64,000 bases of DNA, from contig JAVKGX010000001.1 in NCBI GenBank assembly GCA_031432545.1, positions 640,411 through 704,410 on the forward strand. The letters are read 5' to 3'. Shown here in pieces: positions 1 to 64,000 of this stretch (the stretch's first letter is position 1; each line of letters begins with the position of its first letter). Both the position numbers and the translations under genes were made by a program. The notes beneath the pieces are model-generated. The model was not told the DNA's origin, searched no databases, and worked only from the letters and a program-made list of their open reading frames with translations. Source of the stretch: Armatimonadota bacterium (GTDB lineage Bacteria > Sysuimicrobiota > Sysuimicrobiia > Sysuimicrobiales > Sysuimicrobiaceae).

Positions 1-962
1 TCGGACGAGCCCTCATCGAGGCGATGCGGGCCCGCATCGCCTCCGGCGATCAGGTCCTGCTGTATCTGAACCGCCGCGGCTACGCGTCCGCTCTCGTCTG
101 CCGCGAGTGCGGGCACGTCCCCCGGTGTCACGGCTGCGGCGTCGCGCTCACCTACCACCTCGCGACCCGGGCGCTGCGTTGCCACTACTGCGGCCGCGTG
201 CTGCCAGCCCCCTCTGCGTGTCCGTCCTGCCGTGGCATACACCTGCGTCCGTTCGGCCCGGGGACGCAGCGCGTCGAGGAGGAGGTGCGCCGACTGTTTC
301 CAGGCGTGGATGTGGCGCGCGCCGACCGCGACACGATGTCGCGGCGCGGTGCCCACCAGCGGCTGATGGACGACCTGCGCCAGCGGCGGGTGCAGGTGCT
401 CGTCGGCACCCAGATGATCGCGAAGGGCCTCGACCTCCCGGGGGTCGGGCTGGTGGGCGTCGTGGCGGCTGACGTGGCTCTGAGTCTACCGGACTTCCGC
501 GCCGGGGAGCGCGCGCTGCAGCAGCTCGTCCAGGTGGCCGGTCGCGCCGGCCGCGGTGAGTCCCCCGGCGAGGTGATCATCCAGACCTATCAACCGAAAC
601 ACCCCGCGGTCCTGGCGGCATGCGGCGACGACATGGCATTCTTCGAGGAGGAGATCGCCGCGCGAAGGGCGCTGCGCTATCCTCCTTTCAGTTCGCTGAT
701 CCAGCTGATCGTCTCCGCGAGGGCACTGGCCGACGCGCGGACGGCGGCGCGGTCCCTGGCGGACTCGCTGGCCGCAGCCGAGATCCTGGGTCCCAGCCCC
801 GCACCCTTGAGCCGGTTGCGCGGCTGGTACCGCTGGCAGATCGTCGCGCGCGGCCAAGATGCGCAGGCGCTGCGAGACGCCGTGCGCCAGGGGCTGGCGG
901 CGTGGCGGCGTCCGCCCGGCGTGCGCATCGCAATCGACGTCGACCCGGTGGAGATGCTGTAG
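1..962 (+). CDS. priA: Primosomal protein N' (PriA), C-terminal part; 5' end outside window
   Basis: PriA is the 3'-to-5' helicase that reloads the replisome at stalled forks. About 319 residues are visible in the frame open from base 3. Four C-x2-C pairs (CREC, CHGC, CHYC, CPSC) form the two-zinc module typical of PriA. They are followed by helicase-C motifs (VLVGTQMIAKGLDLP and the QVAGRAGRG arginine-finger region) and the C-terminal domain ending in DVDPVEML. The N-terminal 3'-end-binding domain and Walker A lie upstream of the window. It heads a priA-def-fmt row as in Firmicutes. The identification is secure; only the start is missing. Confidence 0.95.
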   Translation, partial: GRALIEAMRARIASGDQVLLYLNRRGYASALVCRECGHVPRCHGCGVALTYHLATRALRCHYCGRVLPAPSACPSCRGIHLRPFGPGTQRVEEEVRRLFPGVDVARADRDTMSRRGAHQRLMDDLRQRRVQVLVGTQMIAKGLDLPGVGLVGVVAADVALSLPDFRAGERALQQLVQVAGRAGRGESPGEVIIQTYQPKHPAVLAACGDDMAFFEEEIAARRALRYPPFSSLIQLIVSARALADARTAARSLADSLAAAEILGPSPAPLSRLRGWYRWQIVARGQDAQALRDAVRQGLAAWRRPPGVRIAIDVDPVEML

Positions 963-1030
963 CCGGCTCCGGGGCCCTGCGGCCGCTGGTACACTGATCT
1001 GCGGATCACACACAACGGACTGCGGCGGTC

Positions 1031-1534
1031 ATGAAGATCATCACGGTGGGCAGTCCACGGGGCGCGGTGCTGCGACGCAAGGCGAAGCCGGTGGGGCAGG
1101 TGACGCCGCAGGTCGCGCGGCTGATGGACCAGATGCTGGCGTTGATGCGGGCGGCCCCCGGCGTCGGCCTGGCGGCGCCCCAGGTCGGCATCGGCCGACG
1201 CATCCTCGTCGCGGAGTACGATGGGATCACCTACCAGCTCGCTGACCCGGAGATCGTGCGGATGCAGGGTGAGGAGATGGGCCGCGAGGGCTGTCTGTCC
1301 ATCCCCGGCATCGTGTGCGATGTGCGGCGGGCGGTGGACGTCGTGGTGCGCGCGAAGAACCGGCGCAACCGTCGGGTGGAGATCCGCGCGACCGGCTGGC
1401 TCGCGCGCATCCTGCAGCACGAGATCGACCACCTCGACGGCATCCTGATCACCGACCGCGTCGACGGACCGGAACACATCCATCGGGTCGACGAGCTGGC
1501 GCCCGAAGAACGGGCGGAGGAGGTGGTGGGGTGA
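1031..1534 (+). CDS. def: Peptide deformylase
   Basis: Removes the N-formyl group from nascent proteins, using a metal in the active site. The 167-residue protein has all three signature motifs: GVGLAAPQVG (motif 1), EGCLSIPG with the metal-binding Cys (motif 2) and QHEIDHLDG with the two metal-binding His and the catalytic Glu (motif 3). The length is normal. A TACACT hexamer at 990-995 could be a -10 box in the short gap after priA, but no good -35 is visible. fmt, which adds the formyl group to initiator tRNA, follows after 13 bases, so formylation and deformylation are co-transcribed. Confidence 0.96.
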   Translation: MKIITVGSPRGAVLRRKAKPVGQVTPQVARLMDQMLALMRAAPGVGLAAPQVGIGRRILVAEYDGITYQLADPEIVRMQGEEMGREGCLSIPGIVCDVRRAVDVVVRAKNRRNRRVEIRATGWLARILQHEIDHLDGILITDRVDGPEHIHRVDELAPEERAEEVVG

Positions 1535-1547
1535 GCGGCTGCCGACC

Positions 1548-2462
1548 GTGAGGGTACTGTTCTTGGGTACGCCGTCGTTCGCACTGCCCTCCTTGGAAGC
1601 CCTGGCCTCGCGTCACGGTGTCGTGGCGGTCATCACGCAGCCCGACCGACCGGCGGGGCGCGGGCGGAGGCTCACTCCGCCCCCCGTCGCGGTGCGTGCG
1701 AGAGAGCTCGGTATCCCCGTGCTGCAACCCGACAGGCTGCGCGATGTGCGCGCGCAGGTCGAGGCCCTAGCGCCCGACCTCGGCGTCACCGTTGCGTACG
1801 GCAAGATCATCCCCCGCTGGTTGCTGGATCTGCCTGCGCACGGCTGCATCAACCTGCATCCCTCATTGCTCCCAAAATACCGCGGGGCGTCACCGATCCA
1901 ACGGGCGATCCTGCACGGAGACGCGGTAACGGGTGTGACGGTGATCCGGCAGACCGCCGAGCTGGATGCGGGCGACATCCTCGCGCAGCGTGAGGTCCCC
2001 ATCCTGCCCGACGACACCGCCGGCACGTTGGAGGCTCGACTCGCGCAAGTCGGCGCACGGCTGCTGGTGGAGGTCGTCGACGCGATCGGGCGGGGCGAGG
2101 CCCGCCCCGCGCCCCAGGACCCCGCGGCGGCCAGTTACTTCGGCAAGCTGACCAAGGAGGATGGGCGGATCGACTGGACGCACCCGGCCGCGCAGATCGA
2201 GCGGCACATCCGGGCGATGGAGCCGTGGCCCAAAGCGTTCACCTTCCGCGGCGGCGAACGGGTGGCAATCCGGAGGGGTCGCGTGGTGAGTGACGAAGGC
2301 GCGCCCGGATGTGTGCTGCGTTTGACCGAAGAGGGATTCGTCGTCGGCACGGGCGAGGGCGCGCTCGAAGTCGTCGAGGTGCAGCCGGCCTCGGGACGGA
2401 GGATGTCTGCGGCGGACTACGCCCGCGGCCACCGGCTCACGGTCGGAGAGGTGCTCGGGTGA
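1548..2462 (+). CDS. fmt: Methionyl-tRNA formyltransferase
   Basis: Transfers a formyl group from 10-formyl-tetrahydrofolate to Met-tRNA(fMet). The 304-residue protein has the N-terminal formyltransferase fold beginning MRVLFLGTPSFALPSLEAL, the catalytic-loop signature SLLPKYRGASPIQ, and a C-terminal tRNA-binding domain. The GTG start at 1548 is the first that gives the canonical N terminus. It lies 13 bases after def and is almost certainly co-transcribed with it. Confidence 0.96.
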   Translation: MRVLFLGTPSFALPSLEALASRHGVVAVITQPDRPAGRGRRLTPPPVAVRARELGIPVLQPDRLRDVRAQVEALAPDLGVTVAYGKIIPRWLLDLPAHGCINLHPSLLPKYRGASPIQRAILHGDAVTGVTVIRQTAELDAGDILAQREVPILPDDTAGTLEARLAQVGARLLVEVVDAIGRGEARPAPQDPAAASYFGKLTKEDGRIDWTHPAAQIERHIRAMEPWPKAFTFRGGERVAIRRGRVVSDEGAPGCVLRLTEEGFVVGTGEGALEVVEVQPASGRRMSAADYARGHRLTVGEVLG

Positions 2463-2501
2463 GCCCCTCCTGCTAGAATAGGGCCCGGAGGTGCTGAAGA
2501 G

Positions 2502-3194
2502 ATGATGTTCTTCGGAGGACCGCTGTTCTGGCTGGCGATCTTCGGTTTTCTGTTCGCACTCTGGGCCCAGTTCCAGGTTCGGTCGACGTTTGGCCGCTAC
2601 AGCCGCGTGCCGACGGCGACGGGTCTGACCGGGGCGGAGGCGGCGGAGCGCATCCTCGCCACCTACGGACTGCACGACGTCCGCATCGAGCCGGTCCAGG
2701 GGATGTTGACCGACCACTACGACCCACGCTCCAAGACGTTGCGCCTGTCTCCGGAGGTGTACGCCAGCAACTCCGTCGCGGCCCTCGGCGTCGCCGCGCA
2801 CGAGGCCGGGCACGCGTTGCAGCACAAGGAGAACTACGCGCCGCTGGCGCTGCGCAACGCGATCGTCCCGGTCGCCGGCATCGGCTCCCAGCTGGGGATC
2901 TGGCTGTTCTTCATCGGCATGATCCTCGGGCAGGGTGGCGGGTGGCTGATGGACATCGGCATTTTGCTGTTCGTCGGTGTGGTGGCCTTCACGTTGGTCA
3001 CGCTGCCCGTTGAGTTCGACGCCAGCCGCCGCGCGGTCGCGGTCCTGGCGGGCAACGGCCTGATCACCCCGCGGGAGTCGCAGGGCGTGCGCGCGGTGCT
3101 CAACGCCGCCGCCATGACCTACGTGGCCGCGGCCGCGATGGCGATCATCCAACTGCTCCGCCTGATCGCGCTGCGCAACATGTCCCGACACTAG
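2502..3194 (+). CDS. Membrane zinc metallopeptidase, YugP family
   Basis: A 230-residue membrane protein of the YugP (DUF2268/M48-like 'neutral zinc metallopeptidase') family. An N-terminal membrane segment (about 5-24) is followed by a cytoplasmic part with the zinc motif HEAGH at residues 100-104 and at least two more hydrophobic segments (about 120-170 and 200-225). The start has a GGAGG ribosome site at 2487-2491; ATG 2502 and ATG 2505 are adjacent alternatives. Bacillus and many clostridia carry yugP-like genes next to fmt/rsmB, as here. Its substrate is unknown, and quality control of membrane proteins is only a guess. Confidence 0.85.
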   Translation: MMFFGGPLFWLAIFGFLFALWAQFQVRSTFGRYSRVPTATGLTGAEAAERILATYGLHDVRIEPVQGMLTDHYDPRSKTLRLSPEVYASNSVAALGVAAHEAGHALQHKENYAPLALRNAIVPVAGIGSQLGIWLFFIGMILGQGGGWLMDIGILLFVGVVAFTLVTLPVEFDASRRAVAVLAGNGLITPRESQGVRAVLNAAAMTYVAAAAMAIIQLLRLIALRNMSRH

Positions 3195-3200
3195 CCGCCC

Positions 3201-4553
3201 GTGGTACGCGGGACGCGGCCCCCGGCGGTTGCCCGGTCGGCCGCACCGCGCACCGGCCGCGAGGCCGCCCTGGAAGTCCTCGATGCCGTCGAGACCGGGG
3301 CGTTCAGCAACGTGGCCCTGCTGCGGACGCTTGAACGCGCCAGCCTGCCGGCTCCGGAGGCCGCCCTGGCGACCGAGCTGGCCCTGGGTGTCCTGCGGTG
3401 GCGTGGGCGGGTGGACTATGCCCTGGCCGGCTTCCTGCGAGAGCCCTTCGGCCGCCTGCCACCTGCGATTCGCCAGATCCTGCGGCTGGGCGCCTATCAG
3501 ATCCTGTTCTTGGACCGCATCCCCGCGCACGCGGCCGTCAACGAGTCGGTGGAGATGGCCAAGCGCCGGGGCCACCGCCGAAGCGCGGCACTGGTCAACG
3601 CCGTGCTGAGGGCGCTCGCCGCATCCGGCGAGCCCCCACCGCCGGCTGCCCCCGACGAGGCGCTGGCGATACGCGGCAGCCATCCGCTGTGGTTGGTGCG
3701 GCGTTGGATCGCCCGATGGGGGATCGAGCAGGCGTCCGCCGTGTGCGCGGCCAACAACGGGACGCCGCCCACGTTCCTCCGCGTGAACACCCTGCGGGCC
3801 TCCCCCCAGCAGGCGGTGCAAGCCCTGGCGGCGGCCGGGGTGACCGTCGAGCCCGGGTCTTTGCCCGAGTCGCTTCGGGTGACGGCCGGTTCGCTGCCGG
3901 ACCGGATGCCCTTGGTGGCCGGGGGTGTGGTTGTCGCGCAGGACGAAGGGTCGATGGCGGTCGTGCGGGCACTGGCCCCCGAACCCGGAGAGACGGTCGT
4001 CGACGCCTGCGCCGCGCCGGGCGGGAAGAGCACGCACATCGCAGCCGTTGTGGCCAACCGGGGCCGCGTGATCGCCTGCGACGTCACCGATGCCAAGGTG
4101 CGCGCGATCCGCCAGGCCGTCGACCGGGCGGGTGCCGGCTGCGTGGAACCGACGCGCGCGGACGCGCGCGACCTGCCAGTCCGCGATGCCGACCGCGTGT
4201 TGGTGGACGCGCCGTGTACCGGGCTGGGCGTGGTGCGCCGGCGGCCGGAGATCCGATGGCGCATCCGCGAGCAGCATCTGCGACGGGCCTCCGCTCGGCA
4301 GCGGGAGATCCTGGCTGGCGCGGCGGGTGCGGTGCGGCGGGGAGGTGTGCTGGTGTACGCCGTCTGCTCGACCGAGCCGGAGGAAGGGCCCGACGTCGTA
4401 CAATGGTGGGTGGCGCAGGGGGAGTTCAGCCTCGAGCCGTTCTCGATCCCGTGGAGGAGCGACGCGCTGGCGGCCTCGGACGGGACGTTGCTCCTCCTGC
4501 CGCATCTGCACGGGACGGACAGTTTCTTCGTGGCCAGGATGAGGCGAACGTGA
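3201..4553 (+). CDS. rsmB: 16S rRNA (cytosine-967-C5)-methyltransferase
   Basis: Methylates C967 of 16S rRNA with S-adenosylmethionine. The 450-residue protein has an N-terminal NusB-like RNA-binding domain (about 10-150), then the Rossmann methyltransferase with VDACAAPGGKSTHIA (SAM loop), the catalytic motif DAPCTGLGVVRRRPE and the second-cysteine motif YAVCSTEPEE. Family members more often read DAPCSGLG, so Ser-to-Thr is a mild change. The GTG start is 6 bases past the upstream stop, and the 3' end overlaps rlmN by GTGA. Confidence 0.95.
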   Translation: MVRGTRPPAVARSAAPRTGREAALEVLDAVETGAFSNVALLRTLERASLPAPEAALATELALGVLRWRGRVDYALAGFLREPFGRLPPAIRQILRLGAYQILFLDRIPAHAAVNESVEMAKRRGHRRSAALVNAVLRALAASGEPPPPAAPDEALAIRGSHPLWLVRRWIARWGIEQASAVCAANNGTPPTFLRVNTLRASPQQAVQALAAAGVTVEPGSLPESLRVTAGSLPDRMPLVAGGVVVAQDEGSMAVVRALAPEPGETVVDACAAPGGKSTHIAAVVANRGRVIACDVTDAKVRAIRQAVDRAGAGCVEPTRADARDLPVRDADRVLVDAPCTGLGVVRRRPEIRWRIREQHLRRASARQREILAGAAGAVRRGGVLVYAVCSTEPEEGPDVVQWWVAQGEFSLEPFSIPWRSDALAASDGTLLLLPHLHGTDSFFVARMRRT

Positions 4554-5683
4554 GACCGAGCCAGGCGCCCGACCTCCGCTCCATGACCGTCGACGAACTG
4601 GAGGCGTTCGCTCTGACCCTGGGCGAGCCGGCCTACCGCGGGCGACAGCTCGCCCGGTGGGTGCACCGGCACGGTGCGCAGACCTTCGAGGAGATGACCG
4701 ACCTCCCCGCGCGGCTGCGCGCCGCGCTGCCCGCGGTGGCGCGGATCACCGCATTGCGGATCGGTCGGCGGCTGACCTCGACCGAAGGCAGCACGACGAA
4801 GTACCTTCTGGTCGCCGCGGACGGCAGCACGATCGAGAGCGTCTTGATGCGCTACGCGGACGGCCGGCGCACCGCGTGCGTCTCGACCCAGGTGGGATGC
4901 GCGATGGCCTGCACCTTCTGCGCCACCGGCCAGGTGGGCCTTGCGCGCAACCTCACCGCGGGCGAGATCGTCGACCAGGTGCACCGGATGCAGCAGGATG
5001 CCAACGAGACGATCAACCGCGTCGTGTTCATGGGGATGGGCGAGCCGCTGGCGAACTACGACGCCACGGTTCGGGCGGTGCGCCTGCTGGGTGCGCCGTA
5101 CGGTGCGGGGATCGGGATGCGCCACATTACCATATCGACGGTGGGGCTCGTCCCGCAGATCCGACGGCTGGCGACCGAGCGCCTGCCCGTCACGCTGGCG
5201 GTCTCCCTGCACGCCCCGGACGACCGGCTGCGATCGGCACTGGTGCCGATCAACGCCCAGTATCCGATCGCGGAGCTGCTGGAAGCGTGCTGGGATTATG
5301 CTGGGACGACACGGCGTCGCGTCACCTTCGAGTACGTGCTGATGCGCGGCGTCAACGACACGCCCGAGATGGCACGCCGGCTCGGTGCCCTGCTGCGGGG
5401 CGCTCTGGCCCACGTCAACCTCATCCCGTGGAATCCGGTGCCGGGCATGCCGTATGAGCGTCCCTGCCCGCAGGATGTGCGTGGGTTCGCCCGGGCGCTG
5501 CGCCGCTGTGGCGTACCGGCCACGGTGCGGATCGAGCGGGGCACCGACATCATGGCGGCCTGCGGCCAGCTGCGAAACGCCTTTACGCCCGGCCGGATGC
5601 CCAGGCGGATCGCGGATCCCGGATCGCCTCCCATCCAGCGGCCGGCCAGCCGTTGGGTGCCCACCCCCGCGTCGGTGCCATGA
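4550..5683 (+). CDS. rlmN: Dual-specificity 23S rRNA/tRNA adenine-C2 methyltransferase
   Basis: A radical-SAM enzyme that methylates C2 of A2503 in 23S rRNA and A37 in some tRNAs. The 377-residue protein has the cluster motif C117-x3-C121-x2-C124 (CAMACTFCATGQVG), the SAM-binding GEPLANYD, and the C-terminal AACGQL cysteine that forms the methyl-transfer intermediate. The frame is open far upstream, but that part is a shadow of rsmB. GTG 4550 overlaps the rsmB stop by 4 bases and places the family's N-terminal helix correctly. rsmB-rlmN adjacency is conserved in Firmicutes. Confidence 0.95.
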   Translation: MRPSQAPDLRSMTVDELEAFALTLGEPAYRGRQLARWVHRHGAQTFEEMTDLPARLRAALPAVARITALRIGRRLTSTEGSTTKYLLVAADGSTIESVLMRYADGRRTACVSTQVGCAMACTFCATGQVGLARNLTAGEIVDQVHRMQQDANETINRVVFMGMGEPLANYDATVRAVRLLGAPYGAGIGMRHITISTVGLVPQIRRLATERLPVTLAVSLHAPDDRLRSALVPINAQYPIAELLEACWDYAGTTRRRVTFEYVLMRGVNDTPEMARRLGALLRGALAHVNLIPWNPVPGMPYERPCPQDVRGFARALRRCGVPATVRIERGTDIMAACGQLRNAFTPGRMPRRIADPGSPPIQRPASRWVPTPASVP

Positions 5684-6411
5684 GCCTGTTTGCGCGTTGG
5701 GAGAAACGACTGGAATCCCTCGTGGAGGGACTGTTCGCCCGCACGTTCAAGGGCCCTCTGCACCCGGTCGAGATTGCCAGGCAGCTCGCCCGCGCGATGG
5801 AAGAGGGCCAGACGCCCAGCGTGTCGCGGACGTATGCGCCCAACGCCTTTACGGTGGTGCTGAGCCCGCGCGACCACGCCGGGCTGGCGGGATTCCAGGA
5901 CGCGCTGGTGTCCGAACTCGTGGCCTACCTGCGCGAGCATGCCGAATCGCGGGGTTTCACACTGGTCGGCCCCCTGCAGGTCCACATCCACTCCAGCGAG
6001 GCGGTCGAATCCGGCAGGGTGCAGGTGCAGTCGCGCACCGTCGCCGGTCCGTCGGCGCAGACGGAAGGACCGGCGGAGGTCGCCGACACCCGGGTGTACC
6101 GGATCGGCGGGGCGGGTCGGCGGGCCGTGCTCACGGTGGCGGAAGGAGAGCCGCGCGGAGCCGTCGTCCCGGTGGCGGCCCGTCCGATCCTCATCGGACG
6201 CCGGCAGGGTTGCGACGTCGTGGTCCCCGATCCCAACGTCTCGCGCGAACACCTCCGCGTCGAACGCACGCCGGAGGGTGCGCTCGTCGTGGATCTGGAC
6301 TCCACCAACGGCACGTTCGTCAACGGCCAGCGCGTGCACCGCCGCCTGCTCCGGCCGGGTGATCGCATTCGGATCGGGACCACGGTGCTGGAGTACCGCG
6401 AAGAAGAATGA
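5680..6411 (+). CDS. fhaA: FhaA-like protein (DUF3662 + FHA domain)
   Basis: A 243-residue protein with an N-terminal DUF3662 domain (about 1-120; begins MSLFARWEKRLESLVEGLFAR) and a C-terminal FHA domain (about 165-240) carrying the phospho-Thr-binding signature GRRQGCDVVVPD, SREH and STNGTFVNG. In mycobacteria FhaA binds phosphorylated partners, such as the MurJ pseudokinase domain, to control lipid II export. ATG 5680 overlaps the rlmN stop by 4 bases. The disordered linker is shorter than in mycobacterial FhaA. Its place before fhaB-pstP-rodA-pbpA-pknB supports the assignment. Confidence 0.88.
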   Translation: MSLFARWEKRLESLVEGLFARTFKGPLHPVEIARQLARAMEEGQTPSVSRTYAPNAFTVVLSPRDHAGLAGFQDALVSELVAYLREHAESRGFTLVGPLQVHIHSSEAVESGRVQVQSRTVAGPSAQTEGPAEVADTRVYRIGGAGRRAVLTVAEGEPRGAVVPVAARPILIGRRQGCDVVVPDPNVSREHLRVERTPEGALVVDLDSTNGTFVNGQRVHRRLLRPGDRIRIGTTVLEYREEE

Positions 6412-6839
6412 ACGACCTGATCCTGCAGCCCCTGCGCTACGTCGTGCTCGCCGGGCTGTTCTGGTTCCTGTACCGGGCGGTGCGCGTGATGGAATCGGAG
6501 CTGCGGGCCGCAGCGGCGGCCGAGCAAACGCCGCAAACCGCCACGCTGGTGGTGGAGCGTGGCGGGGACGGCCTGAGCCGCGGTCAGACGTTCGTCGTCG
6601 CGTCCGGGGCGGTGCTGGGACGCTCGCCGGCTGCCCAGATCCTGCTGCCCGACGAGTTCGCCAGCGCGCAGCACGCTCGGCTGGTGCTGCACGGCTCTGC
6701 CTTTTGGGTCGAGGACCTGGGCTCGAAGAACGGCACCTACCTCAACGAGCGACGGGTGACGGCACCGGTGCCGATCCAGGACGGCGACACGCTGAAGATC
6801 GGACAGACGGTGTTTCGGTTCCGCTCGACGTCGAACTGA
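6408..6839 (+). CDS. fhaB: Membrane-anchored FHA domain protein (FhaB/FipA type)
   Basis: A 143-residue protein with one N-terminal membrane segment (about residues 8-24, YVVLAGLFWFLYRAVRVM) and a C-terminal FHA domain with LGRSPAAQILLPD, SAQHARL (in place of the usual S-R-H) and GSKNGTYLNERRV. It matches actinobacterial FhaB, a PknA/PknB phosphorylation target in peptidoglycan control. It overlaps fhaA by ATGA. The shift of the phosphopeptide-binding S-R-H to A-Q-H could alter ligand affinity; this is inference. Confidence 0.88.
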   Translation: MNDLILQPLRYVVLAGLFWFLYRAVRVMESELRAAAAAEQTPQTATLVVERGGDGLSRGQTFVVASGAVLGRSPAAQILLPDEFASAQHARLVLHGSAFWVEDLGSKNGTYLNERRVTAPVPIQDGDTLKIGQTVFRFRSTSN

Positions 6840-6905
6840 CTCATCACCGCGCGGCGGCCGGCCCACACGCCGCAGACGATCCGCGTCGGGACATCGACAC
6901 GGGAG

Positions 6906-7922
6906 GTGGGCTTGAGGCTGCGAGCGGTCGTTGCCACGCACCCGGGCCAGCGGGCCCGCAACGAGGACGCCGCGCTGTCGTGGGTGCGGCGCGGCCTGGG
7001 CGTCTACGCCGTGGCCGACGGGGTGGGCGGAGGGTATGGAGGCCACCTCGCCAGCCGAGCCGCCGTGCGGGCGTTCGCGCGATCGTTGGCACGGCGCCTG
7101 CGCGGCGGGGAACCACTGGCCGATGCGTGCTCCGCCGCTGTGGTCGACGCCGGTGAGGCCGTGGCCCGGGCCGTCCCCGATGCCGACCGCGCGCCCCCCG
7201 GGACCACGCTGACGGCGTTGTGCGTCTTGGGCAGCGAGGCGGCGATCGTCCACGTCGGCGACAGCCGCGCCTACCGGTTGCGTGACGGCACCCTGTCGCC
7301 GCTCACCGAGGACCACTCGGTGACCGCTGAACTCGTGCGCGCCCACGCGCTCGGGCTGACGGAGGCCGCGCGCCACGCCCACCGGAACGTCCTCACCCAG
7401 GCGGTGGGCGCGGGTTCGGTGCGCCCACAGGTGAACCCGGTCGGCCTGCGGCCGGGCGACGTCGTGCTGCTGTGTACCGACGGGGTGTATAAGGCGGTGC
7501 CGGACGATCGACTCGCCCACCTGCTCGCCTCAGAGGGTGCCGCGCGGCGGATCGTAGAGGAGGTGGTCGCGCGTGAAGGGGAGGACAACGCCACCGCACT
7601 GACCGTCGAGGTGTGCGTTGGGGCCCCGCGCCGCTGCTCCCGGCACCTGGCGGCGGCCGCGCTGGCCATGGCGTTGGCCGCCGCCGGCGCGTTGTCGCAG
7701 CGCTCCTACTTCCTGGGCGTCGAGGGGGGACAGGTGACGCTGTTTCGAGGGCTGCCCCTGGAGGTCGGGGGGTTGCGGGCATATCGGGCGGAGCGAACTT
7801 TCGCGACGCCGCTGGAGGAGGTGGCTCCCGCCTACCGGCAGCGACTGCAACGCGGGCTGTGGGTGTGGGATGCCGAAGAGGCCGTGAGGATCGTGGAGGA
7901 GTTGCGGCAGGAGCCGCGGTGA
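6906..7922 (+). CDS. pstP: PP2C-family Ser/Thr phosphatase with membrane anchor (PstP/PrpC)
   Basis: Dephosphorylates the PASTA kinase and its substrates. The catalytic domain (about 1-235) has the metal-binding motifs NEDAAL, VADGVGGGYGG, HVGDSRAYRLR, LLCTDGVY and EDNATAL. A membrane segment follows (about 243-262), then a short extracytoplasmic tail (YFLGVEGGQVTLFRGLP) like that of PstP. GTG 6906 touches the AGGTG ribosome site at 6903-6907, so TTG 6912, giving MRLRAVVATHPGQ with normal spacing, is the more likely real start. Confidence 0.93.
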   Translation: MGLRLRAVVATHPGQRARNEDAALSWVRRGLGVYAVADGVGGGYGGHLASRAAVRAFARSLARRLRGGEPLADACSAAVVDAGEAVARAVPDADRAPPGTTLTALCVLGSEAAIVHVGDSRAYRLRDGTLSPLTEDHSVTAELVRAHALGLTEAARHAHRNVLTQAVGAGSVRPQVNPVGLRPGDVVLLCTDGVYKAVPDDRLAHLLASEGAARRIVEEVVAREGEDNATALTVEVCVGAPRRCSRHLAAAALAMALAAAGALSQRSYFLGVEGGQVTLFRGLPLEVGGLRAYRAERTFATPLEEVAPAYRQRLQRGLWVWDAEEAVRIVEELRQEPR

Positions 7923-9214
7923 GGGCGATGTCGGCGCTGACGTCGCAGACCGCCCGGTTGCACGCACTGGCCGTGGGCGTCGGGTTGCTGGCGCTGTCGC
8001 TCGTCCACTTTGCCCGTTACTGGGGCTCACCCCCCATCCCGTTGCTGTACGGTGCGGCGGCGCTCGTGGGGTTCCCGGTCGTGGGCTGGGTCCTGCACCG
8101 CGGCGGCTACCGGGGCGACGCACTCTTGCTGCCGGTGACGGCGGCGATCGTCGGGCTGGGGCTGGCGCAGATCTACCGCCTGCAGCCCAGCCTGATGCTG
8201 CGGCAGGCCACGTGGGTCTGCTTGGGGTTCGCGCTGCTGCTGGGGACGCTGCAGTTGGCGAGGGATCCTTCGCGGCTGGCACGCTACCGCTACCTCAGCG
8301 CCGCGGCGGCGCTGTCGTTGCTGGGCGCGGCGCTCGTTTTCGGTGTCGAGCGCGGTGGGGCGCGGCAGTGGATCGACCTCGGTTTCGTCAGCTTCCAGCC
8401 TTCGGAGGCGGTGAAGGTTCTGCTCGTCGTGTTTTTGGCCGCCTACCTCTCCGAGCACGGCAAGTGGATCACCGAGGGAAGGTCCCGTCCGTTGGAGCTG
8501 CGCGCGCTAGGGCCGGTGGTGGTGATGCTCGCCTTGAGCCTGCTGCTGCTCGTCGTCCAACGGGACCTGGGCGGCGCGTTGCTATACTTTGCGATCGTGC
8601 TGCTCATGGTGTACGCGGCGACCGGTCGCGGCGACTACGTTTTGGTCGGGGCGGCGGCGTTCGTCGTCGGTGCGGCGGTGTGCTACTTGGCGTTTGCGCA
8701 CGTGCGCGTGCGGATCGACGCGTGGGTCGATCCGTGGCGCGACCTGCCGGGTGCCGGCTACCAGATCGCGCAGGCGCTGTTCGCGCTGGGGAGCGGCGGC
8801 CTGGTGGGCACGGGACTCGGGCTCGGGCACCCCGACCTGATCCCGGCCGTCCACACGGACCTGATCTTCGCCGCGGTCGCCGAGGAGCTGGGGTTTGCCG
8901 GCGCGGTGGGTGTGATCCTCCTGTACGCCCTGCTCCTGGCGCGTGCGTTCGGGATCGCCCTGCGCGCACAGCCGAACGTTTCCCGGCTGCTGGCGACCGG
9001 AGCGGCGTGCGTACTGGCGGTGCAGACGCTGCTGATCTTGGGCGGTGCGACCCGACTGCTCCCGTTGACGGGGATCACGCTGCCGTTCATGAGCTACGGC
9101 GGGTCGTCGATCGTGAGCAACTTCGTGCTGCTGGGCCTGCTGCACGCGGTCTCCCACGAGGCGGCCTCACCGATACGGCGGTCGGAGCGTCAGGATGGCA
9201 GGCCGCATCCGTAG
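7919..9214 (+). CDS. rodA: Peptidoglycan glycosyltransferase RodA (SEDS family)
   Basis: A SEDS-family lipid II polymerase acting with the neighbouring class B PBP in cell elongation. The 431-residue polytopic protein has about ten hydrophobic segments and the family pattern RQWIDLGFVSFQPSE (residues 127-141), VQRDLGGALLY, and the C-terminal LPLTGITLPFMSYGGSS. GTG 7919 overlaps the pstP stop by GTGA; ATG 7928 is the alternative. I call it RodA rather than FtsW because of the pstP-pbpA-pknB context; a second SEDS gene lies in the dcw cluster. Confidence 0.92.
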   Translation: MRAMSALTSQTARLHALAVGVGLLALSLVHFARYWGSPPIPLLYGAAALVGFPVVGWVLHRGGYRGDALLLPVTAAIVGLGLAQIYRLQPSLMLRQATWVCLGFALLLGTLQLARDPSRLARYRYLSAAAALSLLGAALVFGVERGGARQWIDLGFVSFQPSEAVKVLLVVFLAAYLSEHGKWITEGRSRPLELRALGPVVVMLALSLLLLVVQRDLGGALLYFAIVLLMVYAATGRGDYVLVGAAAFVVGAAVCYLAFAHVRVRIDAWVDPWRDLPGAGYQIAQALFALGSGGLVGTGLGLGHPDLIPAVHTDLIFAAVAEELGFAGAVGVILLYALLLARAFGIALRAQPNVSRLLATGAACVLAVQTLLILGGATRLLPLTGITLPFMSYGGSSIVSNFVLLGLLHAVSHEAASPIRRSERQDGRPHP

Positions 9215-10595
9215 GATCGCGACGGCGTTTTTGTCTCTATTCGCCCTCCAAGCCCTGTGGGCCGGTTACTGGCAGGTCTGGCGGGGCGGCGAGCTGGCGA
9301 CCGATGCCCGCAACCCGCGCCTGCTGCTGGCCGAGGAGCGCATCCACCGCGGGGCGATCCTCGACCGGCGGTTGCGGGTGCTGGCCGAGACGACCTACGA
9401 GGGGGCGCGGGTCGTGCGCCGTTACCCGGCGGGTGCTGCGGGGGCGCACGTCGTCGGATACCGCAACCTGCGGCTGGGCAAGACCGGCCTGGAGGCCGCT
9501 CTGGACGCCGAACTGCTGGGCCTGGAGGACCGGGCGCTGTGGGACGACGTGAGGGACCGCCTGACGGCGCGGCCTCGGCGGGGGCTGGACGTGGTGACAA
9601 CGCTGGATCTGGACATCCAGAGTGCCGCTTTCGCCGCGCTGGGCAGACGGCCGGGTGCGGTGGTCGTGCTCGACGCACGAGACGGAGCGGTGTTGGCGAT
9701 GGCCAGCCGTCCGTCGTTCGACCCCAACGAGGTCGAATCGCAGTGGGAGAAGCTGCGCCGCGCGGAGGGTGCTCCGCTGCTCAACCGCGTGCTGCACGGT
9801 CTGTACCCGCCGGGGTCCACGTTCAAGATCGTCACGATGGCCGCGGCACTGAGCCGCGGCGCGGCAACGCCCCAGACGGAGTTCACCTGCCCCGGTTTTA
9901 TCGTCGTGCGTGGACGCCGGATCACGGATTTCGGCGGGCGCGGGCACGGGCAACTGACACTGCACGACGCGCTCGTGCAGTCCTGCAACGTGGCGTTCAT
10001 CGAGCTGGGGCTGCGCACGCGCGCAGACACATTGCGCGAGGTCTCCTCAGCGTTCGGGCTGGGGACGGCGCCCGCGCTGGAGATGCCCTCCGCCGCCGGG
10101 CACCTGCCGCCACCGCAGGAGGTAGCCGACGACGGCGTTGCTCAGATGGCGTTCGGGCAGGGAAGCCTGCTCGTCTCGCCGCTCCAGATGGCGGTGGTCG
10201 CGGCCACGATCGCGCTGGAGGGGCAGCGGCCACAGCCCTACATGGTGCGCGAGGTGCGCACGTACGGAGGCCGGACGGTCGACCGTCGATCGCCACCCGG
10301 CGTCGTGCGCGTGCTCGCGCCGCCTGTCGCCCGAGCCGTGCGGGCGGCGATGGTCGACGTCGTGCGCCGGGGGACCGGTCGCGGGGCCGGGCTGCCGGGC
10401 GTGGCGGTCGCCGGCAAGACCGGGACCGCCACGGTGGAGGGTCGACCCTCCCATGCATGGTTCATCGCGTTCGCGCCGGCCGACGCGCCGCGCGTGGCGC
10501 TGGCGGTGGTACTCGAGCACGGCGGCCTGGGCGGGCGGGATGCGGCGCCGGTGGCCCGCCGGGTGCTCCAGGTGGCCCTGGACGTGGTGAAATAG
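9195..10595 (+). CDS. pbpA: Class B penicillin-binding protein (PbpA)
   Basis: A D,D-transpeptidase that cross-links peptidoglycan with RodA. The 466-residue protein has an N-terminal membrane anchor (about 8-25), a dimerisation region with RIHRGAILDRRLRVLA, and a transpeptidase domain with the active-site tetrad STFK (PPGSTFKIVT), the SCN motif (VQSCNVAF) and KTGTA (VAGKTGTATVEG). It is short, like the compact actinobacterial PbpA. Its start lies inside the 3' end of rodA (20-base overlap), indicating tight co-expression of the polymerase and transpeptidase. Confidence 0.94.
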   Translation: MAGRIRRIATAFLSLFALQALWAGYWQVWRGGELATDARNPRLLLAEERIHRGAILDRRLRVLAETTYEGARVVRRYPAGAAGAHVVGYRNLRLGKTGLEAALDAELLGLEDRALWDDVRDRLTARPRRGLDVVTTLDLDIQSAAFAALGRRPGAVVVLDARDGAVLAMASRPSFDPNEVESQWEKLRRAEGAPLLNRVLHGLYPPGSTFKIVTMAAALSRGAATPQTEFTCPGFIVVRGRRITDFGGRGHGQLTLHDALVQSCNVAFIELGLRTRADTLREVSSAFGLGTAPALEMPSAAGHLPPPQEVADDGVAQMAFGQGSLLVSPLQMAVVAATIALEGQRPQPYMVREVRTYGGRTVDRRSPPGVVRVLAPPVARAVRAAMVDVVRRGTGRGAGLPGVAVAGKTGTATVEGRPSHAWFIAFAPADAPRVALAVVLEHGGLGGRDAAPVARRVLQVALDVVK

Positions 10596-10601
10596 ACGAC
10601 G

Positions 10602-12563
10602 GTGACGCCGATGCCGATTCTGCGCGGACAGATCGTCGCGAAAGCCTACGAGATCCTCGACACCGTCGGCCAGGGGGGGATGGCGACCGTGTTCCGCGCC
10701 CGCCGCCTCGCCGACGATGCGGTCGTTGCCCTGAAGGTGCTGCGCGACCAGTACGCCCACGATCGGGAGTTCGTCGAGCGCTTTCAGCGCGAGGCGCGGG
10801 CGGTGGCCCAGCTGGTTCACCCCAACGTCGTCCCCGTGCTCGACAGCGGCCATGACGGCGGGGTGCACTACATCGTCATGGAGTTCGTGGAGGGCGAAGA
10901 TCTCAAAGCGATCCTGCGCCGTGCCGGCGCCCTCGATCCGGAGCGCGCCGTGCGCATCGCGGCCGAGGTGTGCCGGGCGCTGGAGTACGCGCACGGCCGT
11001 GGCATCGTCCACCGGGACATCAAGCCGCAGAACATCCTCATCACACGTAATGGCCAGGTGAAGGTCACCGACTTCGGGATCGCGCGCGCGATCTCCTCGT
11101 CCACGATCACCGAAACCGGCACGGTCCTCGGATCGGTGCAGTACCTGTCGCCCGAGCAGGCCCGCGGGGAAGCCGTCACCGCCGCCTCCGACCTGTACGC
11201 ATTGGGCTGCGTGCTGTACGAGATGCTTACGGGCACGCTGCCGTTCGACGGCGAGTCGCCGATCGCGATTGCGCTGAAGCACATCTACGAAGAACCGCCC
11301 CCGCCACGCGCGTACAACCCGCGGATTCCCGCGCGTCTGGAGGGGATCTGTCGCCGCGCCCTTGCGAAGTCGCCCGCACAGCGGTACGCATCGGCGGAGC
11401 AGATGCGCGACGACCTCGAAGGTCGCACCGAGAGCTGGCGCGAGATGCCGACTGCGGTGGCGCGCGCAGGGGAGGCGACGGCTCTGCTGCGTCCGGGCGC
11501 GCAGCGCAGACGGGCGGGCCGCTGGCGACCCTCGCCCCTCGCCGTCGCCTCCGCGCTGCTTGCACTCGTGGCGGTGGCGATGATCGCCGGATGGCAGGCG
11601 CTGAACGCGTACGTGAACGTCGGCGAGGTCACGGTTCCGGACCTGCGCGGTCGGCCGTTCGAGGAAGCCCAGGCCTTGGCGGTCAGCCACCGCCTGCAGC
11701 TGGTGGTGGCGCGGCGGGATTTCAGCGACCGCCACCCCATGAACGCGGTCATCGACCAGGATCCCCCGCCGGGGCAGCGCGTGCGCGAGAACAGGATCGT
11801 CTCGGTGATTGTCAGTCAGGGGCCCCAGATGGTCGAGGTGCCCGACGTCACCCGCCGCAGCCTCACGGAGGCGCGCTTTCTGCTGGACCAGGCCCGGCTG
11901 CGGCTGGGCGAGGTGCGGGAAGACTACGACGACCAGTTCCCCCGCGGCTTCGTCGTGTCGCAGGATCCGCAGCCGTTGGCCCGGGTGGCGCGGCGCAGCC
12001 CCGTCAACCTGATCGTGAGCAAGGGCCCGGAGCTGGTGGCCGTACCGGACCTGGTCGGCAGGACGCTCGAGGAGGCGCGTGCGATCCTGCACCGGATCGG
12101 CATCGCGTTGGGGCGCGTTGGGTATGCGCCGCGCGACGACGTCGAGCCGGGTCGGATTGCAGAGCAGAGTCCAGCGGCCGGCGGGCAGATGCGGAGCACC
12201 GAGCGCATGGCCGTGGTTGTTGCGACGAGGCCGGTTCCGACGGAGGCTCCGACACCTGCGCCCACGCCCGCTCCGGAGCAGACGCCACAGTCGTGGGCGC
12301 CGGACGCGCCGTCGGCGGTTGTGGTGCAGGCGACCGCCGAACCGGTGGAAGAAGACGTCCGCCGTGTGCGGATCGAGATCCAGATGCCCCCCGGTGCGGC
12401 TCAGGAGCTGCGCATCGTCGTCATCGACGTGCGCGGGGTGCGCGTGGCCTACAGCCGTGTGCACCTGCCCGGACAGCAGGTGACCCGGGTGGTCGAGGTG
12501 CGGGGTTACGCGATCGTGCAGGTCTACGTGGGCGGCCGCTTCGTGGAGGAAATCCGGCCGTGA
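10602..12563 (+). CDS. pknB: PASTA-domain Ser/Thr protein kinase (PknB/PrkC)
   Basis: A transmembrane Hanks-type kinase that senses muropeptides or lipid II. The 653-residue protein has a kinase domain (about 13-280) with GQGGMATVF, the catalytic Lys in VALKVL, HRDIKPQN, DFGIARA and LSPEQARGE. A membrane segment (about 307-329) precedes three extracellular PASTA repeats beginning near VTVPDLRG, VEVPDVTR and VAVPDLVG. A Pro/Ala/Thr-rich linker and a C-terminal beta-rich tail of about 90 residues follow; the tail is not a standard PrkC part. GTG 10602 is used; ATG 10611 is possible. It overlaps rpe by 4 bases. Confidence 0.95.
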   Translation: MTPMPILRGQIVAKAYEILDTVGQGGMATVFRARRLADDAVVALKVLRDQYAHDREFVERFQREARAVAQLVHPNVVPVLDSGHDGGVHYIVMEFVEGEDLKAILRRAGALDPERAVRIAAEVCRALEYAHGRGIVHRDIKPQNILITRNGQVKVTDFGIARAISSSTITETGTVLGSVQYLSPEQARGEAVTAASDLYALGCVLYEMLTGTLPFDGESPIAIALKHIYEEPPPPRAYNPRIPARLEGICRRALAKSPAQRYASAEQMRDDLEGRTESWREMPTAVARAGEATALLRPGAQRRRAGRWRPSPLAVASALLALVAVAMIAGWQALNAYVNVGEVTVPDLRGRPFEEAQALAVSHRLQLVVARRDFSDRHPMNAVIDQDPPPGQRVRENRIVSVIVSQGPQMVEVPDVTRRSLTEARFLLDQARLRLGEVREDYDDQFPRGFVVSQDPQPLARVARRSPVNLIVSKGPELVAVPDLVGRTLEEARAILHRIGIALGRVGYAPRDDVEPGRIAEQSPAAGGQMRSTERMAVVVATRPVPTEAPTPAPTPAPEQTPQSWAPDAPSAVVVQATAEPVEEDVRRVRIEIQMPPGAAQELRIVVIDVRGVRVAYSRVHLPGQQVTRVVEVRGYAIVQVYVGGRFVEEIRP

Positions 12564-13249
12564 TCCGCATCGCTCCCTCGATCCTGTCCGCCGACTTCGG
12601 GCGTCTGCGCGAGCAGGTGGCAGAAGCGGAGGCGGGAGGCGCCGACTGGATCCACGTCGACGTGATGGACGGCCGCTTCGTGCCGAACCTGACGATCGGT
12701 CCGGCGGTTGTCGAGGCGGTGCGGGCGGCGACGCGGCTGCCGCTGGACGTGCACCTGATGGTCGAGGAGCCCGACGGGCTGGTGCCGGCGTTCTGCGAGG
12801 TGGGTGCAGACCGGATCTCGGTCCACGTGGAAGCTTGCGTTCACCTGCAGCGGTCGCTGGCACGCATTCGAGAACTGGGGGCCGTGCCTGGCGTAGCACT
12901 CAATCCCCACACGCCGCCGGAAGCCGTGAAGTGGGTGCTGGGCGACGTGGGTACGGTGCTGGTGATGACGGTCAATCCGGGGTTCGGGGGGCAGGCGTTC
13001 TTGCCGGCGATGACAGACAAGATCCGGCGGTTCGCGCGGCTGCGCGCGCGCCTCGGGCTGGGATTCGAGATCGAGGTGGACGGGGGGATCGAGACCGCGA
13101 CCGCTCGGTTGGCGGTCGGCGGGGGCGCTACCGTCCTCGTTGCGGGGCAGTCTGTCTACCGTCACCCCGACGGTGTCGCAGCGGGCATTTCCGCCATCCG
13201 GCGGGCCGCCGCGTCGGAGATCGCAAGGTCTCAGTCGTCGGGCCTGTGA
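12560..13249 (+). CDS. rpe: Ribulose-phosphate 3-epimerase
   Basis: Interconverts ribulose-5-phosphate and xylulose-5-phosphate in the pentose phosphate pathway. The 229-residue TIM barrel has the signatures HVDVMDGRFVPNLTIGP, LDVHLMVEEP, VMTVNPGFGGQAF and EVDGGI, with the metal-binding His/Asp residues in place. GTG 12560 overlaps the pknB stop. In Firmicutes the order is prpC-prkC-rsgA-rpe; here the rsgA (GTPase) gene is missing between kinase and epimerase. Confidence 0.95.
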   Translation: MIRIAPSILSADFGRLREQVAEAEAGGADWIHVDVMDGRFVPNLTIGPAVVEAVRAATRLPLDVHLMVEEPDGLVPAFCEVGADRISVHVEACVHLQRSLARIRELGAVPGVALNPHTPPEAVKWVLGDVGTVLVMTVNPGFGGQAFLPAMTDKIRRFARLRARLGLGFEIEVDGGIETATARLAVGGGATVLVAGQSVYRHPDGVAAGISAIRRAAASEIARSQSSGL

Positions 13250-13253
13250 TCCC

Positions 13254-14300
13254 TTGGGCTGCCTACTGTTGTTCCATCGCGACTGCCTGGACCACGTGCC
13301 GCCCGGGCCGCATCCCGAACGGCCGGTCCGGCTGAGCGCGATCGAGCGCGCCCTGCAGCGCTGCGGGTTGTGGGAACGCCTGGCGCGGGAGGAGGGCGAA
13401 CCGGTCGATCCCGACCTGCTCACGGCGGTCCACACCCGCGCCCACGTCGACGCGGTGCGCCGGGCGGCCGAGCGCGGCGGTGCACTGCTGGATCCGGACA
13501 CCTACGTGTCCGCCGGATCGTGGAAGGCGGCACTCGCTGCAGCGGGTGCGGCGGTGCGCGCGGCGGAGGCCGTCGCATCCGGGCAGGTTTCGACCGCGTT
13601 CGCGGCTGTCCGCCCGCCGGGGCATCACGCCCAACCAGCCCGGGCCATGGGATTCTGCCTGTTCAACAACGTCGCCGTGGCCGCACGCCGGGTCGCCGAC
13701 CGCTACGATCTCCGGCGCGTGATGATCGTCGACTGGGACGTCCACCACGGCAACGGCACGCAGGAGATCTTCTACCACGACGGGGGCGTGCTGTTCGTGT
13801 CGTTGCACCAAGAGGATGCGTACCCGGGGACCGGTGCGCTGTACGAGGTCGGCGCGCGCGACGGCGAGGGCCGAAACGTCAACGTGCCCCTGCCGGCGGG
13901 GGCCGGCGATCGAGGCTATCGCACCGTCTTCGAAGAGGTCGTCATTCCCCTGGGCGAGGCGTGGCGACCGGATCTGGTGCTGGTCTCCGCCGGCTACGAT
14001 GCCCACCACCGGGATCCGCTGGGAAGCATGCGGCTGACGTCGTCGGGATTCGGGGATCTGGCGAGGTTGCTGCGCGAGGGCGCCGCGCGGTGGTGTCAGG
14101 GGAAGCTCGCATGCGTGCTGGAGGGCGGCTACGACCTCGACGGACTGGGTGCTTCGGTCGTGCGCACGCTGGAGGTGCTGTCGGGGGAGGCGGCCGAAGG
14201 CGTGACAGAAGAGGCCGCAGATGGAGAACTCCCCTACTCGGTCATCCGCGAACGCGTGCGCCAGGTCCGTAGGGTTCTGGCGCACTACTGGGCGATCTGA
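13254..14300 (+). CDS. Histone deacetylase family protein (AcuC/HDAC-like amidohydrolase)
   Basis: A zinc-dependent deacetylase of the arginase-deacetylase fold. About 348 residues include GPHPERPVRL near the start, the catalytic dyad region PGHHAQPARAMGFCLFNN, the zinc motif DWDVHHGNGTQEIFY, and SAGYDAHHRDPLG with the third zinc ligand and the conserved Gly-rich end. Bacterial members deacetylate acetylated lysines (AcuC on acetyl-CoA synthetase) or polyamines; the substrate here cannot be read from sequence. No ATG fits; TTG 13254 just after the rpe stop gives the family N terminus, and TTG 13269 is an alternative. Confidence 0.88.
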   Translation: MGCLLLFHRDCLDHVPPGPHPERPVRLSAIERALQRCGLWERLAREEGEPVDPDLLTAVHTRAHVDAVRRAAERGGALLDPDTYVSAGSWKAALAAAGAAVRAAEAVASGQVSTAFAAVRPPGHHAQPARAMGFCLFNNVAVAARRVADRYDLRRVMIVDWDVHHGNGTQEIFYHDGGVLFVSLHQEDAYPGTGALYEVGARDGEGRNVNVPLPAGAGDRGYRTVFEEVVIPLGEAWRPDLVLVSAGYDAHHRDPLGSMRLTSSGFGDLARLLREGAARWCQGKLACVLEGGYDLDGLGASVVRTLEVLSGEAAEGVTEEAADGELPYSVIRERVRQVRRVLAHYWAI

Positions 14301-14360
14301 GACGGCGGATCGCAGGTCGTGTGGCCCCGATGCCAGCCGGCCATCCCGTCATCCCTCTGG

Positions 14361-14398
14361 TATAATGGCTGGGCATCCGCCCGACACTCCATCGGGCG
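14361..14398 (+). promoter_or_regulatory. Promoter -10 and leader hairpin upstream of the S1 gene
   Basis: A perfect TATAAT sits at 14361-14366 with no clear -35, placing the transcript start near 14373. Immediately downstream, a 7-bp perfect hairpin (arms CGCCCGA 14378-14384 and TCGGGCG 14392-14398, loop of 7) would form at the 5' end of a leader of about 100 nt before the S1 start codon. Confidence 0.5.
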
Positions 14399-14474
14399 AG
14401 GTCAAAAGGCGGTCGCTGGGCACGTGCGCATCAACGCGCCGCCGGTGGTCGGCGGAAGGTGGGTCGGAGAGTTC

Positions 14475-15728
14475 ATGTTCGAGGAATCGCGTGATCGTTC
14501 TGACGAGATGACGATGGAGAGCGCGCTCCCTGAGCTCGAGGAGCGCAAGATCGTCAGGGGTACGGTCGTGCGCGTGGACAGCGAAGGCGTCCTCGTGGAC
14601 GTGGGGGCCAAGAGCGAGGGTCTCATTCCTGTACGCGAACTGCGCCCGGGAGAGGCTCCGTCGGATCTGCGCGTCGGTGAGCAGATCGACGTGTACGTGA
14701 TGCGGGTGGAGCAGGAGGAGGGCAACATCCTGCTGAGCAAGAAGCGCGCGGACGTCCAGCGCGCCTGGGAGCGCATCGAGGCCGCGTACCGAGAGGGCCA
14801 GGTGCTGCACGCGATGGTCGTCGACAAGGTGAAAGGTGGCCTCGTGGTGGACATCGGGCTTCGGGGTTTCGTGCCCGGATCCCACGTTGACCTGTCGCGC
14901 GTGAAGGGGCGGCGGTTCGAGAACCTGGTCGGAGAGAGCATTCCGCTGCGGGTCATCGAGATCGACAGAGACAAGAACCGGGTGATCCTGTCGCACAAGC
15001 AGGCGATGGAGCAGGAGCGCGCCCGGTTGCGCGCGGAACTGTTCGCCACGCTGCGCGAGGGAGACGAGCGCGAGGGCGTAGTGCGGCGGCTGGCGGACTT
15101 CGGCGCCTTCGTGGACCTGGGCGGTGTGGACGCCCTGCTGCCGATCAGCGAGATGTCGTGGACGTACATCAAGCACCCGTCAGAGGTCGTGCGCCGCGGC
15201 CAGACGGTTCGCGTGCGCGTGATCAAGGTCGATCCGAAGGCTGGCAAGATCAGCCTGAGCCTCAAGCAGGTGCAGCCGGACCCCTGGACCGACATCGAGC
15301 GGCGTCACCGGGTCGGGGAGGTCGTCCGCGGCAAGGTGGTGCGGGTGGCGCCGTCGGGGGCGTTCGTGCGCCTGCGCGACGTCGATGCGTGGCTGCCGAT
15401 CGGGGAGCTGGCGGATCGCCGCGTCCAGAAGGTGGAAGACGTCGTGCAGCCGGGCGCGTCCGTGGAGGCCGTCATCACCGAGATCCGCCCGGAGGACCGG
15501 CGCATGATCGTCAGTCTCAAGCGACTGCAACGCGACCTCGAGCGCCAGCAGCTGGCCGAGCTCCAACAGTCGCAGCGGGAGGCGACGGGCTTCACGATCG
15601 GGGATGTCGCCGGAGAGCTGTTGCGGCAGGCCATTGAGCGCCCCAGGCCCGAGCGAGGCGGGGAGTCGGGCCCCGAGCCCCGATCGACGGGAGAGAGCGA
15701 GGAAGCCGAAGGCGGGTCGGGGGCCTGA
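14475..15728 (+). CDS. rpsA: Ribosomal protein S1 (four S1 domains)
   Basis: Binds mRNA on the small ribosomal subunit. The 417-residue protein has four S1/OB repeats starting near residues 18, 101, 188 and 273 (for example KIVRGTVVRVDSEGVLVDVG and REGVVRRLADFGAFVDLG) and an acidic, Gly-rich disordered tail. Four domains is the Gram-positive and actinobacterial form; E. coli has six. ATG 14475 is chosen because it starts just before the first repeat; GTG 14424 would add 17 residues of low-complexity sequence. Confidence 0.9.
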   Translation: MFEESRDRSDEMTMESALPELEERKIVRGTVVRVDSEGVLVDVGAKSEGLIPVRELRPGEAPSDLRVGEQIDVYVMRVEQEEGNILLSKKRADVQRAWERIEAAYREGQVLHAMVVDKVKGGLVVDIGLRGFVPGSHVDLSRVKGRRFENLVGESIPLRVIEIDRDKNRVILSHKQAMEQERARLRAELFATLREGDEREGVVRRLADFGAFVDLGGVDALLPISEMSWTYIKHPSEVVRRGQTVRVRVIKVDPKAGKISLSLKQVQPDPWTDIERRHRVGEVVRGKVVRVAPSGAFVRLRDVDAWLPIGELADRRVQKVEDVVQPGASVEAVITEIRPEDRRMIVSLKRLQRDLERQQLAELQQSQREATGFTIGDVAGELLRQAIERPRPERGGESGPEPRSTGESEEAEGGSGA

Positions 15729-15822
15729 CCGTACGGTGGACGACTCCGGCGTGGGTTTGGTTAGAATGCTGTTGTCGCGGTGTGCTCGCGGTCCGACGAA
15801 TCATACACCGGCGGGCACCGCT

Positions 15823-15900
15823 CGGGGCGTGGCGCAGCTTGGTTAGCGCGCAGCGTTCGGGACGCTGAGGTCGGCGGTTCAAATCCGCCCGCCCCGACCA
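15823..15900 (+). tRNA. tRNA-Pro (anticodon CGG)
   Basis: A complete 78-nt cloverleaf. Acceptor arms CGGGGCG (15823-15829) and CGCCCCG (15890-15896) pair, the D stem is GCGC/GCGC, the anticodon stem CAGCG/CGCTG encloses the loop TTCGGGA with anticodon CGG, and the T arm is GGCGG-TTCAAAT-CCGCC. The discriminator is A and the CCA end is encoded. A TAGAAT hexamer at 15762-15767 is a weak -10 candidate. The 3' half lies inside a direct repeat. Confidence 0.95.
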
Positions 15901-15998
15901 CAGATCCGGAAGAGGCAGGCGTCGGGGAATCCACCGTGGCTGGCTTTGTGGGGTACAACCGCCGACCTCGGGCCGGGGTCCCCAGCCGGTCGGCATTG
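15871..15998 (+). repeat. Direct repeat, copy 1 (contains the 3' half of tRNA-Pro)
   Basis: About 128 bases, from the end of the variable loop through the T arm, acceptor strand and CCA of tRNA-Pro and about 98 bases downstream, recur at 16048-16175 with only a few mismatches. The copies are offset by 177 bases. The downstream part holds a GC-rich hairpin (CCGACC...GGTCGG) that could act as the tRNA terminator. Confidence 0.9.
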
Positions 15999-16047
15999 GG
16001 CATTGTGACGGGCAGGGGTGGTCTGCTGACGACCGGCTGGGGTGGCA

Positions 16048-16175
16048 TCGGCGGTTCAAATCCGCCCGCCCCGACCACAGATCCGGAAGAGGCAGGCGTC
16101 GGGGGATCCACCGTGGATGGCTTTGTGGGGTACAACCGCCGACCTCGGGCCGGGGTCCCCAGCCGGTCGGCATTG
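16048..16175 (+). repeat. Direct repeat, copy 2 (tRNA-Pro 3'-half remnant)
   Basis: The second copy begins with TCGGCGGTTCAAATCC and carries the T arm, 3' acceptor strand and CCA but no 5' half, D arm or anticodon arm, so it cannot be a functional tRNA. A 49-bp spacer (15999-16047) separates the copies. Such a duplicated tRNA 3' end is the form left by site-specific integration or by tandem duplication; no integrase gene is visible nearby. Confidence 0.85.
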
Positions 16176-16236
16176 TGACCGCCTCACGCCCCTGCTGCGC
16201 CAAGCGCGCGGCCCGGGCGTCGAGGCGGGGTGGCCC

Positions 16237-16944
16237 TCAGTGGAGTGCGAAGTAGCCGGGACCATAGACCCCCGGAGCGTCGGTCGTCACCGTGTAGTCG
16301 CCCGGTCTCATGCCACGCGTCCGGAGCAGGTACTGGTACAGGTTGCCGTTGCCCAGCCGATGTGCCTCGACCGTCATCGTGCCACCGGGTCCCTGGATCG
16401 TGATCCTGTAGCTGGCGGCAGACCCCGTGCTGCAGAACTTGATGGGAAGTGTCGCACCCGCTCGTGTGACGTGCCCGGGTGCGCTGGTGCGCACAGGCGG
16501 CTGCCAGCCCGGCCGGCAAATGCGCTCGGCTCTAGGAGACGGCGCGGGTTGCGGCAGGATGACGATGTAGGTGGCGGATGCGACGCCGACGTGCTGGTCG
16601 GGGTTGGCCGGGTTGCCGTGCTGCTGCAGGAACGTCACCGCCACCGTCTGCTGCCCGGATGCGTAGCCGCTCCACGTACCGTTCCAGGTCCACAGGGCGC
16701 CAAAGCAACTCAGCTGCGCAGCGGTGACGGTGCCGCTCGTCGCAGTCGCCGACACCGTAGCGGGGATTCCGCAATCGCTGACGAAGGTGGCGGTCAGCTG
16801 CGTGCTGGCCGCGGTGATCGTACTGCCACCGGGCGGCGTGAGCGCCGCGGGCACCGTCACATTGTGGGCCTGAGCGGCACCCGCCAGCAGCACGCACAAC
16901 CCGATCACCACGGGTGCCAGGCGTGAGGCTGTCGTGGCCGTCAC
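16237..16944 (-). CDS. Secreted hypothetical protein with tandem beta-sandwich-like repeats
   Basis: A 235-residue protein of unknown function. GTG 16944 is preceded by a GGGAGGTGAG ribosome site and gives a clear signal peptide (RLAPVVIGLCVLLAGAAQA, cleavage near residue 27). The mature part is Thr/Ser/Ala/Gly-rich with alternating beta-strand pattern. It looks like two immunoglobulin-like units, one before and one after a Pro-rich linker near QPAPSPRAE. Three cysteines beyond the signal peptide could form disulfides. It is one of few - strand genes in this part and faces the zinc-ribbon gene divergently across 106 bases. The function cannot be named. Confidence 0.75.
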   Translation of the reverse strand: MTATTASRLAPVVIGLCVLLAGAAQAHNVTVPAALTPPGGSTITAASTQLTATFVSDCGIPATVSATATSGTVTAAQLSCFGALWTWNGTWSGYASGQQTVAVTFLQQHGNPANPDQHVGVASATYIVILPQPAPSPRAERICRPGWQPPVRTSAPGHVTRAGATLPIKFCSTGSAASYRITIQGPGGTMTVEAHRLGNGNLYQYLLRTRGMRPGDYTVTTDAPGVYGPGYFALH

Positions 16945-17050
16945 GGGACTCACCTCCCTTTGGGATTCCCATCTATCTGCGGATACGCCGATGGTGCTAT
17001 CGTGGGTTCGCGGCGGGGCAATCCCCGAATTGTCGGGCAATGCGCAAATC

Positions 17051-17758
17051 ATGGAGAGCGTCGCCCGCGCCCTGTGGGACCTGTACCAACTCGACGAGGC
17101 GATCGCGCTGCGAGAGCACGACCTCGCCGCGCTCGACCCGGGTGACGTGCTGCTCGGGCAGATCGAGACGGATCGTGCTCAGCTGGAAGCATTGCGGGAA
17201 CGGTGGCATGCCGCGGTGGTTGCGCAGAGGTCTGGCGAGCTGGAGTTGCGATCGCTGGCGGACAAGCGCGCGCGGTTCGAGCGCGACCTGTACAGCGGCA
17301 GGATCACGAATCCCAAGGAGCTGGCGAGCATGCAGCGGGAGATCGCCATGCTGGACCGACAGCGGGCGCACCTGGAAGACCGGGTGCTGCTGACCATGGA
17401 GGAGGCCGAGCAGCTCGCACGTGCGGTGGCCGAACTCGAAGGCACCCTGGCACGGCGTACGGCTGAGCATCGCGAGCAGCTCCAGACGTCGCTGCGGCGG
17501 CGCAGGGTGCTCGAGAGCGAGTTGGAGGATCTGCGCGCGCGCCGGGACGCAGCGGCCCGTTCCATCGATGCGGCCTTCCTCCACCGCTACCAGTCGGTTC
17601 GAGCCAAACTGCCTCATCCCGTTGCGAGGGTGGAGGCCGGGTCGTGCGGTCGGTGCCACGTTCGGCTGCCGGCGGGGCTTTTGGAAAGACTGGAGGAGGT
17701 GGCCCCCGACGCCCTGATTTTGTGCCCGGGCTGCGGCAGGATCCTGGTGGTGACGTGA
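17051..17758 (+). CDS. Coiled-coil protein with C-terminal C4 zinc ribbon (DUF164 type)
   Basis: A 235-residue protein. Residues about 10-175 are a long heptad-rich coiled coil (many Glu/Arg/Leu). The C terminus holds a zinc ribbon with GSCGRCHVRLP and LCPGCGRIL supplying four cysteines. The family is widespread, and mycobacterial Rv2229c, next to RNase H and rnpB, is the same type; the role is unknown, perhaps nucleic-acid binding. ATG 17051 begins the conserved part; ATG 16991 would add 20 poorly conserved residues. The stop overlaps the RNase HI start. Confidence 0.85.
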   Translation: MESVARALWDLYQLDEAIALREHDLAALDPGDVLLGQIETDRAQLEALRERWHAAVVAQRSGELELRSLADKRARFERDLYSGRITNPKELASMQREIAMLDRQRAHLEDRVLLTMEEAEQLARAVAELEGTLARRTAEHREQLQTSLRRRRVLESELEDLRARRDAAARSIDAAFLHRYQSVRAKLPHPVARVEAGSCGRCHVRLPAGLLERLEEVAPDALILCPGCGRILVVT

Positions 17759-18306
17759 AGGTGATCGTGCGCCCGGACGGCGCCTCGCGGGGCAACCCAG
17801 GGCCCGCGGCCATCGGCGTGGTCATCGAAGACGGGCAGGGAGCCGTCTTGCGCGAGATCTCGGAGGCGATCGGTCCGGCCACGAACAACGTGGCGGAGTA
17901 CCGTGCGCTGCTGCGGGGCCTCGAGGAGGCGGCGGCCCTGGGGGCGACGGAGGTGGAGATCCGGACCGACAGCCAACTGGTGGCAAACCAGCTGCGCGGC
18001 ACCTACCGGGTCCGCAGCCCCGTCCTGGCCGGCCTGCACGAGGCGGCGCGCCGGATTCTGGCTCGTTTCCGGCATACGGAGGTGCGTCCTGTGCCCCGGG
18101 AGGAGAACGCGCGGGCCGACCGGCTCGCCAATCGGGCGCTGGACCGCGCAAGCGGGGCGGCGGACTTGCTCATCGAGCGGATCGTGCAGGAGGTGCGGGC
18201 GTCGGGAGCCGAAGCCGTGCGCGGGAAGATCGGGCGGCTGGATGCTCCTGCGCTGCGCCGGCTCGCGCTCCGGTTGGCAGAAGAGCTGGCCCGCCGTGGG
18301 GCGTAG
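17755..18306 (+). CDS. rnhA: Ribonuclease HI family protein
   Basis: Degrades the RNA strand of RNA-DNA hybrids. The 183-residue protein has the RNase H catalytic residues: Asp in VRPDGASRGNPGPAAIG, Glu in NVAEYRALLRGLEEA, Asp in IRTDSQLVANQL and Asp in NARADRLANRALD. An extra C-terminal helical tail of about 50 residues follows the domain. GTG 17755 overlaps the previous stop by 4 bases. Actinobacteria keep the same trio of C4 zinc-ribbon gene, RNase H gene and rnpB. Confidence 0.93.
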   Translation: MKVIVRPDGASRGNPGPAAIGVVIEDGQGAVLREISEAIGPATNNVAEYRALLRGLEEAAALGATEVEIRTDSQLVANQLRGTYRVRSPVLAGLHEAARRILARFRHTEVRPVPREENARADRLANRALDRASGAADLLIERIVQEVRASGAEAVRGKIGRLDAPALRRLALRLAEELARRGA

Positions 18307-18358
18307 TCTCGGCCGGCCGACCGCTGGCTGTGCGCCCGTGGTCCCCGGCGGGATCGGG

Positions 18359-18364
18359 TATAAT
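18359..18364 (+). promoter_or_regulatory. -10 box of the RNase P RNA promoter
   Basis: A perfect TATAAT at 18359-18364 lies 7 bases before the predicted 5' end of RNase P RNA at 18372, the right distance for a transcription start. No good -35 hexamer is visible 16-18 bases upstream. Confidence 0.65.
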
Positions 18365-18371
18365 CTGGAAC

Positions 18372-18734
18372 GGAGAGCAGGCCGGGCGGCCGCGCTGCCC
18401 GACTTCCCGGGCGGCGAGGAAAGTCCGGGCTCCGCAGGGCAGGGTGGTGGGTAACGCCCACCCGGGGTGACCCGAGGGAAAGTGCCACAGAAACATACCG
18501 CCGGTCCCCTCGGGCCGGCAAGGGTGAAAAGGTGCGGTAAGAGCGCACCGGCGGCGTGGCGACACGCCGGCCAGGCAAACCCCACCCGGAGCAAGGCCGC
18601 GTAGGGGGAGATGAGGTGGCCCGCCGATCCCCGGGTAGGCCGCTAGAGGCCTCCGGCGACGGAGGTCCCAGAGGGATGGCCGCCGCCCCGAGCTCGGCGA
18701 GGGGTACAGAACCCGGCTTACAGGCCTGCTCTCC
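18372..18734 (+). ncRNA. rnpB: RNase P RNA, bacterial type A
   Basis: The catalytic RNA that matures tRNA 5' ends. About 363 nt. The P1 helix is GGAGAGCAGGCC (18372-18383) pairing with GGCCTGCTCTCC (18723-18734). The universally conserved core blocks are present in order: GAGGAAAGTCCGGGCT, ACAGAAA, AGGGTGAAA, GGTAAGAGC, GGCAAACCCC and ACAGAACCCGGCTTA. The tRNA-CCA-pairing loop region is intact. The gene has its own -10 box just upstream and the zinc-ribbon/RNase HI genes before it. Confidence 0.96.
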
Positions 18735-18777
18735 ACAGAACCGTGCGAATGGAAGGACCGATCGACGACCACCGACC

Positions 18778-19038
18778 ATGGAATGCCCCCACTGCGGTAG
18801 CGAGAACGTAGTGCCGAACATCACGATCCGCTGGAGTCAGGTGCGAGGCGTGTTCCTGCCGCGGCGGGGCAACTACTGCACCGCCTGTGGGAAGTCGTTC
18901 GAAGGCCAGGTTCCCGAAGAGATGGCGATCCGCACCGTCGTGCTGGAAGAACTGACCCCCGCGATCCGCAGCCTACAGGAAAGCGGCGACGTCATCGTCG
19001 TCCGCCACCGCAACGGCACCCACGAAGTTATCTTCTAG
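18778..19038 (+). CDS. Small zinc-ribbon protein, unknown function
   Basis: An 86-residue protein starting MECPHCGSENVVPN. Two C-x2-C knuckles (CPHC at 3-6 and CTAC near 34-37) indicate one structural zinc, followed by a mixed helix-strand C-terminal half (IRTVVLEELTPAIRSLQ, DVIVVRHRNGTHEVIF). It begins 44 bases after the RNase P RNA and may sit on the same transcript. The arrangement resembles YgiT/MqsA-type zinc-finger N termini, but no DNA-binding domain follows. I do not recognise the family. Confidence 0.65.
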   Translation: MECPHCGSENVVPNITIRWSQVRGVFLPRRGNYCTACGKSFEGQVPEEMAIRTVVLEELTPAIRSLQESGDVIVVRHRNGTHEVIF

Positions 19039-19210
19039 AAACACACGGTTTCCGTGCGGCGCACCCGCCTGGCGGACTGCACACTTCGCCACACGGTCGG
19101 GCATCACAACACCTGGGCACCGGCGGTCCTTTCGGCCCAATGGGTTGTGGTCCGTTGCCCCCGGGCTGCTCGATATGCGGTTGTGGATGCGTCAGCGGTG
19201 GAAATTTTCC

Positions 19211-19275
19211 TTGTCAACAGGCAGGAATCGTGTAGTGTGAGGAGAACAGTGGGGAAAAGTGGGGAAGTGTGGGGA
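19211..19275 (+). promoter_or_regulatory. dcw promoter with three MraZ boxes
   Basis: A sigma-70-type promoter has -35 TTGTCA (19211-19216), a 16-bp spacer and -10 TAGTGT (19233-19238). Directly downstream, three TGGGGA units start at 19250, 19260 and 19270, exactly one helical turn apart. MraZ is known to bind direct TGGGN repeats with 10-bp spacing in its own promoter, so these are very probably the autoregulatory operators. A fourth looser unit (TGGGGGA, 19289) follows. The rest of 19039-19330 shows nothing else clear. Confidence 0.85.
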
Positions 19276-19330
19276 CCACTGCAACGGGTGGGGGAGGTTC
19301 TGAGGCGACGGCTGCCGTGGCTGGAGATCG

Positions 19331-19753
19331 ATGCTCAAGGGCGAGTTCGAGTACACCCTGGACGACAAGGGGCGGGTGGTCATACCTCCTCGCTTCCGTC
19401 GTCAGATCGGCGACCGGTTCGTCGTGACGCGGGGCTTCGACGGGTGCGTGGTCCTGTATCCGGAGTCGGAGTGGGCAGGTGTCGAGGACAAGTTGCGCGG
19501 CGAGCCTCTGGCGAACCGGCAGTTCGTTCGCTACCTGCTGGGATCGGCGGTCGAGGTGGAAACCGACAGGCAGGGGAGGTTCGTGTTGCCCCCGCCCCTG
19601 CGCGAGCACGCGGGCATCCAACGTGACGTAGTGGTCGTCGGGCTGATTAACAAGCTCGAGATCTGGAGCCGGGAGCGGTGGCAACAGTACCTGAAGCAGA
19701 CGGTGCAGGACGAGAGCAGGCTGATCGAGGGGATGAAGGAGTTGAACCTGTAG
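19331..19753 (+). CDS. mraZ: Transcriptional regulator MraZ
   Basis: A DNA-binding AbrB-like ring protein that represses the dcw cluster in the organisms where it has been studied. The 140-residue protein has two SpoVT-AbrB repeats: residues 5-50 (FEYTLDDKGRVVIPPRFR) and 75-120 (AVEVETDRQGRFVLPPPLR), each with the DxxGR turn. The length is normal. It opens the dcw cluster below a promoter with TGGGGA repeats. A 198-base gap with a long inverted repeat separates it from rsmH. Confidence 0.95.
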   Translation: MLKGEFEYTLDDKGRVVIPPRFRRQIGDRFVVTRGFDGCVVLYPESEWAGVEDKLRGEPLANRQFVRYLLGSAVEVETDRQGRFVLPPPLREHAGIQRDVVVVGLINKLEIWSRERWQQYLKQTVQDESRLIEGMKELNL

Positions 19754-19784
19754 TTAAGGCGCAAGGCAGAGCAAGGACACAGAG

Positions 19785-19928
19785 GATGCGCAGAGAACGG
19801 GGCCCGGAGCAGCCTTCGACGCAGCGCCTTCGCAGCAACGACGCGCCGCTACTCGCTATCCCCCTCTGCCCGATGCGAAGAGCACGCAGCCGCATCGCAG
19901 CGCCACCGGGCTCCGTTCCCTGCGCATC
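19785..19928 (+). repeat. Long imperfect inverted repeat between mraZ and rsmH
   Basis: The 23-nt arms at 19785-19807 and 19906-19928 are complementary at 22 of 23 positions (one G-U wobble counted as pairing, one A-C mismatch), enclosing 98 nt. A smaller internal hairpin (GATGCG/CGCATC) lies in the loop. The stretch has no coding potential. It could be a structured RNA element controlling read-through from mraZ into rsmH, or a decayed small repeat element. Confidence 0.75.
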
Positions 19929-19951
19929 GTCGTTCGCACGAGGTCCCGACG

Positions 19952-20866
19952 TTGCCAAACGGCGCGCACACGCCGGTCCTGCTCGCGGAAGTCCTCAAGT
20001 GGCTGCGGCCACGTCCGGGCGGCGTCTACGTGGATGCCACGGTCGGGGCAGGCGGGCACGCGGCGGCGATCGCAGAGCACATCGGACGGGAGGGCAGGCT
20101 GATCGGGATCGACCGCGACCCCGAGGCCGTCGGGGTGGCCCGTCGGCGTCTTGCGGGTTTCGGCGACCGCGTGCGAGTGGTACGCGCGAACTTCGACAGC
20201 CTGGACGCAGTCCTCGCGGAGCTGGGGATCGAACAGGTAGACGGGGTGCTGTTCGACCTAGGTGTCTCCTCGCTGCAGTTGGACGCTTCGTCGCGGGGCT
20301 TCAGCTTCCGCGACGTGGGGCCGCTGGACATGCGCATGGATCCGACCGGGGGCCAGACGGCAGCGGATCTGCTCAATCGCCTGCCCGAGCGTGACCTCGC
20401 CGACATCCTGTATCGGTACGGGGAAGAGAGGTTCGCGCGGCGCATCGCGCGCGAGATCGTCCGCCGGCGGCCTCTGCGCACCACCGAACACCTGCGGGAC
20501 GCAGTTCGGGCCGCCGTGCCCCGGCGCGCGTGGCCCCGCAACGTGGATGTGGCCACGCGGACCTTCCAGGCGTTGCGGATCGCGGTCAACCGCGAACTCG
20601 AAAGCCTGGAACGGGCGATACCGCAAGCGGTGGGACGGCTTCGGCCCGGAGGACGGATCGCGGTGATCGCGTTCCACTCGCTGGAGGATCGCATTGTCAA
20701 GCGCGCGCTGGCCGGCGACGGGCGGCTGGTGGTCCTCACGCGCACGCCCGTGCGGCCGAGCCCGCAGGAGGTGGCGCGAAATCCTCGGTCGCGCAGCGCC
20801 CGCCTGCGGGTCGCCCAGCGCCGGGAGACCGAAAGCGGAGGACAGGACGCCATCTCCCGACCATGA
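19952..20866 (+). CDS. rsmH: 16S rRNA (cytosine-1402-N4)-methyltransferase
   Basis: Methylates C1402 of 16S rRNA at the ribosomal P site. The 304-residue protein has the N-terminal HTPVLLAEVL, SAM-binding DATVGAGGHA, FDLGVSSLQLD, MRMDP and the C-terminal VIAFHSLEDRIVK motif. The TTG 19952 start is supported by a GAGG ribosome site at 19940-19943 and the family N terminus. The stop overlaps the ftsL start by ATGA. Confidence 0.95.
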   Translation: MPNGAHTPVLLAEVLKWLRPRPGGVYVDATVGAGGHAAAIAEHIGREGRLIGIDRDPEAVGVARRRLAGFGDRVRVVRANFDSLDAVLAELGIEQVDGVLFDLGVSSLQLDASSRGFSFRDVGPLDMRMDPTGGQTAADLLNRLPERDLADILYRYGEERFARRIAREIVRRRPLRTTEHLRDAVRAAVPRRAWPRNVDVATRTFQALRIAVNRELESLERAIPQAVGRLRPGGRIAVIAFHSLEDRIVKRALAGDGRLVVLTRTPVRPSPQEVARNPRSRSARLRVAQRRETESGGQDAISRP

Positions 20867-21333
20867 TCTCCCCTCAGCGCCGCACCCGTACCTATCCCGT
20901 CCTCCTTCCCGAGGAACCGGTCCGGACGCGTTCGCGTCCGCGGGCGGGCCGGCCTCACCCCATGGGCCGCCCCGTCGCCGTCGCCGCAATCTTCCTGCTG
21001 CCGCTGTTGGGTCACGTGTGGCTCGAGGCCACCGCCGCTCAGAATGGTTACCGCATCCGTCAGCTGCGCTCAGAGATTGCGGCGCTCACCAAGCAGAACG
21101 CACACCTGGACAGTCAAGCCGCCGCGTTGCGCTCCCCCGATCGGATCGAGCGCCTCGCGACCGGTCGGCTGGGGATGCGGGCGCCCAATGGCAGAGAGCT
21201 GGCGGCCGTCGCTGTGTCGCCCCAGGCCCTTTGGCCGTCGGCACCGGTTGTGGCTGCGGAGCGGTCGCTCTGGCAGCGCCTGGCAGCCGTCTTCCAGCAG
21301 CAACCGGCCTCCGCGCAGGAACGCGGGCGATGA
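20863..21333 (+). CDS. ftsL: FtsL-like divisome protein
   Basis: A 156-residue single-pass membrane protein in the usual ftsL position between rsmH and ftsI. A basic N-terminal tail (about 1-35) precedes one membrane segment (about 40-57, VAVAAIFLLPLLGHVWL), then a heptad-rich coiled coil (IRQLRSEIAALTKQN...LDSQAAAL) and RIERLATGRLGM, the region typical of FtsL/DivIC (DUF/septum formation initiator). Sequence identity is low in this family, so the call rests on topology and position. Confidence 0.82.
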   Translation: MISPQRRTRTYPVLLPEEPVRTRSRPRAGRPHPMGRPVAVAAIFLLPLLGHVWLEATAAQNGYRIRQLRSEIAALTKQNAHLDSQAAALRSPDRIERLATGRLGMRAPNGRELAAVAVSPQALWPSAPVVAAERSLWQRLAAVFQQQPASAQERGR

Positions 21334-21397
21334 CCCCGGCTGGACCGTCCGGCGCCCGCTGCGGCCTCGCGGGGTCGGTGCGCCCTTCGGTGCGGGC

Positions 21398-23182
21398 ATG
21401 AGCCGCTCCCGCTCGGGGCCGCACGGAGGCGCGCGGGCGGGAATCGCCACCTTCCCTCGGGGCCGGATCCGGTTCGTCCTCGTGGCGTGGCTTGTATGTC
21501 TGCTCGCTCTGCTGGGGCGGGTCGGCTACCTCCAGACGGCGCGCGCAGACGACCTGCGGCGCATCGCGCAGCGCCAGCAGGTGGACGTCGTGCCGGTGCC
21601 CGCCTCCCGAGGCCGCATCTACGACCGCAACGGCCGCGTGCTGGCCACGAACGTACTGGCCGACTCGGCCTACGCGATCCCCAACGCGGTGCTGCGGCCG
21701 CATGACTTCGCCAACAAGGTCGGTCCGGTTCTGGGCGTGCCCCCCGGCGAGATCCTCAGGCGCCTGGAACGCGGAGGATACTTCGTGTGGCTGGCGCGCC
21801 ACCTCCCGGCGGACGTCGCGGGCCGCCTGAGGGCGCTGCGGCTGGATGGCCAGCTGGGATTTCTGGCCGAGCAGCGGCGAGCCTACCCCAACGGCGTGCT
21901 GGCCGCCCACGTGCTGGGCTTTGCGGGCGTGGACAACCAGGGTCTAAGCGGCGTCGAACTGCAGTACGACCGTGCGCTGCGCGGGTCGCCCGGGGAGGCC
22001 GTACTGCTGCGCGACGCGATGGGGCGTGAGATCCCCGAAGGTCGGCGCCTGCTCCGTCCGGCGACCGATGGCGCGGACCTCGTCCTCACTATCGACGAGG
22101 TGGTCCAGCACATCGCCGAGCGTGAGCTGGCGTCGGCGGCCAAGCAGGCCCGGGCCAGGGGCGGCAGCGTGATCGTGATGGACGTGCGTACGGGGGGTGT
22201 GCTGGCACTGGCGAACTATCCGCGCTACAACCCCAACCGCTACGAGACGGCCGACCCGCAGACGTGGCGCAACCGGGCGATCGCCGACGCGTACGAGCCG
22301 GGTTCAACGTTCAAGATCGTCGTCGTGGCCGCCGCACTCGACGCGGGACGGATCGGGGAGGATACGACGCTGTCCTGCCCGGGCTACCTGGTCGTACCCG
22401 GCAACCACCGCATCCGTGAGGCCCACGGGGTTGCCCACGGCCGTGTCCTGCCCGCGGACATCGTCCGGCTGTCTTGCAACGTGGGGGCCGCGCTCACCGG
22501 CGCCCGGTTGGGGCCCGCGAACTTGCACCGGTACGCCCGCCAAATGGGGTTTGGGTCGCCGACCGGCATCGATCTGCCCGGCGAGTCGCCGGGAATCCTG
22601 CGGCCGGTCCGGGAGTGGTCCGGGTCGGACGTCTACACGATCTCCTTCGGCCAGGGGATCGCGACGACGCCGCTGCAGCTGGTGACGGCGGTGGCCACCA
22701 TGGCCAACGGTGGCAGGCGCGTGCGGCCCCACGTCGTCTCGCTGATCCGCGACGCCGACGGTCGCGTGCGCCGTGTGATCGAGCCGACGCCGGGCCCCCA
22801 GGTGCTCAAGCCCTCCGTCGCCAGGGCGATGATGGAGATGATGGTGCGCACGGTCACCGACGGTACAGGTACGGCGGCGGCGATCGAAGGCTATGCGGTC
22901 GCGGGCAAGACCGGCACCGCACAGAAGCCCAACCCGGCCGGCGGATACCTGGCGGGCCGCTTCGTGTCGTCGTTCGTCGGCATCGTTCCGGCCGATCGCC
23001 CGCGTCTGGCGATCCTCGCGATGCTGGACGAGCCGCAGGGCCCCTACTACGGCGGCGTCGTCGCGGCCCCGATCTTCCAGCGCGTGGCCTCGCAGACGCT
23101 GTGGTACCTGCGCGTACCGCCGGCCCCGAGCACGTTCGGCGATCGGATGGACCGGGGCAGACAGACAGGTGCCCGCGACTGA
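21398..23182 (+). CDS. ftsI: Septal class B penicillin-binding protein (FtsI/PBP2-3)
   Basis: The division-specific transpeptidase. The 594-residue protein has a membrane anchor (about 28-48, FVLVAWLVCLLALLGRVGYL), a pedestal domain opening with VPASRGRIYDRNGRVLATN, and a transpeptidase domain with the catalytic STFK (EPGSTFKIVV), SCN (LSCNVG) and KTGTA (VAGKTGTAQK) motifs. No PASTA domains are present at the C terminus. ATG 21398 is the first usable start in frame; the frame is open upstream but lacks initiation codons near the ftsL stop. Confidence 0.94.
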   Translation: MSRSRSGPHGGARAGIATFPRGRIRFVLVAWLVCLLALLGRVGYLQTARADDLRRIAQRQQVDVVPVPASRGRIYDRNGRVLATNVLADSAYAIPNAVLRPHDFANKVGPVLGVPPGEILRRLERGGYFVWLARHLPADVAGRLRALRLDGQLGFLAEQRRAYPNGVLAAHVLGFAGVDNQGLSGVELQYDRALRGSPGEAVLLRDAMGREIPEGRRLLRPATDGADLVLTIDEVVQHIAERELASAAKQARARGGSVIVMDVRTGGVLALANYPRYNPNRYETADPQTWRNRAIADAYEPGSTFKIVVVAAALDAGRIGEDTTLSCPGYLVVPGNHRIREAHGVAHGRVLPADIVRLSCNVGAALTGARLGPANLHRYARQMGFGSPTGIDLPGESPGILRPVREWSGSDVYTISFGQGIATTPLQLVTAVATMANGGRRVRPHVVSLIRDADGRVRRVIEPTPGPQVLKPSVARAMMEMMVRTVTDGTGTAAAIEGYAVAGKTGTAQKPNPAGGYLAGRFVSSFVGIVPADRPRLAILAMLDEPQGPYYGGVVAAPIFQRVASQTLWYLRVPPAPSTFGDRMDRGRQTGARD

Positions 23183-23198
23183 CCGGGGGCGACCTCCG

Positions 23199-23204
23199 TA
23201 TAAT
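23199..23204 (+). promoter_or_regulatory. Possible internal promoter -10 before murE
   Basis: A perfect TATAAT lies in the 49-base gap between ftsI and murE, the only clear break between genes in the ftsL-ftsW run. No TTGACA-like -35 is seen at the right distance. It could provide a separate transcript for the Mur ligases. Confidence 0.4.
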
Positions 23205-23231
23205 GGGATGCGCACCGGCCGAGGCATCAGC

Positions 23232-24719
23232 GTGCGGTTGGCAGATCTGCTCACGGAACTCCCGTCCTGCACGGTCCACGGGGACCCCTACGTCGCTATC
23301 GCCGGCGTCACGCACGACTCTCGCGAAGTCGGCCCGGGGTTTCTGTTCTGCGCCATCCCGGGTGTCCGCTACGACGGTCACGACTTCACGGCGGAGGCAG
23401 CTCAGCGGGGTGCCGCTGCGCTGCTCGTCCAGCGGCGCGTGGAGGTGGCGCTGCCCCAGGCGGTGGTGCCCTCGGTGCGGGAGGCGATCGGGCCCGTCGC
23501 CTCGGCGTACTGGGGCCATCCTTCGCGGGCGCTGCGCGTCATCGGCGTCACGGGCACCAACGGCAAGGGCGCGGTCACCTACCTAACGCGTGCGGTGCTG
23601 GAAGCCGGGGGGATCACCTGCGGGATCATCGGGACGATCGGCGCGGTGGTCGGGGGAAGACGGGTTTCGCTGCGGCGCACCACGCCGGAGGCGCCCGAGC
23701 TGCAGCAGCTGCTGGCGTCGATGCGCGATGCGAGCCTGGCGGCCGTCGCTATGGAGGTGGCCTCGCACGCGCTGGCGATGGAGCGCGTGGGCGGTGTGCG
23801 GTTTGTCGCCGCGGGGTTCACGAACCTGACGCAGGACCACCTGGACTTCCACGGCACCATGGAGGCATACCGGGCCGCCAAGGCGCGGCTGTTTGAGCGA
23901 GTGGAAGCCGACGGCGTCTCGGTCATCAACCGCGACGATCCGCACGGTGTCTTCATGGCGTCCCGCAGCCGCGCGCCGGTGGTGACCTATGGGCTGGGCG
24001 ACGACGCCGATGTCCGTGCGCAGGGCCTGGAGATGTCCGCGCGTGGGTGTGCGTTCGAAGTGCTGACCCCGGTCGGCCGCGCGTGGTTTTCGATCCCGAT
24101 CGCCGGGATGTTCAACGTCTACAACGCGCTGTGCGCCGTGGCGCTGGGTCTTCACTGCGGCGTGCCGCTGGACGCGATGGCCGACGCGTTGCGTGCGTTT
24201 CCCGGCATCCCGGGGCGGTTCGAGCTGGTGGATGCCGGACAGCCGTTTGCGGTCGTCGTCGACTACGCCCACACCCCCGACGGCCTGGACAACGTGCTGC
24301 GGACCGCCCGGCAGATCGCCCACGGCCGCCTGATCGCGGTCTTCGGGTGCGGCGGTGACCGCGACCCAGCGAAGCGGCCGGAGATGGGTCGCATCGCGGT
24401 TCGCCTCGCCGACCACGTGGTCGTGACCTCGGACAATCCACGTAGCGAAAACCCGATGGCGATCATCGAAGACATCGTGGCGGGCATCCGTGGGGAGGTC
24501 GAAGACCTCTTGGGGCGGCCGGCCCTCGGCACCTACGAAGTCGAGCCCGACCGGCGGGCGGCAATCCGGCGGGCGATCGCGATGGCCCGCCCCGGCGACA
24601 TCGTGGTGATCTGCGGCAAGGGACACGAGGACTACCAAATCCTGCGGGATCGCACGATCCCCTTCGACGACCGCGAGGAGGCGAGGCAGGCGCTCGCGTC
24701 GGTGCAAAGCCGTGCCTGA
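23232..24719 (+). CDS. murE: UDP-MurNAc-tripeptide synthetase (MurE), meso-DAP type, with unusual P-loop
   Basis: Adds the third residue to the peptidoglycan stem peptide. The 495-residue protein has the UDP-MurNAc-binding THDSREVGPG, the carbamylated-Lys region YRAAKARLF and the DNPR motif (SDNPRSENP), which marks meso-diaminopimelate specificity. The ATP loop reads GTNGKGAVTYL at residues 108-118, whereas MurE normally has GTNGKT/STT; the Thr/Ser next to the Lys is replaced by Gly-Ala. GTG 23232 has a GAGG site 7 bases upstream and gives the family N terminus MRLADLL. It overlaps murF by 8 bases. Confidence 0.93.
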   Translation: MRLADLLTELPSCTVHGDPYVAIAGVTHDSREVGPGFLFCAIPGVRYDGHDFTAEAAQRGAAALLVQRRVEVALPQAVVPSVREAIGPVASAYWGHPSRALRVIGVTGTNGKGAVTYLTRAVLEAGGITCGIIGTIGAVVGGRRVSLRRTTPEAPELQQLLASMRDASLAAVAMEVASHALAMERVGGVRFVAAGFTNLTQDHLDFHGTMEAYRAAKARLFERVEADGVSVINRDDPHGVFMASRSRAPVVTYGLGDDADVRAQGLEMSARGCAFEVLTPVGRAWFSIPIAGMFNVYNALCAVALGLHCGVPLDAMADALRAFPGIPGRFELVDAGQPFAVVVDYAHTPDGLDNVLRTARQIAHGRLIAVFGCGGDRDPAKRPEMGRIAVRLADHVVVTSDNPRSENPMAIIEDIVAGIRGEVEDLLGRPALGTYEVEPDRRAAIRRAIAMARPGDIVVICGKGHEDYQILRDRTIPFDDREEARQALASVQSRA

Positions 24720-26121
24720 CGTTGTGCTCACCGTGGCGGAGGTGGCCGCGGCCACCGGTGGCCGCCTCGTGCGCGCAGACCCCCACGCAGCCGTTGCGTC
24801 AGTGGTCACCGACAGCCGGCAGGTTCGGCCGGGGGCGCTGTTCGCTGCCCTCGCCGGCCCCCACCACGACGGCCATGCCTTCGTCGCCGACGCGGCGCGG
24901 CGCGGCGCGGTCGCCGCAGTGGTCTCACGCCCCGTCGAGGTAGACGTCGCGCAGGTGGTGGTGGACGACGTGCTGGCGTGCCTGCTGCCCCTGGCCGCCG
25001 CGTGGATCGCGCGGTTCGACGTGAGGGCGGTGGGCGTCACCGGCAGCACCGGCAAGACGACCACGGTGCGCATGATCGAATCCGTGCTGCAGCGCGCGGC
25101 GCCGACGCACGCCTCGCAGCCGAACTGGAACGCGGAAGTCGGCGTCCCCCTCACGGTCTTCGGGCTGCGGCGCGACCATCGGTATCTCGTCGTGGAGATG
25201 GCGATGCGCGGGGCAGGCCAGATCGCCCAACTGTGTCGGGCGGTGCGCCCCGCCGTGGGCGTCGTGACGAACGTCGGCGAGTCGCATCTGGCGTTGCTCG
25301 GGTCGATCGAGGCCATCGCCCGCGCAAAGGCCGAACTGGTCGACGCCCTGCCGCCAGACGGCGCGGCGGTGCTGAACGCCGACGACCCCCGTGTTGCGGC
25401 GATGGACGTACGTTGCCGGGGCCGGGTGGTCCGCTACGGACTGGCCACCGCCGCGGACGTGCACGCCACCGACGTCCGGATCGACGCTGAGGGCTGTCGC
25501 TTCCGTCTTGCGGCCGGGGCCGATACCGCTGCGGTGCACCTGCCGGTGCCTGGACAGCACTTCGTCAGCAATGCACTGGCGGCCGCTGCGGTCGGCGTGG
25601 TCGAGGGGGTGTCCGTAGGGGCCATCGCCGATGCGTTGTCCGGGTTCCGCCCGCCGCCGGGGCGGCTGCAGCTGCGCCGGCTGGGCGGCGACGTCGTGGT
25701 CTGTGACGACACCTACAACGCCAGCCCGGCGTCGCTGCGCGCCGCGCTGGAGACCGCGCGCGCCCTGCGGGGCGGGCGCCGCCTGGTGGCAGTGCTCGGC
25801 GAGATGCGCGAGCTGGGGCCGCGTGCGGATGCGGCGCACCAGGAGGCCGGAGCGCTGTGCGCGGCCGAGGGCGTCGACGCCCTGGTCGTCGTCGGCGAAC
25901 TGGGCAGCCGGATCGCCCAGGGGGCCCGCGCGGCCGGCATGCGTTCCGGGGCGATCCACGCCTCAGCCGACGCCGCCGACGCCGCGCGTCTTGCCGCGGA
26001 GCTGGTGCGCGACGGCGACCTGGTGTTGGTCAAGGGGTCGCGTGCGGTCGGGCTGGAGCGGGTGGTCGCCGGACTCGCGTCGGCCAGGTCGTCGGCGGCG
26101 GTCCCGACCGAGGGGCGATGA
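24712..26121 (+). CDS. murF: UDP-MurNAc-tripeptide:D-Ala-D-Ala ligase
   Basis: Adds D-Ala-D-Ala to complete the pentapeptide. The 469-residue protein has a canonical P-loop, GVTGSTGKTTTVRM, the Mur central domain (SNWNAEVGVPLT-like region with NWNAEVG, EMAMRGAGQI, TNVGESHL) and C-terminal CDDTYNASPASLRAAL. The intact GKTTT here contrasts with its MurE and MurD neighbours. No ddl gene is in the window. Confidence 0.95.
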   Translation: MPDVVLTVAEVAAATGGRLVRADPHAAVASVVTDSRQVRPGALFAALAGPHHDGHAFVADAARRGAVAAVVSRPVEVDVAQVVVDDVLACLLPLAAAWIARFDVRAVGVTGSTGKTTTVRMIESVLQRAAPTHASQPNWNAEVGVPLTVFGLRRDHRYLVVEMAMRGAGQIAQLCRAVRPAVGVVTNVGESHLALLGSIEAIARAKAELVDALPPDGAAVLNADDPRVAAMDVRCRGRVVRYGLATAADVHATDVRIDAEGCRFRLAAGADTAAVHLPVPGQHFVSNALAAAAVGVVEGVSVGAIADALSGFRPPPGRLQLRRLGGDVVVCDDTYNASPASLRAALETARALRGGRRLVAVLGEMRELGPRADAAHQEAGALCAAEGVDALVVVGELGSRIAQGARAAGMRSGAIHASADAADAARLAAELVRDGDLVLVKGSRAVGLERVVAGLASARSSAAVPTEGR

Positions 26122-27074
26122 CGATCGAGCGGATCGCGCTGGCTGCCACCCTGAGCGCGGTGGTGGTGCTGGCGGTCGGCCCCCTTGCCATCCCCTGGCT
26201 GCGGGCGTTCGCGCGCCAGCCGATCAGTGAGGACGCCCCCCCGCGCCACCGGGAGAAGGCGGACGTCCCGACGATGGGCGGCGTGCTGATGATCGCCGCG
26301 GTGGTGGTCACGCTGCTGGCCCTGTGGATTGGGAGCCGGACGCTGGGCATCGTGTTCGTTGCTTTCTTGGGATGCGGGGCCGCCGGCCTGGTTGACGATT
26401 TGCTCAAGGCGCGCCGCGGGCGCAACCTGGGGCTGCGCGCGCGCGAGAAGCTCGCCTTCCAGATTCCGATCGGCCTGGCGATCGGATACTACGCGATGGA
26501 GTTCACGGGGCTGGGTTCGGCGCTCGTGCTGCCGTGGATCGGGGAGGTCCGGCTCGGCTGGCTGTACCTCCCGTTCGCGGTGCTGTTCATGGTGGGTTTC
26601 ACCAACGGCGTCAACCTGACGGACGGACTCGACGGGCTGGGCGCCGGTACCGTGGCCATCGCGGCGGTGGCCTATACGGGCGTCGCGCTGCACGTGGGAC
26701 GTGCAGACGTCGCGGCGTTCGCGGCGGCCCTGGCGGGGGCGTGCCTGGGTTTTCTCTGGTACAATGCGCATCCCGCCCAGGTGATCATGGGGGACGTCGG
26801 ATCGCAGGCGCTGGGCGGCGCGCTGGCCGCGATGGCGATCGTCACCAAGACCGAGCTCACCTTGCTGGTGATCGGGATCGTGTTCGTGCTGGAGGCGGCG
26901 TCAGTGGTGCTGCAGGTCGCCTACTTCAGGGCCACCGGGGGCCGACGGATCTTCCGCAGCTCGCCGTTGCACCACCACTTCGAGCTCGCCGGCTGGGCAG
27001 AGACCCAGATCGTGACCCGGTTCTGGTTGGTGGGCTCGCTGGGGGCGCTCGCTGGGCTGACGGTCGTCCTGTGA
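26118..27074 (+). CDS. mraY: Phospho-MurNAc-pentapeptide transferase (MraY)
   Basis: Makes lipid I on undecaprenyl phosphate at the inner membrane face. The 318-residue protein has about ten membrane segments and the catalytic motifs GLVDDLLKAR (Asp-Asp), TNGVNLTDGLDGLGAG, MGDVGSQALGGAL and the histidine region SSPLHHHFELAGW. ATG 26118 overlaps the murF stop by 4 bases. A typical member would have N-x-N-P-A before MGD; here it is YNAHPAQVIMGD. Confidence 0.95.
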   Translation: MTIERIALAATLSAVVVLAVGPLAIPWLRAFARQPISEDAPPRHREKADVPTMGGVLMIAAVVVTLLALWIGSRTLGIVFVAFLGCGAAGLVDDLLKARRGRNLGLRAREKLAFQIPIGLAIGYYAMEFTGLGSALVLPWIGEVRLGWLYLPFAVLFMVGFTNGVNLTDGLDGLGAGTVAIAAVAYTGVALHVGRADVAAFAAALAGACLGFLWYNAHPAQVIMGDVGSQALGGALAAMAIVTKTELTLLVIGIVFVLEAASVVLQVAYFRATGGRRIFRSSPLHHHFELAGWAETQIVTRFWLVGSLGALAGLTVVL

Positions 27075-27087
27075 AGGGAACTGGGGG

Positions 27088-28563
27088 ATGGAAGCTCTGG
27101 AAGGCCTGCGCGGAAAGCGCATCCACGTGCTGGGGATCAGCGGTACGGAGGGTTGTGCGGTCGCGCGGTTCTTGCTCGCGCAAGGGATCGAGTCGACCTG
27201 CCACGACCTGACCGCACTGCAGACCTTCCCCGAAGTCTTCGCGCGGACGCACGCCTGGATGGCGCGCGACGAGCGCGAACGCATCATCCGCTGGTGGCTG
27301 TCCGAACCGGTGCCGGTGCGCTGGAGGGATCGCTACCTGGAAGGGATCGAGCGCGCAGAGGTGATCTTCCTGCCGCAGGCATGGTTCCGCCATCCGGAGA
27401 ACGCGCCCGTACGGGAGCGCCTCCAGGCCGGGGTCAGGGCACATAGCATGACGCAGTTGGTCTTCGACCTCTGCCCCTGCCCCATCGTGGGCGTCACCGG
27501 CACCAACGGGAAGTTCACGGTCGCCACGTTGATCCACCGCATGCTGACCGCCGCCGGGCTGCGCGCGCACATCAGCGGCAACGATCGCACGCACGTGCCG
27601 ATCCTGTACCGGATGGCCGAGGTGCTCCCCACGGACCGGTTGGTGCTGGAGATCAGCAACCGGCAGCTGCTCGGGCTGCGCAGCAGCCCGCAGGTCGCAG
27701 TGCTCACGAACATCCAGCCGCACCACCTCGACGACCACGGCACCTTCGAAGCGTACGTGCGCTGCAAGGCCGGGATCTTCCGTCACCAGCGGGCGGAGGA
27801 CTTCGCGGTCGTCAACCTCGATGACCCGGCGTCGGCCTCGCTGATCCCGCAGATCCGCGCGCGCCTCGTCCCGTTCCGCCGCGCGGGGGGCCCGGGTCTC
27901 GGGGCGGGCGCGTGGCTCGCCGAGGGATGGATCCTGACAGAGCGCGGCACGCCGGTCGTCGCCGTGGATGCGCTGCTGTCGACCGGCGACCACGTGCTCG
28001 AAAACGCCCTCGCCGCGTGCGCCGCCTGCTCGATGATGGACGTGCCCCCCCAGACGATGGCCGACGTCCTACGGCGGTTCGAAGGGCTTCCCTACCGCAT
28101 GCAGGTGGTGGCCGAACACCGTGGCGTGCGCTACGTCAACGACTCGCTGGCGACGAACCCCAGCGCGGCGGCTGCGGCGATCCGCGCGATGCGGTCCCCG
28201 TTCGTTTTGATCGCCGGCGGCGTGCGGCACAACGCGACCGCCGAGGACTTCGCGCCGATGGCGCACGCGCTGCGCGCCAGCCCGGTGCGGGCCGTCTACC
28301 TGATCGGTCGTTGTGCGCGGGCGATGGCCGAGGCCTTCGGCGGTCTGGGGGCGGAGGTCGTGGACGTCGGCACCCTGCCGCAGGCGTTCCGCCGGGCCAC
28401 GAACCTGGCGCGGCCGGGGGAGGTCGTCTTGCTGTCTCCGGGCTGCGAGTCGTTCGACCAGTTCGCCGACTATCGGGAGCGGGGGGACGTCTTCGACGGC
28501 CTCGTGCGTGCGGCGACAGCCCAACGTCATCCGGAACCCGAGCGATCCCAAACCGCACGATGA
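27088..28563 (+). CDS. murD: UDP-MurNAc-L-Ala:D-Glu ligase (MurD), divergent
   Basis: Adds D-Glu to UDP-MurNAc-L-Ala. The 491-residue protein sits in the murD position (mraY-murD-ftsW). The N-terminal LGISGTEGCAVARFLLAQG replaces the usual LGxxxSG/AAA pattern, and about 40 extra residues (near HAWMARDERERIIRWWLSE) are inserted. The ATP loop reads GTNGKFTVATL with Phe-143 where Ser/Thr is expected; the rest (TNIQPHHLDDHGT, carbamylated Lys in YVRCKAGIF, VNDSLATNP) is normal for MurD. Position and C-terminal motifs support MurD, but the enzyme is unusual. Confidence 0.85.
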   Translation: MEALEGLRGKRIHVLGISGTEGCAVARFLLAQGIESTCHDLTALQTFPEVFARTHAWMARDERERIIRWWLSEPVPVRWRDRYLEGIERAEVIFLPQAWFRHPENAPVRERLQAGVRAHSMTQLVFDLCPCPIVGVTGTNGKFTVATLIHRMLTAAGLRAHISGNDRTHVPILYRMAEVLPTDRLVLEISNRQLLGLRSSPQVAVLTNIQPHHLDDHGTFEAYVRCKAGIFRHQRAEDFAVVNLDDPASASLIPQIRARLVPFRRAGGPGLGAGAWLAEGWILTERGTPVVAVDALLSTGDHVLENALAACAACSMMDVPPQTMADVLRRFEGLPYRMQVVAEHRGVRYVNDSLATNPSAAAAAIRAMRSPFVLIAGGVRHNATAEDFAPMAHALRASPVRAVYLIGRCARAMAEAFGGLGAEVVDVGTLPQAFRRATNLARPGEVVLLSPGCESFDQFADYRERGDVFDGLVRAATAQRHPEPERSQTAR

Positions 28564-29753
28564 CCCACACCCACCCCTCGCACGAGATCCGCCGGCACGC
28601 GCCCGACGTGCTGCTGTTCGGCAGCGTGGTGGCCCTGTGCACACTGGGACTGGTGATGGTGTACAGCGCGAGCTCGGTGTTCGCGTTCGAGCGTTTCGGC
28701 GACAGCGCATACTTCCTCAAGCGCCAGCTGCTGTGGATGGTCCTGGGGCTGGCGGCGATGTGGTTCACCTTTCACATCCACTACACGACGTGGCGGCGGC
28801 TGACGGGTCCGGCGTTGCTGCTGGCGCTGGGGGCCCTGGGCGCGGTACTGTTTTCGAGCATCGGTACGGCGGCGGGGGGCGCGCGGCGGTGGATCGCGCT
28901 CGGACCGTTGAGCTTCCAGCCGGTGGAGGCGGCCAAGCTGGCGCTGGTGCTGTACTTGGCCAACTTCCTGGCGAACCGGCAGGACGGCGTGCGCCGTTTC
29001 GGAAGAGGAATCCTGCCGCCCCTGTTCTTCTGCGGGTTGATGGCCGCCCTGGTGATGCGCCAGCCCGACATGGGCAGCGCGGTGATCTTGGTGCTGGTCA
29101 CGTTCGTCGTGCTGTTCGCCGCCGGAGCGCGGATCCCCCACCTCGCGGGGGTGGCGCTGCTTGTCGCTCCGTTGGCGGCGCTGATGGCGCTGCGCGAGGA
29201 GTACCGGCGGGAGCGGTTGCTTGCGTTTCTGAATCCCTGGCAGGATGCGCAGGGAACCGGCTTCCAGATCATCCAGTCACTGCTGGCCATCGGTTCGGGC
29301 GGCCTGTTCGGCGTCGGGCTGGGCCAGAGCCGGCAGAAGTTCTTCTACCTGCCCGAGCGGCACACCGACTTCGTCTTCGCGATATTGGCGGAGGAACTGG
29401 GCCTGGTGGGAGCGGCGGTGCTGATCGGGCTGTTCGCGCTGTTCGCGCTGCGCGCCTTTCGCACGGCCGTGCGGGCACCCGACCGCTACGGCGCGCTGCT
29501 GGGCGCTGGGATCGCTTCGTGGGTGGTCGGGCAGGCGGCGATCAACATCGGCGTCGTATCCGGCGCCCTCCCGGTGACCGGCGTGCCCTTGCCGTTCGTA
29601 AGCTTCGGGGGATCCTCGCTAATCGTCCTGATGGCCGCCGTGGGGATCTGCCTGAACCTGTCGCAGTATGCCAGACCGTCGGCGAGTGGGCAGGCCGCTG
29701 CGGCTGGCGGTGTACACCGGCCCGGCCGCGCGCGGCCGGTGGGGGCGGGGTGA
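28560..29753 (+). CDS. ftsW: Septal peptidoglycan glycosyltransferase FtsW (SEDS family)
   Basis: A lipid II polymerase of the divisome. The 397-residue polytopic protein has the SEDS signatures RRWIALGPLSFQPVEAAK, MRQPDMGSAVIL, and LPVTGVPLPFVSFGGSS near the C terminus. ATG 28560 overlaps murD by 4 bases. The C-terminal tail is basic and Ala/Gly-rich and runs into the murG start (GTGA overlap). This is the second SEDS gene of the window; context gives FtsW here and RodA at 7919. Confidence 0.93.
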   Translation: MTHTHPSHEIRRHAPDVLLFGSVVALCTLGLVMVYSASSVFAFERFGDSAYFLKRQLLWMVLGLAAMWFTFHIHYTTWRRLTGPALLLALGALGAVLFSSIGTAAGGARRWIALGPLSFQPVEAAKLALVLYLANFLANRQDGVRRFGRGILPPLFFCGLMAALVMRQPDMGSAVILVLVTFVVLFAAGARIPHLAGVALLVAPLAALMALREEYRRERLLAFLNPWQDAQGTGFQIIQSLLAIGSGGLFGVGLGQSRQKFFYLPERHTDFVFAILAEELGLVGAAVLIGLFALFALRAFRTAVRAPDRYGALLGAGIASWVVGQAAINIGVVSGALPVTGVPLPFVSFGGSSLIVLMAAVGICLNLSQYARPSASGQAAAAGGVHRPGRARPVGAG

Positions 29754-30916
29754 TCCGGCCGCAGGCACGGCCCAGGGCGCGGGCCGGGCCGTTGCGGGTG
29801 GTGCTGGCCGGCGGGGGAACCGGCGGCCACATCTATCCGTTGGTCGCCGTGGCAGAGGCTGCGACAGGTGCGGCGGAGTTCTTGTTCGTCGGCGGAGGGG
29901 CGATGGAGGCACATCTGGTGCCCCCTACGGGCATCCGGTTCGAAGCGGTCCCGGTGGGTGCAGTGGTGGGCAGGCGTCCGGACCGCGCGGCCGCATCCTT
30001 GCTGCGCACGGCCGTCGGCGTGTGGAAGGCGATCGGGCTGTTGCGGCGCTTCGGCGCGCAGGTCGTGGTCTCGACGGGGGGCTACGCGGGGTATCCGACC
30101 GCGCGCGCTGCGGGCTATGCGGGTGTGCCGCTGGTCCTGATCGAGCCCAATGCCGTCCCGGGGCTGGCGAACCGAGCGTTGGGACGCCGTGCGCAGCGCG
30201 TGTGCGTGGCCTTCGCGCACACCGCATCGGCGTTTCCCGACAACGCGCTGTGGACAGGCGCCCCGGTGCGCGCGTCGCTGAGGTCGGGTGACGCGCAGCG
30301 CGCCAGGCAGTTCTACGGCCTGGAGGCGGGCCGCCGTACGGTGCTGGTCATCGGCGGCAGCCAGGGTGCCGCTTCGGTCAACCGCGCGACGCGTCGGGCG
30401 GTTGAGATCCTTTGGGAGCGGGGCGATCTGCAGATCCTCCACCAGACGGGCACCGCGCGGGCCGGTCTCGCGGAGCAGAGCGCAGCGCCGCTGCAGGTGT
30501 CCGAACGCCGGCCGGCGTCCAGCGACCGTGGCCTGCTGTACCGCCAGGTCGAATACCTGGACCCGATCGCTGACGCGTACGCCCTGGCCGATCTGGTCGT
30601 CGCGCGCGCGGGCGCCGTGACCTGCGCGGAGCTCACCGCCCTCGGGCTGGCGGCGGTGCTGGTCCCCCTGCCCCACTCCGCCGGGCACCAGGTCCACAAC
30701 GCGCGGGCATTGGAAGACGCCGGTGCGGCGGTCGTGCTCCCAGACCCCCAACTGACGGGCGAGCGACTGGCCGGTGTGATCTCGGAGCTGCTGGCCGACG
30801 ACGGCAGGCTGGCGCGCATGCGGGAGGCGAGCCGTGCGTCGGGCCGGCCGGATGCCGCATTCCGGATTTGGGACGCAATCCGGGCGGTGGCCCAGCGCGG
30901 CAACTCCGGAGGCTGA
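29750..30916 (+). CDS. murG: UDP-GlcNAc:lipid I GlcNAc transferase (MurG)
   Basis: Converts lipid I to lipid II at the cytoplasmic membrane face. The 388-residue GT-B protein has the first G-loop VVLAGGGTGGHIYPL, the second VIGGSQGAASVNRA, and the donor-binding region ARAGAVTCAELTALG with LPHSAGHQVHNA. Its N terminus has about 15 extra basic residues (MIRPQARPRARAGP) before the first strand. GTG 29750 overlaps ftsW. Confidence 0.95.
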   Translation: MIRPQARPRARAGPLRVVLAGGGTGGHIYPLVAVAEAATGAAEFLFVGGGAMEAHLVPPTGIRFEAVPVGAVVGRRPDRAAASLLRTAVGVWKAIGLLRRFGAQVVVSTGGYAGYPTARAAGYAGVPLVLIEPNAVPGLANRALGRRAQRVCVAFAHTASAFPDNALWTGAPVRASLRSGDAQRARQFYGLEAGRRTVLVIGGSQGAASVNRATRRAVEILWERGDLQILHQTGTARAGLAEQSAAPLQVSERRPASSDRGLLYRQVEYLDPIADAYALADLVVARAGAVTCAELTALGLAAVLVPLPHSAGHQVHNARALEDAGAAVVLPDPQLTGERLAGVISELLADDGRLARMREASRASGRPDAAFRIWDAIRAVAQRGNSGG

Positions 30917-30917
30917 A

Positions 30918-32318
30918 GTGGAAGCTGACCTGACGCGGAGTGCCAAGACCCCCACAGCGGCCGCCGGCCACCTGCACTTCGTCGGGATGGGCGGCGCGGG
31001 CATGTGCGCCCTTGCCGAGGTGCTGCTGCGCCGGGGTAGGGCCGTCAGCGGGTGCGACGTCCGCGACTCGGGTGTGCTGCAACGGCTGCGGGATCTGGGT
31101 GCGCGCGTGTGGGTGGGCCACGACCGCGACCACCTGGAAGGCTGCGCGGGGGTCATTGCCTCCCGCGCCGTCTCCCCGGACACCGCGGAGATCGCCGCCG
31201 CGCGCGAGGCGGGGCTGCCGGTCTGGCACCGCGCCCAGATGCTCGCTGAGATCCTCGCGGGGGAACGTCTGTCGGTAGGCGTCGTCGGCACGCACGGCAA
31301 GACGACCACCGCCGCCTTGCTGTCCGCCGCGCTCACCGGCGCGGGTCACGACCCGACCGCGCTGGTGGGTGCCGAGGTCCGCGAGTTCGGCAGCCACGCG
31401 CGCGTGGGCTCCGGTCCGGCGGTGGCGGAGGTCGACGAGAGCGACGGATCGCTGGTCTTCGTGCGCGTCCACTCGACCATCCTGACGAGCCTCGATCTGA
31501 CCGACCACGCCGACCACTATGGAGACGTGGGAGCGCTGCTGTCCACGTTCCGCCGATTCCTCGCTGGCCTGGACCCCGGCGGCTTCGCTCTGTTGTGCGC
31601 AGACCATCCCAACGTGCTGCGGCTGCGCGAGGCCGTGCCGTGCCGGGCGATGACGTACGGGCTGGACCGGGGGGAGTTCAGCGCGCGCGTGATCGAACGG
31701 ACGGGCGTCCGGTCGCGGTTCGCCTTCCTGGCCGGAGGCCGCGAGCTGGGAGAGGTGCGCCTGCGCCTGCCCGGACGGCACAACATCACCAATGCGGTGG
31801 CGGCCCTGGCCGCCGGGCTGCACATCGGCGCGGGCTTCGCTCCGATGGCCCAAGCCCTCGGGTGCTTTCGGGGCGTGCGCCGCCGGTTCGATGTCCACTG
31901 CGAAGCACCCCTGGTGGTCGACGACTACGCGCACAACCCCGTCAAGGTGCGGTCGTTTTTGCGGGGCCTGCGCGAGGGCTGGCCGGAGGCCCGCATCGTC
32001 GCCGTGTTCCAGCCGCACCGCTATTCCCGTACCCGGACGACCCACGCGCAGTACGCGCGGGCCTTCGATGACGCCGACGAGCTCATCGTCACCGAGATCT
32101 ACCCGGCCGACGAGGCTCCGTTGCCGGGCGTGAGCGGCCGCCTGATCGTCGACGCCGTGGCGCCGCACCGCCCCGTACGGTGGATCCCCGAAATCGAAGA
32201 CGTCCCGGCGGCGATCCTCCCCACGCTGCGTCCGGGCGACGTCGTGGCAACCATGGGTGCGGGCGACATCTGGAAGGTGGCCGAGTGGATCGCGAGCGGG
32301 CTCCGCTCACGGGGTTAG
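30918..32318 (+). CDS. murC: UDP-MurNAc:L-alanine ligase (MurC)
   Basis: The first Mur ligase. The 466-residue protein has the N-terminal Rossmann motif HFVGMGGAGMCALAEVLL, a canonical P-loop VGTHGKTTTAALL, EVDESDGSL, the domain-3 motif VDDYAHNPVKVR and FQPHRYSRT. The start GTG 30918 is one base after the murG stop. The order murG-murC-murB-ftsQ matches many Gram-positive dcw clusters. Confidence 0.95.
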   Translation: MEADLTRSAKTPTAAAGHLHFVGMGGAGMCALAEVLLRRGRAVSGCDVRDSGVLQRLRDLGARVWVGHDRDHLEGCAGVIASRAVSPDTAEIAAAREAGLPVWHRAQMLAEILAGERLSVGVVGTHGKTTTAALLSAALTGAGHDPTALVGAEVREFGSHARVGSGPAVAEVDESDGSLVFVRVHSTILTSLDLTDHADHYGDVGALLSTFRRFLAGLDPGGFALLCADHPNVLRLREAVPCRAMTYGLDRGEFSARVIERTGVRSRFAFLAGGRELGEVRLRLPGRHNITNAVAALAAGLHIGAGFAPMAQALGCFRGVRRRFDVHCEAPLVVDDYAHNPVKVRSFLRGLREGWPEARIVAVFQPHRYSRTRTTHAQYARAFDDADELIVTEIYPADEAPLPGVSGRLIVDAVAPHRPVRWIPEIEDVPAAILPTLRPGDVVATMGAGDIWKVAEWIASGLRSRG

Positions 32319-32332
32319 CCACGGGGGGGTCG

Positions 32333-33241
32333 GTGGCGGAGGCGTCCGTCCGAGCGCTGCGCGAGGCCTGCCGCGACGTGCGGCTCGGGGAGGTGCTGGC
32401 ACGGCACGTCTCCTTCCGGATCGGGGGTCCGGCCGACGTGCTCGTCGTGCCCCGGTCCCTGGACGAACTCCGCACCGTCCTACGCGTGCTGTACGCGACG
32501 CAGGAGCCCTTCGTGGTCCTCGGCCGGGGATCCAACGTGCTGGTCTCCGACCGCGGTGTGCGCGGCGTCGTGGTGAAGGTCGGACACGGAGTGGACCGCG
32601 TGCGCTGGGACGGGGTGCGCGTGGTTGCCGAAGCCGGCACCGGCCTGCCGCGCCTGGCGCTCCGTGCGGCCGACCGCGGGCTCGCCGGATTGGAGTTCGC
32701 CGCCGGCATCCCCGCGTCCGTCGGTGGGGCTGCAGCGATGAACGCCGGCGCCCACGGGCACAGCATGGAAGAGGTGATCCGTTCGGTCCGCGTCTTCGGA
32801 CCGAACGGAGAACGCACCTGGACGTCCGCCGAGATGGAGTTCGCCTATCGGACCAGCCGGCTGCAGCGTGACCGTGCGGTTGCGCTCGAGGTCGAACTGG
32901 AACTCCGGCCGGACGATGCTGCCTCGGTCCGGTCGCGCATGGAGGCGTGGTTGCGGCAGCGCGCCGCGACGCAGCCGATCGGCCCGCCGTCTTCCGGTTG
33001 CATCTTCCGCAACCCGCCCGGCGACGCCGCCGGCCGCCTGATCGATCTGGCCGGCGCCAAGGGCATGGCCTCGGGTGGCGTGCGCGTGTCTGAGGTGCAC
33101 GCCAACTACATGGTCAATGCGGGCGGGGGGCGTGCGGAGGACGTCCTGCGCCTGGTGGGCCGGGTCCGGGAGAGGGTGAGATCGCAGTTCGGCGTCGAAC
33201 TGGAGCTGGAGGTCAAGTTGGTGGGCGACTTCGGAGACTAG
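32333..33241 (+). CDS. murB: UDP-N-acetylenolpyruvoylglucosamine reductase (MurB)
   Basis: An FAD enzyme that reduces UDP-GlcNAc-enolpyruvate to UDP-MurNAc. The 302-residue protein has SFRIGGPADVLVVP, the FAD-binding VLGRGSNVLVSDRGVRG, the GIPASVGGAAAMNAGAHG signature, YRTSRLQ (type IIb MurB) and the catalytic SSGCIFRNPPG and HANYMVNAGG. GTG 32333 is the first start close to the family N terminus. Confidence 0.95.
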   Translation: MAEASVRALREACRDVRLGEVLARHVSFRIGGPADVLVVPRSLDELRTVLRVLYATQEPFVVLGRGSNVLVSDRGVRGVVVKVGHGVDRVRWDGVRVVAEAGTGLPRLALRAADRGLAGLEFAAGIPASVGGAAAMNAGAHGHSMEEVIRSVRVFGPNGERTWTSAEMEFAYRTSRLQRDRAVALEVELELRPDDAASVRSRMEAWLRQRAATQPIGPPSSGCIFRNPPGDAAGRLIDLAGAKGMASGGVRVSEVHANYMVNAGGGRAEDVLRLVGRVRERVRSQFGVELELEVKLVGDFGD

Positions 33242-33242
33242 C

Positions 33243-34022
33243 ATGCGACGCAGCGCAAGCGCTTTCGATCCGTCCGACGCCCGCCGCGACGCCCGACTGT
33301 CCGCGCTGCGTGCCCCGCGGACGTTCCGCACGCTGCGGTTTGCCGTCGCGATGTGTTTTGTAGCGGCGGTGTTTTCGTTGCCGGCCTCCGGTGCCTTCAC
33401 GCTGCGGGAGGTCACGGTGGCCGGCAACCGGACGCTGTCCGAGGCCGAGGTGATCCGGCGCAGCGGGCTGCGGCCCGGCCGGCCTCTGCGGGCTGCGGAC
33501 GCAGAGCGGGCGGCCGCGGCGGTGCGGTCGATCCCGCAGGTCCGCAGTGCCGCGGTCCACATCGCCTGGCCGCACCGCGCGGTCGTCACGGTCACGGAGA
33601 GGTCACCCCTGCTTGCCCTGAGCGGGTCGGGGGGCGTGCTGGTGCTGGACGAAGGCGGCGTGCCGTTCCGACGGCAGGCCCACCCGGACGGACTGGTGCC
33701 GTTGACGGTTGGCCTGCCGCTTCCGTGGGTCCGGCTCGGTGAGCCCGTGCCTCATCGCGGCGTCCGGGAGGTGGCCGCCGCGTTCGCTTCCCTCGATGCC
33801 GCACAGCGTTCGCGGATCTCGTCGATGCAGATCGACGTGCACGGCGACCTGGTCGTTCAGACGGCATCGGGGGTCACCTTGCGGGTGGGCGAACCCGCCG
33901 AGCTGGGCGGCAGGATGCGGTTGGCCGAGGAGATCCTTCGCGCGCTGGCCGACCGCGGGATCGTGGCCCGCGAACTGGACCTGCGGTTCGGCGAGAAGGT
34001 GGTGGTCCGACCGGAACCGTAA
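33243..34022 (+). CDS. ftsQ: Divisome protein FtsQ/DivIB-like (POTRA)
   Basis: A 259-residue bitopic membrane protein linking early and late divisome parts. A basic cytoplasmic tail (1-31) precedes one membrane segment (about 34-50, FAVAMCFVAAVFSLPAS), a POTRA domain (FTLREVTVAGNRTLSEAEVIRRSG) and the FtsQ beta domain. It starts one base after the murB stop and precedes ftsA, the canonical position. The stop is followed by a GC hairpin (34031-34055). Confidence 0.88.
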   Translation: MRRSASAFDPSDARRDARLSALRAPRTFRTLRFAVAMCFVAAVFSLPASGAFTLREVTVAGNRTLSEAEVIRRSGLRPGRPLRAADAERAAAAVRSIPQVRSAAVHIAWPHRAVVTVTERSPLLALSGSGGVLVLDEGGVPFRRQAHPDGLVPLTVGLPLPWVRLGEPVPHRGVREVAAAFASLDAAQRSRISSMQIDVHGDLVVQTASGVTLRVGEPAELGGRMRLAEEILRALADRGIVARELDLRFGEKVVVRPEP

Positions 34023-34030
34023 CGGCCAGA

Positions 34031-34133
34031 GGGCACGGCTCAGCTGCCCGTGCCCCCAGACGTACTCAAGCAGGAGTCGCCGCGGTGCCGTGGAATAGTT
34101 CGTGGAAGCAAATGCCCATTTCGTTGCACGAAC
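34031..34133 (+). other. Two hairpins in the ftsQ-ftsA gap
   Basis: The 227-base gap is the largest in the dcw cluster after mraZ-rsmH. It holds a perfect 8-bp stem, GGGCACGG (34031-34038) with CCGTGCCC (34048-34055), and an AT-richer hairpin with arms GTTCGTG (34098-34104) and CACGAAC (34127-34133) containing an inner AAAT/ATTT pairing. Neither is followed by a T run. They may attenuate transcription into ftsA-ftsZ or set mRNA stability. Confidence 0.5.
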
Positions 34134-34249
34134 CTCTCGATCCGGGAGGCGGTCTCCTGCAGGTGTGAGCCGACCGGCTCGGTGACCGGCACCGCCGGGA
34201 CCGGGGGGTCGTCCCGTGCAGGGCGCGGGTGTAGCCGGGAGGACGCGCT

Positions 34250-35494
34250 TTGACCAAACGGAACGCCCTGGTGGGGTTGGACATCGGCACCACGAAGGTC
34301 TGTGCGATCGTCGCTGAGGCCGACTCCGACGGCGAGGTGCACATCGCCGGGGTGGGCACGGTTCCCTCTTTGGGTCTACGCCGCGGTGTGGTCACCGACC
34401 TGGACGCGACGACGCGTGCGATCGAAGAGGCGGTCGAGCGCGCCGAGCGCATGTCGGGCTACCAGGCGCGGTCGGCGTACGTCGCCGTCTCCGGTGAGCA
34501 CATCGCCTCCCAGAACAGCCGCGGTGTCGTCGCGGTGTCCCGCTCGGACCGCGAGATCGCCCCAGCCGACGTCGAACGAGTCATCGAGGCTGCGCGCATC
34601 GCCGCGATCCCCGCGTCCGACCGCGAGATCATCCACATGCTGCCGCGCGACTTCGTCGTCGACGGGCAGGGTGGTGTGCGCAACCCAGTGGGCATGTACG
34701 GGACGCGCCTGGAGGTGGAGGCGCACATCGTCACCGGCGCCAGCACGCTGCTGGCCAACCTGGTGAAGTGCGTGCACCGCGCCGGGCTTGAAGTCGAAGA
34801 GATGGTCCTGGAGCCCCTGGCCTCGGCCGAAGCCGTGCTGTCGGCTGCCGAGCGGGACCTGGGCGTCGTGCTGTGCGACATCGGCGGCGGAACGACGAGC
34901 ATCGGCGTCTTCTCCGGCGGCGGCCTGGTACATACCGTTGTGCTGCCGCTGGGGGGCAACCACATCACCCACGACATCGCCTTCGGGTTGCGGACCGCGG
35001 TCGGCGAGGCGGAAAAGCTCAAGGTGCGCTACGGTGCGGCTGCCTCGTACATGGCGGCCGAGGGCGAACTGATCGAAGTTCTGATGGTGGGCGGGCAGGA
35101 GCCGAAGGTGCTGCCCCGGCGTCACCTATGCGAGATCGTCCAACCCCGCGTGGAGGAGATTTTGGCGATGGTCCAACTCCACGTCGGCCGGCCGGAGTTC
35201 GCACGCCGCATCCCCGCGGGGGTGGTGCTGACCGGCGGGACGGCGTTGCTGCGCGGCATCGCGGAGGTCGCGGGCGAACGGCTGGGGCTGCCGGCGCGCG
35301 TCGGCTACCCGGTGAACATCGCGGGATTGACCGACACGGTCAACAGCCCCGCGTTTGCGACCGCGGTCGGGCTGGTCGTCCACGCGGCCAGCGGGTCGGG
35401 CCACAGCCGGAGGGTGCGCGAGCGCAACGGTTCGATGGACGGAGTCTGGGCGCGGCTGCGATCGTGGGTCCGCAGCGCGCTCCAAGGAGAGTGA
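34250..35494 (+). CDS. ftsA: Cell division protein FtsA
   Basis: An actin-like ATPase that tethers FtsZ to the membrane. The 414-residue protein has [15 protein letters not shown] (phosphate 1), the 1C domain ([16 protein letters not shown]), [15 protein letters not shown] (phosphate 2) and [11 protein letters not shown] (adenosine motif). The C terminus [15 protein letters not shown] is an amphipathic helix that fits the membrane-targeting sequence. TTG 34250 has a GGGAGGA ribosome site at 34237-34243. Confidence 0.95.
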
Positions 35495-35508
35495 TGAGGA
35501 GGTCTGCC

Positions 35509-36600
35509 ATGGCCAATCTCGACCGCGACCTGCGCCGGTTCGCCTCCATCAAGGTCGTCGGGGTCGGTGGGGGCGGCAGCAACGCCGTCAACCGGATGAT
35601 CAGCGCGGGGCTGCGCGGGGTGGAGTTCATCGCCATCAACACCGACATCCAGGCGCTCGCCCTGTCGCAGGCCGAACGGAAGATCCACATCGGCGCTAAG
35701 CTTACGCGCGGGCTGGGCGCCGGCGGTGATCCCCAGATCGGACGCCAGGCTGCCGAGGAGACCCGCGACGAGCTGGCCGACACGCTCGAGGGCGCCGACA
35801 TGGTCTTCGTCACTGCGGGCATGGGGGGCGGGACCGGTACGGGCGGAGCGCCGGTCGTGGCGCGGATCGCCCGAGAACTCGGCGCGCTGGTGATCGGCGT
35901 GGTCACCAAGCCGTTTGCGTTCGAGGGGCGGCGCCGGGCCGCGACCGCCGAGGACGGCATCCGCGAACTCAAGGAGCAGGTCAACACGCTGATCACCATC
36001 CCCAACGATCGGCTGCTGAACATCATCGACGCGAAGGTGAGCATGATCGAGGCGTTTCGCGTCGCCGACGACGTCCTGCGCCAGGGTGTGCAGGGCATCG
36101 CCGACCTCATCACGGTCCCGGGGCTGATCAACTTGGACTTCGCCGACGTGCGCGCGGTGATGGCGGAGGCAGGCTCGGCGCTGATCGGCATCGGGGTGGC
36201 CTCCGGCGAGGACCGCGCGGTTCGGGCCGCGCGCACCGCGATCAGCAGCCCGCTGCTGGAGACGTCCATGGAGGGTGCACGCGGCGTGCTCCTCAACGTC
36301 ACCGGGGGCGTGGACCTGGGTCTCATGGAAGTCAACGACGCGGCCAGGATCATCGCCGAAGCCGCCGACCCCGACGCGAACATCATCTTCGGTGCGGTGA
36401 TCGACGACGGCATGTCCGACGACGTGCGCATCACCGTCATCGCGACCGGCTTCGAAGCCGCCCGGGCCGGGAAGGTGGTCGATGGAGAGGCGGCCGCCGT
36501 CGCGCCGACGCGCGTCCCCCCCGCTCCGGGACCGGCCGATGACCAGCCGCGCATGTTGATCGACGACTTGGACATCCCCGCGTTCTTGCGCAAGCGGTAG
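35509..36600 (+). CDS. ftsZ: Cell division protein FtsZ
   Basis: The tubulin-like GTPase of the Z ring. The 363-residue protein has [15 protein letters not shown], the tubulin signature [10 protein letters not shown], the synergy (T7) loop region [11 protein letters not shown], and the C-terminal peptide [10 protein letters not shown] that binds FtsA. ATG 35509 follows a GAGGAGG ribosome site (35496-35502), which decides the start against the open upstream frame. The linker between core and tail is short (about 30 residues). Confidence 0.97.
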
Positions 36601-36610
36601 CGCAGGCGGC

Positions 36611-36616
36611 TACAAT
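36611..36616 (+). promoter_or_regulatory. Possible -10 box after ftsZ
   Basis: TACAAT at 36611-36616, with TTGCGC at 36586-36591 as a weak -35 (19-bp spacer) inside the end of ftsZ. It could drive the membrane protease and ABC genes that follow. Confidence 0.35.
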
Positions 36617-36658
36617 GGTGCAGGGCCTCCGGGAGGACCGGGGGCCCGATGCTTGCCC

Positions 36659-37810
36659 ATGGAACCGGGACCCGCCGCCTTCCACCACCTCGAAGCGCTC
36701 GTCCGCCGACACTTCGGCGTCCAGCAGGCCTGGGTAGAAGACGGCGTGCCGGTGTTCGCCGTAGCCGCAGAACTCGACCTCGACGTGCGCTTTGCGGCGC
36801 TGCGACAGGATCTGTTGCCCCTGGGCGCGCTGCCGTTGCTGCGCCGTTCGGGCGATCGACTGCTGCTGTCGGTGGTTCCGCGCGCCGGGCGGATCCGCGG
36901 CAACGGGTGGGTGAACGTCGCGCTGTTCGCCGCTACGGTCGTCACCACGTTCCTGACCGGCTACATCGGGTCGCAGCGCTTCCTGTCGGTCCTCCAGCAG
37001 GTCCCCGATGCGGTGATCCGCGCCGGCTACTGGCCCAACCCCCTCGTCGATGGGATCGCCTTCAGCTTGGGGCTGCTCGGCATCCTCCTCGTTCACGAGC
37101 TGGGCCACAAGGCCGCCGCACGCGCCCACGGGATCGACGCCAGCTGGCCGTACTTCATCCCATTCCCCCCGGTGGTGTTGGGGGCGCTGTCCATCGGCAC
37201 GATGGGCGCGGTGATCCTCACGAAAGAGCCGGCACCCGACCGCGACGGGCTGTTCGACCTGGGTGCGTCCGGGCCCCTGGCGGGGCTGGTCGTCGCGATC
37301 CCGTTGCTGCTCATCGGGGTGGGCCGGACGGTCGTGCTGGACCTGGAGGCGCTGCGGCCGTATCTGGCCGGGCTGCCGACGTTCTTCTTCCCGTGGTCGG
37401 TGAGCCGGCTGCTCGCGTTGCGGTTCGGTGATGCGCCCGACGTGGTCTTCTACACGGATCCGCTGACCGACGCGGCGATGATCGGATTGTTCGTGACCGG
37501 GATCAACCTGCTGCCGGCCAGCATGCTCGACGGCGGGCACGTCGTCCGAGCGCTGCTCAGCCCGCGCTGGCACCGCGCCACGTCGTACGCCGCGGTCGTA
37601 CTGCTGGCGCTGATGGGGTTGCTGCCGATGGCCCTACTGCTGCTCGTTTTGCTGTCGCGCCCGCATCCCGGGCCAGCCAACGACGTCTCCCCGCCGTCGC
37701 GGTCGCGGGCGCTGATCGGTCTGCTGCTCTTGGTCGTCTTCGTGGCCGCGCTGCCGCTGGACAACCTCTTCTTGCTCCCCCGGTTGCTGCTGGGGCTGCT
37801 TTGGCCTTGA
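36659..37810 (+). CDS. Site-2-type membrane metalloprotease (M50 family)
   Basis: A 383-residue intramembrane zinc protease. A soluble N-terminal domain (about 1-75) precedes six to eight hydrophobic segments. The zinc motif is LVHELGHKAAA and the third ligand lies in INLLPASMLDGGH. The family (EGY1/PH1950-like, 'site-2 protease family protein') acts on membrane-bound substrates, sometimes regulatory; no anti-sigma substrate is adjacent. ATG 36659 is chosen over TTG 36653. The 3' end overlaps the ABC ATPase gene. Confidence 0.85.
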   Translation: MEPGPAAFHHLEALVRRHFGVQQAWVEDGVPVFAVAAELDLDVRFAALRQDLLPLGALPLLRRSGDRLLLSVVPRAGRIRGNGWVNVALFAATVVTTFLTGYIGSQRFLSVLQQVPDAVIRAGYWPNPLVDGIAFSLGLLGILLVHELGHKAAARAHGIDASWPYFIPFPPVVLGALSIGTMGAVILTKEPAPDRDGLFDLGASGPLAGLVVAIPLLLIGVGRTVVLDLEALRPYLAGLPTFFFPWSVSRLLALRFGDAPDVVFYTDPLTDAAMIGLFVTGINLLPASMLDGGHVVRALLSPRWHRATSYAAVVLLALMGLLPMALLLLVLLSRPHPGPANDVSPPSRSRALIGLLLLVVFVAALPLDNLFLLPRLLLGLLWP

Positions 37811-38577
37811 CGCCGGACCCACCTCACCCGGCCGCGGTGCGCGTGCGCGATCTGCACAAGCGCTTCGGTACCCTCGCGGCCCTACGGGGGCTGTCGTTCG
37901 AGGCGCTGCCCGGAGAGGTCCTCGGGCTGCTGGGGCCCAACGGCGCGGGCAAGACGACCACCATGCGCATCCTCGCGACCTTGCTGCGGCCTACGGCCGG
38001 GCGGGCGGAGGTGTGCGGCTACGACGTGGTGCGCGACCCGCACAGGGTGCGCAGCGCGATCGGACTGCTGCCGGAGAATGCCGGGCTGTACGGCCGTCTG
38101 ACGGCGCGCGAGGTCCTCCGCTACCACGGCGCGCTGTACGGCCTGCCGGATCGGACGCTGCGTGACCGTGTGGACCGCCTGGTCGAACTGCTCGATCTCG
38201 CAGGGTTCATCGACCGCCGCACGGAGTCGTTCTCCAAGGGGATGAGACAGAGGGTGTGCCTGGCGCGCGCGCTGGTCCACGACCCGGACGTGCTGATCCT
38301 GGACGAGCCCACCGCCGGCCTGGACGTCACGGCCGCCCGCGCGGTTCGGGATGCGATCCGCCGCCTGGCCGCCGAGGGCCGCTGCGTGGTCGTGAGCACG
38401 CACCTGATGGTCGAGGCCGAGAGGCTGTGCGATCGCGTCGCGATCGTCCAAGAGGGCCGTATCCGCGCCGTGGGCACCCTCGACGATCTGCAGTCGGCTG
38501 CGGACACGGGTCTGGAGGACGTCTTCTTGCGGCTCACGCAGCGGTCCCCGGAGGGACATCGGCATGCGGACCCCTAG
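37807..38577 (+). CDS. ABC transporter ATP-binding protein (NatA-like)
   Basis: A 256-residue ATPase of an ABC-2 exporter. It has Walker A GPNGAGKTTT, the Q-loop region LLPENAGLYGRLTARE, signature SFSKGMRQRV, Walker B VLILDEPTAGLD and the switch His in VVSTHLMVEAE. TTG 37807 overlaps the upstream stop by 4 bases; TTG 37801 is also possible. The permease gene follows with a 14-base overlap. The pair resembles NatAB sodium exporters, but the substrate is not determined. Confidence 0.9.
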   Translation: MTPDPPHPAAVRVRDLHKRFGTLAALRGLSFEALPGEVLGLLGPNGAGKTTTMRILATLLRPTAGRAEVCGYDVVRDPHRVRSAIGLLPENAGLYGRLTAREVLRYHGALYGLPDRTLRDRVDRLVELLDLAGFIDRRTESFSKGMRQRVCLARALVHDPDVLILDEPTAGLDVTAARAVRDAIRRLAAEGRCVVVSTHLMVEAERLCDRVAIVQEGRIRAVGTLDDLQSAADTGLEDVFLRLTQRSPEGHRHADP

Positions 38578-39772
38578 TGCGGCGCGTCCTCGCCAGCGTG
38601 GATTGCACGCGGCACGGACCGTTGCGGCCAAGGAGGTCACCGACGTCGTCAGGGACCGGCGCGCACTGATCCTGGGAGTCGTGCTGCCGGCCCTGGTGGT
38701 GCCGGCGATCTCCCTGGTCCTGCCGATACTGACCGCGCGGCGTGCTGCCGAGCCTGCGGCCGTAGCCGTCGTCGGAGCCGAGCGTGCCCCTGAGCTGATC
38801 GAGACCGCCCGCTCGGCCGGTCTCGTCCGCGTCGTCCCCGTCGCCGATCCCGACCTGGCGCTGCAACAGGGGCAGGTCGCCGCCATCCTGGAAATCCCCA
38901 CCGACTTCGCACGGCGGCTTCGGGCCGGGCAGGCGTACGTCGTGCTGCGCTACAACGCCGCCGAGCAGGCCGGCGAAGAGGCACGGGCCAAGGTCCTGCA
39001 AGCGGTCGCCAGACACTCGGTGGACATCATCGATCAGCGGCTGCGCGAGCGGGGCCTGGACCGCCGCCTGCTCACCCCGATCGAGGTCCGCGAGGAGTTG
39101 GTTGCGGCGCAGCAACGGGGCAACCTGTTTGTGGCCATCCTCCTGCCCCTGATCGTCGCGCTGTGGGCGTTCGGAGGTGGCCTGCATGTCGCTGCGGATC
39201 TCGGCGCCGGGGAGAAGGAAAGGGGCACGCTCGAAGGGTTGCTCGTCGCACCCGTGGACCGTTGGGCGCTGGCAGCGGGCAAGGTGGCCGCAGCGACCGC
39301 GATGGCGTGGGTGAGCGTCGCCGTCGCGGCGACGTCGCAGTACCTAGTCTTGGCCTTCGGCCCGGCGTCCGTCGCCGACCTGTTCGGCCGTCCCTCCTTG
39401 ACCGCGCCGCTGTTGGCCGTGCTGGCGGGCGTGGGTGGGTTGCTCGCGGTGGCCTTCGCGGCGGTGCTGCTGTGCGTCAGCCTGTTTGCCCGCTCCATGC
39501 GGGAGGCCAACCAGTACGCGATGCCCCTGATGCTGCTCGTGATGCTCTCCGCCTTCGCCACCCCCGCCCTGGAGGACTGGGCGCGCACCACCGCAGCCGC
39601 TTACGCCGTGCCCGTGGTGAACGCGGTGCTGGTCCTGCGGGCGGCTCTGGCGGGCCGCTACGACCTGGGCGCGCTGGCGCTGACCTCGGCCAGCCTGGCC
39701 GCCTGCGCCGCGCTCGGGGTCGCCGTGGCCGCCTGGCTGGTTTCGCGCGAGTCGGTGGTCCTGCGCAGCTGA
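38564..39772 (+). CDS. ABC-2 type permease (NatB-like)
   Basis: A 402-residue membrane partner of the preceding ATPase. One N-terminal membrane segment (about 35-57, ALILGVVLPALVVPAISLVLP), a large extracytoplasmic domain of about 150 residues, then five or six segments with GEKERGTLEGLLVAPVDR, the intracellular loop characteristic of ABC-2/NatB permeases. It ends about 110 bases before the nrdR promoter. Confidence 0.88.
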   Translation: MRTPSAARPRQRGLHAARTVAAKEVTDVVRDRRALILGVVLPALVVPAISLVLPILTARRAAEPAAVAVVGAERAPELIETARSAGLVRVVPVADPDLALQQGQVAAILEIPTDFARRLRAGQAYVVLRYNAAEQAGEEARAKVLQAVARHSVDIIDQRLRERGLDRRLLTPIEVREELVAAQQRGNLFVAILLPLIVALWAFGGGLHVAADLGAGEKERGTLEGLLVAPVDRWALAAGKVAAATAMAWVSVAVAATSQYLVLAFGPASVADLFGRPSLTAPLLAVLAGVGGLLAVAFAAVLLCVSLFARSMREANQYAMPLMLLVMLSAFATPALEDWARTTAAAYAVPVVNAVLVLRAALAGRYDLGALALTSASLAACAALGVAVAAWLVSRESVVLRS

Positions 39773-39858
39773 GCCGCGAACGGGGCCGAAAACACGAGCG
39801 CCGCCGCCTCCGCTGGCCCGCCCGCCTCTCCACCGGGGCTCAGCACGGCCGGGGCGGA

Positions 39859-39895
39859 TTGACCCGCCGCTGAGACCCGCCCACAATATGTTGTG
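39859..39895 (+). promoter_or_regulatory. nrdR promoter with overlapping NrdR-box-like palindrome
   Basis: -35 TTGACC (39859-39864) and -10 CACAAT (39882-39887) are 17 bp apart. The perfect palindrome CACAA-TATG-TTGTG (39882-39895) overlaps the -10. It closely matches the known NrdR box (ACACWATATATWGTGT). NrdR boxes usually come in pairs about three helical turns apart; I find no clear second box. Confidence 0.7.
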
Positions 39896-39980
39896 CTGTC
39901 GGCAGGAGTCTGCAACCAGATCTAGAAAGAGAGAAGGCCAGCGCCAACGGCCGTCGGAGAGCCCGAAAGGAATCCAGCGG

Positions 39981-40514
39981 ATGCGCTGCCCGTACTGCGG
40001 AAGTGAGGACAGCCGGGTCCTGGACTCCCGGCCGGTCGAAGGCGGCAGCTCGATCCGCCGCCGCCGTGAGTGTGTGTCGTGCGCCAGGCGGTTTACGACC
40101 TACGAGCGCGTGGACGTGGCGCCCCTCGCGGTTCTCAAGCGGGACGGTCGTCGCGAACCCTTCGACCGCAACAAGATCCTGGCCGGCCTGATGCGGGCAC
40201 GGGGCAAACGCCCCATCGCCACCGAGACGCTGGAGGAACTGGCGGCCGAGGTGGAGCGCACGATCCGCCACCGGGGGGAGGCCGAAGTGTCGTCGGCGCT
40301 GATCGGCGAGCTGGTGATGGACAGACTGCGGCTGGTCGACGACGTCGCCTTCGTGCGGTTCGCCTCGGAGTACCGGCGCTTCGCAGACGCCGACAGCATC
40401 GTCGAGGAGGTCGAGCGGTTGCGTGCGCGCAGGGAACGCGAGGAGCGGCTGCGGCGCCAGGTGCCGCTGCTGCCGCTGGCTGAGGCGAAGGCCAAGATCA
40501 ACGGGCGCCACTAG
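39981..40514 (+). CDS. nrdR: Ribonucleotide reductase regulator NrdR
   Basis: An ATP/dATP-sensing repressor of nrd genes. The 177-residue protein has an N-terminal zinc ribbon (CPYC ... CVSC) with the DNA-binding RRRRECVSCARRFTTYER and an ATP-cone domain (about 48-140; VLKRDGRREPFDRNKIL). The C terminus is longer and more charged than usual. It is followed 25 bases later by nrdJ, so repressor and target form one autoregulated operon. Confidence 0.95.
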   Translation: MRCPYCGSEDSRVLDSRPVEGGSSIRRRRECVSCARRFTTYERVDVAPLAVLKRDGRREPFDRNKILAGLMRARGKRPIATETLEELAAEVERTIRHRGEAEVSSALIGELVMDRLRLVDDVAFVRFASEYRRFADADSIVEEVERLRARREREERLRRQVPLLPLAEAKAKINGRH

Positions 40515-40539
40515 CGATTCTCGCCACGGAGGTCTTAGG

Positions 40540-42933
40540 ATGCAGCCGACCACGCAGGACAAACCGACGCTGTTCGAGCAGACCCTCCGCTACTTCGATG
40601 GCGACGAGCTGCGCGCGCGTGTGTTTTGTGACAAGTACGCGTTGCGCGATCTTGACGGGAACGTGGTCGAACGCACTCCCCCAGAGATGTGGGCCCGCGT
40701 CGCCCGAGAGATCGCTTCGGTCGAGCCCACCGACGCCGCGCGCGCGGAGTGGGAGGAGCGTTTCTACTGGCTGCTCAGCGACTTCCGGATGATCCCCGGC
40801 GGGCGCATCCTGTTCGCGGCGGGCAACCCACGGCGCGTGACCGCGGCGAACTGCTACGTCATCCCCATCCACGGCGACTCGCTGGAGGACATCTTCGAGT
40901 GGTGCAAGCAGGCCGCCCGCACGTACTCCTTCGGCGGCGGCGTCGGCGGGGACATCAGTGTGCTGCGACCCCGGGGTACGCCCGTCAACAACGCGGCGAT
41001 CACCAGCACCGGCGCGGTTTCGTTCATGGAGCTGATGAGTACGACCACGGGCACGATCGGACAGGCGGGCCGTCGCGGTGCGCTGATGATTACGATCGCC
41101 AACGACCACCCCGACGTGCTGGAGTTCACCCGCGTCAAGCGCAACCTGGACAAGGTGCGGTACGCGAACATCAGCGTGCGGGTCTTCGACGAGTTCATGC
41201 GGGCGGTCGAGCGCGACGGCGACTACGAGCTGCGGTACGAGACCGACAAGGTCCGCCTGCGCCGGACCATCCGGGCCCGCGACCTCTGGAAGGAGCTGAT
41301 CGCCGGGGCCCGCGACCATGCCGAACCGGGCGTGATCTTCTGGGACACGATCAAGCGCTGGTCAACCTCCGAGTACAACGGCATGGGCGTCATCACGACG
41401 AATCCGTGCTCGGAAATCCCGCTGGAGCCGTACGGGAACTGCAACCTGTCCAACGTCAACCTGGCGCGGTTCGTGCTGGACGCGTTCACCGACCGTGCAC
41501 GCGTGGACTGGCAGGACCTGGAGCGTGCGCTGCGCTACACGGTGCGCTTTCTGGACAACGTCCTCGACTACAACGCCGACAAGCACCCGCTTCCCGAGCA
41601 GCGTGAGGCCAGCCTGCGGAGCCGGCGCATCGGTGTCGGCTTCACCGGATTGGGCGATATGCTCGTCAAACTCGGGCTGCGCTACGACACGACGGCGGCG
41701 ATCGAGTTCGCCGACACGATGTTCGAGCGCATCAAGAACATCGTGTACGACGAATCGGTCAACCTGGCGGTGGAGAAGGGCACGTTTCCGGCCTTCGACC
41801 GCGACCGGCACCTGGAGGGTGCGTTCCTGCAGACGCTGCACCCCAAAGTGCTGGCCCGGATCCGGGAGTGCGGATTGCGCAACGTGGCGCTGCTCACCGT
41901 CCCGCCGGTGGGCAGCGGAGCGGCCCTGGCGGGGACGACGAGCGGCATCGAGCCCATCTTCGACCTCAGCTACACGCGTCGGTCGGAGTCGCTGTCGCAG
42001 GGGGAGTTCCGGGTGTGGCATCCGCTGGTGCGGGAGTACATGGAGCGGTTCGGGCTCCAAGACGACACCGAACTGCCCGAGACGTTCGTCACCGCCCACC
42101 GCATCCGTCCGGAGATGCGCGTCCGCATGCAGGCGGCGATCCAAAAGCACATCGACCACAGCATCAGCAGCACCGTGAACCTGCCGGAGCACGCGACGCT
42201 GGAGGACGTCGAGCAGATCTACTTTTTGGCGTGGAAGCTGGGGTTGAAGGGAATCACCGTGTACCGCGAGGGGAGTCGCGAGGGGGTCTTGATCACCGAA
42301 GCGAAGACGCAGCAGCAGTCGCAGGGTGCGATCTCTGTGCCCGCCGCCGAGCCGGCGCGTGGTGGGCTGACCACGCGCCCACGCCCCAAGGTCACGCAGG
42401 GTCGGACGGAGCGGATCGAGACCCCCCGCGGCCGTGCCTACGTCACGGTCAACGAGGACGAGTACGGCCCGTGCGAGGTGTTCGTAGAGTCGCTCGACGT
42501 CGAGGCGGAGGCCATCGGGCGTCTGACCTCGGTGTGCCTGCGCAGCGGCGTAGACCCCCGCGAGGTCATCGAGCAGCTGTGGCGGGTGTCATCGCGCGAG
42601 GTGGCGCTGGACCGCACCGCCGACGGTACGGTTGTGCGCGTGAGCACCATCGCCCAGGCCGTGGCGCTGGCTCTGGGTCGAGCCCTGTATGGGGACGCCT
42701 TCCGGCCGGACAAGGAGTTCCCCCGCGCGCTCTCCCTGCCCCCGCCGCAGCCTCGGGCCCGCCAGGAACCCCTGCGCTTCCACGCAGGCCCACCCCCGGA
42801 TGCGGCGGCCGGCAACGGCAAGGGTGAGGCCGAGGTGGCCTCCTTCGCGGGGGTGTGCCCGGACTGCGGAGACACCTTGGCCTACCAGAACGGTTGCGCG
42901 ACGTGCCGGTCGTGCGGCTACTCGCGCTGCTAG
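40540..42933 (+). CDS. nrdJ: Adenosylcobalamin-dependent (class II) ribonucleotide reductase
   Basis: Makes deoxyribonucleotides with B12, without oxygen. The 797-residue protein has the redox Cys in NCYVIPIHGDSLEDIF, the catalytic N-P-C-S-E-I block (NPCSEIPLEPYGNCNLSN) with the thiyl Cys and Glu, and PPVGSGAALAGTTSGIEP. A TSCPD domain (about 625-700) and a C-terminal Cys-rich zinc ribbon (CPDCG ... CATCRSCGYSRC) that re-reduces the active site follow. ATG 40540 has a GGAGGT site. It overlaps the convergent mutY by 4 bases. No cobalamin riboswitch is seen upstream. Confidence 0.95.
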   Translation: MQPTTQDKPTLFEQTLRYFDGDELRARVFCDKYALRDLDGNVVERTPPEMWARVAREIASVEPTDAARAEWEERFYWLLSDFRMIPGGRILFAAGNPRRVTAANCYVIPIHGDSLEDIFEWCKQAARTYSFGGGVGGDISVLRPRGTPVNNAAITSTGAVSFMELMSTTTGTIGQAGRRGALMITIANDHPDVLEFTRVKRNLDKVRYANISVRVFDEFMRAVERDGDYELRYETDKVRLRRTIRARDLWKELIAGARDHAEPGVIFWDTIKRWSTSEYNGMGVITTNPCSEIPLEPYGNCNLSNVNLARFVLDAFTDRARVDWQDLERALRYTVRFLDNVLDYNADKHPLPEQREASLRSRRIGVGFTGLGDMLVKLGLRYDTTAAIEFADTMFERIKNIVYDESVNLAVEKGTFPAFDRDRHLEGAFLQTLHPKVLARIRECGLRNVALLTVPPVGSGAALAGTTSGIEPIFDLSYTRRSESLSQGEFRVWHPLVREYMERFGLQDDTELPETFVTAHRIRPEMRVRMQAAIQKHIDHSISSTVNLPEHATLEDVEQIYFLAWKLGLKGITVYREGSREGVLITEAKTQQQSQGAISVPAAEPARGGLTTRPRPKVTQGRTERIETPRGRAYVTVNEDEYGPCEVFVESLDVEAEAIGRLTSVCLRSGVDPREVIEQLWRVSSREVALDRTADGTVVRVSTIAQAVALALGRALYGDAFRPDKEFPRALSLPPPQPRARQEPLRFHAGPPPDAAAGNGKGEAEVASFAGVCPDCGDTLAYQNGCATCRSCGYSRC

Positions 42934-43982
42934 ACGGAGGCCCGTAGCCCGGAGGCGGCCGCGTACGACCGAAGGATCTTCCGGTGCGCGGGCGGCATCG
43001 GCACGCCCGGCCGTTCCGGTCGCACCCACCGGAGGTGAGCAGCGGTACCCTCGGGGAAGTCTGCGGTCACCGCGACGGCGCGGCAGACGGCAGAAAAATG
43101 CGTGAACGCGTGTCCGACTTCCGTCTGGAAGCGCCCCTGGCGGCGCATCCGCCCACCCAGGTCCCTGGATAGGCCGGACCGCGCGTCGCGCCAAGACCGG
43201 GCTTCAACGAACGGCAGGGTCCACAGGCCGCCCCAGATGCCCCTTGGGGGCCGGCGCACCAGCAGCACCCGCCCACGGCGGTCCGTGATCACCGCCGCTA
43301 CGAAGCGGCGGGTGGGCCGAACGTGCCGCCGGCGCCGCACCGGCACGCGGTCCTGGATGCCGGCGGCGCGGGCCGCGCAGAAACGGCAGACGGGGCAGTC
43401 TTCGCAGCGTGGCCTCCTGGGGACGCAGATCGTCGAGCCCAGATCCATCAGTGCCTGGTTAAGCTCGGCGGCGCGGCCCCGCGGAAGCAAGCTGCGGAAC
43501 CTCCGCGCGATCTCGAACCGGGCGCGGCGGTCGTCCAGCGCCAGCCGGATTCCGAACAGCCGCGCTCCGACGCGGAGCAGATTGCCGTCCAGCGCCACGC
43601 ATTCTTCGCCCCCGACGATGCTGGCGATGGCTGCAGCCGTGTACGGACCCACCCCTGGCAGACGCTGCCAGCCGGAGGCGTCGGAGGGAAACCCCTCGCG
43701 AACCACCTGCCGGGCCGCCGCGTGGAGGTTGCGAGCGCGCGCGTAATATCCCAGTCCTTGCCAGCACCTTAAGACCTCGTCCAGCCGCGCCACCGCCAGG
43801 GCCTGCACGGTCGGAAACGCCCTCAGGAAGCGGCGATAGTAGGAGACCGCGACGGCAGCCCGCGTCTGCTGCAGCATCACCTCCGAGACCCAGACGGCGT
43901 ACGGGTCTTGCCTCCTGCGCCACGGCAGGTCCCGCGCACGGACACCCCACCAGTCCAGCAGGGTACGGCTGAAGGCGCGCAC
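42930..43982 (-). CDS. mutY: A/G-specific adenine DNA glycosylase (MutY)
   Basis: Removes adenine mispaired with 8-oxoguanine. The 350-residue protein has the catalytic Glu in SEVMLQQTRAAV, the helix-hairpin-helix LPGVGPYTAAAIASI, the catalytic Asp in ALDGNLLRV, and a 4Fe-4S site with C-x6-C-x2-C-x5-C spacing (CVPRRPRCEDCPVCRFC). A C-terminal NUDIX-like domain (from about residue 230) recognises 8-oxoG. It is on the - strand, convergent with nrdJ and overlapping it by 4 bases. Confidence 0.94.
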   Translation of the reverse strand: MRAFSRTLLDWWGVRARDLPWRRRQDPYAVWVSEVMLQQTRAAVAVSYYRRFLRAFPTVQALAVARLDEVLRCWQGLGYYARARNLHAAARQVVREGFPSDASGWQRLPGVGPYTAAAIASIVGGEECVALDGNLLRVGARLFGIRLALDDRRARFEIARRFRSLLPRGRAAELNQALMDLGSTICVPRRPRCEDCPVCRFCAARAAGIQDRVPVRRRRHVRPTRRFVAAVITDRRGRVLLVRRPPRGIWGGLWTLPFVEARSWRDARSGLSRDLGGRMRRQGRFQTEVGHAFTHFSAVCRAVAVTADFPEGTAAHLRWVRPERPGVPMPPAHRKILRSYAAASGLRASV

Positions 43983-44117
43983 GGACTCATTGTCGCATTC
44001 TGCGAACCCGTTCGCAGGGGCGGGTGTGGAGTCGGCGTAGCGCAGATTTCCCGCTGCGGCGTCGACCCGGACGGGATACTAATGTGGCGGTCCACGCAGA
44101 CTTCAGGAGGTGGTTGG

Positions 44118-44393
44118 ATGGGCACCAAGCACGCCGCACTCGCGATCCTCGTCGCGCTCTCGCTCGCCGTGCTGCTCGGTCCGGCGGCGATGGCCCAGCA
44201 AACACCCGCACCGCCAGACGCTCCAAGCCCCCCGGGGCCTCCCGGCCCTCCCGATCCCCCCGGACCGCCCGGCCAGACCGTCTTTGGGATGGACCAGACC
44301 ACGGCGATCGTCATCGGCCTGATCATCGTCCTGGTCGTGATCGTGGCGATTGTCGCAGTGGCGCGCGGCGGCGGGGAGCGGGGCGGCAACTGA
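44118..44393 (+). CDS. Small membrane protein with collagen-like Pro-Gly linker
   Basis: A 91-residue protein of unknown function. ATG 44118 follows an AGGAGGTGG ribosome site. A signal peptide (about 1-26, LAILVALSLAVLLGPAAMA) is followed by a short Pro-rich stretch (PPGPPGPPDPPGPPG), then one membrane segment (about 63-83, TAIVIGLIIVLVVIVAIVAVA) and a short Gly/Arg tail. A GATACT hexamer at 44075-44080 may be its -10. It precedes another small membrane protein in the same direction. Confidence 0.7.
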   Translation: MGTKHAALAILVALSLAVLLGPAAMAQQTPAPPDAPSPPGPPGPPDPPGPPGQTVFGMDQTTAIVIGLIIVLVVIVAIVAVARGGGERGGN

Positions 44394-44472
44394 TCGGTCG
44401 CTTGCAGGGGGGCTGCCCGCCCCGGCGAACCGTACTGCAGGCCCCCGCAAATTCGGGACAGGGAGGAACCCT

Positions 44473-44727
44473 ATGGGTGCCATTGTGTGGTGGATTGTGG
44501 TCGGACTGGTCGCCGGCCTGCTGGCCCGCTGGATCTTTCCGGGCCCTCGTGAGCCCAACGGGATCGTCATGACCATCGTGCTCGGGATCGTCGGGGCGGT
44601 GGTCGGTGGCTGGCTGTTCACGGCCCTGGGCGTCGGTGCAGGGGGGTTCGTGGGTTCGGTGGTCGTCGCGACCGTCGGTGCTTTGATCGTGCTCTGGCTG
44701 TACAACCTCGCGGTACGGCGGGCCTAG
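44473..44727 (+). CDS. GlsB/YeaQ/YmgE family stress-associated membrane protein
   Basis: An 84-residue three-helix membrane protein of the 'transglycosylase-associated' GlsB/YeaQ family, known from general-stress regulons, biochemical role unknown. It begins MGAIVWWIVVGLVAGLLARW with the Gly-rich pattern GIVMTIVLGIVGAVVGGWLF and ends in VLWLYNLAVRRA. A GGGAGG ribosome site lies 7 bases upstream. The name 'transglycosylase-associated' does not imply that activity. Confidence 0.85.
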   Translation: MGAIVWWIVVGLVAGLLARWIFPGPREPNGIVMTIVLGIVGAVVGGWLFTALGVGAGGFVGSVVVATVGALIVLWLYNLAVRRA

Positions 44728-44748
44728 CGCAAAAACCCATCGACTGCC

Positions 44749-44822
44749 GTTCCATTCATGGAACACGAGGACCTGAGTACGCCCCATTTCCGACAGACAG
44801 ATCGCGCCCATTCTGCTAGAAT
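44749..44822 (+). promoter_or_regulatory. Palindromic operator candidate and -10 box before the XRE gene
   Basis: A perfect 16-bp palindrome GTTCCAT-TC-ATGGAAC lies at 44749-44764. Downstream, CAGACA (44794-44799), a 17-bp spacer and TAGAAT (44817-44822) form a plausible promoter with the XRE start codon 18 bases later. The palindrome is centred about 70 bp upstream of the predicted transcript start. Confidence 0.55.
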
Positions 44823-44840
44823 GACCTTGGGTGTTGCAGG

Positions 44841-45287
44841 ATGGGAACGCAGGCAGATGATCGGCAGCGGGAGGGGGCCAGGGCCTTCGGGAACTACATC
44901 CGATCCCTGCGGCGCAACTTCTACGGCCGCGGTAGGGGCATGAGCCTGAGGCAGCTCAGCGTGGAGACCGGAATCCCCCCCAGCGTGCTGTCGCGCGGCG
45001 AGCGCGGTCTGCAGGACCTCCGACGGCCCGCCTACATCGAACGGCTCGCCGCAGCACTGCGCGTGCCGCCCATCGTGATGAAGCGGGTGGGTTCGCTGGT
45101 CACGCACGAGGACGTCGCCTACTTCCGCGTGCATCGTGCCGCGCGGGCTACGACGGCGCTGTGGGCGCGCGTGCAGGCGGGTATGGAACGGTTGCGCCAG
45201 GCGCCGCCGGAGACGTTGGAAGCGCTGGCCACGTACATCGAGTTTCTGGCAAGCCGCCTGTCGCGTTCGGAGAGCAAGACCGGATAG
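44841..45287 (+). CDS. XRE-family helix-turn-helix regulator
   Basis: A 148-residue protein with an N-terminal Cro/C1-type domain (about 18-72). MSLRQLSVETGIPPSVLSRGERG is the helix-turn-helix and RPAYIERLAAALRVPP the following helices, the pattern seen in RsgI-free anti-phage and metabolic XRE regulators alike. The C-terminal half (VGSLVTHEDVAYFRVHRAA ...) is helical with no recognised ligand domain. It lies 35 bases before a ferredoxin gene in the same direction, so the two may be co-transcribed. The target is unknown. Confidence 0.8.
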   Translation: MGTQADDRQREGARAFGNYIRSLRRNFYGRGRGMSLRQLSVETGIPPSVLSRGERGLQDLRRPAYIERLAAALRVPPIVMKRVGSLVTHEDVAYFRVHRAARATTALWARVQAGMERLRQAPPETLEALATYIEFLASRLSRSESKTG

Positions 45288-45322
45288 CCGGATCGAGAGT
45301 CCACAACCTCGGGAGGGACGCG

Positions 45323-45616
45323 ATGACCTACGTGATCACGGAACCGTGCATCGGCACCAAGGACCGGGCCTGCGTCGAGGTGTGCCCCGTGGACTGCATC
45401 CACCCGCGGGCCGAGAACGACCAAGGCGAGATCATGCTGTACATCAACCCCGACGAGTGCATCGACTGCGGGGCCTGCGAGCCGGTGTGCCCGGTGACGG
45501 CGATCTTCGCGGAGAACGACGTACCCGAGCAGTGGAAGGAGTATACGGAGATGAACGCCGACTACTTCAGGCTCAGCAAGGAGGAGTTCGCAGAAAAGTG
45601 GGGCCGCGAACCGTGA
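45323..45616 (+). CDS. fdxA: 7Fe-type ferredoxin (3Fe-4S plus 4Fe-4S)
   Basis: A 97-residue electron carrier of the thermophile/actinobacterial FdxA type. The N-terminal CIGTKDRACVEVCPVDCI and the second cluster motif CIDCGACEPVCP give the uneven spacing of a 3Fe-4S/4Fe-4S ferredoxin. A C-terminal helical extension (WKEYTEMNADYFRLSKEEF) is typical. ATG 45323 has a GGGAGG site. A hairpin at 45670-45691 lies downstream. Confidence 0.9.
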   Translation: MTYVITEPCIGTKDRACVEVCPVDCIHPRAENDQGEIMLYINPDECIDCGACEPVCPVTAIFAENDVPEQWKEYTEMNADYFRLSKEEFAEKWGREP

Positions 45617-45669
45617 CGGAAACTCCTTGCGCCCCGCTGAGGCTTCCGCTACGCTGATTGTCGGAGTCC

Positions 45670-45691
45670 GGGAGAGCCCACCAGCTCTCCC
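45670..45691 (+). terminator. Probable intrinsic terminator after the ferredoxin gene
   Basis: A perfect 8-bp stem GGGAGAGC/GCTCTCCC with a 6-nt loop, 54 bases after the ferredoxin stop. The following bases (GTTCTCG) are only weakly T-rich. A second small hairpin (GGCTCG/CGAGCC, 45712-45726) lies just before the next gene's ribosome site. Confidence 0.55.
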
Positions 45692-45748
45692 GTTCTCGTG
45701 TCCGAAAGACGGGCTCGCAACGAGCCGACCCGTGCGGAGGGGGATACC

Positions 45749-46693
45749 GTGAAGGCAATGCGTGTGCTGTTGATCGCCCTCGTGCTCGTCCTTTCGCTGG
45801 GGCTGGCTGCAGGGGGCCAGGCCCGGCGCAAGCTCGTGCTCGCATTCGTCCCGTCGCTGGACGCGCAGGCGGTGCTCGCCAGTGGCAAGACGTTGGAGCG
45901 CATGCTCGCGGTGGCCACCGGCTATGAGTTCGAGGCAACGGTGCCTACCTCGTACGCGGCGACGATCGAGGCGATGTGCGCCGGTCGCGCAGACATCGCG
46001 TTCTTGGCGCCGCTGTCTTATGTCCTGGCGCGCCAGCGCTGCGGCGCGGAGGTGAAGTTGATCTCGATCCGGTTCAACCAGCCCCACTACGGCGCCCAGA
46101 TCCTCGTGGGTGCCGACACCGGAATCCGCCGTCTGGCGGACCTGCGCGGCAAGCGTTTCGCGTACAGCGACCCGGCTTCGACGTCCGGATACCTTTACCC
46201 GGCGGTCCACATTAAGAACGCCGGATTCGATCCCAACCGGTTCTTCAGCCAGACGGTGTTCGCGGGTGGCCACGACAAGGTCGTGCTCGCCATCTACCAG
46301 GGCCAGGTCGACGGCGGGGCGACGTTCGGAGACGAGTTCGGCAGCGATGCCCGCGACCGCGTGGTCCGTCAGTTCCCCGACGTCAAGCAGAAGGTCGTCG
46401 TGCTGGAGTACGTCAAGCCGTACATCCCCAACGACACGGTTTCGTTCCGCCGAGGTCTGGATCCGGAGGTCGTCGACCGCGTGACCAAGGCGATGTTCCG
46501 CATCGCGCAGACTTCGTCCGGCAAGCAGGCCATCCACGACCTGTACCAGCATGACGGATACGCGACCTATGAGGACCTCGTGACGAAGTACGGGGTGGAC
46601 CGGCGTCGCTTCCCGGACCTGGACTCGTACTTCAACCCCATTCGGGACGCGGTCCGCACGCTGGGGATAGACCTGGGCAGACTCGTTCGGTAG
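45749..46693 (+). CDS. Phosphate/phosphonate-type ABC substrate-binding protein (PhnD-like)
   Basis: A 314-residue periplasmic or lipid-anchored-type binding protein. The signal peptide (about 1-24) ends near GGQARR with no lipobox Cys. The mature part has PhnD features: LAFVPSLDAQAV, TSYAATIEAMCAGRADIAFLAP, DLRGKRFAYSDPASTSGYLYP and GGHDKVVLAIYQGQVDGGATF. The GTG start has a GGAGGGGG ribosome site. No permease or ATPase gene is adjacent, so it is an orphan; the ligand may be phosphonate, phosphite or another small anion. Confidence 0.88.
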   Translation: MKAMRVLLIALVLVLSLGLAAGGQARRKLVLAFVPSLDAQAVLASGKTLERMLAVATGYEFEATVPTSYAATIEAMCAGRADIAFLAPLSYVLARQRCGAEVKLISIRFNQPHYGAQILVGADTGIRRLADLRGKRFAYSDPASTSGYLYPAVHIKNAGFDPNRFFSQTVFAGGHDKVVLAIYQGQVDGGATFGDEFGSDARDRVVRQFPDVKQKVVVLEYVKPYIPNDTVSFRRGLDPEVVDRVTKAMFRIAQTSSGKQAIHDLYQHDGYATYEDLVTKYGVDRRRFPDLDSYFNPIRDAVRTLGIDLGRLVR

Positions 46694-46723
46694 GCGCCGG
46701 CGGTCTGGCTGGAGGTCTTTGAG

Positions 46724-46755
46724 GAGGAGGGCGCCGCCCGCCCTCCTCTTCGTTT
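46724..46755 (+). terminator. Intrinsic terminator before radA
   Basis: A 10-bp perfect GC-rich stem GAGGAGGGCG (46724-46733)/CGCCCTCCTC (46739-46748) with a 5-nt loop, followed by TTCGTTT. It ends the binding-protein transcript. Confidence 0.75.
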
Positions 46756-46768
46756 GGCGGAGATTGGG

Positions 46769-48127
46769 ATGAAGATTCGCTACATCTGTCAGGCGTGCGG
46801 CTACGAGTCGCCGAAGTGGCTGGGGCGCTGTCCGGGCTGCGACGGCTGGAACACCTTCGCGGAGGAGGCCGCCGTGCGCACGAGGGCCGTCGGCCGGACC
46901 GCCCGGCCGGTGCCGATTTTGGAGGTCGAACCCCTGCCCTACGAACGCTTGCCGACCGGCATCGGCGAGTTGGATCGCGTCCTGGGCGGGGGGATCGTGC
47001 CCGCGTCGATGGTGCTGGTCGGCGGCGAGCCGGGGGCCGGCAAGAGCACTTTGATGCTGCAGGCCTCAGACCGTCTGGCGTCGGCCGGCCACACCGTGCT
47101 GTACGTGGCCGGCGAGGAGTCGCCACAGCAAACCAGGATGCGTGCAGAGCGGATCGGCGCCACCTCGCCGCGGATCTACGTGGTCGCCGAAACGGACCTG
47201 GGGGCGGTGCTGGAGGCGGCGCGTCGGCTGCGGCCGGCGGTGATGGTCGTCGACAGCATCCAGACCGTGTACCTGCCCGATGTCCCGAGTTCGCCGGGCA
47301 GCGTCGGGCAGGTGCGGGAGTGTGCCGCGGCGCTGCTCAGGCTGTCTAAGGCTGAGGGCATCGCCGCCTTCGTGGTCGGCCACGTCACCAAGGAGGGGGC
47401 GATCGCCGGACCGCGCGTGTTGGAGCACATCGTGGACACCGTCCTGTACTTCGAGGGCGAGCGCCACCAGGCGTACCGCGTGCTGCGGGCGATCAAGAAC
47501 CGGTTCGGTTCGACGAACGAAATCGGCGTCTTCGAGATGCAGGGCACGGGGCTGCGGGAGGTCCCCAATCCATCGGCGGCGTTTGTGACCCCACGGCCCG
47601 AGGGGGCGTCGGGGGCCGCCGTCGTCTGTGCGATCGAGGGTACGCGGCCGCTGCTGGTCGAGGTCCAGGCCCTGGTGGCACCCACCCCGTTCGGGACGCC
47701 GCGTCGGACGACCGCCGGGTTGGACTACAACCGCCTGCTGCTCCTGCTGGCCGTCCTCGAGCGCCACGCGGGGCTGGCGATCGGTCAGGCGGACGTGTAC
47801 GTGAACGCGGTGGGGGGTGTGCGCATCGCCGACCCCGCCGCCGACCTCGGCGTCGCCCTGGCCGTCGCCTCGTCCTTGCGCGATCGCGCCCTCGACCCGC
47901 AGGCGCTGTTCTGCGGGGAGGTGGGGCTGTCGGGCGAAGTGCGCGCGGTGCCGCAGATCGCGCGCCGTCTCGCCGAGGGATCCAAGTTGGGATTCCGGAT
48001 GGCCCTGGTCCCCGAGTCCAGCCTGCCGGTCCCCGGTGCGGGCACGCTGCGGATCGTGGGTGTGCAGACGATCGCGCAAGCCCTTGACCTCGCGCCGTGG
48101 CGACCGCCGGCGGGGGAGCCTTTCTGA
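46769..48127 (+). CDS. radA: DNA repair protein RadA (Sms)
   Basis: A RecA-like helicase of recombination-intermediate processing. The 452-residue protein has an N-terminal zinc finger (CQACG ... CPGC), the ATPase with Walker A GGEPGAGKSTLML, the RadA KNRFGSTNEIGVF motif and a C-terminal Lon-protease-like domain (DPAADLGVALAVASSL). ATG 46769 has a GGAG site 7 bases away; TTG 46754 is weaker. disA, its usual Firmicutes partner, is absent downstream. Confidence 0.95.
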   Translation: MKIRYICQACGYESPKWLGRCPGCDGWNTFAEEAAVRTRAVGRTARPVPILEVEPLPYERLPTGIGELDRVLGGGIVPASMVLVGGEPGAGKSTLMLQASDRLASAGHTVLYVAGEESPQQTRMRAERIGATSPRIYVVAETDLGAVLEAARRLRPAVMVVDSIQTVYLPDVPSSPGSVGQVRECAAALLRLSKAEGIAAFVVGHVTKEGAIAGPRVLEHIVDTVLYFEGERHQAYRVLRAIKNRFGSTNEIGVFEMQGTGLREVPNPSAAFVTPRPEGASGAAVVCAIEGTRPLLVEVQALVAPTPFGTPRRTTAGLDYNRLLLLLAVLERHAGLAIGQADVYVNAVGGVRIADPAADLGVALAVASSLRDRALDPQALFCGEVGLSGEVRAVPQIARRLAEGSKLGFRMALVPESSLPVPGAGTLRIVGVQTIAQALDLAPWRPPAGEPF

Positions 48128-48137
48128 GTACTGTTGC

Positions 48138-48143
48138 TATACT
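48138..48143 (+). promoter_or_regulatory. -10 box immediately upstream of the PIN/TRAM gene
   Basis: TATACT lies only 9 bases before the ATG at 48153. A start site 6-7 bases downstream would give a leaderless or nearly leaderless mRNA. No ribosome site is visible before the ATG, consistent with this. Confidence 0.5.
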
Positions 48144-48152
48144 GTCCACGAA

Positions 48153-49223
48153 ATGAGCTCGGCATCCAAAGTGGCCGGCCGGGTCGCGGCGTGGGCGGGG
48201 TTCGTGCTCGGCGCCGTGATCGGGTTCCAGTCCGTGGAGCCGTTGGCGGCGCTGTTCCTCCCGGGTGGCTGGCCCAGGCTGGGCGCGCAGTTCGCCGCGG
48301 CCGCGGTGGTCGCGGTCGCCGGCCGCCTGAGCGCGCCTTTGCTGTGGGCGCTGTTCGTCCGCGGGATGTCGCGGGTGCTCGCGTGGCTGGGACGTGTGCC
48401 GCTGCGGGATCTGGGCGTGGCGCTCGTGGGCCTCGCGGTCGGGTTGCTGATCGCCAGCGCCGTGGGATATCTGCTCTCGGGCATCCCGGGCATTGGGGGG
48501 TACCTCCGGCTGGGCGCGCTCGTGGTCTTTGGCTACCTCGGCCTGCAGTTCGCGCTGCAGCGCCGGGAGGAACTGGCCGGGATGTTCGACCGCTCCGGAC
48601 GGCGGGTGCGCGGCGCGCCGAAGGTACTGGACACCAGCGCGATCATCGACGGCCGCATCGCCGACGTGGTGCAGGCGGGGTTTCTAGAAGGTACGCTGCT
48701 CGTGCCGCGTTCGGTGCTGCGGGAGTTGCAGTCGATTTCGGACTCCACCGACCCGCGGCGCCGTGCGCGGGGGCGACGCGCACTGGATGTGCTCAACCGC
48801 CTGCAGACGGAATCTCAGGCGTTGCAGATCGTAGAGGACGAAGGTGGGGGCGACGTGGACGAGCGGGTCGTCGAACTCGCGCGCGCGCATCGGGCCAGCA
48901 TCGTCACGACCGACTTCAATCTGAACCGGGTGGCCCAGCTCCAGGGCGTCCGCGTGCTGAACATCAACGATCTCAGCGGTGCACTGCGGCCGGTCGTGCT
49001 CCCGGGTGAGGAACTGCGCGTGCAGGTGATGCGCGAGGGCAAGGAGGCGGGGCAGGGCGTGGGCTATCTGGAAGACGGTACGATGATCGTCGTCGAGGGC
49101 GGTCGAGGGATGATCGGGACCGAGGTCGAGGTCGTGGCCACCAGCGTTCTGCAGACGGCCGCGGGAAGGATGATCTTCGCCCGGCCGAAGCACGACGGCG
49201 CCGGACGCCGGTCGACGGGTTGA
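48153..49223 (+). CDS. Membrane PIN/TRAM domain protein (YacL family)
   Basis: A 356-residue protein with four N-terminal hydrophobic segments (about 10-125), a PIN nuclease domain (about 148-270; the conserved acidic residues include LDTSAIIDGRI, E in LRELQ and TTDFNLN) and a C-terminal TRAM RNA-binding domain (about 285-345). Firmicutes YacL has the same layout and sits between disA and ispD. Ribonuclease activity is inferred from the fold. Confidence 0.9.
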   Translation: MSSASKVAGRVAAWAGFVLGAVIGFQSVEPLAALFLPGGWPRLGAQFAAAAVVAVAGRLSAPLLWALFVRGMSRVLAWLGRVPLRDLGVALVGLAVGLLIASAVGYLLSGIPGIGGYLRLGALVVFGYLGLQFALQRREELAGMFDRSGRRVRGAPKVLDTSAIIDGRIADVVQAGFLEGTLLVPRSVLRELQSISDSTDPRRRARGRRALDVLNRLQTESQALQIVEDEGGGDVDERVVELARAHRASIVTTDFNLNRVAQLQGVRVLNINDLSGALRPVVLPGEELRVQVMREGKEAGQGVGYLEDGTMIVVEGGRGMIGTEVEVVATSVLQTAAGRMIFARPKHDGAGRRSTG

Positions 49224-49269
49224 CGCGCCTCGGCCGCGCCCAACACCCCTGTCCTTCCGGGAGGTCGAG

Positions 49270-49971
49270 TTGGCAAGACACAAACGGCCCCGTGTGGCCG
49301 CGCTCATTGCCGCCGCCGGCCGCAGCGCGCGGATGGGGCAGGGCACGCCGAAGGTGCTGCTGTCGCTGCGACAGGTACCGGTGATCGTCCGCTCGATCCT
49401 CCCCTTCCACCACAGCCCTCATGTCGACGACATCGTCGTCGTCGCCAGCCAGGCGGCGCTTCCGAGGGTGACGCAGCTGGTCGCGAAGTACGGTCTGGGC
49501 AAGGTGTCGGCGGTGGTGGCCGGGGGCTTGAAGCGACAGCAGTCGGTCGCACTGGGGCTGCAGGCGCTGGACCAGTGTGACGTGGTGCTGGTGCACGACG
49601 GCGCGCGGCCACTGGTCACGACGGACATCATCGAGCGCGTTGTACAGGCGACGGTGGCCCATGGTGCGGCGCTCGCCGCGGTCCCGGTCCGCGACACCGC
49701 CAAGCGCGTCGACGGCGAGGTCGTGCGCGAGACGATCGACCGCGACGTCCTGGTGGCGGCCCAGACGCCGCAGGGCTTTCGCTACGAGCTGCTGCGGGCG
49801 GCGCACGAGCGCGCGCGGGCCGATGGGTTCTACGGCACCGACGACGCCGCGCTGGTCGAACGCCTCGGAGTCGAGGTGCACTTGGTGCCGGGAAGCCCCG
49901 AGAACCTCAAGATCACGTCTCCGGAGGATCTGGTCATCGCCGAAGCGCTGCTGCAGTGGCGGGAAGGGTAG
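49270..49971 (+). CDS. ispD: 2-C-methyl-D-erythritol 4-phosphate cytidylyltransferase
   Basis: The third step of the MEP isoprenoid pathway. The 233-residue protein has the nucleotide-binding AALIAAAGRSARMGQGTPKVLL, VHDGARPLVT, and AAQTPQGFR. TTG 49270 follows a GGAGG site at 49259-49263. The loop PKVLLSLRQVPV departs from the usual PKQFLxLxGxPV, so binding details may differ. Paired with ispF downstream. Confidence 0.93.
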   Translation: MARHKRPRVAALIAAAGRSARMGQGTPKVLLSLRQVPVIVRSILPFHHSPHVDDIVVVASQAALPRVTQLVAKYGLGKVSAVVAGGLKRQQSVALGLQALDQCDVVLVHDGARPLVTTDIIERVVQATVAHGAALAAVPVRDTAKRVDGEVVRETIDRDVLVAAQTPQGFRYELLRAAHERARADGFYGTDDAALVERLGVEVHLVPGSPENLKITSPEDLVIAEALLQWREG

Positions 49972-50039
49972 CCCGGCGCGGGCTCGCGGTCGGTGAGTGC
50001 CCACCGGGACGGGGGAGGCGGGAACTGTCGGCCCGACGC

Positions 50040-50513
50040 ATGCGCGTAGGGTTGGGATTGGACCTGCACCGGTTCGCCCAGGGCAGAACGTTGCGGTTGG
50101 GCGGCGTGGAGATCCCGTACGAGCGAGGCCTGGCGGGCCACAGCGACGCCGACGTCCTCCTGCACGCGGTGATGGACGCGGCGCTGGGGGCGGCGGGGCT
50201 GGGCGACATCGGGGCACACTTCCCGCCCGACGACGATCGCTACCGGGACGCGGACAGCGCCGCGCTGCTGCGCGGAGTACGCGATCGTCTGGGCGAGATG
50301 GGATGGGCGGTCGTCCAGGTGGACGCGGTCGTCGTTGCGGAGGCGCCGCGCCTGAGCCCGTACGTCGAACGCATGCGCGCACGCATCGCCGAGATCCTGG
50401 ACCTGCCGGTCGCCGACGTCGCGGTCAAGGCGACGACGGCGGAGGGCATGGGTGCCATCGGTCGGGGTGAGGGCATCCAGGCGATCGCGGTGGTGCTGCT
50501 GGAGCGGGTGTGA
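50040..50513 (+). CDS. ispF: 2-C-methyl-D-erythritol 2,4-cyclodiphosphate synthase
   Basis: The fifth MEP step. The 157-residue protein has the zinc ligands in GLGLDLHRF and the HSDADVLLHAVMDA motif, FPPDDDRYRDADS and the CDP-binding KATTAEGMGAIGRGEG. The length is standard. ATG 50040 gives the canonical N terminus MRVGLGLDLHR. It overlaps or abuts cysS (GTGATG at 50510). Confidence 0.95.
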   Translation: MRVGLGLDLHRFAQGRTLRLGGVEIPYERGLAGHSDADVLLHAVMDAALGAAGLGDIGAHFPPDDDRYRDADSAALLRGVRDRLGEMGWAVVQVDAVVVAEAPRLSPYVERMRARIAEILDLPVADVAVKATTAEGMGAIGRGEGIQAIAVVLLERV

Positions 50514-52033
50514 TGGCCCTGCACGTGACGAACACCCTGACGCGGCGCAAGGAGCGCTTCGAGCCGCTCCAACCGCCGGACGTGAAGATGTACGTCTGCG
50601 GAGTGAACCTGTACGGGCCCGCCCACGTCGGCCACGCGATGAGCTACGTGGTCTTCGACGTGATCCGTCGGCATCTGGAGTGGTCCGGCTACCGGGTGCG
50701 GCACGTCCAGAACTTCACCGACATCGAGGATCGGATCGTGGCCCGATCGCAGCGGGAGGGGCGGACGATCCAGGCGATCGCCGAGGAGTACATCGCCCGC
50801 TTCCATCGGGAGATGGACGCGCTGAACGTCCTGCGGGCGCACTCCTACCCGCGGGCCACTGAGGTCATCCCCCAGATGATCGAGATCATCGGGGTGCTGA
50901 TCGAAAAGGGGCACGCCTACGTCGTAGACGGCGACGTCTACTTCCGCGTGACCTCCGACCCCGACTACGGCAAGCTGTCGGGGCGACGCCTGGAAGAGAT
51001 GCAGGCCGGCGCCCGCATCGCGGTGGACGAGCGCAAGGAACACCCGATGGATTTCGCGCTGTGGACGCGGGCCAAGCCGGGGGAGCCCTCGTGGCCGAGC
51101 CCATGGGGGGAGGGGCTACCGGGCTGGCACATCGAGTGCTCGGCGATGTCGATCCATTACCTCGGACCGCAGCTGGACATCCACGGCGGCGGCGAGGACG
51201 TGATCTTTCCGCACCACGAGAACGAGATCGCCCAGTCCGAGAACTTCACCGGCAAGCCCTTCGTCAAGTACTGGATCCACAACGCGCTGCTGCGCCCGGG
51301 CGGGGCCGAAGAGAAGATGACGCGCCACCTGGGCAACGTCGTCTCGATCGAGGAGGCCCTCGGGCGCTACAGCCCCGACGGGCTGCGACTGTTCTTTCTG
51401 TCATCTCACTACCGGAACCCGCTCACGTGGAAGGAACAGGCCGTCGAAGCGGCCGACCGCGGGGCCGAACGGCTCCGGCACGCGGTGGAAGCGATCGATG
51501 CCGTCCTGCGCCGCTGTACGCCGTCCGGCCGTCGTTCGCCAGCAGCGCAGGCGCTCTTTGAGCGCGCCGCGTCCGCACGGGAGGCGTTCCGGGCCGCGAT
51601 GGACGACGACTTCAACACGCCGCAGGCGATCGCGGAGATCTTCGCCCTGGCCGCGGACGCCAACCGCCTCACCGACGCGCTGGCCAAGCGCGTGGGGGAC
51701 GTGGGCGCGCCGGAGGACGCCGCGGACGCCCTGGCGCAGGCCGCCGATGGGCTGCGCGAACTGGCGGGTGTGTTGGGGCTGCGCTTGGCGCCGGCGGTCC
51801 CCCAGGAGTGGCTGGACCAACAGCTGCGCCGCCTGCTGGAAGAAGAAGAGGCGCTGCGCTCGATCGACCCCACCGGCAAGACCAAAGAGATCCTCGACGC
51901 GATCCTGGCCGCGCGCCAGCGGGCCCGCGACCGACGCGACTTCGCCACCGCCGATCGCATCCGCAGGCGCCTGGGGGAGATCGGCGTTTCGGTGGAGGAC
52001 TATCCGGGGGGCAGCCGGTGGAGGATTCGGTAG
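50513..52033 (+). CDS. cysS: Cysteinyl-tRNA synthetase with divergent KMSKS loop
   Basis: Charges tRNA(Cys). The 506-residue protein has the class I fold with the HIGH-equivalent HVGHA ([13 protein letters not shown]), the zinc ligands in [12 protein letters not shown] and [10 protein letters not shown], and the signature [15 protein letters not shown]. The KMSKS loop reads KMTRHLGN, with two of five residues changed. The rest of the catalytic core is normal. ATG 50513 and GTG 50510 are adjacent alternatives. rlmB follows with a 16-base overlap. Confidence 0.92.
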
Positions 52034-52815
52034 CGGACCTCATCGAGGGCCGCAACCCCGTCTGGGAGGCGCTGCACGCCGATCGGCCGATCCGCAAGAT
52101 CCAGATCGCGCGCACCGCGCGTCTAGCCGGGACACTGGCCCGCATCGTCTCGCACGCCAAGAGCCGGGGCATCCCCGTGCAGTTCGTCGATCCGCGCCAC
52201 CTGGCTGCCGTCTCGGCCACCGGCGCACACCAGGGAGTGATCGCCCTCATCTCACCCCACCGCACGGTCGAGCTCGAAGCGCTCCTCAAGCAGGCCACAG
52301 CGCGCGGCGCGCCGTTCTTGGTACTGCTGGACGGGATCGAGGACCCCAGGAACCTGGGCGCGATCGTGCGCACCGCCGAGGCGGCCGGTGCCCACGGCGT
52401 GGTCATCCCCAGGCGTCGCGCGGCCGGTCTGAGCCCGGCGGTGGCCAAGGCGTCGGCGGGCGCGATCGAGCACGTGCCCGTCGCGATGGTGACGAACATG
52501 GCACAGGCAGTAAAGGCGTGTCGGGCCGCCGGGCTGCTGACGGTGGCCGCCGACCCCCGAGCGCTCCGGTGTTACGATGAGGTGGCGTTGCGCCCGCCAC
52601 TGGCCCTGGTGATCGGCGGGGAGAGGTCCGGGGTGCGCCGGCTGGTCCGGGAACGGTGCGACCTGACGGTGCGCATCCCCATGCGAGGGCGGATCTCCTC
52701 GCTCAACGCGTCCGTGGCGGCGGCGATCTTGCTCTTCGAGGTCGTGCGGCAGCACCGACATGGCCACGGCGGGCCGCGGGAGCGGAGCGGGCAGCCGTGC
52801 GAGGAGCGTCCCTGA
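52018..52815 (+). CDS. rlmB: 23S rRNA (guanosine-2251-2'-O)-methyltransferase RlmB (TrmH family)
   Basis: A SPOUT-class methyltransferase. The 265-residue protein has an N-terminal L30e-like substrate domain (EGRNPVWEAL) and the knotted domain with LDGIEDPRNLGAIVRTAEAAG, VIGGERSGVRRLV and IPMRGRISSLNASVAAAI. GTG 52018 overlaps cysS. mrnC, which normally sits between cysS and rlmB in Firmicutes, is missing. Confidence 0.93.
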   Translation: MEDSVADLIEGRNPVWEALHADRPIRKIQIARTARLAGTLARIVSHAKSRGIPVQFVDPRHLAAVSATGAHQGVIALISPHRTVELEALLKQATARGAPFLVLLDGIEDPRNLGAIVRTAEAAGAHGVVIPRRRAAGLSPAVAKASAGAIEHVPVAMVTNMAQAVKACRAAGLLTVAADPRALRCYDEVALRPPLALVIGGERSGVRRLVRERCDLTVRIPMRGRISSLNASVAAAILLFEVVRQHRHGHGGPRERSGQPCEERP

Positions 52816-52847
52816 GGGGCTCGCAGCCCCCAGTTGTCTGGGGAGGG
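52816..52847 (+). promoter_or_regulatory. Alternative hairpins over the vanW ribosome site
   Basis: Two stems share bases and cannot form together: GGGGCT-CGC-AGCCCC (52816-52830) and CCCCAG-TTGT-CTGGGG (52828-52843). The second would cover the start of the GGGGAGG ribosome site (52840-52846) of the following TTG-start gene, so the choice could tune its translation or act as a terminator switch. Confidence 0.4.
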
Positions 52848-52854
52848 GATCGAT

Positions 52855-54204
52855 TTGCGCTGGATCGGCGGCGTGCTTGCGGTCTTCGTCGCGTTGCTCG
52901 CAGGTGCGGCAGCAGCGTACGTGCTCGACGAGCGTTCGCATGCCGGCACTTTCTACGACGGCATCTGGATCGAAGACCTCCACCTGGGAGGACTCACGCG
53001 CGAGCAGGCGCTGGAGCACCTCCGTGCGCGTGTGCAGGCGAGGGTGCAGCGTCCGATCGTCATTCGCGCGGGGGACCGGACCTGGCGGCGTACTGCCGGT
53101 GAGCTGGGGCTTCGATCCGACCTATACGGCACCGTCCGCCGGGCGTTCGGAGTCGGACGAGCTGGCGGCCTGGTAGATAGACTGCGGATGCGCTGGCGGC
53201 TGCGGTCCGAACCACTCCGCTTGGCGATCCCGTTCAGTGTGGACCCCGCGGCCCTGCGGGCGTTCGTCGACCAGGCCGCCGCCCAGGTGGGGACCCAGCC
53301 GCAAGACGCGCGCCTTTGGGTGCAGGACGGGCAGGTCCGCATCGTCCCCGGCCGCGACGGGACGACCATCGATCACGCGGCGGCGGCTCGCATCCTCGCC
53401 GTCGCCGCGCGGGAAGGGTGGGAACGGGTGACGCTGCCCCTCGCGGCGGTGCGGCCGCGGTGGACGGCCGAACGGCTGCAGGCTATGGGGATCCGGGAGG
53501 TCGTGGCGACCTACACGACGCACTTCCCCGACGTGCCCAACCGGAACTTCAACATCGCTCTGGCGGCCAGCAAGCTCCGGGGCATCCTCCTCCTCACCGG
53601 CGAGGAATTCTCCTTCAACCGTGTCGTCGGACCGCGTACGCGCGCCGCCGGATACCGGGAGGCACCGGTGATCCTCAACGACGAGTTCGTGCCGGGCGAC
53701 GGAGGCGGCGTCTGCCAGGTGTCCTCGACGCTGTTCAACGTGGTGCTGTTCGCGGACCTGAAGATTTTGGCTCGCACCAACCACAGCGCGCCGGTGAGCT
53801 ACCTGCCGCTGGGCCGGGACGCGGCGGTCTCGTACGGCTCATTGGACCTGCGGTTTCGCAACGACGGGCCGCCGCTGCTGATGTGGGCGGAGGTGCGGGG
53901 GCGCGCGCTGACGATCTCGCTTTACGGCACGCGCCGCTCGGGCCGTGAAGTGGCGATCCTCGTGACTGACGTCCAGGTGCTGCCGGCGCCCGAAGGCGAG
54001 ATCCGCCGGCCGGATCCCGGGCTGCCCGTCGGCGCGACCCAGGTGCTGGCAGCCAAGCGCGGTTTCCGGGCAACCACGGTCCGTATCGTCCGCGAGCAGG
54101 GTGTCGTCGTCCGCCGCGAGGTCGTGGCCCACTCGTACTACAAGCCCGTCCCGAAGATCGTGAAGTTCGGAACCCGCAAGCAGGCAGCGCTGAGGGGACC
54201 CTGA
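52855..54204 (+). CDS. VanW-family cell-wall protein with G5 domain
   Basis: A 449-residue exported protein. A signal/anchor segment (about 4-24) precedes two peptidoglycan-binding-4-type units (about 30-215), the VanW domain (about 230-360; NFNIALAASKLRGILLLTGEEFSFN and GGGVCQVSSTLFNVVLFADL) and a C-terminal G5 domain (about 365-445). It likely acts on or binds peptidoglycan, and the name does not imply vancomycin resistance here. TTG 52855 has a GGGGAGG ribosome site. Confidence 0.88.
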   Translation: MRWIGGVLAVFVALLAGAAAAYVLDERSHAGTFYDGIWIEDLHLGGLTREQALEHLRARVQARVQRPIVIRAGDRTWRRTAGELGLRSDLYGTVRRAFGVGRAGGLVDRLRMRWRLRSEPLRLAIPFSVDPAALRAFVDQAAAQVGTQPQDARLWVQDGQVRIVPGRDGTTIDHAAAARILAVAAREGWERVTLPLAAVRPRWTAERLQAMGIREVVATYTTHFPDVPNRNFNIALAASKLRGILLLTGEEFSFNRVVGPRTRAAGYREAPVILNDEFVPGDGGGVCQVSSTLFNVVLFADLKILARTNHSAPVSYLPLGRDAAVSYGSLDLRFRNDGPPLLMWAEVRGRALTISLYGTRRSGREVAILVTDVQVLPAPEGEIRRPDPGLPVGATQVLAAKRGFRATTVRIVREQGVVVRREVVAHSYYKPVPKIVKFGTRKQAALRGP

Positions 54205-54280
54205 AGAAGGGGCGCACGGCGGCGGGGTCCACCGAGACTTCGTCGGCGCTCGGCCGCGCCGACGGACCGGTGCCGTTTGC

Positions 54281-54310
54281 TTGACCCTCCGGATAGAGCG
54301 TCTCTATAAT
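54281..54310 (+). promoter_or_regulatory. Strong sigma-70-type promoter of sigH
   Basis: -35 TTGACC (54281-54286), 18-bp spacer, perfect -10 TATAAT (54305-54310). The transcript would start near 54317, giving a leader of about 60 nt. This is the best-matching consensus promoter in the window. Confidence 0.75.
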
Positions 54311-54373
54311 GTGCTTGGCTTTTTGGCTATAGACCTCTCAAGCGGTTCCACCACACAGTCGACATCGGAGGCG

Positions 54374-55018
54374 ATGCCGGTGGCCGTTGCGCGAAAGGAA
54401 GCGTCAGCACCGTACGCGGAGATGGTGGACGAAGACCTCGTGGAGACGGCGAAGAACGGCGACGATCGAGCCTCCGAATTCCTCATCAACAAGTATCGCA
54501 ACTTCGTGCGCGTCAAGGCTAAGGCGTATTTCCTCATCGGCGCCGATCGTGAAGACATCATCCAGGAAGGCATGATCGGCCTGTACAAGGCCATACGCGA
54601 CTTCCGGCGCGACAAGCTGAGCTCGTTCCGTGCGTTCGCGGAGCTGTGCATCACGCGCCAGATCATCACCGCGATCAAGACCGCCACCCGCCAGAAGCAC
54701 ATCCCCCTGAACTCTTACATCTCCTTGAACAAGCCGATCTACGACGACGACTCCGATCGGACGCTGCTGGACGTGATCGGCGGCATGAAGGTGTCCGACC
54801 CGGAGGAGCTGGTCATCAACGAGGAGGCATCCGCCCGGATGCGGGCCCGGATCCGCCGCAACCTGAGCGAGCTGGAGCACAGGGTGCTCAGCGCCTACCT
54901 CGAAGGCAAGTCCTACCAGGAGATGGCCAACGAGCTGCGCCGCCACGTTAAGTCCATCGACAACGCCCTGCAACGGGTCAAGCGCAAACTCGAGAGGAAC
55001 CTGGAACAAGAAGAATAA
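54374..55018 (+). CDS. sigH: RNA polymerase sigma factor, SigH-like
   Basis: A 214-residue sigma-70-family factor. Region 2 contains ASEFLINKYRNFVRVKAKAYFLIGADREDIIQEG and the -10-recognition helix around FRAFAELCITRQIITAIK; region 4 has LSELEHRVLSAYLEGKSYQEMANELRRHVKSIDNAL. It matches Bacillus SigH (Spo0H) and lies in the same cluster position (rlmB...sigH). ATG 54374 is only 2 bases from GGAGG; GTG 54380 has better spacing. Whether it controls a stationary-phase programme here is unknown. Confidence 0.9.
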   Translation: MPVAVARKEASAPYAEMVDEDLVETAKNGDDRASEFLINKYRNFVRVKAKAYFLIGADREDIIQEGMIGLYKAIRDFRRDKLSSFRAFAELCITRQIITAIKTATRQKHIPLNSYISLNKPIYDDDSDRTLLDVIGGMKVSDPEELVINEEASARMRARIRRNLSELEHRVLSAYLEGKSYQEMANELRRHVKSIDNALQRVKRKLERNLEQEE

Positions 55019-55077
55019 GCGACATCCGCAGGCGGCCTGCGCTCGGCCGACCGGTGCCCGAGCGTCGGGGACGGATC

Positions 55078-55221
55078 ATGATCCGCGTCGTGTGTCCTCG
55101 TTGTGCGCATCCCATCCTGCGGTTGGCCCCCGCCGAGCCGGACGAGGAAGTGGTCTGCCCGCGCTGCGGGGAGGCGTTCGAACCCCGCGAGGAAGAATGG
55201 GTGGACCCAGAAGACGGCTAG
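55078..55221 (+). CDS. 47-residue zinc-ribbon protein, unknown function
   Basis: A very short reading frame with two zinc knuckles, VCPRC (6-9) and VCPRCGEAFEP (27-30), and an acidic tail ending WVDPEDG. It sits 59 bases after sigH in the place where Firmicutes carry rpmG (ribosomal protein L33), but it lacks the L33 pattern. High third-position GC and intact Cys pairs support it as a real gene. It could be a small regulatory or RNA-polymerase-associated zinc protein; this is inference. Confidence 0.6.
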   Translation: MIRVVCPRCAHPILRLAPAEPDEEVVCPRCGEAFEPREEEWVDPEDG

Positions 55222-55228
55222 GCCGGAT

Positions 55229-56206
55229 CTAGCCGCCGATCTGGATCATCGCGCGCTTGTGCGGGTACATGCGCTCGGCCAGGGCGTGGCCGAACGGCCG
55301 GCGGTAGGCCGCGGCCGCGAAGAGGTCGCGCAGTTCCTGATAGGAAGCGCCCGCCCGCAGGGGTGTCAGCAGGTCCTCCTCGTCGTCGCGCAGCAGACAC
55401 AGCCGCAGTTTCCCGTCGGCGGTCAGCCGCAGCCGCCCGCACTTCGCGCAGAACGGCTCGCTGACGGGGCTGATGAATCCGAGAATGCCGATCGCCCCCG
55501 GCAGGCGGTAGGTGCGCGCGGGGTCCTCTCCGGACAGATCCACCGGCCGCAGCGGCCCGAACCGGGCCTCGATGCGGGCCATCGTCTCCTCGCTGCGCAC
55601 CACGCCGGCGGTCGCGAAGTCCCCGACCGTCCCGAACGGCATCATCTCGATGAACCGGACCTCCCAGAGTCGGCGCAGGGTGAGGGCCGCCAGATCCTCC
55701 ACCGCGTCGTCGTTGAACCCGCGGACGACGACCGCGTTGATCTTGATCGGTCGCAACCCTGCCTCTTCTGCGGCTGCCAGCCCTTCGAGCACGTCGCTCA
55801 GCCGGCCGCCACGGGTGATCCGCCGGAATGCCTCGGCGTCCAGCGTGTCCAGGCTGACGTTCACGCGCCGCAGCCCGGCCCGCGCCAGGGGTCGGGCCAG
55901 GTCCCGCAGGCGTACACCGTTGGTGGTGAGGGCGACGTCTGCGATCCCGGGGATCGAGGCGATGCCGCGTACGATGCCCACCAGGTCCGGCCGGACGGTC
56001 GGTTCGCCACCCGTCAGCCGCACCTTACGCACGCCCAGCTCCGCCGCGATCCGCGTCAGCAGCAAGATCTCGGGCTCCTGCAGCAGCTCGGCGGCCGGGC
56101 GGAACGCGATCCCCTCTGCCGGCATGCAGTACACGCAGCGCAGGTTGCACCGGTCCGTCAGGGAGATGCGCAGGTCGCGGATGGGCCGGCCGTACTGATC
56201 CCGCAA
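55229..56206 (-). CDS. moaA: GTP 3',8-cyclase (molybdenum cofactor biosynthesis MoaA)
   Basis: A radical-SAM enzyme starting molybdopterin synthesis. The 325-residue protein has the N-terminal cluster motif C-x3-C-x2-C (DRCNLRCVYCMP), SLTDRC, LTGGEP, and the C-terminal second 4Fe-4S site (PFCAKCGRLRLTADGKLRLCLL), and ends in the catalytic Gly-Gly tail (IQIGG). TTG 56206 has a GGAGGT site 7 bases away. A TATAAT (-) lies at 56236-56241. No other moa genes are nearby. Confidence 0.94.
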   Translation of the reverse strand: MRDQYGRPIRDLRISLTDRCNLRCVYCMPAEGIAFRPAAELLQEPEILLLTRIAAELGVRKVRLTGGEPTVRPDLVGIVRGIASIPGIADVALTTNGVRLRDLARPLARAGLRRVNVSLDTLDAEAFRRITRGGRLSDVLEGLAAAEEAGLRPIKINAVVVRGFNDDAVEDLAALTLRRLWEVRFIEMMPFGTVGDFATAGVVRSEETMARIEARFGPLRPVDLSGEDPARTYRLPGAIGILGFISPVSEPFCAKCGRLRLTADGKLRLCLLRDDEEDLLTPLRAGASYQELRDLFAAAAYRRPFGHALAERMYPHKRAMIQIGG

Positions 56207-56235
56207 GAGGCGACCTCCGGGCGGTTGGTGAATAG

Positions 56236-56241
56236 ATTATA
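56236..56241 (-). promoter_or_regulatory. -10 box of moaA
   Basis: Reverse-strand TATAAT, 30 bases upstream of the moaA start codon. No convincing -35 is visible at 16-18 bp. Confidence 0.5.
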
Positions 56242-56295
56242 CCCTCGGATCGGGGGCAAGATGGCATTTGGCATCCCATCGGTGCGGAGGGGTTC

Positions 56296-56733
56296 ATGAG
56301 CGGTCGGCGGCGCACCCCACGGAGGTTTCCATTCCGCCTCGGACAGCGGGCGGAGATGGCGCGAACCGTCACGGAGGCAGACATCGTGGCGTTCGCGGGC
56401 CTCAGCGGTGACTACAACCCCCTGCACGTGAATGCCGAATACGCGCAGAAGACGCGGTTTGGAGGTCGCATCGCGCACGGGATGCTGTCGGGCGCGTTCC
56501 TGTCGGCCGTGCTGGGGATGCACCTGCCGGGTCCCGGTGCGATCTTCTTGTCCTGTCAGATGCGCTTCCTCAAGCCGACGCGGATCGGGGATACGATCAC
56601 CGCGGCTGCGGAGGTCGTCCGGATTCGCGAGGACAAGCCGATCCTCACGCTGAAGGTGTGGTGTACGAACCAGCACGGTGAGACGACCGTGGACGGCGAA
56701 GCCGTCTGCTACTACGAACCACCCGCAGGCTAG
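56296..56733 (+). CDS. MaoC-fold dehydratase/hydratase (PhaJ-like)
   Basis: A 145-residue hotdog-fold protein. The R-hydratase motif is complete (FAGLSGDYNPLHVNAEYA with the catalytic Asp and His, then RIAHGMLSGAFLSAVLG). It resembles (R)-specific enoyl-CoA hydratases, linking beta-oxidation to other pathways. A GGAGGGG ribosome site precedes the ATG. No fatty-acid gene is adjacent, so the true substrate is uncertain. Confidence 0.85.
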   Translation: MSGRRRTPRRFPFRLGQRAEMARTVTEADIVAFAGLSGDYNPLHVNAEYAQKTRFGGRIAHGMLSGAFLSAVLGMHLPGPGAIFLSCQMRFLKPTRIGDTITAAAEVVRIREDKPILTLKVWCTNQHGETTVDGEAVCYYEPPAG

Positions 56734-56784
56734 GGTGACTGTTTGGTACCCCTCCGCCGTCCGGTGCGCTATGCTGTCGTGGGT

Positions 56785-56859
56785 GCCGGCGTAGCTCAAC
56801 GGCAGAGCAGCTGATTTGTAATCAGCAGGTTAGGGGTTCAAATCCCCTCGCCGGCTCCA
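56785..56859 (+). tRNA. tRNA-Thr (anticodon TGT)
   Basis: A complete 75-nt cloverleaf. Acceptor arms GCCGGCG (56785-56791)/CGCCGGC (56849-56855), D stem GCTC/GAGC, anticodon stem GCTGA/TCAGC with loop TTTGTAA (anticodon TGT), T arm AGGGG-TTCAAAT-CCCCT, discriminator T and encoded CCA. TATGCT at 56770-56775 may be its -10. Confidence 0.95.
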
Positions 56860-57017
56860 CCTTCCGGACCCCGGCTCCGATCCCGCGCGATGCCCGGGGC
56901 GAAGGCACACCCGAAGCAACCGCACCCGCTGCAGGATTGTGCCCGGGCCCACGACCGCACGGCACGGGAATTGCTTTTTTGCAAGGGGTGGGGGGCAGGG
57001 CAGTTGGCGGAGTGACG

Positions 57018-58604
57018 ATGACCGTAGGCGCGACTGTAGGCCACGCCGACCGCAGGGTCCGCCTGTTGTGGAGGCTGATCCGCGAGTTCCAGGTCGGTGT
57101 CCACGATCCGGAATCCCTGCCACAGCGGCTCACCGACGCGCTGCACACTGCAGGTGGCTTCGCCGGCACTTCGATCCTGCTGCCGGACGAGACGGGTGAT
57201 GCCCTCGTCGTCACCGCGTGTTCCGGCCTGGCCCGGCGCTGGGGTCCCGCGACGGTGCCCCGAGGCCGCGGCGTCAGCTGGGAAGTCTATCGCAGCGGAC
57301 GCTCGGAGTACGTCTTCGACCTGACGACCGACCCGCGCACGTACCCACCGGTGTCGCCGGACAGCGTCGGCGGGCGTATGTCCGGTGTGTATCTCCCGCT
57401 GGAGGGCAAGACCGGTGTTGTGGGCGTGCTGGTGATCCATGCCGCCGGTCGCGACGCGATCCCGCCGGAGGACAGGGAGTTGCTGGCGTTGGTGGGGCCG
57501 CCGATCGCACTCGCCATCGAGACCGCCCGCTTGTACGAGGCCCTCTCACGGGCGGTGTCGCAGCGGGACGCGCTGCTGCAGACCACGCGAACGCTGGCCG
57601 ACGGCAGCCTGGATCTGGAGCCGCTGTGCCAGCGCGCGGTCGAAGAGGCGGTGGCCTTGGTCCCGGGAGCCGAGAGGGGCAGCCTGTCGATCCGCGAGGC
57701 AGACGGCTTCGCCTTCGTCGCTGGGGTCGGCTACGACGTCTCGCGGCTGCGGGAGGTGCGGTTCAGCGAGGAGGACCGGCTCAAGTGGTACGGGCTGGAT
57801 GCCTCCTCCCTGCGGCAGGGCACTCCCCGTATCCTTTCGGGTGAGGAAGCCCGGGCGCGGGTCGCCCAGAGCCGTCCGGCCGCAGGCTGGGAGAGGATCG
57901 CGCTGTACGGCGCGATGGCCAGCCTGCGTTCCACCCTCGGTGTGCCGATCGTCTTGGACGGCCGGCTCGAAGCATTCCTGAACCTGGACAACCACAGCCG
58001 ATCCGACGCGTTCGGGCGGGAGTCTGTCGAAGTCGCCAGGATGTTCGCCGACCAGGTCGCCGCCATCCTCAAGGGCGTCCGCCTGCGGGAGCTACTGAGC
58101 GTGCAGGCGAGGACGGATCCGCTGACCGGTCTGTACAACCGGCGATACTTGGAAGAACGGTTGGTGCAGGAAATCCACCGGGCGCTGCGCGGCGGTCACC
58201 GCCTGTCCGTGCTGCTGGTCGACGCGGTCGGCCTGAAGGCAATCAACGATACGCTGGGGCATCGGGTGGGCGACGAGCTGCTGGTGGCGGCCGCCTCGCA
58301 GATCCGCGCCGTCTGCCGTCGGCAGGACGTGGCCTGCCGGTTCGGGGGGGACGAGTTCGTGGTCATCCTACCGGATACCAGCCTGCCGGAAGCCGAGGTG
58401 GCGGCGCGCCGGCTGCTGGCGGGGTTGCCGGCCGCCACTGCACGCTGGCAGGGCGGAATCCAGGTCACCGTCGGCATCGCCAGCCTCCCCGAACACGGCG
58501 ACAGCGCCAGCGCGCTGCTGGCCAGCGCCGACCGCCACATGTACCAGGCTCGCCGGAGGGGGCTGGAGTACTTCCCGCGCACTGAGGTCCGCGAGCGCGT
58601 CTAG
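57018..58604 (+). CDS. Diguanylate cyclase with two GAF domains
   Basis: A 528-residue soluble c-di-GMP synthase. Two GAF sensor domains (about 15-180 and 195-350) are followed by a GGDEF domain (about 370-520; DPLTGLYNRRYLEERL). The active site FGGDEFVVIL is intact and an RxxD inhibitory site (RRQD) lies five residues before it, so the enzyme should be active and product-inhibited. ATG 57018 follows a GGAG site. It is the only c-di-GMP gene in the window. Confidence 0.9.
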   Translation: MTVGATVGHADRRVRLLWRLIREFQVGVHDPESLPQRLTDALHTAGGFAGTSILLPDETGDALVVTACSGLARRWGPATVPRGRGVSWEVYRSGRSEYVFDLTTDPRTYPPVSPDSVGGRMSGVYLPLEGKTGVVGVLVIHAAGRDAIPPEDRELLALVGPPIALAIETARLYEALSRAVSQRDALLQTTRTLADGSLDLEPLCQRAVEEAVALVPGAERGSLSIREADGFAFVAGVGYDVSRLREVRFSEEDRLKWYGLDASSLRQGTPRILSGEEARARVAQSRPAAGWERIALYGAMASLRSTLGVPIVLDGRLEAFLNLDNHSRSDAFGRESVEVARMFADQVAAILKGVRLRELLSVQARTDPLTGLYNRRYLEERLVQEIHRALRGGHRLSVLLVDAVGLKAINDTLGHRVGDELLVAAASQIRAVCRRQDVACRFGGDEFVVILPDTSLPEAEVAARRLLAGLPAATARWQGGIQVTVGIASLPEHGDSASALLASADRHMYQARRRGLEYFPRTEVRERV

Positions 58605-58613
58605 CGTCGCCAC

Positions 58614-59687
58614 TCACCGCACGAGGATGCGGGCGGAGGGGGCCGCCCGCGCGAGGCCGCTGCCAAAGGTGTCTAGCGCTTCCAGGGGCACGACGGCCAC
58701 TACGGCCCCTCCGAAGCCGGCACCGGTGAGGCGGGCGCCGAGCGCACGCGCGCGCAACGCCGCCTCGACGAGCCGGTCCAGTTCGGGTGTGGAGACTTCG
58801 AAGTCGTCCCGCAGCGACCGGTGGGACTCCGACATGAGGCGGCCGAAGGTGATGGCGTCGGCCTGTCGCAGGGCCTGTGCACCCGCCCACACCCGGGCGT
58901 TCTCGCAGACGACGTGCCGCACACGGCGTGGCAGCGGATCCGGAAGGGTTTCGGCGCGCAGGAGGTCGTCGGGGGTGAGGTCGCGGAGCGCACACACACC
59001 CAGCAGCCTCGCAGCGCGCTCGCACTCTACGCGCCGCCGATTGTACTTACCTTCAGCCAGGTGCCTGCGCACGCCCGAGTCGATCACCACCATCCGGTGC
59101 CCCGGAAGCAGCGGCAAGTGCTCGTAGCGGAGGTCGCGCGTGTCCAACAACAGCGCCGTCCCGGCCTGCCCCACCGAGGCGACCATCTGGTCCATGATGC
59201 CGCAGCGGACGCCGACGAACTCGACCTCCGCACGCTGGGCCAGTTGCGCCAGGTGCAAGTCGTCGAGTGCCAGCCCGTACAGTTGGCGCACGGCCCGCAT
59301 GACCGCGACTTCCAGAGCAGCGGAACTCGACAGCCCCACGCCCAGGGGCACCGTGCTGTCGATCCGCAGCCTCACGCCGGGGACGTCGAAGCCCTCGCGC
59401 CGCAGCGCCCAGACGCACCCGGCCGGATAGTCGAGCCAGTCTCCCTGCGGGCCCGCATCGACCCCGCGGGCCCTGCGCTCACCGAACGCAACGCTGTACG
59501 CCTCCACCAGGCCCTCGGCCACGCCCGCTTCCACGCAGGTCGCCAGCGGCAGCGGCACCGGCAGCACGAAGCCCTCGTTGTAGTCGGTGTGCTCACCGAG
59601 CAGGTTGACGCGCGCGGGGGCGCAGGCCACCGCGGCGGGCGGGCTGCCGAACAGGTCGCGAAAGGACACGGCGCCGGCGGTGCTCAC
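58614..59687 (-). CDS. galK: Galactokinase
   Basis: Phosphorylates galactose in the Leloir pathway. The 357-residue GHMP kinase has APARVNLLGEHTDYNEGFVLP (galactokinase signature), the ATP loop VPLGVGLSSSAALEVAVM, the catalytic base in CGIMDQM and the C-terminal GARLTGAGFGGAVVAVV. GTG 59687 matches the family's N terminus. The frame is open upstream into a glycosidase remnant, but that is not part of the enzyme. galT/galE are absent nearby. Confidence 0.92.
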   Translation of the reverse strand: MSTAGAVSFRDLFGSPPAAVACAPARVNLLGEHTDYNEGFVLPVPLPLATCVEAGVAEGLVEAYSVAFGERRARGVDAGPQGDWLDYPAGCVWALRREGFDVPGVRLRIDSTVPLGVGLSSSAALEVAVMRAVRQLYGLALDDLHLAQLAQRAEVEFVGVRCGIMDQMVASVGQAGTALLLDTRDLRYEHLPLLPGHRMVVIDSGVRRHLAEGKYNRRRVECERAARLLGVCALRDLTPDDLLRAETLPDPLPRRVRHVVCENARVWAGAQALRQADAITFGRLMSESHRSLRDDFEVSTPELDRLVEAALRARALGARLTGAGFGGAVVAVVPLEALDTFGSGLARAAPSARILVR

Positions 59688-60059
59688 AGGACGTGGGGTG
59701 CGAAATCGACTTCGCGGTCTGGGACGACGAAACGCACCCGGGCGCAGAGCGCCCAGCAGCAGGATGCGGCGGTCACCGACCTCGAGGGCGCCCACACCGC
59801 TGCCGGTCCACGCCGCAGCGCCCGCACACACGGGGTCGTCGGTCTGCGGCCGCAGTGCGTCGCCCGGCGCCGGAGGGCGGTCGAGGGGCATCCATCCGCA
59901 CAGGCTCCACGACTGCCATCCGTGGCGGAAGAAGCGCGTCGGGCCGAAAGGGTGCAGCATCCTGACGCGGCCGGACAGCCGCAAGCCAGCCGCCGTGTTT
60001 GCCACCGCTCCCACCCGCGCCGGGAGCCGGAGGCCGCCGGCTTGGAGGATCGTCTCCAC
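59688..60059 (-). pseudogene. GH36-like alpha-galactosidase N-terminal remnant
   Basis: A gene start with GGGGAGGG ribosome site and GTG 60059 encodes about 105 residues containing PFGPTRFFRHGWQSWSLCG and VGALEVGDRRILLLGAL, the N-terminal pattern of bacterial GH36 alpha-galactosidases. After that, third-position GC moves to another frame (reading RVRFVVPDREVDFAPHVL, then a stop that overlaps the galK GTG by 4 bases). The catalytic barrel is missing. It is most simply a truncated, frame-shifted gene once co-transcribed with galK. Confidence 0.6.
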
Positions 60060-60139
60060 GTACCTAGCCCTCCCCCGACCCGTCAGGAGTCTACTACCGC
60101 AGCGCCGCAGCGGGTAGCGCCGGCAAGGTCTGCGGCCGC

Positions 60140-60359
60140 TCAGGCCGACAGCCTGCGGCGAATGCGGGCGATGGCCTGTTTGTGCAGTCGGTAGACGTGC
60201 GAGAGGCTGATGCCCAGAGTGCGAGCCAGGCGGCGCGGCGCTTCGCCGCTGCTGCAGCAAGCCTCGACGACTGCCCGCTCGCGCGCCGGCATGCGGCCGA
60301 GCAGAGCCTGCAACTGTTCGCACAGGACGCGGTCTTCGACCTCGGCCAGCGCGTCCAGG
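60140..60359 (-). pseudogene. Sigma factor gene, C-terminal fragment (region 4)
   Basis: The - strand encodes LDALAEVEDRVLCEQLQALL and then a helix-turn-helix APRRLARTLGISLSHVYRLH, ending in IARIRRRLSA and stop at 60140-60142. This is region 4 of a SigB/SigF-type (general stress) sigma factor. The fragment has no start of its own; its N-terminal half lies at 61078-61243 in the same frame. The middle (late region 2 and region 3) is lost. Confidence 0.7.
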
Positions 60360-61077
60360 GCGGCGTTGCTGGTCCGTCCGCGCTATCCGCACGCCGCCTA
60401 CCTGTTCCTGTACATGCCCGGTGTGCTGGTCGCCTCGTATCTGCACGGGATACTCAGGGGCGCGATCGCCGCGCTGGCGAGCACCGTGCTGGCTGACCTG
60501 TTCATCCTGGCGCCATACGGGCCGTTCTTCTGGAACGTGCCGGCCTCGCTGGGTTCCGCCACCCTCTTTCTGCTCAGCGCCGGGGTGATCGCACTCAGGG
60601 GTGCACGGTACCGCACCTACCGCAGACAGCTGGAGCGGGAAATAGAGGAGCGCAGCCGAAGAGAACGGCACGCCCGCTTTCTGACCGAGATCATGGTGGA
60701 ATTCTCCCGCCAGCGCGAACTCGATCCTCTGCTGCACCGCGTCGCGCAACGTTGCACCGAGGTGTTCGGGGAGTGGTGCGCAATCGCCACCTTCGAGGAG
60801 GGCCGGCTGCGCCTCGGAGCGCTGTACCATGCCGACGCGGAGAAGGTGGAGCGTCTGCGCGCGCTGGTCTCAGACGGCGCGGTGGTCCCCGGAGGCGATC
60901 CGGTCGTGGCGCGGCTGCTGGACGGCGACGCGCCGCTGGTGCTCTCGGCGGACGATGCTGCCCCGCCCGCAGAGCTCGTGGATGTCGCGGCGGCGCTGCG
61001 CGACCTGGAGGTGCGCCGGGCCCTCGGCGTCCCCCTGTGCGCCGGGGGAGAGGCGATCGGGGTTCTGGCGTGGGCGA
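60360..61077 (+). pseudogene. DUF4118-GAF sensor fragment, opposite to the flanking sigma pieces
   Basis: About 239 + strand codons without a start or natural end. The first part has DUF4118-like membrane segments (AYLFLYMPGVLVASYLHG, ALASTVLADLFILAPYG), then a coiled coil (LEREIEERSRRERHARF) and a nearly full GAF domain ending at LGVPLCAGGEAIGVLAWA. Both ends stop abruptly at 8-bp inverted repeats (CGTCCAGG 60352-60359 and CCTGGACG 61078-61085). The output domain (kinase or phosphatase) is missing. Confidence 0.65.
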
Positions 61078-61243
61078 CCTGGACGAGATCCTCGAGGGCC
61101 TCGCCGCGGTGGGTGAACTTCACAGCGAAGTAGATGGCCAGGCGCGCATGTGCCAGGGCCACCTGCTCACGGAGTTTCGGGTCGCGTGTCCGGTGATATG
61201 CCAGAATGAGGTCTTCCTGAGGCGACTGCCCGCGCACATCCAC
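61078..61243 (-). pseudogene. Sigma factor gene, N-terminal fragment (region 2)
   Basis: ATG 61243 starts MDVRGQSPQEDLILAYHRTR, followed by LREQVALAHARLAIYFAVKF and GEALEDLVQVA, the beginning of region 2 of a SigB/SigF-type sigma factor. It breaks off at the inverted repeat. The start lies 13 bases after the anti-sigma remnant, the usual anti-sigma/sigma order (rsbW-sigB). Confidence 0.7.
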
Positions 61244-61255
61244 GCCGTCTGCGTC

Positions 61256-61628
61256 CTAGCCCCCGATCCGCTTGGGTAGCAGCGTCACCTGCTCCGAGCC
61301 TTCTGCGAGGGTACGAACCTCGTCCATCAGCACACGCATGAGCACCAGCCCCAGTTCGGGATGGTCGGGCGAGGACAGGGCGGAGCCGGCGTACGCGACC
61401 CGGATCTCCAGCCGATCTGGGCAGACCGTGAAACGTACCCGGATCGGCGCCGGCCAGGACACCGGCGGTACAGGCCTCGGCGACCGCCAGGCGCAGGTCC
61501 TCGACGTCTTCCACCGTGAAGGGCAGTCGGGCGGCGACCGCAGCCGTCACGAGGCGTACGGCCGCCATGTACTCCGCTCGACTGGGAACGACGAGATCGA
61601 TCTGCTCGGTGCCCGCAGCCTGCGGCAT
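61256..61628 (-). pseudogene. Anti-sigma factor kinase (RsbW/SpoIIAB-like), frameshifted
   Basis: ATG 61628 follows AGGAGA and begins MPQAAGTEQIDLVVPSRAE; the family pattern VEDLRLAVAEACT then leads into the N box, where the needed Asn-containing continuation is lost. The rest of the family sequence (PIRVRFTVCPDRLEIRVAYAG, PELGLVLMRVLMDEV) continues in a different frame to a stop at 61256-61258. The N-box loss and frameshift make the ATP site non-functional as read. Confidence 0.7.
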
Positions 61629-61862
61629 CGCTTTCTCCTGTCCCGCGGGCGTTCCCGACCCGTGCGCTTCGAGCCCGCGGCGGTCCTGCTTGCCGTGCCT
61701 TCGCCGGCGCCCCGCACCGGTCCTCCGGGGCCGACCGCCGTGAGTGGGATCGTTCTCCAACGCGCAGCGTGCGGGAAGGTGCGACACCGAGATGGGCACG
61801 CGGAGATGTGGAATGAGTCGGGACGTCGCGAAGACGGTCCGAGCGCCGCCGGCGGAAGAGGA

Positions 61863-62615
61863 CTAGGGCTCAGACTCACTGGGTTCGAACGCATACCGGG
61901 TGAGCAGTTCGCCTCTGTGTTCGCGGAGTTCACGCAACGCCAGCCGGCGCGGGCCGGGGAGGTCGCCGGTGACGATGCGGTGCGGGGACCGACCGACGAC
62001 GATCGGCGCGATCGTCAGGAACAGTTCGTCCACCAGCCCGCGCGAGATCAGCGCCGCGTTGAGCGTCGGTCCTCCCTCGCACAGCAGCCGGCGGATGCCC
62101 ATCTCGCGCAGGCGACGCAGCGCGGCATCGAAGTCCACCTCGTGCGCCCCCGCCGTGAGGATGTCGGCGGCGGCCTGCAGCATCGCCCGGGCCCGCGGAC
62201 CGGATCGCTCGGTTGTCACGATCAGCGGGCGGTTTTCGGGATCGGAAAACATCCGCGCCGCAGGATCGAGGCTCACGCGGCCGGTCACGACGACCAGGCG
62301 TGGGGCGAGAGCCTGTCCGCGCGCGCGCCGCCTCTGCTGCCCTTCGGCGGACAGGCGGGGAGGCCTGTAGTCTTCGTCCCGTGCCGTGCCGGCCCCGACC
62401 AGGATGGCGTCGGCGGTCTCGCGCAGGCGACGGAAAGCGATCCGGTCGGCTTCCCCGCCCAGACCCCGCGACCGCCCGCCGATCGTGGCCGCCCCATCGG
62501 CGCTGCTCACCATGTTCACGTACAGGTACGGACGCTGCCCGCCCTCCCCCAGCTGGAGGTCCAAGTAGAGAGCGTCGAGCGGTTCGTCGCGGGCGACGGG
62601 GATCAACTGACGCAT
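61863..62615 (-). CDS. RibD C-terminal-type pyrimidine reductase
   Basis: A 250-residue NADPH-binding protein of the RibD_C/dihydrofolate-reductase fold. It has RPYLYVNMVSSADGAATIGG, LRETADAILVGAGTARDEDY, VTGRVSLDPAARMF and the terminal CEGGPTLNAALIS. As a stand-alone reductase it resembles the 2,5-diamino-6-ribosylamino-pyrimidinone-phosphate reductase of riboflavin synthesis, but no rib genes are near, so another deazaflavin or pterin role is possible. ATG 62615 gives a good N terminus. 61629-61862 upstream of the anti-sigma remnant holds no recognisable gene. Confidence 0.8.
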   Translation of the reverse strand: MRQLIPVARDEPLDALYLDLQLGEGGQRPYLYVNMVSSADGAATIGGRSRGLGGEADRIAFRRLRETADAILVGAGTARDEDYRPPRLSAEGQQRRRARGQALAPRLVVVTGRVSLDPAARMFSDPENRPLIVTTERSGPRARAMLQAAADILTAGAHEVDFDAALRRLREMGIRRLLCEGGPTLNAALISRGLVDELFLTIAPIVVGRSPHRIVTGDLPGPRRLALRELREHRGELLTRYAFEPSESEP

Positions 62616-62658
62616 CGACCCGGACGCCTTCGCCACAGCGAGCCGACCGACCTTCCGC

Positions 62659-62687
62659 TTGTCCACTTCCCTGCGAGCGACTATCCT
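62659..62687 (+). promoter_or_regulatory. Promoter of mgtE
   Basis: -35 TTGTCC (62659-62664), 17-bp spacer, -10 TATCCT (62682-62687), in the divergent gap between the reductase gene and mgtE. I looked for an M-box Mg2+ riboswitch in this 138-base gap and saw none. Confidence 0.5.
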
Positions 62688-62753
62688 ATGCAGGCACGGG
62701 GTGCGCATCGAGATGACGACCTCTTCGGCAGGACAGGACTCAGGCGGTAGCCC

Positions 62754-64000
62754 ATGGATTCCGCCCGCCTCGAACGCGCCAAGGGCTATCTGGCCGAGCG
62801 CCGGCTCCCGGAGCTGCGGGCGCTCGTGGCCCAACTCCACCCGGCCGACCTAGCCGACCTGTTCACCGATCTAGAGCAGCCCGAGCGCCTGTTCCTCTTG
62901 TTGCTCCTCGAACCCGACAAGGCCGCAGACGTCCTGGAGGAGCTGCCTGACGACGTCCGCGTCGAGCTGCTGGACCGGCTCAGCGACGAGCAGGCCTCTC
63001 ACCTGATCCTCGAGATGGAGGCCGACGAGGCCGCAGACGTGCTGGGTGAGTTGCCGGCGGAGCGGGCGCGCAGGCTGCTGGCCCGCATGGGCCGCGAGGA
63101 GGCCGAGGAGTTCTCCGGCCTGCTGTGCTACCCCGAGGACACCGCCGGCGGATTGATGACGACCGAGTTCGTCTCGGTCGCCGATCACCTGCGCGTCGAA
63201 GATGCGATCGCGGAGCTGCGCCGCATCGGTCGGGACATCGAACTCCCGTACTACGTCTACGTCACCGACCGCGAAGGCGTCCTGCGGGGCGTCGTCTCGC
63301 TGCGGGACCTGGTCACCGCACCCGTGGACGCGCCGGTTCGCGAGATCATGCGCACCGATCCGGTCACCGTCTCCCCCGACACCGACCAGGAAGAGGCCGC
63401 GCGGATTCTCGAGAAGTACGACCTGCTGGCACTGCCCGTCTGCGATCGCGCGGGCCGGCTGCTGGGCATCGTCACCGCCGACGACCTGCTGCGCGTCGTG
63501 GGAGAGGAAGGCACCGAGGACGTGCTCGCCCTCGTCGGTGCCCCAGCACGCGCGGACATGCGGACGTACGCCTTTCCGTGGAGCGCCGTGGCCCGGCGTA
63601 CGCTGTTCTTGGTCTTCAACCTGCTGCTCAACCTCATCGCCGCCACTTTGATCAGCCGGTTCACCGAGGTCCTTGAGGCCATGGTGGCCGTAGCGTTCTT
63701 CTTGCCGATGCTGGCCGCCACGGCGGGCAACGTCGGCACGCAGTCGCTGGCGTTGGCGGTCCGGGGGCTGGCCACCGGTCGGTTCGGCCCCGACCGGTGG
63801 CGCCAGGCGCGGCGCGAGGGGTGGACCGGCGCGTTGGTCGGTCTGGCGTGCGGTGTGTTGGTCGGCGGCTTTGCGGCTGTCTGGCAACAGGACCTGCGCC
63901 TGGGAGTGGTCGTTGGGGGGGCGATGTGGCTGGCACTGGTGGTCGCCGCTCCCCTGGGGATGTTCGTGCCGTTCGCCCTCAACCGCCTGGGGCTCGATCC
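62754..64000 (+). CDS. mgtE: Magnesium transporter MgtE; 3' end outside window
   Basis: A Mg2+ channel gated by cytosolic Mg2+. About 415 residues are visible. The N-terminal superhelical domain (about 1-125; LLEPDKAADVLEELP repeats) is followed by paired CBS domains (about 130-255; MRTDPVTVSPDTDQEEAARIL) and the membrane domain with NLLLNLIAATLI and the pore motif ATAGNVGTQSLALAVRG. The last transmembrane segments run off the window. Confidence 0.93.
   Translation, partial: MDSARLERAKGYLAERRLPELRALVAQLHPADLADLFTDLEQPERLFLLLLLEPDKAADVLEELPDDVRVELLDRLSDEQASHLILEMEADEAADVLGELPAERARRLLARMGREEAEEFSGLLCYPEDTAGGLMTTEFVSVADHLRVEDAIAELRRIGRDIELPYYVYVTDREGVLRGVVSLRDLVTAPVDAPVREIMRTDPVTVSPDTDQEEAARILEKYDLLALPVCDRAGRLLGIVTADDLLRVVGEEGTEDVLALVGAPARADMRTYAFPWSAVARRTLFLVFNLLLNLIAATLISRFTEVLEAMVAVAFFLPMLAATAGNVGTQSLALAVRGLATGRFGPDRWRQARREGWTGALVGLACGVLVGGFAAVWQQDLRLGVVVGGAMWLALVVAAPLGMFVPFALNRLGLD

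Follow-up and report, generated by a model that had tools for sequence, protein, structure and literature searches.

Few bacterial operons are as conserved as dcw, whose first gene encodes the repressor MraZ. To our knowledge, how bacteria separate MraZ from the essential genes downstream is not settled. The mraW RNA motif (RF01746), a structured RNA candidate of the dcw operon, is located at the mraW (rsmH) gene in the account given in PMC3890552 and is tabled for Actinomycetales in PMC2864571. UpsM, the dcw leader RNA of Rhodobacter, is likewise a non-coding RNA of the dcw cluster and lets only part of transcription pass; in the description of PMC5089854 it is assigned to one bacterial family and lies upstream of mraZ with an intrinsic terminator, whereas the element reported here follows mraZ and was found with no terminator-like site. 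The decRNAs are stable RNAs carved from the dcw transcript by RNases, the one from ftsI having stem-loops at both ends; these lie inside coding sequences (mraZ, ftsL, ftsI, murE) of enterobacteria, whereas the present element occupies a gap between genes and is known from sequence alone. A long, near-perfect terminal stem around a long insert is also the anatomy of the 23S rRNA intervening sequence (IVS) of Coxiella, whose terminal stem, according to PMC4990558, measures 28 bp and contains one mismatch and a bulge; RNase III excises it. That IVS is part of an rRNA and a demonstrated RNase III product, whereas the element lies in an mRNA gap, carries a conserved, repeat-bearing loop and is documented so far at the level of nucleotide sequence. 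Finally, rut sites are characterised in PMC6407284 as C-rich, G-poor, unstructured, untranslated stretches of at least 78 nt with cytosines every 11-13 nt. The loop of the element resembles them in having C over G, no conserved fold, no coding signal and a length of at least 78 nt. We know of no requirement in rut sites for a fixed sequence, an enclosing stem or a 17-nt core, whereas the loop has both a fixed core and an enclosing stem.

The element is a previously uncatalogued RNA element between mraZ and rsmH. A search of positions 19000-20800 against Rfam 15 gave three matches, each far below its gathering score, and no match to RF01746 at E-values up to 5. The mraW motif was rejected as an identity for the element: none of seven genomes reached its gathering score (50 bits), the best score being 20 bits at a site elsewhere; among the sub-threshold RF01746 matches listed, none lay at the element, and one control genome scored above the cut-off. 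An intrinsic terminator was rejected as well, no short-loop GC hairpin with a T run being found on 18900-20100. In the literature, as far as it was covered, no RNA element between mraZ and rsmH was described for this phylum.

The window, i.e. the whole stretch of 64,000 nucleotides that was analysed, contains a dcw cluster with mraZ, rsmH, an open frame matching penicillin-binding protein (below curated cut-offs) and murE. The upstream gene mraZ (19331-19753, + strand) scored above the cut-off of TIGR00242 (NCBIfam) and matched PF02381 (Pfam); the downstream gene rsmH (19952-20866, + strand) scored above the cut-off of TIGR00006 and matched PF01795, and its start codon is probably TTG, as judged from the GAGGT at 19940-19944. 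The 198-nt gap between the mraZ stop and the rsmH start (19754-19951) contains an inverted repeat, which was confirmed where the initial annotation had placed it: the arms GATGCGCAGAGAACGGGGCCCGG (19785-19807) and CCGGGCTCCGTTCCCTGCGCATC (19906-19928), separated by 98 nt, form 22 pairs over 23 positions, of which 21 are Watson-Crick and one is G-U (19801/19912), the remaining position being an A-C mismatch (19794/19919). In an alignment of relatives these arms form a covarying stem of 24 pairs on the + strand, the 24th position (19808/19905) being A-A here. The loop (19808-19905, + strand) is C-rich and G-poor and has no conserved fold; 94-97 nt separate the 24-nt arms in the seven genomes that carry the element.

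The initial annotation had considered the repeat too long for chance, a claim that depended on how G-U pairs were counted. With G-U unrestricted it did not hold, as six shuffles of the window contained three placements in which 22 or more of the 23 positions paired. Once 21 or more of these pairs had to be Watson-Crick it did hold, since none of 40 dinucleotide shuffles contained such a repeat and the mraZ-rsmH site was the sole passing place in the window. At least 19 Watson-Crick pairs among 22 were present in 2 of 40 window shuffles. Repeat length alone is suggestive and not conclusive evidence against chance, because repeats in which G-U pairs are freely allowed are not rare in a GC-rich window; the question is settled by the conservation and covariation seen in aligned relatives. 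One further placement in the window had 22 of 23 pairs with G-U unrestricted (start 46699, 23 nt, span 205); it has fewer than 21 Watson-Crick pairs and is perhaps a chance occurrence.

MraZ was searched for in 61 genomes and matched in 51; the gaps compared were those of the best 30 of the 51, all from the phylum, with the other 21 MraZ-positive genomes (nine of them in the phylum) outside the comparison. Both mraZ and rsmH were found at all 30 compared loci. The element, 142-145 nt in length, was present in seven of 43 phylum genomes (G000, which is the genome of the window, and G001, G002, G003, G004, G005 and G008), and these are all the genomes of families f1 and f3 with a MraZ match; the f1 genome G006, which is 72% complete, had neither a MraZ match nor the element. 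Non-carrier gaps measured 81 nt or less in 22 of 23 cases, and that of G011 measured 310 nt and was unrelated in sequence. This 310-nt gap (locus L035, family f6) holds a different hairpin with arms ccccagaaat and atttctgggg, which may be an unrelated RNA element arisen at the same operon joint. A covariance model (R1) built from the seven elements and searched against the 43 phylum genomes with stricter filters, 73 candidates being scored per genome, gave one match in each carrier and nothing in the other 36 genomes; weak opposite-strand echoes appeared at the element positions in five genomes. In a midpoint-rooted tree of concatenated MraZ and RsmH from the 30 loci, all seven carriers fell to one side of a branch supported at 100/100, and a single origin followed by vertical descent would therefore suffice to account for the distribution. 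The distance from the mraZ stop to the left arm varied among the seven carriers from 6 to 31 nt, and a likewise variable 0 to 73 nt separated the right arm from the codon that aligns to residue 1 of rsmH.

In the alignment of the seven sequences, 10 of the 24 stem pairs were changed on both sides yet still paired in at least one sequence. Paired cells amounted to 92.3%, against 81.1% in shuffles, and the stem covariation score to 0.381, against 0.179; none of 500 shuffles reached either value. In slid controls the paired cells dropped to 27-51%. The number of further pair types in the stem was not raised (13 vs 13.2). Two positions pair irregularly: pair 10 is A-C in six of seven rows and A-U in G008, and pair 13 is a mismatch in five of seven rows. 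Because pairing was kept through double-sided change at 10 of 24 pairs, with no equal in 500 shuffles, the stem is evidently maintained by selection. Covariation on the minus strand was as strong, with 95.2% of cells paired and 11 pairs changed on both sides, and the folding energy of the minus strand was lower than that of the + strand in all seven sequences. The minus strand pairs equally well, so the alignment alone cannot tell the strand; we infer transcription of the + strand because the element sits between two co-directional genes of one operon. The covarying pairs that the initial annotation had suggested looking for in relatives were found, and its proposal of an RNA element is supported, with the same position in seven f1/f3 genomes with a MraZ match, 10 covarying pairs and no shuffle of 500 as good. 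Its further suggestion, that the element may partition MraZ from the remainder of the dcw mRNA, would agree with where the element lies. On these alignments the element very probably has a conserved RNA structure, and a cis-acting RNA of the dcw mRNA appears to be the best reading of it.

The 98 nt between the arms had been treated as a spacer, but the loop carries a 17-nt core, 11-nt repeats and an excess of C over G, and is the most informative part of the element. Its + strand C/G ratio was 1.64-2.04 in all seven genomes, and the flanking genes, read on the mraZ-rsmH sense strand, had on average G over C in each; in G001 and G003 this sense strand has elsewhere a stretch more C-rich than their own loop. 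Within the window, 0.85% of 96-nt windows on the + strand and 5.6% on the minus strand reached the C-minus-G value of the loop. The core, CCCCCTCTGCCCGATGC (19860-19876, + strand), has 17 columns identical in G000, G001, G003 and G008, which represent three genera and two families, and reads CCCCYCTGCYCSAYGC across all seven genomes; genus g3 has a related, pyrimidine-rich version. Loop columns outside the core were 32.5% identical among G000, G003 and G008, and a run of 17 identical columns would be expected about 4e-7 times, a rough figure that takes columns as independent. In predictions for the + strand, the core exceeded the rest of the loop in mean unpaired probability in six of seven sequences (by 0.01 in G005), with a tie in G002. 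Neither strand showed a conserved interior fold, the predicted fold being weaker than that of column-shuffled alignments (z +1.4), and z-scores for folding of single loops ranged from -2.1 to +2.4. Interior helices of the loop were accordingly rejected, being no better than in column-shuffled alignments on both strands. A small ORF or leader peptide was also rejected: substitutions showed no codon-position (phase) bias and many frames were open on both strands. An ATG within the left arm opens a frame that begins PLCPM in G000, G001, G003 and G008, with a stop within the element only in G001 and G003. The gap had been described as non-coding, with which the lack of a coding signal in the element agrees.

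The repeats have an ACGCAGC-like heptamer as their unit. In the window a first array of 11-nt-spaced units occupies 19819-19847 on the + strand (ACGCAGC at 19819, TCGCAGC at 19830, ACGCGCC at 19841) and a second array 19884-19901 on the same strand (ACGCAGC at 19884, TCGCAGC at 19895). Using one sequence per lineage (G000, G003, G008, G005), hexamer matches with at most one difference numbered 32 at distance 11, against 4.65 in shuffles, and none of 1000 shuffles reached 32 at any of the 17 distances examined; distance 22 was also raised (15 vs 4.07). By genome, the distance-11 matches were 6 in G000, 1 in G003, 1 in G001, 12 in G008, 7 in G002, 14 in G004 and 13 in G005. The repeat is thus weak in genus g2 (G001 and G003, with one match each), where the spacing favours 12 over 11 (7 vs 1 in G001, 4 vs 1 in G003). 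A letter-by-letter lag test was weaker, with lag-11 z values of 0.1 (G000), 0.5 (G003), 0.3 (G001), 2.6 (G008), 2.6 (G002), 2.2 (G004) and 2.1 (G005). Among the 43 genomes the exact triple unit occurred in the G008 element only; with up to two mismatches allowed, the three-unit pattern matched the G000 and G005 elements, with two mismatches, and was not matched in four other elements. At that tolerance the pattern was not enriched elsewhere, with 126 matches in the 43 genomes against 126 for the reversed control.

A loop resembling an idealised rut site, its C bias and the presence of Rho and RNase III genes together lead us to favour, tentatively and at less than even probability, an attenuator or insulator after mraZ in which a Rho-type loop is gated by the stem. 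In such a model the ribosome-free loop behind the mraZ stop codon would serve as a loading platform for Rho, or alternatively for another oligomeric binder of single-stranded RNA with a period of about 11 nt. Part of the transcripts would end after mraZ, and the repressor would thereby be made independently of the essential downstream genes. Whether transcription terminates or reads through would depend on the long stem closing when the right arm emerges, or on a factor bound at the core, and the closed stem would mask the rsmH start behind the right arm. Rho is encoded in all seven carriers. The loop is, by prediction, unstructured and ribosome-free as rut sites are, given its lack of conserved interior fold and of codon-position bias. 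All seven loops pass the first RhoTermPredict step (cytosines every 11-13 nt and C/G above 1 over 78 nt), a step of little power because 27% of + strand and 55% of minus strand 78-nt windows of the background pass it too; requiring a C/G of 1.8 or more leaves 0.7% of the windows on the + strand and 3.9% on the minus strand. A stricter six-YC pattern was found in only one of the seven loops. The 12-nt spacing in G001 and G003 would be tolerable for binding to single-stranded RNA. The likely start codon of rsmH in genus g2 is 3 nt past the right arm in G003 and 9 nt past it in G001, with no clear Shine-Dalgarno sequence; at loci L028 and L029 the likely starts are 3-9 nt past the arm and at L032 and L033 at its end, again with no clear Shine-Dalgarno sequence. 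With starts so close to the right arm and no clear Shine-Dalgarno sequence, stem closure may also mask initiation of rsmH translation.

The main rival is a processing site for RNase III, in which the stem would be cut in both strands in the manner of an IVS, splitting the mraZ from the rsmH mRNA and releasing a loop that is degraded or used; we regard this as a real but not a likely possibility. RNase III usually acts on near-perfect stems that span some two helical turns or more, and the element offers 24 pairs with 92.3% of cells paired, apparently selected as a duplex, with predicted arms-only energies of -44.9 to -49.9 kcal/mol on the + strand. The mismatches at pair 10 (six of seven rows) and pair 13 (five of seven rows) also suit such a substrate, RNase III is encoded in all seven genomes, and the Coxiella 23S IVS, in the description of PMC4990558, is an RNase III-excised structure of similar anatomy. 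However, RNase III and long stems are both common, and processing leaves the C bias, the 11-nt repeats, the fixed core and the narrow range of loop lengths unexplained. Rho alone, for its part, leaves the closing stem and the fixed 17-nt core unexplained. The core, which neither Rho nor RNase III explains, may be the site of a further factor, and attenuation and RNase III processing could act together. That core, identical across three genera and two families and with the highest mean unpaired probability in six of seven predictions, is also what speaks for a loop that binds a regulatory protein or RNA, or that is released to act in trans as an RNA whose seed is the C-rich core, a reading we consider improbable. 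In the genome of the window alone, a perfect 20-nt complement of 19858-19877 occurs at G000:C1:581732-581751 (E 0.0025); it lies upstream of a SBP_bac_5 (solute-binding-protein) gene, 6 nt before an ATG (L002:1501-1520). This complement is missing, however, upstream of the orthologous gene in all six relatives that have the gene, exact core complements in G001, G003 and G008 are confined to the element itself, and GCAGAGGGG followed by ATG was not enriched (20 matches vs 26 for the reversed control in eight f1/f3 genomes). Two of the near matches to the core complement in the genome of the window fall where one or more reading frames are open. With the complement not conserved and no wider target set, the trans-acting seed was rejected as a lead, and the complement may be chance or private to the species.

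Two readings at the level of DNA were also weighed. The repeats, spaced at about one helical turn, and the inverted repeat flanking them could bind a DNA-acting protein, and symmetrical change is also conceivable in an inverted repeat to which a single protein binds; the drift of the spacing to 12 in G001 and G003, the retention of pairing partners by arms that change in sequence, and a repeat pattern no more frequent elsewhere than its reversed control (126 vs 126 in 43 genomes) make such a site quite unlikely. The terminal inverted repeats of the element and its sharp restriction to one genome group might also be taken as marks of a mobile-element remnant (REP, MITE or IS ends), and a REP/MITE-like repeat had been suggested in the initial annotation. 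This suggestion was dropped as extremely improbable: the search for further copies gave none in the same genome and one copy at the same position in each of the seven carriers, these lie on one side of a 100/100 branch, and the arms coevolve through compensatory changes.

A bolder form of Rho-type attenuation is that the element is a dedicated, heritable Rho-loading module, with a rut array of defined 11-nt repeat and a fixed core, switched on and off by the long covarying stem and setting transcription of the operon after its repressor gene. We consider this doubtful; if true, it would be a rut element with a defined sequence and structure, which homology would suffice to recognise. The occurrence of a conserved RNA element with no match in Rfam at the mraZ/rsmH joint makes the question of how MraZ is separated testable and suggests a control point built into the operon mRNA. 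Through its loop with repeats every 11 nt, one could test directly whether Rho-loading sites can persist as defined, inherited elements.

Two further repeats were noted in the window. A 128-nt direct repeat, 98% identical, occupies 15871-15998 and 16048-16175; its first copy starts within the 3' end of a tRNA-Pro gene (15823-15900), a pattern of the kind that integration at a tRNA, or duplication there, leaves behind. Upstream of mraZ, TGGGGA occurs three times at exact 10-bp steps (19250, 19260 and 19270, within 19250-19275). These copies resemble the MraZ operator repeats of the literature and suggest ordinary autoregulation.
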